Position numbers and translations under genes: made by a program
The notes under the pieces: model-generated
What the model saw: the letters and a program-made list of their open reading frames with translations, nothing else
Database searches by the model: none
Told to the model about the DNA's origin: nothing
Shown: in pieces, positions 1-26,152 of the stretch
Layout: each line of letters opens with the position of its first letter
Position numbering within the stretch: the stretch's first letter is position 1
DNA from: a virus
Reading direction: 5' to 3' (one strand)
Virus record (IMG/VR): IMGVR_UViG_3300032032_000021
Span: 1 to 26,152 of that record
Length of the DNA: 26,152 bases

Positions 1-2
1 CA

Positions 3-74
3 AAGTACCAGCGTGCTTCTGTGTTTGCTTGTCGCATCCAAGCACAAATTAGATCAGAAGTTGGTTCGTCATAG
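3..74 (+). CDS. Possible 3' end of an upstream gene (partial)
   Basis: The third frame is open from the window edge to a TAG at 72-74 and would give a 23-residue tail ending in EVGSS. Its codons (GCT, CGT, GTT, TCT) resemble those of the phage genes downstream. A competing open frame runs from base 1 to a TGA at 217-219, but its composition is poorer (many basic residues and prolines). I do not recognise either peptide. The true reading frame of the first 200 bases needs the sequence to the left. Confidence 0.2.
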   Translation, partial: KYQRASVFACRIQAQIRSEVGSS

Positions 75-97
75 ATCCAAGAGATCTGCGAATCACG

Positions 98-187
98 ATG
101 ACCAACTTGATCTCCGAAATGGAAACCCTCGTCTTGTTGAGCCGAAGCCCCCAAGAGTTGTATACCATCGCACTGCTGTGGGGTTAA
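98..187 (+). CDS. Possible 29-residue peptide before terminase
   Basis: An ATG at 98 opens a short frame ending at TAA 185-187, giving a peptide that begins MTNLISEMET and ends LYTIALLWG. It lies 34 bases before the terminase ATG, where a small terminase subunit is often found, but it is far too short for a complete one. There is no good ribosome binding site within 12 bases (the purine-rich AAGAGA lies about 14 bases upstream). It could be a real small protein, a remnant, or chance. The overlapping frame 1-219 is the alternative. Confidence 0.2.
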   Translation: MTNLISEMETLVLLSRSPQELYTIALLWG

Positions 188-221
188 AGCCTCTGGGATA
201 TACCAGTAATGGTTGGTGAGC

Positions 222-1109
222 ATGAGTTCAAGGTTAGTTGAATTAAAACAAGAAGCTGAATGGAGAAAATGTCAGCGAGATGAAAAATATTTTTTACAGA
301 ACTACTGGCACATTGCTCACCCTGCTCACGGTCGTATTCTTTTTACTTTACGTGAGGCTCAAGAAAAAGCTATCGAAAACTGGGCCGCAAATAGGTATTC
401 GCTTACCCTAAAAGCCCGACAAATCGGGTGGAGCACCCTCGTAGCAGCCCACCAATTCTGGTTAGCGTTCTTCCATCCAGATCAAAACATTATTGATTTA
501 AGCCGTACAGAACGTGAAGCCGTGTTGCTGTTGCGTAAAACAAAATACGGTTATCAGCATTTGCCGAAATGGATGGTGGAACGTGGACCTAAGTCTTTGG
601 TTGAGCATCAGCAACGGATGGGATTCGACAACGGAAGCCAGGTTACGTCGATGCCTTCTGCTTCAGATCCTGCCCGTGGTGAATCAGCGACACTTATTGT
701 GGTTGATGAGTGGGCATTCTTACCGAATGCAGAGGAAGCGTGGGCGAGTATAGAACCCGTGGCCGACGTGGGAGGCCGCATTATCGGCCTCTCCACTGCT
801 AACGGTTCAGGAAACTTTTATCATCACCTATGGGTAGGAGCATCCACGGGAGCAAACAAGTTTGAACCCATGTTTTTTCCTTGGTCTGCTACCGAAGACA
901 GAGGAGATTCCTGGTACCAAGAAAAGGTTGAGTCAATGCTGCCGTGGCAGCTTGCTCAGGAGTACCCGTCAACGCCCGAAGAGGCGTTCGTTAAGTCGGG
1001 TAATCCTGTTTTTGATCTCGATATTTTAGATGAGATGTCAAAACATACAACCTTTGGGGAAACGGGATACCTGAATAGGGTTGGGTCAGCTATAGAGTTC
1101 AGAACATGA
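222..1109 (+). CDS. Terminase large subunit, ATPase domain ORF
   Basis: This 295-residue protein is the motor half of the DNA-packaging terminase, which pumps DNA through the portal into the prohead using ATP. Visible motifs are a deviant Walker A, KARQIGWST (residues 64-72), of the KARQ-x-G-x-ST type common in phage terminases. A Walker B, TLIVVDEWAF, has catalytic D162-E163, and the coupling motif GLSTANG follows at 189-195. The PSTPEEAF motif typical of these ATPases lies near residue 250. The ORF stops at TGA 1107-1109, exactly where the nuclease domain of a normal 500-residue terminase would begin. That domain follows in the next frame with an ATGA overlap. I chose ATG 222 (preceded by GGTGAG) over the TTG at 213. 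No small subunit is recognisable. Confidence 0.93.
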   Translation: MSSRLVELKQEAEWRKCQRDEKYFLQNYWHIAHPAHGRILFTLREAQEKAIENWAANRYSLTLKARQIGWSTLVAAHQFWLAFFHPDQNIIDLSRTEREAVLLLRKTKYGYQHLPKWMVERGPKSLVEHQQRMGFDNGSQVTSMPSASDPARGESATLIVVDEWAFLPNAEEAWASIEPVADVGGRIIGLSTANGSGNFYHHLWVGASTGANKFEPMFFPWSATEDRGDSWYQEKVESMLPWQLAQEYPSTPEEAFVKSGNPVFDLDILDEMSKHTTFGETGYLNRVGSAIEFRT

Positions 1110-1777
1110 GTTTTGAAGTCTGGGAAAACCCAGATTCCCGTAGTGCCTACGTGATGGGAGTGGATACAGCAGAAGGACTAGGCCACGGTGACTACAGCGT
1201 CATACAAGTCTTAAACGTAGGGACGGGAAACCAGTCAGCTATCTGGCATGGACACATAGCACCCGATCTTTTAGCTGAAGAAGTCATGGCAGTAGGAATG
1301 TGGTACAGAAATGCTCTGTGTTGTGTTGAGTCAAACAACCACGGCCTAACTACCATCACCGAACTGCGTCACTCGGGTTACCCCAACCTGTTTCGGAAAC
1401 GTCAACTCAACAATGTAAACAACAGAATCAGCCAAGAATACGGTTGGAAGACAACAAGAACATCTAAACCTCTAATGATCGATGATCTAAGTTCTGCTCT
1501 ACGAAACAGTGAACTAAAAATTAATGACCGCAACACTGTCGGGGAGTTACGCACTTATGTGCGTAACGAACGAGGTTCCATGTCGGGTTCCCCCTATGAT
1601 GACCGAGTTATGGCATTAGCGTTAGCTAATCAGATGCGTAAATATGCTTACGAACCTGAATATGCTCCCGAGGTTAATGACTACTGGACTGTTGATTGGT
1701 TTGCTCGTTTAGCAGGAGCTTCAGAAGAATCCTCGCCAAACAACATCGGATCATATACAGTCCGTGGGACACGGTAA
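1106..1777 (+). CDS. Terminase large subunit, nuclease domain ORF
   Basis: This 223-residue protein matches the C-terminal RNase H-fold nuclease half of large terminases, which cuts concatemeric phage DNA. Acidic residues expected at the metal site are visible: D20 in MGVDTAEG, E75 in VESNNHG and D165/D166 in PYDDRVMALALA. It starts with ATG 1106, overlapping the TGA of the ATPase ORF (ATGA), so translation is probably coupled. An AGAG stretch about 8 bases upstream is the only ribosome binding signal. Together the two ORFs have the usual length and domain order of one terminase, so this is either a genuine two-polypeptide terminase or a -1 frame disruption. All key residues are intact on both sides, which argues against decay. 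Confidence 0.9.
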   Translation: MSFEVWENPDSRSAYVMGVDTAEGLGHGDYSVIQVLNVGTGNQSAIWHGHIAPDLLAEEVMAVGMWYRNALCCVESNNHGLTTITELRHSGYPNLFRKRQLNNVNNRISQEYGWKTTRTSKPLMIDDLSSALRNSELKINDRNTVGELRTYVRNERGSMSGSPYDDRVMALALANQMRKYAYEPEYAPEVNDYWTVDWFARLAGASEESSPNNIGSYTVRGTR

Positions 1778-1814
1778 TCTTCATATAGAGCATGTTCTAC
1801 AAGGAAGGGCTGTA

Positions 1815-2099
1815 ATGGCTAAATTTGTTTCGCACACAAGCGGGACCGAAACTGTAGATGGGGCAAAAGGCAAGAACGGTAAAATGGAACGTGGTTCCAG
1901 TGTTTCTGCTAACCCAATCTGGACCCCAGGTGGTCCTCAATCACCGAAACAACGTATGGATGCTGGCAAATACGCCAACCAAACAGGTGACTACGGCAAC
2001 ACAAGTGTTCGCGACACTCCCAAAAACCAACACGGGACCACTGGCAAGGTTGAACCCGCAGGCGTACAACCTAACTTCCGCGGTCACGACGCTGGTTGA
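1815..2099 (+). CDS. Small protein of unknown function
   Basis: This 94-residue product is not recognised. It is rich in Gly, Lys, Asn and Ser and largely low-complexity, with WTPGGPQSPKQRMD in the middle and PNFRGHDAG at the end, suggesting an extended or disordered protein. ATG 1815 was preferred over an in-frame start at 1764 because AAGGAAGG sits at 1801-1808 with good spacing, and the upstream start would overlap the terminase end. It lies between terminase and portal, so a minor head or packaging role is possible, but this rests only on position. Confidence 0.7.
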   Translation: MAKFVSHTSGTETVDGAKGKNGKMERGSSVSANPIWTPGGPQSPKQRMDAGKYANQTGDYGNTSVRDTPKNQHGTTGKVEPAGVQPNFRGHDAG

Positions 2100-2101
2100 T
2101 T

Positions 2102-2374
2102 ATGGCCGTCCTGCCAGACGGGGCGACATTTGAAGAGTTCACGGAATATGTGTTGGAACGGCGAGGTGCTGTTCCACTTCCAGAACTTCACGAACTTTAT
2201 GAACGTCGTTTGCGCCTAAAGTCAATAGTTGTATCCACGGGACAAGGTTTTGAATCGACTCTCGCTCCTGACGAGCGAGGTCTTACGAAACGCCAAAGAG
2301 AAGCTAAAGTCTTCGCTGAAGCTAAAGCCCAAGGTCGCAGCATTGAGAAGCTGCCAGAGAAAGCACAATTTTAG
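2102..2374 (+). CDS. Small charged helical protein, unknown function
   Basis: This 90-residue protein is mostly helical and highly charged. An acidic and leucine-containing first half (FTEYVLERRGAVPLPELHEL) is followed by a basic stretch (LTKRQREAKVFAEAKAQGR). ATG 2102 lies just after the stop of the previous gene. A TTG at 2096 in the same frame is the alternative and would overlap that stop. There is no strong ribosome binding site, so it is probably translated by coupling. Its size and position beside the terminase would fit a small packaging or portal-associated protein, but no HTH or other family signature is visible. Confidence 0.7.
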   Translation: MAVLPDGATFEEFTEYVLERRGAVPLPELHELYERRLRLKSIVVSTGQGFESTLAPDERGLTKRQREAKVFAEAKAQGRSIEKLPEKAQF

Positions 2375-2376
2375 AT

Positions 2377-4254
2377 ATGGCTCGGAAAACTCGGCAAGAA
2401 CAACTCGAAGATTATTCCGAAAAGATCAACAAATGCCAGATGTGGCGAGATCAAGAGAACTTTGAACAAACTTGGCGTCGTCTTTCCGATCTATACCGAG
2501 GCAAACACTGGCCTGCGACTACTTCAACTAAACAGGATCTGATTGCAGTAAACCTGGCTTTCAGCACAATCAATGTGATCGCACCAAGCGTCGCAGTGAA
2601 CTATCCCAAAATAGTTGTGCAAGCCAACAATCCAGAAAACAATGATCGTGCTGCGTTTGTCGAAGCAGTAGCTAACTATCTTTGGAAACATCACGATTTC
2701 CGTACCCCTTTCCGTACCGCTGTCAAAGATTTCTTAATCTTTGGACATGGATGGGTAAAGGTTGGTTGGAAATTTGTTGAGCAAGAACAATCAGTTACTG
2801 AAGCTGAACGTGATGACTTAATTTCGCAAGCGATAAATGAAGTAGATCAGTTTGCGATGGAATCACCTGATTTAGCAGGTGATCTACCAACCGATGAAGA
2901 CCTCATGGCGAACGTTCCTTCAACCATTATGCGTGTCGTTGAAGACCAACCATTTGTGGAACGAATCTCGCCCTTTGATGTGTTTGTTGATCCTGCAGCT
3001 ACTTGCATGGAAGATGCTAAATGGATCGCACAAAGAATTGTGCGACCAGTAGAAGAAGCACAAAACGATAAAAGATATAAACCTTCTGCCAGGAAACGTT
3101 TATCCGCTAACGGTGGATACAACCAAACAAGCGATTATGAAGATAACCGCAATGAATTCCTTGGTGACCAAGTAACTATCTGGGAATTCTATGATATAGC
3201 TGCCAATACTTTGGCTGTCTATGCAGATGGCTCAGATGAGTTTCTTATTGACCCGCTTGCCATGCCTTACCCGTATGGTCAGCCGTTCGTGATGCTACGC
3301 AACTACGACGTTCCTGATCGGTTCTACCCAATCGGAGATTTAGAATCGATTGAGTCGCTGCAACTTGAGTTAGATAAAACTCGTTCGCAGCTTATGAACG
3401 ACAGAAAACGGTATGCGAGAAAATATCTCTACCACGAACGTTCTTTCGGTCCTGAAGGCAGAGAAGCTCTTGAATCAGATGAGGATGGCAGACTGGTTCC
3501 TGTTGTGGATGAGAACAAACCACTTCAGGACGTTGTTGTTCCAATGCCTCAAGTCCCTGTAAGTCCAGAGATTTACAACTATTCAAACATAATAGAAAAC
3601 GATATTAATACCGTAAGCGGCATATCGGAATATGCTCGTGGCGCTATGCCAGAGATAAGGCGTACTGCTACAGAAGCAAGCATTGTTGCTGATGCTCAGA
3701 ATGCTCGTTCAGCAGACAAACTTGCGATTGTGGAAATTGCTATTTCGGCAGTGGCTCGTCGTGTGATCCAACTCATGCAACAATTCATGACTGGCGAACA
3801 CATGGCTCGGGTTTCTGGCAAAGGACAAGATCTTTTCATCGAATATAACCGTGAAGACATTGTGGGAGAATACGATTTCTCCGTCCAAGCAGGCTCTACA
3901 CAGCCCATGAATGACACTATTCGGAAGCAGCAAGCAATCAGTTTGATGAATGCTGTAGGCCCGCTTGTGGGAACGGTTATCGACCCTCAAGCGCTCGCTG
4001 TTCATGTATTGGAATCTGGATTTGGTATTAAAGATCCTGAAAAGTTTTTGATCCAACAGCCAGATCCTCAAACTATGGCTGAAGAAGAGCAACTGCCACC
4101 AGAAGATCCTATGGCAGGTGGAATGCCCCCAGAAATGGGAGGAATGCCCCTGCCACCCGCACAAGATGGCGCTTTTGCGCCTACTGGCGGAGTCCCACCA
4201 GAGCTATTAGCTCAATTACAAGGACAAATGGGGATGGAACTCCCCGCATTGTGA
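2377..4254 (+). CDS. Portal protein
   Basis: This 625-residue protein forms the dodecameric ring at the capsid vertex through which DNA enters and leaves. Recognition rests on the family-typical N-terminus (WRRLSDLYRGKHW, then a region on invariant positions such as FLIFGHGWVKVGW). The segment ERISPFDVFVDPAATCMEDA near residues 190-210 and the long helical stem and crown region (EIYNYSNIIENDINTVSGIS) also fit large portals. The last 70 residues are Pro, Met, Gly and Gln-rich (repeated GGMPPEMGGMP), a disordered tail. It begins two bases after the preceding stop with only a weak AGAGAAAG upstream. Length fits the larger portals of podovirus-like and related phages. Confidence 0.88.
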   Translation: MARKTRQEQLEDYSEKINKCQMWRDQENFEQTWRRLSDLYRGKHWPATTSTKQDLIAVNLAFSTINVIAPSVAVNYPKIVVQANNPENNDRAAFVEAVANYLWKHHDFRTPFRTAVKDFLIFGHGWVKVGWKFVEQEQSVTEAERDDLISQAINEVDQFAMESPDLAGDLPTDEDLMANVPSTIMRVVEDQPFVERISPFDVFVDPAATCMEDAKWIAQRIVRPVEEAQNDKRYKPSARKRLSANGGYNQTSDYEDNRNEFLGDQVTIWEFYDIAANTLAVYADGSDEFLIDPLAMPYPYGQPFVMLRNYDVPDRFYPIGDLESIESLQLELDKTRSQLMNDRKRYARKYLYHERSFGPEGREALESDEDGRLVPVVDENKPLQDVVVPMPQVPVSPEIYNYSNIIENDINTVSGISEYARGAMPEIRRTATEASIVADAQNARSADKLAIVEIAISAVARRVIQLMQQFMTGEHMARVSGKGQDLFIEYNREDIVGEYDFSVQAGSTQPMNDTIRKQQAISLMNAVGPLVGTVIDPQALAVHVLESGFGIKDPEKFLIQQPDPQTMAEEEQLPPEDPMAGGMPPEMGGMPLPPAQDGAFAPTGGVPPELLAQLQGQMGMELPAL

Positions 4255-4264
4255 TGGGACAGAG

Positions 4265-4312
4265 CTATATTCTTATAGGAGCAACTCATTGAAGACTCCT
4301 AGGAGGGGCTAG
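4265..4312 (+). promoter_or_regulatory. Leader with two ribosome sites and a 7-codon ORF before scaffold
   Basis: TAGGAG at 4276-4281 is followed 8 bases later by TTG 4289. That start opens a seven-codon frame (MKTPRRG) whose TAG (4310-4312) overlaps the scaffold GTG (4312). CTCCT at 4296-4300 can pair either with AGGAG at 4277-4281 or with AGGAG at 4301-4305, the scaffold's own ribosome binding site. The first pairing would free the scaffold site and the second would mask it. The TAGGAGCAAC block also recurs before the capsid gene (5056-5066 region). The pairing and mini-ORF are visible; regulation is inferred. Confidence 0.35.
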
Positions 4313-5052
4313 TGCCCGAAGAAACAGAAGTTATGACGGAATCCACAGATAACGTGGACACTCTTGAAGCTTCAGAACATATTGAAGTTGATGAAGGACC
4401 TGCAGTAGACGAGCAAACGTACACCGTAAAGGTGGACGGCGAGGAAATGCAGATACCCGAAAGTGAACTTTTGAACGGATATCAGCGTCAAGCGGATTAC
4501 ACCCGCAAAACGCAGGAGATATCCGCAGAGCGTGAACGCTTGCAACAAGCTGAAGCGATTGTATCCGCCTTAGAATCAAACCCAGAAGAAACATTAAAGG
4601 TTTTAGCTAGATCTTTTGATTTGGACACTCCTACTGTTAGCGCAGTGGAACCCGATGAGTGGGAAGATGAAGACCCCACAGCAAAAAGATTGGCTCATCT
4701 AGAGCAGAAAATCGAAAAGCAAGAAGCAGCACAACGCCAACAAGTCATAGAGAACGAGGTCCTAAAGCTGCAAGAGAAGTACGGAGAATTTGATTCTCGC
4801 GAACTTCTCAATCATGCGTTGAAGAATCAAATACCTAATCTGGATGCGGCATATGCCCACTGGCAATTTAACGATGTTAAATCTACAGCGGACAAACTGC
4901 AAAAAGAGCAGGAGATTACGAATCAGAAACGTGAAGCGGCTGTGGTCACTGCAGGTGGGTCAACCCAATCGGGAACCCAACCAAAGTCTGAAGGTAAGGC
5001 TGGCAGTATCAGGGAAGCGTTTGAATTGGCAAAAAAACAATTAAGCACTTAA
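4312..5052 (+). CDS. Capsid scaffolding protein
   Basis: This 246-residue acidic protein has the form of a phage scaffold, which templates prohead assembly and then leaves. The first 35 residues are very acidic. A short beta-like part (YTVKVDGEEMQIP) is followed by the recognisable NGYQRQADYTRKTQE motif (55-69), common in scaffolds of environmental phages. Coiled coils follow (about 69-90 and 125-160), and the C-terminus is Lys- and Gln-rich and helical (SIREAFELAKKQLS), the usual capsid-binding end. It sits between portal and capsid genes as expected. GTG 4312 is supported by a perfect AGGAGG at 4301-4306. Confidence 0.85.
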   Translation: MPEETEVMTESTDNVDTLEASEHIEVDEGPAVDEQTYTVKVDGEEMQIPESELLNGYQRQADYTRKTQEISAERERLQQAEAIVSALESNPEETLKVLARSFDLDTPTVSAVEPDEWEDEDPTAKRLAHLEQKIEKQEAAQRQQVIENEVLKLQEKYGEFDSRELLNHALKNQIPNLDAAYAHWQFNDVKSTADKLQKEQEITNQKREAAVVTAGGSTQSGTQPKSEGKAGSIREAFELAKKQLST

Positions 5053-5069
5053 CCTTTTAGGAGCAACCA

Positions 5070-6035
5070 ATGGCTGGAAACGCCAACTTCGATGAGATTC
5101 TCTCAACGACGTTAAATAACTATATCCCTAAGTTGCAGGATAATATCTTTAGTGCTCGCCCACTTTTCTATGCTTTGACCAACGGTCAAACCATGAGAAC
5201 AGTGACTGGCGGCGCAAAGATTGTTGTCCCAATAATTTATGGAACCAACTCAACCGCTGGCTCGTACAGCGGAACCGACACGATTGCAGTAACCGCTCAG
5301 ACAGGCATTTCGGCTGCTGAGTACGACTGGAAACAGTATGCTGCGACCGTAACCATCAACGGCATGGAAGAAGCCAAAAACAACGGCGAAGCTCAAATCA
5401 TTGACCTTCTCGAAGGCAAAATCTTCCAGACCCAAGAAACCATCATCGAAAACATGAACACCATGTTCTTCGCTGACGGTGCAGGCAATGGTGGCAAAGA
5501 CTGGGAAGGCATTGACGCTCTAGTTGATAGCCTCGGAACTGTTGGCGGAATCAACTCCGCTGCAGGCCAAGGTAACGACTGGTGGCGTTCAACCGAGACT
5601 GCTTCTGGCGGTGTCGCTGCGCTTACCACAGCCAAAATGGCTACCTTGTACAATGATGTTTCAGTTGGAAATGACCAACCGACCATCATCATCACATCAC
5701 AACAGGGCTATGAGAAATATGAAAGCCTTCTGACATCGAATATCCGTTACACGGATACTGACATGGCAGATGCTGGCTTCCAGAACCTCATGTTCAAGGG
5801 TGCGCCAATAACATTTGACGCAGCCATTTCAACGGGCAACGCTGCTGCAGGTGCCCAGCCCATGTACATGCTGAACACCAAATACCTTCAGCTTGTACGT
5901 CACTCGGATGTTTGGTTCAAGCCAACGCCATTCGTGCGACCAACAAACCAGGATGCTGTGTTCTCGCAGATCCTTTGCTACGGCAACTTGACCTGCTCTA
6001 ACCGAGCACGACAAGGAAAGCTAACAGGGCTATAA
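5070..6035 (+). CDS. Major capsid protein (HK97 fold)
   Basis: This 321-residue protein is the main shell subunit. The N-terminus (DEILSTTLNNYIPKLQDNI, then PLFYALTNG), the VTGGAKIVVPIIYG beta segment and the YDWKQYAATVTINGMEE stretch match a well-populated HK97-fold coat family. So do the GTVGGINSAAGQGNDWWR loop and the C-terminal SNRARQGKLTGL. There is no N-terminal delta domain or protease nearby, in keeping with the separate scaffold gene. ATG 5070 follows TAGGAGCAACCA, a good ribosome site. A strong hairpin follows the gene, which may protect or terminate its abundant message. Confidence 0.93.
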   Translation: MAGNANFDEILSTTLNNYIPKLQDNIFSARPLFYALTNGQTMRTVTGGAKIVVPIIYGTNSTAGSYSGTDTIAVTAQTGISAAEYDWKQYAATVTINGMEEAKNNGEAQIIDLLEGKIFQTQETIIENMNTMFFADGAGNGGKDWEGIDALVDSLGTVGGINSAAGQGNDWWRSTETASGGVAALTTAKMATLYNDVSVGNDQPTIIITSQQGYEKYESLLTSNIRYTDTDMADAGFQNLMFKGAPITFDAAISTGNAAAGAQPMYMLNTKYLQLVRHSDVWFKPTPFVRPTNQDAVFSQILCYGNLTCSNRARQGKLTGL

Positions 6036-6053
6036 ATCAATAGCTCGACTGTT

Positions 6054-6084
6054 GGTGGGGTGAGGGTTCGTCCCTCGCCCCACC
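6054..6084 (+). terminator. Strong hairpin after the capsid gene, no U-tract
   Basis: GGTGGGGTGAGGG (6054-6066) pairs with CCCTCGCCCCACC (6072-6084) around the loop TTCGT: 13 pairs including one wobble, very GC-rich compared with its surroundings. No run of T follows, so it is not a textbook intrinsic terminator. A partial terminator, or an element that stabilises the upstream capsid message, is more likely. It fills the only sizeable gap (6036-6102) in the head gene cluster. Confidence 0.6.
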
Positions 6085-6102
6085 CAAGAGTTCTGAGGAT
6101 TC

Positions 6103-6348
6103 ATGGGTAGAGAACTAGCAATAGGGTACGGAACAAACCGAAGAGTCTACGGTGATCCAGGTGAAGGTTACGGACAACCAACACCCCGTGATGCGTATTT
6201 CGGTGGGAAAAACATCAGGCAAGTAAACCCTGATATCCCGTTTGAAGAGTCACAACCAATGGGTTGTCTCGCTACCACTAAAGCTGGTGATCCTTGCAAA
6301 GCTCGTCCCGCCGAGGGGCAGAGCTTTTGTTCTTTCCATAAGGAGTAG
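6103..6348 (+). CDS. Small protein with a C-terminal CCCH zinc-knuckle-like motif
   Basis: This 81-residue protein has a Gly- and Tyr-rich N-terminal half. The C-terminal motif is C55-x9-C65-x10-C76-x2-H79 (GCLATTKAGDPCKARPAEG, then FCSFH), which resembles the short putative zinc-binding module found in many phage and bacterial small proteins. The cysteine and histidine spacing suggests one bound metal ion. Function is unknown. It lies between capsid and adaptor genes, a place often taken by decoration or minor head proteins. ATG 6103 is preceded by TGAGGAT. Confidence 0.75.
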   Translation: MGRELAIGYGTNRRVYGDPGEGYGQPTPRDAYFGGKNIRQVNPDIPFEESQPMGCLATTKAGDPCKARPAEGQSFCSFHKE

Positions 6349-6350
6349 CG

Positions 6351-7055
6351 GTGGAAATACAAGACATGCGCTCTTACATTCGGAGCATTGTCGAAATTGA
6401 CAGTAGCGACATCTCTGATGACATACTGAACCGCTTCCTTGGGGAAGGTTACGATCAGGTCGTATATAGCGAGAAACGGTGGCCTTGGTATGAGGCAAGC
6501 GGAACTTTCAACACTGTTGCTTCTACTTCCGATTACACACTGACAGCAGTTGGTGCTGGAATCACTAATGGTTTAAGAGAAGTTCAGTCTTTACGCACAG
6601 ACGATCACGTACTGACCTTTCTCGGCAGAGATGATGGAGATATCGTTTACCCAATAAATTCTGCTGGTAGTGGAGATGTTTACTACTGGAGTTTTTGGGC
6701 AGACCAAATCCGTTTGTATCCAACTCCATCCTCTGCTCAAACGTTATATGTAAGAGGATACAAAAACCCTTCTGCGTTTGGGGCAGGGACTCTTGATGGG
6801 ACATCGCCTAGCGATTTCCCAGAACCTTTTCATATTGTTATAGCTACTTACGGCATTAGCCGAGCTTACGAACAACAAGAAGATCTTGATATGGCTGCTT
6901 CTTATATGAACAGCTTTATGAGAGAGCTAGATAATTTACGGGCACGTCATTTGGATGTGCCTGCTCCTCAACCACTTATCTTGAATAACCGAAATGCGTC
7001 CCGCTGGCGTTCTCAGAGCATCATGCCCGACCGTTTGCGGTATAGCTGGGAGTAG
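6351..7055 (+). CDS. Head-tail adaptor (connector) protein
   Basis: This 234-residue protein resembles the adaptor family that forms the ring below the portal in short-tailed phages (gp4/gp11-like, DUF6682-type). The helical N-terminus (MRSYIRSIVEIDSSDISDDI, then FLGEGYDQVV) leads to the RWPWYEASGTFN segment. A beta-rich middle carries the typical IRLYPTPSSAQTLYVRGYKNP stretch, and there is a helical bundle at the C-terminus (YGISRAYEQQEDLDMAASYM). GTG 6351 has AGGAG at 6341-6345. Directly following capsid and preceding the nozzle-like gene, its order matches podoviral head-tail genes. Confidence 0.8.
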   Translation: MEIQDMRSYIRSIVEIDSSDISDDILNRFLGEGYDQVVYSEKRWPWYEASGTFNTVASTSDYTLTAVGAGITNGLREVQSLRTDDHVLTFLGRDDGDIVYPINSAGSGDVYYWSFWADQIRLYPTPSSAQTLYVRGYKNPSAFGAGTLDGTSPSDFPEPFHIVIATYGISRAYEQQEDLDMAASYMNSFMRELDNLRARHLDVPAPQPLILNNRNASRWRSQSIMPDRLRYSWE

Positions 7056-7058
7056 TTG

Positions 7059-8648
7059 ATGTCAAAGCGTGCTGGTTTCAAACTCGAAATGCTGGAAGAT
7101 TTCAGCGGCGGGTTGAACCTGCGTTCAGACCAGTTCAATCTGGCTCCGAACGAAAGCCCAGATATGTTGAATGTTGATGTTGACCCTCGTGGTGGCATCA
7201 AAATGCGTCTTGGCGTGGTTAAAAGAAATCAGACTGCTTTAGCTTCATCTGTTACGGGTTTAGGGCAGTTCACTCCTGATGGGGGAACTGCCCGAGTTAT
7301 TTGTTCTTACGGTACAGTTGTAGCTCAGTCTGCTTCTGGAGCTTCAGGCGATTTTGCGACAATGAATGGGGTTTCCGTCACGGATGGCAACCGCATGTAC
7401 GGGCAAACTACGAACTCAAAGTTTTATGGAGTGTCAGGTGATGCAGCGTCATTTGTTTATGACGGAACTACGGCTTCTAACCTTGCATCAAATATTAACG
7501 GGTCTGCTGGTAATTACCCAATAGCGAAATACACCTGTCATTGGAACAATCATGCATGGGTTGCTCACACCAAAGAAGGTGGAACTGCTCACGCTAACCG
7601 TATTCGTTGGTCAAAGGTCGATGATCCAGAAACATGGCGAGAGTTCGACTATATCGATGTCAATGTAGGAGAACGAGGCGATGAAATGTCTGCTCTCGTT
7701 CCTTATGCTGACCGTTTACTAGTATTTAAAACAAATAGCGTGCATGCATTATTTGGCAACAGCACTGAGTCATTTCAAATGGTGCCGTTAAGCCAAGACG
7801 TTGGTTCTGTATCGATGTCGTCTCCTGTGTCTACCCCGTATGGAGTGTTCTTCTGGTATGACCGCCAAGGTGTTTGGGTATACAACGGCGAAAGATTTGT
7901 GTGGGTGTTTGAGAAATTACAGCCAGCCATTGATGATGGCAGGTTGCAATTTACTAATCCCCCACAGCTTGCTTGGTTCAAGAACCGTCTTTATGTCTCA
8001 GTGGATTGGTCTGAAACGTCTGAGCTTTTAACCACTCGTCGTGTGCTTGTTTATGACCCGACTCTTGGTTCTGGTGGAGCTTGGACGATGACCGATATTG
8101 ACGCAAATGTTTTGTTGACGTTTGCTCCACCGAATGACCAACAAACTCTTCTTGGGGGTTGTTTAACAAATACTGGTCGAGTTGTAGAGATGGAACAAGA
8201 ACGCCAAAGCGATTTTTATGGGACTTCGACTTCCCATATTGTGAGTTCGTACACGACTTCGTGGATGGTGGGGAAAAACCCTATCGTTCGTAAACGTTGG
8301 GGGAAGCCCCGTATTGTCACGTCGTCCGACTCGACTGTCGCTTTAACTGCGAAACTGTATACCGATTACGATACTGCGGATTTCAAGAAATCTATGCCGT
8401 TTGGTGTTCAAACAAGTGGTGCAGTTTCGTCAACTTGGGCTTCAGGACAAGGACCCACTGGTGGGACGGGTGTTTGGGATACAGGTGTGTGGGCTGGTGA
8501 ACCGAATACGACGATCACCCAGATTGAACGTTTGCCTACACTTGGGACAGCGAAGGCTATACAAATGAAGGTTGAAGGTCCCGTTAATGATGAGGCTTGG
8601 GAAGTGAATGCTATGGCGTTTACTTATTTACATAGGAGATTGCGTTAA
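7059..8648 (+). CDS. Tail nozzle-like beta-propeller protein
   Basis: This protein of 529 residues is probably the tail nozzle that extends the adaptor, as gp10 of P22 or gp12 of T7 do. The N-terminus, FSGGLNLRSDQFNLAPNES (residues 16-34), is characteristic: a tail hub or propeller protein that begins by threading its neighbour. Many short beta repeats follow (IRWSKVDDPETWREFDYIDV, GVFFWYDRQGVWVYNGERF), as expected of a propeller. ATG 7059 lies just after the adaptor stop with GGGAG at 7048-7052. The TTG at 7056 would add one residue. Absence of any tail-tube gene after it supports a short tail. Confidence 0.75.
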   Translation: MSKRAGFKLEMLEDFSGGLNLRSDQFNLAPNESPDMLNVDVDPRGGIKMRLGVVKRNQTALASSVTGLGQFTPDGGTARVICSYGTVVAQSASGASGDFATMNGVSVTDGNRMYGQTTNSKFYGVSGDAASFVYDGTTASNLASNINGSAGNYPIAKYTCHWNNHAWVAHTKEGGTAHANRIRWSKVDDPETWREFDYIDVNVGERGDEMSALVPYADRLLVFKTNSVHALFGNSTESFQMVPLSQDVGSVSMSSPVSTPYGVFFWYDRQGVWVYNGERFVWVFEKLQPAIDDGRLQFTNPPQLAWFKNRLYVSVDWSETSELLTTRRVLVYDPTLGSGGAWTMTDIDANVLLTFAPPNDQQTLLGGCLTNTGRVVEMEQERQSDFYGTSTSHIVSSYTTSWMVGKNPIVRKRWGKPRIVTSSDSTVALTAKLYTDYDTADFKKSMPFGVQTSGAVSSTWASGQGPTGGTGVWDTGVWAGEPNTTITQIERLPTLGTAKAIQMKVEGPVNDEAWEVNAMAFTYLHRRLR

Positions 8649-9997
8649 TGGCAACTTTTACTGCGCCTAACACGGCTGTAGCGGGTAACGCCATCGTTGC
8701 CAGTGAACACAATACTAATTGGACTTATTTGAAGAACTGGTTAGAGGGTGTTCCTGGCCAGACTGCTACTTATCCTGGGGTTATACAGGGTAACGGTGGT
8801 TCTATCGATGGAACTTTAGGAGTCACTGGGATTTTAACTGCGGGGGGCTATTCCTCTGCTGGGACTTTGACTAACACAGGAACTGTTTCCCTTGGAGCCA
8901 CAAACCACCTGTATCTGAACAGCACTCAACATAGCGTTATTGGTTTAAGTACTGGTACTGATATCAATGCTCAGACTGCTGGAAGTTTCTTAAAGGATCT
9001 GAACTATCGAGCGAACTTCACAAGTGCTGGTCCTGGTACTAACACGCATCAGCTTTCTATGGGGTCAGACGTAGCTTCTGGCGCAGATGCAGGAAACTAT
9101 TTATCCGAGAGTCACCGTTATTCGGTGTACTCTCGTCGTGCTGGCGACGGATGGAGTCCTGGCGGCGGCGCTGCACATCCAGGCCGTCCTTCTTCCGAAT
9201 ATCGTTTAGTTATCAACGGTTCAATGGCGATCCGTGGAGACATTATTGGTTATTCAGCTTTCAACGAAAGCGTGCCTGGAACTTCAACTGATTATTTAGA
9301 AGGTGAAGGTACTCGTATTAATTGCCAGTGGTTGAACGTCGCAGCGAATGTTGACGTAAATGGCTACATCAGGGTGATGACCAAATACGATCATGCTCGT
9401 TTGTTTATGGGCAATGATTACGGCCAGCCTGGTGAGGATTGGTTGGAATGGAACGACAACATTCATTCAGGCGGCGGATCACCGCAACCTGGATTTGGGT
9501 TTCACGTAAATGGTTCTTCTTCTGTAAATGAAAGCGGTCGTATTCTTTCCATCTCGAAAGATTCGAGCAACTATGTAGATGTTCGTGCCCCTGTCCAAAA
9601 CAGCATTGGTGGTTCGACTACTGCTGGTTGGCCGACGATCTCAGGAACCACAGCAAATATTGATACAAGCACTCAACGCCTTGGGGTTGCTTCTTCTTCT
9701 ATCCGTTTCAAAGAAGATGTAGAAGATTTAGAAACAGAAGAGAACTGGGACAAATTGCGTTCGTTGAAGCCACGCACGTTCCGCTGGAACCGCGAAGTAG
9801 CTGACCGCTCTAGCTTGGATTATGAAACTCAGACTCCAGAGCTTGGGTTTATTGCTGAGGAAGTTCACGAAGTGGCACCTGATATGACGTTGTATGACGC
9901 TGAAGGTGACCCGATTGTGTATCGAGAGAAGTCGATGCTTGCGATGCTAGTTAAAGCAGTGCAAGATATTGACAACAGGTTAGGGGCGCTTGAGTAA
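8648..9997 (+). CDS. Tail fibre with C-terminal S74 self-cleaving chaperone
   Basis: This 449-residue fibre protein has a shaft and head region of short beta repeats (residues 1-340), followed by an intramolecular chaperone of the peptidase S74 type (about 341-449). The SSIRFKED segment matches the cleavage site, with S350 and K355 as the likely Ser-Lys dyad. [14 protein letters not shown] and the final coiled coil ([18 protein letters not shown]) complete the domain. Such chaperones trimerise the fibre and then cut themselves off. The gene overlaps the nozzle stop (TAATG) and has AGGAGA at 8634-8639. It is the likely first receptor-contact or fibre-base protein of the adhesin cassette. Confidence 0.88.
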
Positions 9998-10644
9998 TGC
10001 CCACAGGTGCAACATACATTCAGGACGTAGGAGCAGGAACAAACCTTATTTCCTATGCTGACGGTTTCCGTTATCAAGGAACATGGTCATCTGGTACCTC
10101 CTACTCTGTTGGTGATGTTGTTGAATACAACAATGGTTCCTATGTTGCCCGTACAGCGCATTCTGGGCAAACCCCAGCTTCGGGTAGCAGCTATTGGCAA
10201 GTAGTTTCTAACGCTGGTACTGCTGGTGGGCCTGGTCCTGCAGGGGCTTCTGGACCGCAAGGCCCAACTGGGCCAACAGGTCCAGCAGGAGATACTGTTC
10301 TTAACGGTGTTGGTGACCCACAAGGTGTTACGGGTCAAGACGGCGACTTTTATTTGAATGTATCCAATAACTATTTCTTTGGACCGAAAGCCAACGGCGT
10401 GTGGCCTGTTGGCTTCAGCCTCATTGGGCCTCAGGGAAGTACTGGCCCAACGGGACCAACGGGACCTACTGGCCCGTTAGGTCCTCCTGGTGGGCCTCCT
10501 GGGCCTACAGGGCCGCAGGGGCCACAAGGAATTGTTGGTCCTGCGGGACAAGCTAGTGGTTTAGTTAATGGAGGTATTCCTGCCTCTAACGCTAATGGAG
10601 ATTACGGAGGCGTCACACCTATTGACGCAGGAGGGCCAACCTAG
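9997..10644 (+). CDS. Collagen-like fibre protein with a carbohydrate-binding-type module
   Basis: This 215-residue protein has four visible parts. An N-terminal module ([20 protein letters not shown], about 26-70) resembles CBM5/12-type chitin-binding folds. A short Gly-X-Y block follows at 78-99. A linker with [19 protein letters not shown] (113-131) is of the type commonly placed between collagen-like blocks. A longer Gly-X-Y block (144-184) comes next. The tail ends with the [14 protein letters not shown] motif seen at the end of many phage tail proteins. Gly-X-Y repeats would form a trimeric stalk. It starts within the previous stop (TAATG), consistent with one translationally coupled cassette. 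Confidence 0.85.
10228..10293 (+). repeat. Gly-X-Y coding repeat, block 1
   Basis: Seven consecutive collagen-type triplets (GPG, PAG-phase then GPQ/GPT) are encoded here, residues 78-99 of the fibre protein. The nucleotide repeats are imperfect, with the unit approximating GGNCCNACN. Confidence 0.8.
10426..10548 (+). repeat. Gly-X-Y coding repeat, block 2
   Basis: About thirteen collagen-type triplets are encoded, mostly GPT, GPQ and GPP (residues 144-184). A single extra glycine in GPPGGPPGP (163-170 region) breaks the strict three-residue register, which would kink or locally unwind the triple helix. Confidence 0.8.
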
Positions 10645-10946
10645 TGCCTATTCAGATTCAATTCCGCCGAGGAACATATGCGGCTTGGGTGGCTGCTGAC
10701 CCTGTTTTAGCTGATGGGGAAATGGCTATCCAAACTGATGCAGGTGGCGGAGAACAAGCTCAAGCTTTGAAGATAGGCGATGGGGCTACCGCTTGGAGTT
10801 CACTCGCTTATGGTGGACTTCGTGGACCTACTGGTCCAACGGGTCCACATGGAACTTCTGTCAATAACCTTGACGGGGGCGAAGCGGCAACTAACTATGG
10901 AGGCATCGGGGCTACGGCTACTGGTGGCAACGCACAAGGAATATAA
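10644..10946 (+). CDS. Mtd-N-type fibre protein with a short collagen-like stretch
   Basis: This 100-residue protein has an N-terminal module of the major-tropism-determinant N-terminal type. The pattern is IQFRRGTYAAW, then PVLADGEMAIQTD and LKIGDGATAWSSL. A short Gly-X-Y run follows ([10 protein letters not shown], residues 61-70), then the NYGGI-type phage tail ending. The module is common at the base of phage adhesins and forms trimers. GTG 10644 overlaps the previous TAG. It is paralogous to the following gene, so the pair probably arose by duplication. Confidence 0.8.
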   Translation: MPIQIQFRRGTYAAWVAADPVLADGEMAIQTDAGGGEQAQALKIGDGATAWSSLAYGGLRGPTGPTGPHGTSVNNLDGGEAATNYGGIGATATGGNAQGI

Positions 10947-11426
10947 ATGGCTGTACAAATTCAACTCCGACGAGACTCCAGCAGCAACTGGACATCTGCT
11001 AACCCGACGCTCGCTCTTGGTGAGCTTGGGTTAGAAACTGATGGATACAAGTACAAGATTGGTGACGGCGCTACTGCGTGGACCTCTTTAGGTTACGCAG
11101 AGCTAGCTGGTACTGACGTATTCACCATTAATGAGCAGACAGGTACTGCTTATACGTTGCTTGCTGGGGACGCTGGCAAGCTTGTCAAGATGACGAACGC
11201 TGCGGCGAACACCGTGACGGTGCCGCCATCTTCGAGTGTCAACTATGCCATTGGAACAACGATCAACGTTGTTCAATATGGTGCAGGTCAAACAACATTT
11301 GCTCAGGGTTCTGGTGTAACGATTTATTCGTACAACAGTGCGTTGAGTATCACTGGTCAGTATGGTCAGGCTGTTTTGACGAAGTGTGCGGCTGATCTTT
11401 GGATTCTTGCAGGGCTTTTGAGCTAA
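10947..11426 (+). CDS. Mtd-N-type fibre protein with a beta-rich C-terminal domain
   Basis: This 159-residue protein begins with a second copy of the Mtd-N-type module (VQIQLRRDSSSNWTSANPTL, then YKIGDGATAWTSL). In place of the collagen-like stretch it carries a beta-rich domain (about 65-159: INEQTGTAYTLLAGDAGKLV, then TINVVQYGAGQTTF). That type of domain is often seen at the end of phage tail fibres and is possibly the exposed tip. ATG 10947 directly follows the previous stop. No reverse transcriptase or template repeat is visible, so the Mtd-like module alone does not mean a diversity-generating element. Confidence 0.8.
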   Translation: MAVQIQLRRDSSSNWTSANPTLALGELGLETDGYKYKIGDGATAWTSLGYAELAGTDVFTINEQTGTAYTLLAGDAGKLVKMTNAAANTVTVPPSSSVNYAIGTTINVVQYGAGQTTFAQGSGVTIYSYNSALSITGQYGQAVLTKCAADLWILAGLLS

Positions 11427-12025
11427 TGGCTGGTTCGACGACTGCGGCGAGAATGGCTTGGGGGGCTGTTGCTTCTTCGGAAGAAATGAACCCTAAGAAG
11501 GATTGGAGTCATTTTGTTTCTACTGAAGCAAGTGGCTACCAAATGGTCGGTAGCATTCCGCAGACTCACAAGCATTTGCGTATCTTTGCCCATAACTCCC
11601 AGCAATCAAACTGGTATGGGACGGGTTACTTTAACTTTAACTCGGGCAGTACCAGCGGCGCTACTCCTTCCAATACCTACGGTTCTCGTTCGTACTTCAA
11701 TGATGGGTGGTCCCAAGGCGATGACTACGGTTACACCACCGCTACGAGCAACCCAATCAACGATGGCACTGGTTACTCGGATTATCCGCACCTCATAACG
11801 ATAGATGTTTACAACTATTCGTCTTCGACAGTAATCAAGCCTTGGAGGAGTCATTCCACTGGAGCGAATGGTTCCTCGACTTCTTACGCCTATTCGGGTG
11901 CAGGTGCTGGGTTCTTTCAGGCAGGTCAACCGATTACGAATTTCAATATGTACACAAACTATGGGAACGGCAGCAGTAGCTATAACCGTATTTCGGTGTA
12001 CGGATGGGGCGGATTGGTCTCGTGA
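11426..12025 (+). CDS. Putative tail surface (receptor-binding) protein 1
   Basis: This 199-residue protein is rich in Ser, Gly, Tyr, Asn and Thr. It has the MVGSIPQTHKHLRIFAHNS motif (about 40-58), resembling the beta-sandwich adhesin fold seen in many marine phage tail proteins (SIP-x-TYxHL). The end (ISVYGWGGLVS) is hydrophobic, as in proteins that close a trimer. ATG 11426 overlaps the preceding TAA. An upstream TTG at 11399 in the same frame is unlikely because it would intrude into the previous gene. It appears paralogous to the next gene. Confidence 0.75.
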   Translation: MAGSTTAARMAWGAVASSEEMNPKKDWSHFVSTEASGYQMVGSIPQTHKHLRIFAHNSQQSNWYGTGYFNFNSGSTSGATPSNTYGSRSYFNDGWSQGDDYGYTTATSNPINDGTGYSDYPHLITIDVYNYSSSTVIKPWRSHSTGANGSSTSYAYSGAGAGFFQAGQPITNFNMYTNYGNGSSSYNRISVYGWGGLVS

Positions 12026-12693
12026 GCGACAATAATTGTTACATCCTCGGTCAGTACACTGTTCCAGCAACGAACAGCGTAAACAGCTTTACTTTTGGAT
12101 CTATTCCTACGGAGTATGACCTGATCGAAATTCACGTCGCAGGTAGCTTCACGAAAGATCAAGATTCAGGCGCAACTGGTCAAGTCCAGTATCTATCTTG
12201 TGAAATACAAGACACTTGGGATACGAGTTCTACTGGCTACACCGCTGATGTGTCTCGAATGTATATGAGTGCCTATGGTTCTTGGTATGGCCAAAGCAAA
12301 TACGGTTATGCGTGGCGAGGAAGCGATTCTAACCCTATTTACTCTGGGTATGTTCCGATAAGCCCTGACAACAACATCGCTGACACTTATAACAAAGCCT
12401 TTGGGGTCAGAATGCAGTTAATGGGGCCAAATAGCCAATGCCCAAAACAGGTGTATTTCGCAGGAACAATGGGTGACAACCACATAAGCAGCAACGCTCG
12501 CTTCTTTAACGGAGCGTTCGGGTTGGATATTCAAAGAAATTCGACTGTCCGTGACTGGGGTAAAGGTCCTTGGCGAAGCATGAAAATGCGTTTAACCAAT
12601 TACGGGACTTATAGCGCTTCTACTTCTCCGACTTTCGTGGAAGGAACCGAGTTCACGATGCTCGGATACAAAGGGTTAGGACTTGGTTGGTAA
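12022..12693 (+). CDS. Putative tail surface (receptor-binding) protein 2
   Basis: This 223-residue protein shares the layout of the preceding one: YTVPATNSVNSFTFGSIPTE then YDLIEIHVAGS, a Ser-, Tyr- and Gly-rich middle, and a C-terminal hydrophobic strand (FTMLGYKGLGLGW). GTG 12022 gives a GTGA overlap with the preceding stop and trims an unlikely six-residue extension from the ATG at 12004, although the ATG cannot be excluded. Aromatic- and Asn-rich loops suit carbohydrate contact. Function is inferred from position and motif only. Confidence 0.72.
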   Translation: MSDNNCYILGQYTVPATNSVNSFTFGSIPTEYDLIEIHVAGSFTKDQDSGATGQVQYLSCEIQDTWDTSSTGYTADVSRMYMSAYGSWYGQSKYGYAWRGSDSNPIYSGYVPISPDNNIADTYNKAFGVRMQLMGPNSQCPKQVYFAGTMGDNHISSNARFFNGAFGLDIQRNSTVRDWGKGPWRSMKMRLTNYGTYSASTSPTFVEGTEFTMLGYKGLGLGW

Positions 12694-13403
12694 TGGCTAA
12701 AACTCCTCTTAGGCATATTGGGACCATAAGAGTTACAGGCGCAACCTCGTCTGTAACCTTCACTAATGTCACCTCTGCTCAATCGCCTTATTACATCAGT
12801 AACGGTGTCAGTTCGGGTAATGCCACGAACCTTGCTGTGAACGATACTTGGCGTCTGAATTTTCGCATCTATTTCAGGGCGGTATCTAACGGCAATTCAG
12901 ACGTTAATAACTACGGTAGCTACCCTTACGTCTATTCGGATAACGCTAACTCTTGGGATCGCAGTGGCTTTTACTACCAAACTACTGGGACTAGCTCAAA
13001 CACCACGGTTAATAGTTGGAGCTCCAGTCCTAGTTACACCTATTCAGGGGCCAATTTCGGTTCACCGTATCAGGGAGGTAGTTGGCAGTACAGCTATAAC
13101 ACGAACACCGCTGATAACTCATTAGCAAATTGTGATGCTCAGTTTGACCACGGTTTCATCGACTACAACTTTGGGGCCAACCATAAGCCTTGCGCCAACA
13201 TAAATAGTTTCTCTATACGGCCAAACGGGAGCGACACTTCATCTACCGCCTCGATCGCTATCAATGACAACACTTCTATGGGTGGCGGACCTAGCGGTGG
13301 TAATGGTGGGCCGTACAACATCAACATCTATAACGGACAGAATTGGGCTGAAGGATCAACATTTGTTTGTTATGCGTGGGATTCCAAAGATATTAATGAG
13401 TAA
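12693..13403 (+). CDS. Putative tail surface (receptor-binding) protein 3
   Basis: This 236-residue protein is Ser-, Asn-, Gly- and Tyr-rich and lacks obvious motifs. Its N-terminal strand, PLRHIGTIRVTGATSSVTF, and the C-terminal FVCYAWDS strand give it the same general beta-sandwich appearance as its two neighbours. A Gly-rich patch (MGGGPSGGNGG) lies near residue 210. ATG 12693 overlaps the previous TAA; the upstream alternative start at 12687 lies inside the preceding gene. It is likely the last exposed adhesin of the cassette, but this is inferred. Confidence 0.7.
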   Translation: MAKTPLRHIGTIRVTGATSSVTFTNVTSAQSPYYISNGVSSGNATNLAVNDTWRLNFRIYFRAVSNGNSDVNNYGSYPYVYSDNANSWDRSGFYYQTTGTSSNTTVNSWSSSPSYTYSGANFGSPYQGGSWQYSYNTNTADNSLANCDAQFDHGFIDYNFGANHKPCANINSFSIRPNGSDTSSTASIAINDNTSMGGGPSGGNGGPYNINIYNGQNWAEGSTFVCYAWDSKDINE

Positions 13404-13414
13404 AGGAAATAGGT

Positions 13415-13696
13415 ATGTCTGAAGAAGAAAGACCTTTGATAACGGAATACGACTGTGCGACGCATATTCAAACTGAGCGTCTGATGACTGACGAAGAGTT
13501 TGAAGAACACAAAGTTCGTGTAGCCAGAGACCAAGAACTTGCTGATGCTGAGTTCGCTAGTCGAACTGCGGAGCGAGAGAAAGCACTTTCTGGTCGCCAG
13601 AAGCTAGCTGATCTTGGATTAGACGAAGCAGAGATTGACGTTTTGGTTGGTGCGGCACCTGAAGAGCCGCAGCCAGTTCCAGAGCCAGCCGTATGA
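13415..13696 (+). CDS. Small acidic helical protein
   Basis: This 93-residue acidic protein (LMTDEEFEEHKVRVARDQEL and ADAEFASRTAEREKAL) is predicted helical and ends in a proline-rich tail (EEPQPVPEPAV). The segment KLADLGLDEAEIDVLVG resembles a short three-helix module often found in small phage proteins behind fibre genes. Possible roles include fibre assembly chaperone, but no signature proves it. ATG 13415 is supported by AAAGGAAATAGG immediately upstream. It overlaps the next gene by ATGA. Confidence 0.7.
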   Translation: MSEEERPLITEYDCATHIQTERLMTDEEFEEHKVRVARDQELADAEFASRTAEREKALSGRQKLADLGLDEAEIDVLVGAAPEEPQPVPEPAV

Positions 13697-13845
13697 GCGC
13701 TGACGTAGGTATCGAAGAAGTTATTGCTTCTTTGAGTGAGCGTGGACAGTTGGAATGGGAAATCGCTTTGATGCGAGTTCACATTAAGCAGCTTGAGGAC
13801 GCTACTTGTACTTGTGATTGTTGTTGTGGGACGACTGAAGGTTAA
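13693..13845 (+). CDS. 50-residue protein with a cysteine-cluster tail
   Basis: This short frame opens with ATG 13693, overlapping the TGA of the previous gene (ATGA), and ends at TAA 13843-13845. The first part is a helix (LSERGQLEWEIALMRVHIKQ) typical of small phage coiled-coil proteins. The end is CTCDCCCGTTEG, with five cysteines in seven residues. That density suggests a metal site or disulphide cross-links, and is odd for a cytoplasmic phage protein. Codon use (GCT, CGT, GAA) matches its neighbours, so coding is likely. Function is not known. Confidence 0.65.
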   Translation: MSADVGIEEVIASLSERGQLEWEIALMRVHIKQLEDATCTCDCCCGTTEG

Positions 13846-13859
13846 TTGTAGGAGTAGTT

Positions 13860-14681
13860 GTGGCTTTTAGGTTGCTTGACCATATGCCAGTTCCTGGCAA
13901 AACTAAAAAGGTTAGAGGCGTTTCTCTTAATCCTGAAGTTTTGCATGCCCGTAAAGAGTATGGGGTTGGTGGCCCTAGTCGTTTAGAGAGAAACAACGCT
14001 GGGTCTTACGCTGCGGAAAGCATGAATGATGCTATTGGGACATGGGGGCGTCCTAACGCTACTGCTGATTGGGCGACTATCGACGCTGCTTCTCTAGACC
14101 CATTTCCTCGGGGTGGAACAGTAACTCCTGAGTCGTCGGCTTTATCTGAAGCTGCTTCGACGTTCGCTCCTAACTCGAATGTATCCTCTGATCCGAGTGG
14201 GTATTACGCACAGCCTTCTGTGGGTAATACGAATATTGGTACGTTTGGTACCTCTGCTCAAGATGAGTATTACTTTAATTTGATTGACGCTTTGAGCGGC
14301 AATCAATACAACCGTGAGCTTTTGGGTCAACAGTTGGCTTATGGTTTGGATACAGCCGAGAGGAATCGTATTCGTGGGGAGCGTCCTATTTGGGACAGGT
14401 TGAATCAGCGTGGCATTGTTAATAGTGGGATTAAGGATCGTACGGTGGGGGAGTATGAGTCTGACCAGTTGAGGGCGATTGGGGACATGCTTCGTCAGCA
14501 TGATTTGTCTTCTCAGCGTCTTGATATTGGCGGTGATTTGGCTCAGGAGCAGCAGTATTATCGTGGTGTTGATGCTGATTCGCTTGCTGATGCTTTGAAT
14601 GTGGCTGCTACTACGGCAAATATTTCTGATCCGAATGAGTTGAGGGCGAGTATTGCCCAGCAGATTCGGGCTATGGGCTAG
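13860..14681 (+). CDS. Putative internal virion protein 1
   Basis: This 273-residue protein has a Pro-, Ser- and Ala-rich N-terminal half. A helical C-terminal half (ERPIWDRLNQRGIVNSGIKD, then YESDQLRAIGDMLRQHDLSS) resembles segments found in virion structural proteins that precede ejection proteins. GTG 13860 follows TAGGAG with good spacing. It is the first of three co-directional genes with tight TAG/GTG junctions, so it is most likely co-expressed and co-packaged with the two larger proteins downstream. The role in DNA ejection is inferred from position. Confidence 0.65.
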   Translation: MAFRLLDHMPVPGKTKKVRGVSLNPEVLHARKEYGVGGPSRLERNNAGSYAAESMNDAIGTWGRPNATADWATIDAASLDPFPRGGTVTPESSALSEAASTFAPNSNVSSDPSGYYAQPSVGNTNIGTFGTSAQDEYYFNLIDALSGNQYNRELLGQQLAYGLDTAERNRIRGERPIWDRLNQRGIVNSGIKDRTVGEYESDQLRAIGDMLRQHDLSSQRLDIGGDLAQEQQYYRGVDADSLADALNVAATTANISDPNELRASIAQQIRAMG

Positions 14682-14689
14682 GAGTTATT

Positions 14690-16480
14690 GTGAATCAACC
14701 ATTGCAACGTAAGAATAGATTAACTGGGCAGAGTTTTGGACCTGCGAGTAGTGAAGCACAGTGGTTAGCGGATGCTGATAGGGTTTTGAAGAGTGGTTTA
14801 AGCGGTGTTGCTAATGCTGTTGGCAGTATCCCAGAAGGTTATGACCGTCTTATGGATGCTGCTCCTGGTAATCGTTGGGACCCTACTTTGGGTGGCGCTC
14901 AAGCACTTGGTGATTTGGTACCTGTTCAAGAGGGCATTAACACGCTTGGGAGAGGTGTAAATGCTGGGCTTGATGGTGTCCAGCAAGCGCTTTTAACTGG
15001 TTTGGATACTGCTGGGAGTGGGTTGGAAACCGCTGATGCGGCTTTGATGGACGCTTTGCGGAAGGCGCAGAGTGGGTATGGAACTGCTCGGAGAGAAGTC
15101 GGAGGTTTCTTAGGTGACGCTGCAAATACCCCGATCCGTAATCTTCGCGGAATCCAAGATGCGGTAGGTACTATTCAAGGCGGTTCTGAACCTCCTTTGG
15201 AAAATCCTGGTTTAAGTAATTTGAATCTTTCAGATAATGATTACATCCAAATGTTGATGAAAAAGAAAGATCGAACTCCAGCGGAGAATGAAGCTCTTAC
15301 TGATTATTTGACGAATGGTCAGATTAATCGTTTGAATGAAATGATGCTTCCTCCTGAGGTTTCGTCTGGGGCTTATAACCCGTATGGCGTTGGGGATGCT
15401 GAACAAGATTTGAAAGATGCTATTGCCCGAAAAGAAGCAGGCACTTTAGTTCCCGAAAGAGGAGGGAGCAGCAAAAGTTCTTCTCCTGACGCTGACGGTG
15501 AAATGTATGGGCCAGGAAGACCAGAGTACGAGAAAGCTATAAGAAATCTTGAAGAACAAGAAGCTGCTCGAATGCAAGCTTTGTTTGACCAAATGTTTCC
15601 TGCAGGTGCACAAGCCGAAGGCGGCATGGGATTAGCAGAACAGTTAGCAGACACTAATCGTGGTTACGCTCAAGGACGTTACAACGATCTAACAGGTTTC
15701 TTGGACGCTGAACGCACTAGGGCTGGTGCCCAGTTCGACAGCGACGAAGAAGCGATTGTTAAACAGCTTTTGGGTTCTGACGCTAAACGTCGTAACGCAG
15801 AAGATATGTATACAGCCCGTAGAGGCCAATCGTTTAACGAACTGGAAAGAAAACTTGGTGCTCGTACAGGTGCTGCAAGTGCAAGATTAAAGAATCTTGG
15901 CATTGATCCTGCTGGTTACACGGATGTAGTTGGTCAGGAGATGGGTGCTTTGCTTGGTGCTCAGATGCAGTCTGGTGCTGATTTGGCTGAGCGTATGGCG
16001 ATGCTTGGTGCTGAACGTGCTCAGTTGGGTATTGGTCGTGCTAAGGCTGGGATGGCTAAGGAACGTCGGGCGTTTGATCGGAATGCCTCTGACATGCTGT
16101 TCCAGGGTTCTCAGCGGTTGTCGTATGAGCTTCAAGATATTAATGAGGCTTTGATGAATCGTCGTATTAGCGCAGCGGATGCTGCTGCTGCTTCTGCTGC
16201 AGCGGCTAATGAGGCTCGGGCGCAGGCTTCTCGGGCAATGGTTATTGGGCAGTCTTTTGGTATGCCTGGTGATGTGGCTGCGGCTTCGTCTACGTTCCCT
16301 GGGTTGTTGAAAGAGTTTGCTGGGATGGCGGCAGACAACGATCAGGGAATGGCTATGACGTTGACTCCAGAGATGCTTCCTGATGGGTTTAAGCATTTAG
16401 CTGACGGGCAAAGAACTGCTTCTCTCGATCAAATAATTCAGTTTGGGAAAATTGCTGAACAAGCTGCTCTATACGGCTAG
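14690..16480 (+). CDS. Putative internal virion (ejection-type) protein 2
   Basis: This 596-residue protein has long Ala-, Gly- and Glu-rich helical stretches. Residues 280-400 contain helical arrays (RNLEEQEAARMQALFDQMF), and about 405-520 are very alanine-rich (ISAADAAAASAAAANEARAQ). No enzymatic motif is visible. Such helical proteins in podoviruses often line the ejection channel or sit in the capsid core. GTG 14690 has GGAG at 14681. Codon usage changes inside the gene near 15905: CAA and TTA are frequent before, CAG and TTG dominate after. That may mark a mosaic joint. Confidence 0.65.
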   Translation: MNQPLQRKNRLTGQSFGPASSEAQWLADADRVLKSGLSGVANAVGSIPEGYDRLMDAAPGNRWDPTLGGAQALGDLVPVQEGINTLGRGVNAGLDGVQQALLTGLDTAGSGLETADAALMDALRKAQSGYGTARREVGGFLGDAANTPIRNLRGIQDAVGTIQGGSEPPLENPGLSNLNLSDNDYIQMLMKKKDRTPAENEALTDYLTNGQINRLNEMMLPPEVSSGAYNPYGVGDAEQDLKDAIARKEAGTLVPERGGSSKSSSPDADGEMYGPGRPEYEKAIRNLEEQEAARMQALFDQMFPAGAQAEGGMGLAEQLADTNRGYAQGRYNDLTGFLDAERTRAGAQFDSDEEAIVKQLLGSDAKRRNAEDMYTARRGQSFNELERKLGARTGAASARLKNLGIDPAGYTDVVGQEMGALLGAQMQSGADLAERMAMLGAERAQLGIGRAKAGMAKERRAFDRNASDMLFQGSQRLSYELQDINEALMNRRISAADAAAASAAAANEARAQASRAMVIGQSFGMPGDVAAASSTFPGLLKEFAGMAADNDQGMAMTLTPEMLPDGFKHLADGQRTASLDQIIQFGKIAEQAALYG

Positions 16481-16488
16481 GAGTTAAA

Positions 16489-19400
16489 GTGGCAATTCCT
16501 CCTCCTCCACGGCCTCAAAACCGTGGGAATATGATTAAAAATCTAAATATAGATTGGGGGAATAAGTCTTCTTCTGCTCCTTTAGCTGGGTATGTTGCTC
16601 CTGCAAAAAAGGGTGGAGGGATATTTGATATTCCTGTCCTTGGACAAATTATTGACGCTATTGATACGCCTCGTGCTGCCATTGTTTCGGGTATCAAAGA
16701 GATAGGTGACATCTTTGATGCTGATAATGATTTCTCGATTGGAGAATTTGTTCAGCAAACCCGTGACAACATCATGATGGGTGAGGTGTTGCGGGATTGG
16801 GACGTTGATCTTCCTGGGCCTTTAGATTTTGCTGTGGGTCTTGGGTTGGATATTGCTTTAGATCCTTTGACTTATATGGCTGGTGCTGGGCTGTTGGCTC
16901 GTGGCGCTAAGGCTGCTGATGTGGCGAATGGTTTACGAAAGGCTGCAAAGCTGCCACAAAATGCTAATAGAGCAGCAGATATGTTGAAGGCTGCACAAAA
17001 AGTTGACCGTACTGGGTCTGTGTTGTCTGCAAGTAAATACTTGGACGACATAGGTATTTCGTCTGGTGCTCGTTTTACAATTCCTGGGACTGGCAAGATT
17101 GGTCGCACGATTATTGAGAAGCCGTTACGAAGAATATTTCCTGTTGTTGGCAGGAAGTTAGATGACATGCGTGTCAGGCAGTTGTATACCGATACTGCTG
17201 CTGGTCCTGGGGGCATGTTTCGGTGGGGTGATGAAGCGGATCGTGCTCTTGATTTAACTAATCCTAATAATCAGAAGCTTGTTAGGAATAGGGTTCGGCA
17301 GTTGCGAGGTGAGGGACCTGCTGTTGCTGTGAAGCAAGGTTCTGAGGCTGATAAAGCAGCGAGACTGGCTATGAAGATGGCAGTCGAGATGCCTGGAAGT
17401 GCTCAGATGTTAGCGAAGATTCCAGGGAGTACTGCTTTTGTTGCTTGGGCTGCTTCTGGTCCTGGCAAAGCATTTGCATCGGTTGCGGATACAAAGATGG
17501 GTCAGGCGTTTGGTAAAGCGTTTTCAACGAACGTTGATATCAACCAAATGATTCGTTCTAGCAATATAGAGGAACAGGTTACTGGTCGTTGGGTTCAGCG
17601 TATTGGTTCGCAAGCTAATACGAGGTCGTCAAGGTTTGCTTCGGTAGCAAAGAATGGGGCAGAGAATCTTAAACGTGCCGCTGATGATGCTGGTGTTGAT
17701 TTTGACGAGTTAATGTTGTCTGCTGAAAACGATCTTCCTTATTTGTTTTCGCAGGGTAGTGACTTTGGTATTAACCCTAAGCATATGGCTTTAAGGGAAC
17801 AAGCTCGGGAGTATTTGGACAGTTTGCGGACGATGGTTAATGAGGCTTTGCCGTACAGCGACGATTTAGATGGCGTTGTTGGTGAGCTTTATTTGATGCG
17901 TTATATCGGTAAGGAAGGCGCAGAGAAGCTTGATGAGCTTGGCCGTTTAAGTGGCAAGCCGTTGCCAAAGGGTGTTGCTGCTGATGACCTGATTCAGGGT
18001 AATTCTTTTCATAAGCGTAATTGGATTACGCCTAAAGGAATGAAAGATCTTATTAGGGAGAACTTAAAACCAGGTGTAAAGCCTGATATTAGTATCGAGA
18101 AGCTGATTGATGACCTAGGTGTTGATCCTTCTAAGACTGGTGATGCTTTAGAAGATGCTTTGTTGAAAGCTATTGACGATGCGGCTGACGATGGTTTCAG
18201 AGTTACTGGTACAGATGGGCATGTATACACCAACAAAACGCATGTTGGAACGTTAAAAGATATTGAAGCTGGCTCTATTAGAGATCAGCTTTCAAGAATG
18301 GGTAAAGAAGCTCACGGTAGCGAGTGGGTTGACATATTCGATACGGATATGACTAAAGCTTTGACGAGCTACATAGATTCTCATTCTCGTTTTATTCGTT
18401 CTCAGTATGTTGTTGATGGTTTAGCGCAACGTGGAATTATTGTTCGTGGCGCTAATGGTCAGTTGAGTCGTGCGGCTGCTAATCGTTTGACATCTTCGAT
18501 GAATAGAGCAGGTAAGAAACTTAGTAATGCCCAAATACTTAAAGATAGGTTAGAAGCTACTAAGACTGCTCGTGATGAGAAGATTGCTTTTTACACAGGT
18601 GAGGCTGGTAAGGCTGGAAGTAAGACAAGTCAACGAGCAGCTACTAAAGCTGCTCTTGAAGTAGCCAGACTTGAAGGAGAGCTAAGAGCTATTTCTTCTG
18701 TTATGGACGCTATAGCTAATGGTTCAGGGATCGAGGGTTTGACTAACGATGCTTTGGCTCTTATCCAACCTGGCGCTCAGTTCGATCTTCGTAGAGGTGT
18801 TGGATACATAAGTCAGAAAGTGAAGCAAACTTCTGAGGAAGTTGCTCGTTTACATAATGCTCGTAATGATGCTGTTGAGTTGATTCATTCTTTAGATGAG
18901 CAGATTGCTCAGGTTGAAGAGATGCTTAAACGCATTGAAGCTGTCAACAATATTGATCCTGAGCTTCAAGGGTTCTTGCCTTTGTTTGATGGTTATAAAG
19001 AGATCCAAGATTCAGTGAATATTATGCGCGAGGGTTTGCGTGCATATAAGTCCACGTTTATTAACCGCATGTTGGATGACGTTACGGTTCGTGCTGCTGA
19101 CGATTTAGAAGATTTCTTAAATGGGATGACAGGCGATGGCTTGTTTGATTTCGCTAAGAACGGTAAGCGGCTTATAAGTGCTGCTCGTAAAGATGAGCTT
19201 GGTCGGATTTCTAGACGGTTGGGTCAGATCTTTAAGGGTAATCCTAAGTGGGAGAAGTGGCTGGAAGAGATGCCTGAATTGGCGGATCTTAAGCACGCTA
19301 TTGAGAATCTTGATGAAGGAGACATGGGGATTCTTGCTCGTCTTGAGCGTTACAGACAGATCAAGGGCGCTGATGCTTTGATCGATGGGAAGTCTCCTAT

Positions 19401-21405
19401 AGGTAACAATATTGCTGAACTTTTGTCTGATATAGGTGGGGCGGAACGCAGGTTGTTGAATGCGAAGTTGCGTGAGATAGAAGAAATTTTAAGACTTGGC
19501 TTAAAAGCTGATAGAGGTGTTCCTTATAAACCATTAGCAGGTCAGGTTTCTGATGAAGCAACTGAAGCTTTGCAAGAAACGTTTGATCTTCTTGGCGTAA
19601 AGTTTGAAGAGCTTGAAGTAGCTATGAGCAGTGCTCAGAAGAAGCTTTTGGAAACAGAAGCTTATTTAGCGGAGCGACGTACTTACTGGCGAGGAAAGAA
19701 ACAACTCACTGAAAGCGAGTTGTCTGAAGTCAGCGCAACAATGGTTCAGCAACAAAGAATCATTGACGAATTGAAATTAGAAAAGATGCGGTTAATGGAT
19801 TCAGATAGGACAACTATCCGAATGAGTGCTGCTGATTCGCAGCAAGCTGCTGCTAATGAGCTTCGCAAAGTACGCAACCTTCACAATTTGTCAGATGTTT
19901 ATGGTGGTCGGTTAAACGATTACATGGTTAATATGTCTGGGCTTGGCAACGCCCAAGATGTATCCAATAGAACAAACAATTTGTTGCGTGGATACAGTCT
20001 TGTAGACGGGGCAGGAGAAGGTTCGGTTGAACTGTTTTCTGCTGCGGTTCAGGCTGCTGCTAGAACTGCTGATGTCAAAGCGATGAGTGACTTTATGAAG
20101 AAGTACTCAACGTTTGTGAACTGGTGGAAAGCTCAAGCTGTTGCTACTCCTGGGTTCATTATGAGAAACATGATGGGTGGCATGTGGATTAACAACCAGA
20201 TTGCTGATGTGCCTATGAGTATGCACACAAGAGTTTTGGGTATCCGTCGTGCTGCTGCTAAGGCTGCTCAGGAGGGTGGCCGTAAAGGCGACATTGCTTA
20301 CGGTTTGGAACAGCTTATTGCTAACGGGAAACCTGTTGGTTTGAAGAAGTTGGGTATTCCACAGCTTCAGTCTGCAGTTGATGTGGGTGAGCTTGAAACG
20401 TTCTTGACGTGGTATCGGACAGGGATGGCTAGCAGTGGTCAGGTATCTCAGGAAGTTAGATCTTCGTTGGATGCTATTGGCGGTGGAAAAGGTTCGTGGA
20501 AACCGTGGCAAGCAGAGTTTGCTCCGTTTGCTAAAGTTCGTGAGTTAAACCAAGAAGCTGAGTTTATGTTGCGTGGTTCAGTAGCGCATCACACTGCTAT
20601 GACTGGTGGAAGCATCGATGATGCTTTCGAGCTTGTAAATAAGTATCACTTTGATTATGCGAATCTGACTCAAACTGAACGCAAGATGAAGCAGGTTATT
20701 CCGTTCTGGACTTGGCAGAAAAACATTTTGCCTGTGCTTGTTGAGTCGATTGGTAAGAAACCTACTGCTTGGGGTCGGTTGCAGCAGGTGAAAGGCGAGT
20801 TGGAGTTGCATTCTCCTGAAGAAGGGCTAGTGCCTAGCTGGTTCGGAGAGAATATGGGTATACGTTTGCCATTCAATATTGGTGGGAACAGAGCGTATGC
20901 TATTCCTGATTTGCCGTTCCGTGATCTTGCTAAATGGTCTAAAGCTATTGAAGGTAAAGAACCGTGGCGACCTTTAGCGGAAAGCGTTTTTCCGATGTAC
21001 AAGCTCCCGATAGAGCTTGCGTTTGGCAAAAAATATTTTGGCAATATCCCGTTCACTGGTCGATATCAACAAGCCCCTAACTCTTATGGAAAGATTCCTG
21101 GGCTTATGCCAGCCCTTGGTGCGCTTGGTTTTGCGAAGAAGAATCGTAAAGGGGAATGGAAAACAACTGACCAAACTCTTTATGTGTTAGATCAGTTCAT
21201 GCCGTTGTTGGGTAGGGTGCGAAGGGTTCTTCCTAATGAAGCTCCTAAACAAGAACGAATGCTAACTACTTGGCTTTCAGTGTTTCTAGGTACGAACATC
21301 CGTCCTAACACTCCTTCAACTAAACGTAGTGAGCTAATTCGTATGCAGAAAGAACTCGCTGAAGAGCTTCGCGATAAGAAAGATATAGAATTCCGCAAGG
21401 TCTAG
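16489..21405 (+). CDS. Giant internal virion protein (1638 residues)
   Basis: This is the largest gene. GTG 16489 follows TAGGAGTTAAA. The N-terminal region is Ala- and Gly-rich with amphipathic helices and no signal peptide. Coiled-coil segments are clear near residues 700-830 (VEEMLKRIEAVNNIDPELQG) and 1040-1135 (AQKKLLETEAYLAERRTYW). A recognisable C-terminal stretch occurs near 1217-1410: TPGFIMRNMMGGMWINNQI, then HFDYANLTQTERKMKQVIPF and WTWQKN. Similar motifs appear in very large structural proteins of tailed phages. It is probably an injected or core protein like T7 gp16 in role, but I see no transglycosylase or other catalytic motif. Function is inferred from size, position and helical character. 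Confidence 0.7.
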   Translation: MAIPPPPRPQNRGNMIKNLNIDWGNKSSSAPLAGYVAPAKKGGGIFDIPVLGQIIDAIDTPRAAIVSGIKEIGDIFDADNDFSIGEFVQQTRDNIMMGEVLRDWDVDLPGPLDFAVGLGLDIALDPLTYMAGAGLLARGAKAADVANGLRKAAKLPQNANRAADMLKAAQKVDRTGSVLSASKYLDDIGISSGARFTIPGTGKIGRTIIEKPLRRIFPVVGRKLDDMRVRQLYTDTAAGPGGMFRWGDEADRALDLTNPNNQKLVRNRVRQLRGEGPAVAVKQGSEADKAARLAMKMAVEMPGSAQMLAKIPGSTAFVAWAASGPGKAFASVADTKMGQAFGKAFSTNVDINQMIRSSNIEEQVTGRWVQRIGSQANTRSSRFASVAKNGAENLKRAADDAGVDFDELMLSAENDLPYLFSQGSDFGINPKHMALREQAREYLDSLRTMVNEALPYSDDLDGVVGELYLMRYIGKEGAEKLDELGRLSGKPLPKGVAADDLIQGNSFHKRNWITPKGMKDLIRENLKPGVKPDISIEKLIDDLGVDPSKTGDALEDALLKAIDDAADDGFRVTGTDGHVYTNKTHVGTLKDIEAGSIRDQLSRMGKEAHGSEWVDIFDTDMTKALTSYIDSHSRFIRSQYVVDGLAQRGIIVRGANGQLSRAAANRLTSSMNRAGKKLSNAQILKDRLEATKTARDEKIAFYTGEAGKAGSKTSQRAATKAALEVARLEGELRAISSVMDAIANGSGIEGLTNDALALIQPGAQFDLRRGVGYISQKVKQTSEEVARLHNARNDAVELIHSLDEQIAQVEEMLKRIEAVNNIDPELQGFLPLFDGYKEIQDSVNIMREGLRAYKSTFINRMLDDVTVRAADDLEDFLNGMTGDGLFDFAKNGKRLISAARKDELGRISRRLGQIFKGNPKWEKWLEEMPELADLKHAIENLDEGDMGILARLERYRQIKGADALIDGKSPIGNNIAELLSDIGGAERRLLNAKLREIEEILRLGLKADRGVPYKPLAGQVSDEATEALQETFDLLGVKFEELEVAMSSAQKKLLETEAYLAERRTYWRGKKQLTESELSEVSATMVQQQRIIDELKLEKMRLMDSDRTTIRMSAADSQQAAANELRKVRNLHNLSDVYGGRLNDYMVNMSGLGNAQDVSNRTNNLLRGYSLVDGAGEGSVELFSAAVQAAARTADVKAMSDFMKKYSTFVNWWKAQAVATPGFIMRNMMGGMWINNQIADVPMSMHTRVLGIRRAAAKAAQEGGRKGDIAYGLEQLIANGKPVGLKKLGIPQLQSAVDVGELETFLTWYRTGMASSGQVSQEVRSSLDAIGGGKGSWKPWQAEFAPFAKVRELNQEAEFMLRGSVAHHTAMTGGSIDDAFELVNKYHFDYANLTQTERKMKQVIPFWTWQKNILPVLVESIGKKPTAWGRLQQVKGELELHSPEEGLVPSWFGENMGIRLPFNIGGNRAYAIPDLPFRDLAKWSKAIEGKEPWRPLAESVFPMYKLPIELAFGKKYFGNIPFTGRYQQAPNSYGKIPGLMPALGALGFAKKNRKGEWKTTDQTLYVLDQFMPLLGRVRRVLPNEAPKQERMLTTWLSVFLGTNIRPNTPSTKRSELIRMQKELAEELRDKKDIEFRKV

Positions 21406-21414
21406 GATTTAGAT

Positions 21415-22188
21415 ATGTCTGAAAGAACAATTATTTCTCGGGACGGGTGGGAAGCCCGTCCCCCTAAACGGCCTTTCACTAAGTTGAAGCCGTCAAGAGT
21501 GCAGGGTGTTGTTCTTCATCACAGTGGTGTGAAGAACGGACCAAAGGGTTTAGCTGCTTTGAAAGCTTATGAGCGTTTCCATATGGATTCTCGTGGGTGG
21601 AACGCTATTGCTTACAACTGGTTGGTAGACGAAGACGGAGTTATTTATGCAGGGCGTGGGGCTGGTGTCGTTTCTGGTGCTACTAAGGGTTGGAATTCTC
21701 GTACTGAGTCGATTTGTTTTACGGGTTGGGGAGAGGTAGAAGCTCCTCAGGCTGCTTTGGATTCTATTAAGTGGCTGGTTAGCGACATCAATAACCGTTA
21801 CGGAGGGAAACTGTGGGTCAAAGGACACAGAGATCTAGGAAATTCCACTTGCCCTGGGAATTGGTTGTACAACTGGCTGAAGTCAGGGATGCCGTCACAA
21901 GTTGGCGATCCGAACAGCGTAGATTGGGACGGAATCAAAGCCCATCTGGAGACTCTTAAAGCGGTTGTATCCCATAGTCCTCTATCTAGGAGGCGGAAGA
22001 GCCGTGGAGAGGCTGTGAGAGCCGTTCAGGAGCGTCTGAAGGACCTTGGGTATGAGCCTGGGGGTATAGATGGCATCTATGGATACAACACGAAGCGTGC
22101 TGTGAAGATGTTCCAGGTTAAATACTGTTCATTCCTTAAGGTTGATGGCATAGTGGGTGCCAGAACTTGGGATGTGTTATTCGCTTAA
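21415..22188 (+). CDS. Endolysin: N-acetylmuramoyl-L-alanine amidase with peptidoglycan-binding tail
   Basis: This 257-residue lysis enzyme cleaves the bond between muramic acid and the stem peptide. The N-terminal Amidase_2/PGRP domain (about 5-160) shows zinc ligands H35 (VVLHHSG), H138 (GHRDLG) and C146 (STCPGN), with YNWLVDEDGVIYAGRG in between. The C-terminal PG_binding_1 module (about 195-257) has AVRAVQERLKDLGYEPG, then GIDGIYGYNTKRAVKMFQ and VDGIVGARTWDVLF. There is no signal peptide, so release depends on the holin encoded downstream. ATG 21415 has AGGA at 21404-21407. This modular layout is common in phages of Gram-positive hosts but not exclusive to them. Confidence 0.93.
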   Translation: MSERTIISRDGWEARPPKRPFTKLKPSRVQGVVLHHSGVKNGPKGLAALKAYERFHMDSRGWNAIAYNWLVDEDGVIYAGRGAGVVSGATKGWNSRTESICFTGWGEVEAPQAALDSIKWLVSDINNRYGGKLWVKGHRDLGNSTCPGNWLYNWLKSGMPSQVGDPNSVDWDGIKAHLETLKAVVSHSPLSRRRKSRGEAVRAVQERLKDLGYEPGGIDGIYGYNTKRAVKMFQVKYCSFLKVDGIVGARTWDVLFA

Positions 22189-22224
22189 TGGGCCAGTCCC
22201 AACACTCTATAGGAGGTCTTATAG

Positions 22225-22371
22225 ATGTCTAAAGAAAGTAAACAGTGGAAAGATTCTTCCTCTGTAGATAATGCTGAAGCAATGGGTAAGTCTGCTAAGA
22301 AAGCGGCAGCATTTTTGCGTTCCTCATCTCTGGGTAACCAGAACCATGGCGGTCGGCCTTTCGGGAAGTAA
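22225..22371 (+). CDS. 48-residue basic protein
   Basis: This short frame has ATG 22225 after a perfect AGGAGG (22211-22216) and ends at TAA 22369-22371. The product (MSKESKQWKD start, GGRPFGK end, with AKKAAAFLRSS in the middle) is basic and unrecognised. The ribosome site lies between inverted CTATA and TATAG arms (22207-22211, 22220-22224), a weak possible hairpin that would leave the site in the loop. It sits in the lysis region, but nothing indicates a lytic role. Confidence 0.65.
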   Translation: MSKESKQWKDSSSVDNAEAMGKSAKKAAAFLRSSSLGNQNHGGRPFGK

Positions 22372-22378
22372 CCCGATA

Positions 22379-22516
22379 ATGCCACTTAAGTCTGGTAGTT
22401 CTAATGAAGTTGTTTCCCACAACATAGGGAAACTTATTGCTGAGGGATACAAGAAAGAACAAGCTGCAGCTATAGCTTTCGATAAAGCTAAACGCAGCAG
22501 GAAAGGTAAGAAGTGA
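22379..22516 (+). CDS. 45-residue phage protein (MPLKSG-type)
   Basis: This product starts MPLKSGSSNEVVSHNIGKLI, followed by AEGYKKEQAAAIAFDKAKRS and a basic tail. The pattern is a common tiny protein in environmental phages, usually annotated as hypothetical. ATG 22379 is preferred over the longer in-frame extension to 22271 because that would run through most of the 48-residue gene. It overlaps the start of the holin gene by four bases (GTGA). Basic helical character might suggest nucleic-acid binding, but this is unproven. Confidence 0.7.
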   Translation: MPLKSGSSNEVVSHNIGKLIAEGYKKEQAAAIAFDKAKRSRKGKK

Positions 22517-22707
22517 CCGAAGAAACTGCTAAAACAAAGTTCTCATGGGCTGACTGGATTGAGCGATCTGTCTGGACGGGTGTGGAAGCAGCGTTAGCTG
22601 TTGTTGTCGTTACGGATGTGTCTAGTCTTAAGGCTGCAGCTACTGCGTTCGCTGCCGCTGCAATCGCAGCATTGAAGACGCTTGCGAAGGCTCGCCTCGG
22701 GAGGTAG
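22513..22707 (+). CDS. Holin (r1t-like)
   Basis: This 64-residue membrane protein has two hydrophobic helices, about residues 21-35 (VEAALAVVVVTDVSS region) and 40-56 (KAAATAFAAAAIAALKT). It ends in a basic KARLGR. The WIERSVWTGVEAAL start and the final ALKTLAKAR match r1t-type phage holins, which open the inner membrane so that the endolysin reaches the wall. GTG 22513 overlaps the previous TGA (GTGA). It lies close to the amidase gene, forming the lysis cassette. Confidence 0.8.
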   Translation: MTEETAKTKFSWADWIERSVWTGVEAALAVVVVTDVSSLKAAATAFAAAAIAALKTLAKARLGR

Positions 22708-22712
22708 CTCCT

Positions 22713-23033
22713 GTGGATGAAGAAGAACAGTTCGATGACATTTGGGCAGACTGGATGGCCGAAGAGGGCCTAGCCATTGAAGATGAGATCCAAGAAACTT
22801 TGGTTTCTAGCCGTGGTTTGTTGGATATTGACGATGGAACACATGCTCAATGGATAGATGGAACTCTTGGTGTTCTTCTTACATTCGATTTATCTGAGGT
22901 TCATTCCATTCTTAATGCGTGGGATGAAGCTGAGGATGGGAACATGATGGCCCTTGCAACCTTGATGCATTGGTTGCAGGGCTTCAGTTGTTTCCTTGAA
23001 GCATGCATGTCGAATATTGAAGAAGAGAACTAG
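22713..23033 (+). CDS. Acidic protein of unknown function
   Basis: This 106-residue protein is strongly acidic (EEEQFDDIWADWMAEEGL at the start, NIEEEN at the end) with a hydrophobic helical middle (LGVLLTFDLSEVHSILNAW). GTG 22713 has GGGAGG (22699-22704) at good spacing. It is the last gene of the rightward transcription unit. Its TAG (23031-23033) lies in the CTAG shared with the stop of the convergent gene. No family is recognised; lysis control is possible only by position. Confidence 0.7.
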   Translation: MDEEEQFDDIWADWMAEEGLAIEDEIQETLVSSRGLLDIDDGTHAQWIDGTLGVLLTFDLSEVHSILNAWDEAEDGNMMALATLMHWLQGFSCFLEACMSNIEEEN

Positions 23034-23509
23034 GTCTTTCGATTCAAGTACTGTTGTACTGCTGGTTCTCTCAGCAAACTAGTTCGCAGTTTTTCTGCTA
23101 GTTCATCTCTGCGTCTGGCCATAGTTGTTTTGGGGATGTCTAATATTATGGCCACAAAACGCAAAGAAAGACCCACGTCAACGAGCATGTGGTAAAGCCA
23201 CTGCTCGTCTTCTGTGAGTCCTATGAATGTTTCATGTACTGCGAGAATAAGATCTTCTCGGTTTTCTTCTCGTTCTTCTATAGACCGAAGCGGGTCCTCG
23301 AAAGGACCCGCCTCCATAATGCTTTGCATTTCTGTTTCAGGCGTTGGCCTGTAAAGAACTTCTTTCCTAGCTGATCTGTTTGTTTCTCCCCAGTGACCAC
23401 TTTTAGGTTTGCTGGTTACGTTTGTCCAAGGTCGTTGTGGTTGCAGTGAAGGAAAGTTTGCTTTCCTAAGAGCGTTAAAGAGTTTTGCTCCCTCGCTCTC
23501 CTCATCCAC
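23030..23509 (-). CDS. Sigma-region-4-like HTH DNA-binding protein
   Basis: This 159-residue protein has a charged, probably flexible N-terminal half. From residue 98 it contains LTEDEQWLYHMLVDVGLSLR and a helix-turn-helix (FVAIILDIPKTTMARRRDEL, 118-137), as in the sigma-70 region 4 family. The GLS-x-R-x-VA-x-ILDIPKTT layout is the classic recognition form. It has no region 2, so by itself it would bind DNA rather than recruit core polymerase as a full sigma factor. A GTG start at 23509 overlaps the end of the previous gene. It closes the leftward replication operon, suggesting a transcriptional switch role. Confidence 0.75.
   Translation of the reverse strand: MDEESEGAKLFNALRKANFPSLQPQRPWTNVTSKPKSGHWGETNRSARKEVLYRPTPETEMQSIMEAGPFEDPLRSIEEREENREDLILAVHETFIGLTEDEQWLYHMLVDVGLSLRFVAIILDIPKTTMARRRDELAEKLRTSLLREPAVQQYLNRKT
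23290..23311 (-). other. Perfect 9-bp hairpin inside the HTH gene
   Basis: GCGGGTCCT (23290-23298) pairs with AGGACCCGC (23303-23311) around a four-base loop. On the coding (minus) strand the RNA loop is UUCG, closed by U-A. No T-run follows on either strand, so it is not a standard terminator. It overlaps the codons for AGPFEDPL. Confidence 0.6.
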
Positions 23510-23969
23510 CGTTCCAATGCAGGTATTCTGAGTGTATTGAGAAGAACAATTTGTTGTTATCGAAGTTTCCTACAGGAATGTCTTCGGTGTTAATGATTGT
23601 CATAAGTTCTCTGTAACTCAAATCTGCATAGTTTTGGCGTGACCGTGACCAAATCCAAAACCACACATCCAGTTCGGACGTGTCCCACCACTGTAGCGCA
23701 CGAATTTTATTAAACTTTACTTTAAGCATTTCGTCGCCACCCATACCCATTACTTCTACTAGGCGAGGGAACCCGCCGTTAGATAACTGTATGTAGTCGG
23801 GAGTAGCTGCAAACGTTTGAGGTATTTGATGTAACTCGAAACCGTCAGGTCGATTAAAGCCGAACCGTTCCCAGTTTCGTTCTCGTTTCTCGAACTCGCC
23901 TTCAGCTTCGTCACCCATAGACTTATATCGTTCTGCATATGGACGTTTGTGGAACTCGGGAGCTTTCAT
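23502..23969 (-). CDS. PD-(D/E)XK-like nuclease candidate
   Basis: This 155-residue protein has TPDYIQLSNGG (56-66), then RLVEVMG (69-75) and MLKVKFNKIRALQWWD (81-96). The order D58 - E72 - K83/K85 and the surrounding hydrophobic strands match the reduced PD-(D/E)XK core found in small phage nucleases. The usual lysine two residues after the glutamate is replaced by M74; a downstream lysine may take its place. It sits next to the RusA resolvase gene, with which it overlaps by ATGA behind an A7 run, so it probably works in recombination or genome processing. It could instead be structural or inactive. Confidence 0.55.
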   Translation of the reverse strand: MKAPEFHKRPYAERYKSMGDEAEGEFEKRERNWERFGFNRPDGFELHQIPQTFAATPDYIQLSNGGFPRLVEVMGMGGDEMLKVKFNKIRALQWWDTSELDVWFWIWSRSRQNYADLSYRELMTIINTEDIPVGNFDNNKLFFSIHSEYLHWNGG

Positions 23970-24304
23970 TTTTTTCTCCCTACTATTCGGTAAACCATGA
24001 TGTCGTCGTCATAGGCGACGCCATTCAATGCGTCCTCAACTGCTTTCAAATAGTTAGTTGTATCGCCACGAAGTTTCGTGTCGCTCTCATCTAGTTCAGA
24101 GATAGTTACCTGTGTCCGTTTCGATGTGAACACACAGCTAATAGATATAGGTCCCTCAAATTTGGGGCCATCATAATGATTGCGAATGTGTTCTTCGTGT
24201 TCCAGTGTGGACTTAGGAGTATACGTTCTGCCTCGTGCGAATCGAGGGCGACCTTTAACCTTTGGTTTCCCAGGAACAGTGAACTTATATGAGCGTTTAG
24301 TCAT
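23966..24304 (-). CDS. RusA-type Holliday junction resolvase
   Basis: This 112-residue protein has the RusA family layout: FTVPGKPKVKGRPRFARG near the N-terminus, then GDTTNYLKAVEDALNG (80-95) and YDDDIMVYR. Residues D81, K87 and D91 match catalytic positions of RusA (D70, K76, D91). The place of D72 is T83, a change also found in other phage relatives. The enzyme cuts four-way DNA junctions made during phage replication and recombination. ATG 24304 with CGAGGT upstream was chosen; an upstream start at 24385 would overlap the primase gene heavily. It ends at TGA 23966-23968, immediately after an A7 run. Confidence 0.85.
   Translation of the reverse strand: MTKRSYKFTVPGKPKVKGRPRFARGRTYTPKSTLEHEEHIRNHYDGPKFEGPISISCVFTSKRTQVTISELDESDTKLRGDTTNYLKAVEDALNGVAYDDDIMVYRIVGRKK
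23969..23975 (-). promoter_or_regulatory. Candidate -1 slippery heptamer (A7) before the RusA stop
   Basis: On the minus strand the RusA gene ends AGA AAA AAA TGA. The last seven bases before TGA are AAAAAAA in the phase A AAA AAA, a canonical -1 slippery heptamer. The following gene starts in exactly the -1 frame (ATGA). Slippage would join RusA to the nuclease candidate, giving a product of about 267 residues. Purine-rich GGGAG lies directly upstream. Confidence 0.4.
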
Positions 24305-25220
24305 GGTACCTCGTTGTTTGGGCAGCCTTAGAAACAATATTTTGTAACTGTTTCTCTCTATCTGCTCTATCTGTGAACTTTCCAACCCTCTCGTCTAGCC
24401 GTCGCAGCCAGTCGATAGCTGCATCTTCTGAATAGTCTTGCCAAAGAAGACTGCTAGCAAAAGCGTACATCGCTTCTGATCGATCCGAGAACTCTGTTTG
24501 TTCCCAGATCGATCTTGCATTCCCCTTAAAGTTGGCATCTTCTCTGTTGCCTGGTTTGTATTGAGGGGCTTTAGGTTCCGTTGCCTCGAAGAATCGAAGC
24601 AACGAGCGAAGCAACCCTGGCGAAGTTCGTGATGCCCATGCAGCGTCAACAAATTCTTCAAGGGAGAAGAAAGAATCTGTTTTCGATGGATCATAAACTT
24701 CATGGCGGCCAGGGTTACGGTGCTCAGGGTAAGGCAAACGCAAACAGTTGCCTAGAGCACCTTCGTTCAATGATGTTTGTTTCGGATACACCTCTTTGGT
24801 GGGGACATCCACGACACGACATGCACCTGTCAGAGCTTTACGTGCCACGTTCGCTGCTACTGGTTCAGTTAAATAAACCCAAACGTGGTAGCCCTTACTC
24901 TTAGAAGTTTCCTTCCAGCTTTGTATCCCTGTCTTCTCCAGAAGAGCGATCAGGTTATCTGCATGGACGCTGGAGTTTTCTCCATCGTCAAGGTCCACTG
25001 CACACCAGTTGACCATCCATACACCATTACGTTTCCATAACGGATATACCCCAAGTGCAAGTTTGCTATTGAGATGTTCGTCTATGTACTGAAGGTATTC
25101 TTCTCCGTAGCCAAGAGCTACGTTTCCGTCTTCTTCTAACGGATGCACCCATTCTGTTACGTCGGCTAACGCTCCTCCTTCGTGAAGAGAAGCGAACCTT
25201 TCAAGAGTTACTCCACCCAT
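24297..25220 (-). CDS. Archaeo-eukaryotic-type primase (AEP; TOTE-like)
   Basis: This 307-residue protein shows AEP primase motifs. Motif I is WCAVDLDDG, with D76 and D78 as metal ligands. Motif II is SKGYHVW (108-114) with H112. Motif III lies in EVYPKQ (143-148) and GNCLRLPYPEHRNPG (157-171). The VYPKQ...GN-x-LRLP pattern is typical of the primase domain of the TOTE and primase-polymerase type. It would make primers for phage replication, beside the helicase with which it overlaps by 13 bases. A C-terminal helical region (about 225-307) may bind DNA or helicase. The ATG 25220 start is plausible but has only weak ribosome binding context. Confidence 0.82.
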   Translation of the reverse strand: MGGVTLERFASLHEGGALADVTEWVHPLEEDGNVALGYGEEYLQYIDEHLNSKLALGVYPLWKRNGVWMVNWCAVDLDDGENSSVHADNLIALLEKTGIQSWKETSKSKGYHVWVYLTEPVAANVARKALTGACRVVDVPTKEVYPKQTSLNEGALGNCLRLPYPEHRNPGRHEVYDPSKTDSFFSLEEFVDAAWASRTSPGLLRSLLRFFEATEPKAPQYKPGNREDANFKGNARSIWEQTEFSDRSEAMYAFASSLLWQDYSEDAAIDWLRRLDERVGKFTDRADREKQLQNIVSKAAQTTRYHD

Positions 25221-26152
25221 CTGTCATCCCCAGGAATATCGTTCTCATAATATTCTCGCACAAGACCACAGTTCGGGTCCATGTAATAGTCAATGGGTGG
25301 ATCTGTGACCTGACAAGGTGGCCTCTTGTTTTTGCAGAGGTCAAGTGAGACAGAGACTGAATGTATTCTTCTTTCTGCGTCAGAAAGCTTTGGGTCATCT
25401 CTCCGTCGGAAAACATTGAGTTGCAGGATTGCGTATTCATCAGCATTGAATTTGCCGTCGTCCATTCCTCTTGATGTGCCCCGAGTTGAGCCTTTGCCTG
25501 ACTGGTGGATTAACCCAACGGGCAGGTTCTCTGTCTCTGCCCATTCCTTTAATCCTTTTAACACTGTTGATACCCCCTCGTATCCCGATGCTCCTGGGAG
25601 TTGTTCGAGGAAGTCAACCATTACGAACCGTGGCTTATGTTGCCAGTAATCTTCGCATTCTCTCATTGCGTTGCTCATGTCGTTAAACGACAGAGCATTA
25701 GGGAAGATTTTGATTCGATCAAGGAAGCCGTACTTGGCTTCTTGGATTTCGTTTATGACTGTTTGGTCTTGCGTCCGAAGAGCTTCTTCCACTTCAGCAA
25801 GATTTCGTTGATATAAGAGTGCATATAGTTTGGATACAACCAGGATCTCGGGTTCATCAGGAGTATAGATCACTCCGTAAAAGTCTGGATCTTCTAATAG
25901 GTTGCGTGCCATTGAGGAAAGCAGCACCGCAGATTTACCGCTGTGTGCTCTGCCTGTTACGACGAGTACGTCGCTAGGCCAGACTCCTCTCATGCGACTA
26001 TCGATGTCTTGTAGTCCTAGATGGAAGCAGTCGTGGCTGCCTTTGGCGTATTCAACCCATCGGTCTACTGCCTCGGATGTTGGCTTAAAGAATTTGTACT
26101 GTGGCTCTCCCTCGGGGAGATCGATACCCGCAAGTCGGGCATCGATCTCCTC
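25208..26152 (-). CDS. DnaB/RecA-type replicative helicase (5' partial)
   Basis: The frame is open to the right edge; 314 residues are visible and the start is outside. The RecA-type core has Walker A GRAHSGKS (67-74), a putative catalytic TPDEP (about 97-101) and Walker B RFVMVDFLEQLPG (around D180). LIHQSGKG (about 214-221) is the motif with the sensor Gln, typical of SF4 DnaB-family helicases. The likely role is unwinding DNA at the phage replication fork with the AEP primase downstream. The N-terminal primase-binding domain, if present, is not in the window. A strong hairpin lies at the window end within its coding sequence. Confidence 0.85.
   Translation of the reverse strand, partial: EEIDARLAGIDLPEGEPQYKFFKPTSEAVDRWVEYAKGSHDCFHLGLQDIDSRMRGVWPSDVLVVTGRAHSGKSAVLLSSMARNLLEDPDFYGVIYTPDEPEILVVSKLYALLYQRNLAEVEEALRTQDQTVINEIQEAKYGFLDRIKIFPNALSFNDMSNAMRECEDYWQHKPRFVMVDFLEQLPGASGYEGVSTVLKGLKEWAETENLPVGLIHQSGKGSTRGTSRGMDDGKFNADEYAILQLNVFRRRDDPKLSDAERRIHSVSVSLDLCKNKRPPCQVTDPPIDYYMDPNCGLVREYYENDIPGDDRWVE
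26114..26152 (-). other. 15-bp inverted repeat inside the helicase gene
   Basis: GGAGATCGAT (26116-26125) is the exact inverse of ATCGATCTCC (26141-26150). Inside these, CCCG (26127-26130) pairs with CGGG (26136-26139). The single A/C mismatch on the plus strand becomes a G-U pair in the minus-strand message, so that RNA can form an unbroken 15-bp stem with a five-base loop. TCTCCC (26106-26111) can compete for one arm. The structure lies in codons for IDARLAGIDLP. Confidence 0.6.

What the first reader, a model, noticed from the sequence alone, without database searches (positions are those of the whole stretch)
222..1777. Large terminase is split into two overlapping ORFs at the ATPase-nuclease boundary
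All ATPase motifs are in the first ORF and all three acidic nuclease positions are in the second. The break falls in the linker between domains with an ATGA overlap. No slippery heptamer is visible at the join and neither half shows decay. This suggests a motor made from two polypeptides by coupled translation. A single-base sequencing or assembly error is the main alternative.
Basis: partly seen in the sequence, partly recalled or inferred. Interest (0 to 1): 0.55.

Follow-up and report, generated by a model that had tools for sequence, protein, structure and literature searches.

The report
Phage packaging motor encoded in halves
A group of uncultured phages encodes its DNA-packaging motor as two separate proteins (the ATP-burning engine and the DNA-cutting part), whereas its nearest single-gene relatives and phage T4 join them in one chain, and breaking that joint in T4 stops the motor.

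Summary
In the window the ATPase half (222-1109) and nuclease half (1106-1777) are separate overlapping genes (ATGA). I scored 189 non-redundant relatives. The 176 close ones all have the split: 172 with overlapping or nearly touching genes, 4 with an extra gene between the halves. The other 13, at most 57% identical, are single ORFs. The joint has been rewritten repeatedly, with overlaps of 4, 7 or 1 nt or a gap of 2 nt, but an ATG or GTG start for the second gene is kept in 172 of 172. In the 4 insert loci a PAPS-reductase-like gene sits at the joint with stop/start overlaps on both sides, so frameshifting cannot join the halves there. The sampled halves are under strong purifying selection and keep their ATPase and nuclease residues. 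In a model of a fused relative the break falls in the loop before the first nuclease strand.

Best reading: coupled genes make two polypeptides that assemble non-covalently into the motor. The assembly is inferred, not shown. Reviews of T4 say that splitting gp17 at its linker abolishes translocation, which makes this notable. Ten open-access searches found no such lineage described. New variant of a known kind.

The parts
222..1109 (+). TerL ATPase half (295 aa; ATG at 222, alternative TTG at 213), stop TGA 1107-1109
   Evidence: Terminase_6N and PHROG terminase hits; aligns to T4 gp17 chain 133-346; dN/dS 0.046-0.085 against 8 chosen relatives
408..437 (+). LKARQIGWST, Walker A-like motif; W aligns with the lysine of GKTT in T4 gp17, and a Lys lies at the front of the motif
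   Evidence: LKARQIGW[ST]T in 155 of 156 full-length N halves, the other (L271) has unread residues
693..719 (+). Walker B and catalytic Glu (LIVVDEWAF)
   Evidence: VDEWA in 155 of 156 full-length N halves, the other (L259) is VDEWG
792..803 (+). STAN, coupling-motif region (name recalled)
   Evidence: 156 of 156 full-length N halves
1093..1105 (+). weak Shine-Dalgarno-like stretch before the second start; stronger in about two thirds of the junctions tested
1106..1109 (+). ATGA stop/start overlap joining the two genes
1106..1777 (+). TerL nuclease half (223 aa), RNase H-like
   Evidence: Terminase_6C just below the curated cut-off; PHROG terminase hits; profile hits to RB49 and T4 gp17; AlphaFold2 model, mean pLDDT 80.6, best PDB match T4 gp17, E 3.3e-11
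1163..1165 (+). first catalytic Asp codon (D20)
   Evidence: G[VI]DTAEG in 173 of 173 full-length C halves (163 GVD, 10 GID)
1328..1330 (+). second catalytic acid codon (E75)
   Evidence: VE[SA]NNHG in 172 of 173; the other (L270) reads VESNXHG with the Glu kept
1598..1603 (+). third catalytic acid codons (D165, D166)
   Evidence: GSPxDD in 173 of 173

Best explanation
The large terminase of this phage clade is a two-gene enzyme. Shown from sequence: the ATPase domain with its linker and the RNase H nuclease domain are separate genes that overlap or nearly touch at stop/start codons; both are conserved and keep their catalytic residues. Inferred: ribosomes that finish the ATPase gene re-initiate at the overlapping start and make the nuclease, and the two polypeptides associate non-covalently at the portal into a motor equivalent to single-chain TerL. 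Probable origin (modest support): one ancestral break in a single-chain T4-type TerL, kept since in the same frame relation.
For: Of 350 loci, 142 were dropped as duplicates (among them contigs fetched by several scans) and 19 lacked one half; of the 189 left, 172 are split, 4 have an insert and 13 are single ORFs. Retallied joints: 4-nt overlap 107, 7-nt 58, 1-nt 4, gap of 2 nt 3, insert 4. The second gene starts with ATG (134) or GTG (38) in 172 of 172. The second frame is open before that start for no sense codon in 16 and one in 29 of 172, so it is reached by initiation. Shine-Dalgarno-like pairing before the second start exceeds random synonymous recodings: mean -4.71 against -2.68 kcal/mol, set means of 200 recodings -3.17 to -2.27, 116 junctions (one search gave -4.71 and -2.62). 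Insert loci L022, L033, L037, L138: a 276-281 codon gene with stop/start overlap on both sides, PAPS-reductase-like in the 3 that were scanned (phrog_424, E 2.6e-56 to 3.3e-45); L033 and insert-free L032 are 97.0% and 98.7% identical in the 300 nt on either side. dN/dS 0.046-0.085 for N (8 of 8 chosen relatives) and 0.026-0.047 for C (5 of 8; synonymous sites saturated in the other 3). Catalytic residues are kept. The nearest fused relatives carry N then C in one ORF; in the model of fused L162 the break falls in the loop before strand 323-328, its first nuclease strand. No Rfam family, introns included, reached its threshold in window, L033, L037, L138, L143, L057.
Against: No protein evidence. 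The window's own junction pairs only weakly (-2.4 kcal/mol). T4 gp17 split at its linker loses translocation (PMC3012670, PMC9958956, passages), so a working split motor needs some compensating contact that I have not identified. The junctions are related sequences, so the pairing test overstates independence. Single origin is weakly supported: 68/89 and 70% of 200 bootstrap trees, and an earlier tree with more distant outgroups put fused L159/L162 among the split rows, with the fused rows as one group in only 9% of bootstrap trees.
Confidence: 0.87

Rival explanations
1. Programmed -1 frameshifting makes a full-length fused TerL, with the ATPase half as a second product.
For: The second frame is -1 to the first in 172 of 172; in the window it is open for 9 codons before the ATG.
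Against: Classical heptamers in only 3 of 172 junctions and not at one shared place; 45 of 172 have at most one sense codon between a stop in the second frame and the second start, 16 of them none; 4 further relatives carry a whole gene at the join; Shine-Dalgarno-like pairing is enriched before the second start. Overlaps of 1, 4 and 7 nt and a gap of 2 nt all give this same frame, so the constant frame is no independent support. Non-classical slippery sites were not searched for.
Confidence: 0.04
2. Single-base sequencing or assembly error, or recent decay of a normal gene.
For: One base would suffice for one contig.
Against: Same split in 172 of 176 close non-redundant relatives, the other 4 with an insert, and different junction sequences; 67 metagenome ids in one list of 80; strong purifying selection on both halves.
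Confidence: 0.005
3. The halves are rejoined after expression: intron splicing, trans-splicing or a split intein.
For: Introns split terL in Jug phages, with RNA-read evidence of splicing (PMC12363816, passages).
Against: In 172 of 176 there is no sequence, or 2 nt, between the halves; no Rfam match in 6 sources; the N tail after the conserved GNPVF is about 30 residues and C starts at the nuclease strand, which leaves no room for intein halves (their sizes recalled). Split inteins were not searched for with a profile.
Confidence: 0.02
4. The halves no longer work together: the nuclease protein has an independent role and the ATPase half alone packages DNA, as in phi29-type motors.
For: phi29 packages with an ATPase whose nuclease domain is vestigial (PMC9410871, passage).
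Against: Nuclease residues are intact, and the genes stay neighbours, with an insert between them in 4 of 176 (loci had to hold both halves to be scored). N and C divergence correlate, r = 0.82, n = 153, though shared ancestry alone would give this.
Confidence: 0.07

Closest known systems
T4-type large terminase (gp17; Terminase_6N + Terminase_6C)
   Same: Same two domains, order, motifs and folds; portal, scaffold-like and major capsid genes follow.
   Different: T4 gp17 is one chain; here the domains are separate polypeptides. Splitting gp17 at its linker abolishes translocation (PMC3012670, PMC9958956, passages).
Single-chain TerL of MW202803.1 (L159) and IMG/VR L162/L163
   Same: Nearest fused relatives found: L159 57% in the ATPase part and 42% in the nuclease part, L162 43% and 38%. 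MW202803.1 is also the best hit for the window's major capsid protein (37.7%).
   Different: One ORF of 560 (L159) or 571 (L162, L163) codons.
Genes-in-pieces enzymes of T4-like phages (Aeh1 NrdA split by mobE; gene 43A/43B of phage 25; T4 topoisomerase gene 60)
   Same: One enzyme made from two polypeptides of neighbouring genes; Aeh1 NrdA and 43A/43B are reported active (PMC2988022, passages).
   Different: Those breaks are linked to homing endonucleases or an untranslated insert; here 172 of 176 have no insert, and the insert found in 4 is PAPS-reductase-like (3 of 4 scanned).
Intron-split terL of Jug phages
   Same: terL appears in pieces.
   Different: Those are interrupted by introns and spliced (PMC12363816, passages); no intron found here.
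Other two-part phage polymerase genes
   Same: RNA polymerase in two parts in HTVC019P group III pelagiphages (PMC6811365); DNA polymerase split in OM43 phages and in two Acinetobacter phages (PMC10580990, PMC10219094); passages only.
   Different: Different enzymes; the DNA polymerase cases have an ORF or HNH gene inserted.

Membership tests
Large terminase (TerL, T4-type) | P-loop ATPase domain | tested here: met
   Terminase_6N above cut-off; gp17 profile matches E 7e-34 to 1.4e-32; the Walker A lysine is displaced
Large terminase (TerL, T4-type) | RNase H-like nuclease with three acidic positions | tested here: met
   Terminase_6C 21.9 bits against cut-off 22.6; structure match to gp17, RB49 and G20c nucleases; acids kept
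Large terminase (TerL, T4-type) | both domains in one polypeptide | tested here: not met
   separate ORFs in the window and in 176 of 189 scored relatives; the 13 fused ones are at most 57% identical to it
Large terminase (TerL, T4-type) | ATP-driven DNA translocation and cutting | not testable with these tools
   needs biochemistry
Genes-in-pieces enzymes split by a mobile element | enzyme encoded as two adjacent ORFs | tested here: met
Genes-in-pieces enzymes split by a mobile element | homing endonuclease or intron at the break | tested here: not met
   no insert in 172 of 176; inserts L033, L037, L138 match phrog_424 (L022 is 96% identical to L033); no Rfam match in 6 sources. A lost element cannot be excluded
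Programmed -1 frameshift gene | conserved slippery site in an overlap open in both frames | tested here: not met
   heptamers in 3 of 172, scattered; second frame nearly closed before the start in 45 of 172
Translationally coupled gene pair | conserved stop/start overlap with kept start codon | tested here: met
   169 of 172 overlap, the other 3 are 2 nt apart; ATG or GTG in 172 of 172
Translationally coupled gene pair | translation of gene 2 depends on translation of gene 1 | not testable with these tools
   needs reporter or ribosome profiling

The most novel reading that the evidence does not exclude
A viral DNA-packaging motor in which the ATPase and the nuclease/translocation domain are not covalently tethered, so that the nuclease part can bind, leave or be present in another stoichiometry than the ATPase ring. 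Single-chain coupling through the hinge would then not be a universal requirement for dsDNA packaging.
Probability: 0.35. Interest if true: 0.85.

Novelty: new variant of a known kind. Interest (0 to 1): 0.66.

Why it matters
In T4, separating ATPase and nuclease at the linker keeps both activities but completely loses translocation, and a leading model moves the nuclease domain through that hinge (PMC3012670, PMC9958956; passages). A natural lineage built on the broken arrangement makes a basic question testable: does the motor need the covalent tether, or only a docking surface? It also matters for annotation: TerL is a much-used phage marker, and in this clade it is encoded by two genes, each a partial terminase.

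Tried and rejected
Programmed frameshift, assembly error, intron and intein were considered and rejected as above. I looked for a homing endonuclease as cause of the split: none at the junction; the only insert is PAPS-reductase-like, in 4 of 176, in forms 51-54% identical. An element since lost is not excluded. Reassortment of the halves: N and C distances correlate (r = 0.82, n = 153); only the largest residuals were looked at and no formal recombination test was run. A first tree with very distant fused TerLs placed fused L159/L162 among the split rows; a tree with nearer T4-type outgroups gave one group of the 28 rows (25 split, 3 insert), support 68/89. A tree with two outgroups failed at the display step and was not used. 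Host: two MAG contigs matched (Acidimicrobiaceae TMED189 and a Euryarchaeota archaeon), which does not fix a host.

Literature: ten searches of open-access PMC; I saw listings, and passages of 15 papers (PMC12363816, PMC8008677, PMC8351571, PMC2988022, PMC6811365, PMC7824862, PMC9915841, PMC12282133, PMC7617512, PMC3012670, PMC9958956, PMC9410871, PMC12210895, PMC10219094, PMC10580990). None of these passages describes a lineage with TerL in two genes. No paper was read whole, most listed papers were not opened, and subscription papers are mostly absent.

Of the 19 loci not scored, 12 are distant with the nuclease part inside one ORF of 554-663 codons (probably fused), 2 distant ones have that ORF running off the locus, L191 had only an N match, L164 and L005/L194 (one contig) begin at the nuclease part, and L337 holds too little of N. 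Independent splits in other TerL lineages were not searched for. The ATPase half was not folded.

Full report
What is there. Window 222-1109 (+) encodes a 295-residue protein with the terminase ATPase domain; 1106-1777 (+) encodes a 223-residue protein with the terminase nuclease domain. The genes overlap by ATGA in the -1 frame. The window is a 26,152-base virus record. Portal, scaffold-like and major capsid genes follow. Profiles of the two halves align to residues 133-346 and 409-576 of the T4 gp17 chain 3cpe_A.

It is real and conserved. I fetched relatives with each half, with alignments, with a divergent member and with a fused relative. Of 350 loci, 142 were dropped as duplicates and 19 lacked one half. 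Of 189 left, 172 have the split, 4 have the split with a gene between, and 13 are single ORFs. The 13 are distant: L159 is 57% identical to the window over the ATPase part (52.6% and 47.3% by tblastn), L162 43% and 38%, and the ten other than L159, L162 and L163 match the ATPase queries at about 22-25%. Split rows are much closer to one another: N halves differ by at most 28% and C halves by at most 40% (153 rows). Joints, with 13 junctions first scored TTGA but really [AG]TGTTGA counted as 7 nt: 4 nt (ATGA 89, GTGA 18), 7 nt (58), 1 nt TAATG (4), gap of 2 nt (3), insert (4). The start codon is ATG in 134 and GTG in 38 of 172.

It is two genes. Between the last stop in the second frame and the second start there is no sense codon in 16 of 172 and one in 29 of 172 (before the TTGA correction, gave 15 and 30), so a frameshift into that frame is very hard there. 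Classical heptamers occur in 3 of 172. Pairing to the anti-Shine-Dalgarno sequence before the second start averages -4.71 kcal/mol against -2.68 for random synonymous recodings (116 junctions; 66% against 24% at or below -4) and -2.15 at same-frame positions inside the ATPase gene; the window itself is weak at -2.4. Related sequences are not independent, so this is supporting evidence only. In L022, L033, L037 and L138 another gene sits at the joint with stop/start overlaps on both sides; it is PAPS-reductase-like (phrog_424; L033, L037, L138 scanned; Pfam PAPS_reduct below its cut-off). L033 and insert-free L032 share 97.0% and 98.7% of the 300 nt on either side; L138 and L034 94.7% and 95.3%. 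The joint behaves as an ordinary gene boundary.

Both halves are kept. dN/dS against eight chosen relatives is 0.046-0.085 for N; for C it is 0.026-0.047 in the five pairs where synonymous sites were not saturated; synonymous change is high throughout, so the ratios are rough. Among full-length halves (156 N, 173 C) G[VI]DTAEG and GSPxDD are 173 of 173, the middle acid 173 (one beside an unread residue), STAN 156, VDEWA 155 with one VDEWG, and LKARQIGW[ST]T 155 with one partly unread.

Where the break falls. In an AlphaFold2 model of fused L162 (mean pLDDT 82.8, pTM 0.69) the break aligns to the loop just before strand 323-328, the first nuclease strand; block pLDDT around it runs from 50 to 84. 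The window's C half alone is predicted as a terminase nuclease (pLDDT 80.6), best PDB match T4 gp17, E 3.3e-11, then RB49 and G20c nucleases.

How it probably works. Shown: two conserved genes joined at stop/start codons. Inferred: coupled translation and non-covalent assembly. Reviews of T4 say the domains have a complementary interface of more than 1000 square angstrom and that splitting at the linker keeps both activities but loses translocation (PMC3012670, PMC9958956; passages). So this clade would need a stronger docking surface, another adaptor, or a motor that does not need the tether; I cannot tell which.

Origin. The constant frame relation fits one ancestral break followed by local rewriting. 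The tree with T4-type outgroups groups all 28 sampled rows (25 split, 3 insert) together with modest support, 68/89; an earlier tree with more distant outgroups did not.

Novelty. Two-piece phage enzymes are known (PMC2988022) and intron-split terL is known (PMC12363816). My ten searches found no description of a lineage with TerL stably encoded as two genes, and a jumbo-phage survey calls the two-domain TerL universal (PMC7824862, passage). I rate it a new variant of a known kind.

Noticed in passing
L022, L033, L037, L138 between the TerL halves: A PAPS-reductase-like gene (phrog_424), in forms about 51-54% identical, present or absent at exactly this boundary in close relatives.
   Followed up: partly
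window 408-437: Walker A-like motif LKARQIGWST has Trp where T4 gp17 has the lysine of GKTT; its only lysine is at the front.
   Followed up: partly
window 221-224: The start codon of the ATPase half (222-224) overlaps a possible start of a divergent ORF on the - strand (ATG at 223-221, running off the contig at 2) as CATG; that ORF has no Pfam or PHROG hit.
   Followed up: partly
window 24297-25220 (-): Primase of the archaeo-eukaryotic type (Pfam AEP-TOTE, E 3.8e-17) near a DnaB-like helicase (25208-26152) and RusA (23966-24385).
   Followed up: no
window 16489-21405 (+): 1638-residue protein without a Pfam family above its cut-off.
   Followed up: no
window 9997-10644 (+): Protein with collagen-like repeats and a CBM_5_12 carbohydrate-binding module, after a Peptidase_S74 chaperone protein (8648-9997).
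   Followed up: no
L270, L271: Relatives of the split terminase lie on contigs binned as an Acidimicrobiaceae MAG (TMED189) and a Euryarchaeota MAG; they may be phage contigs placed in the bins.
   Followed up: no
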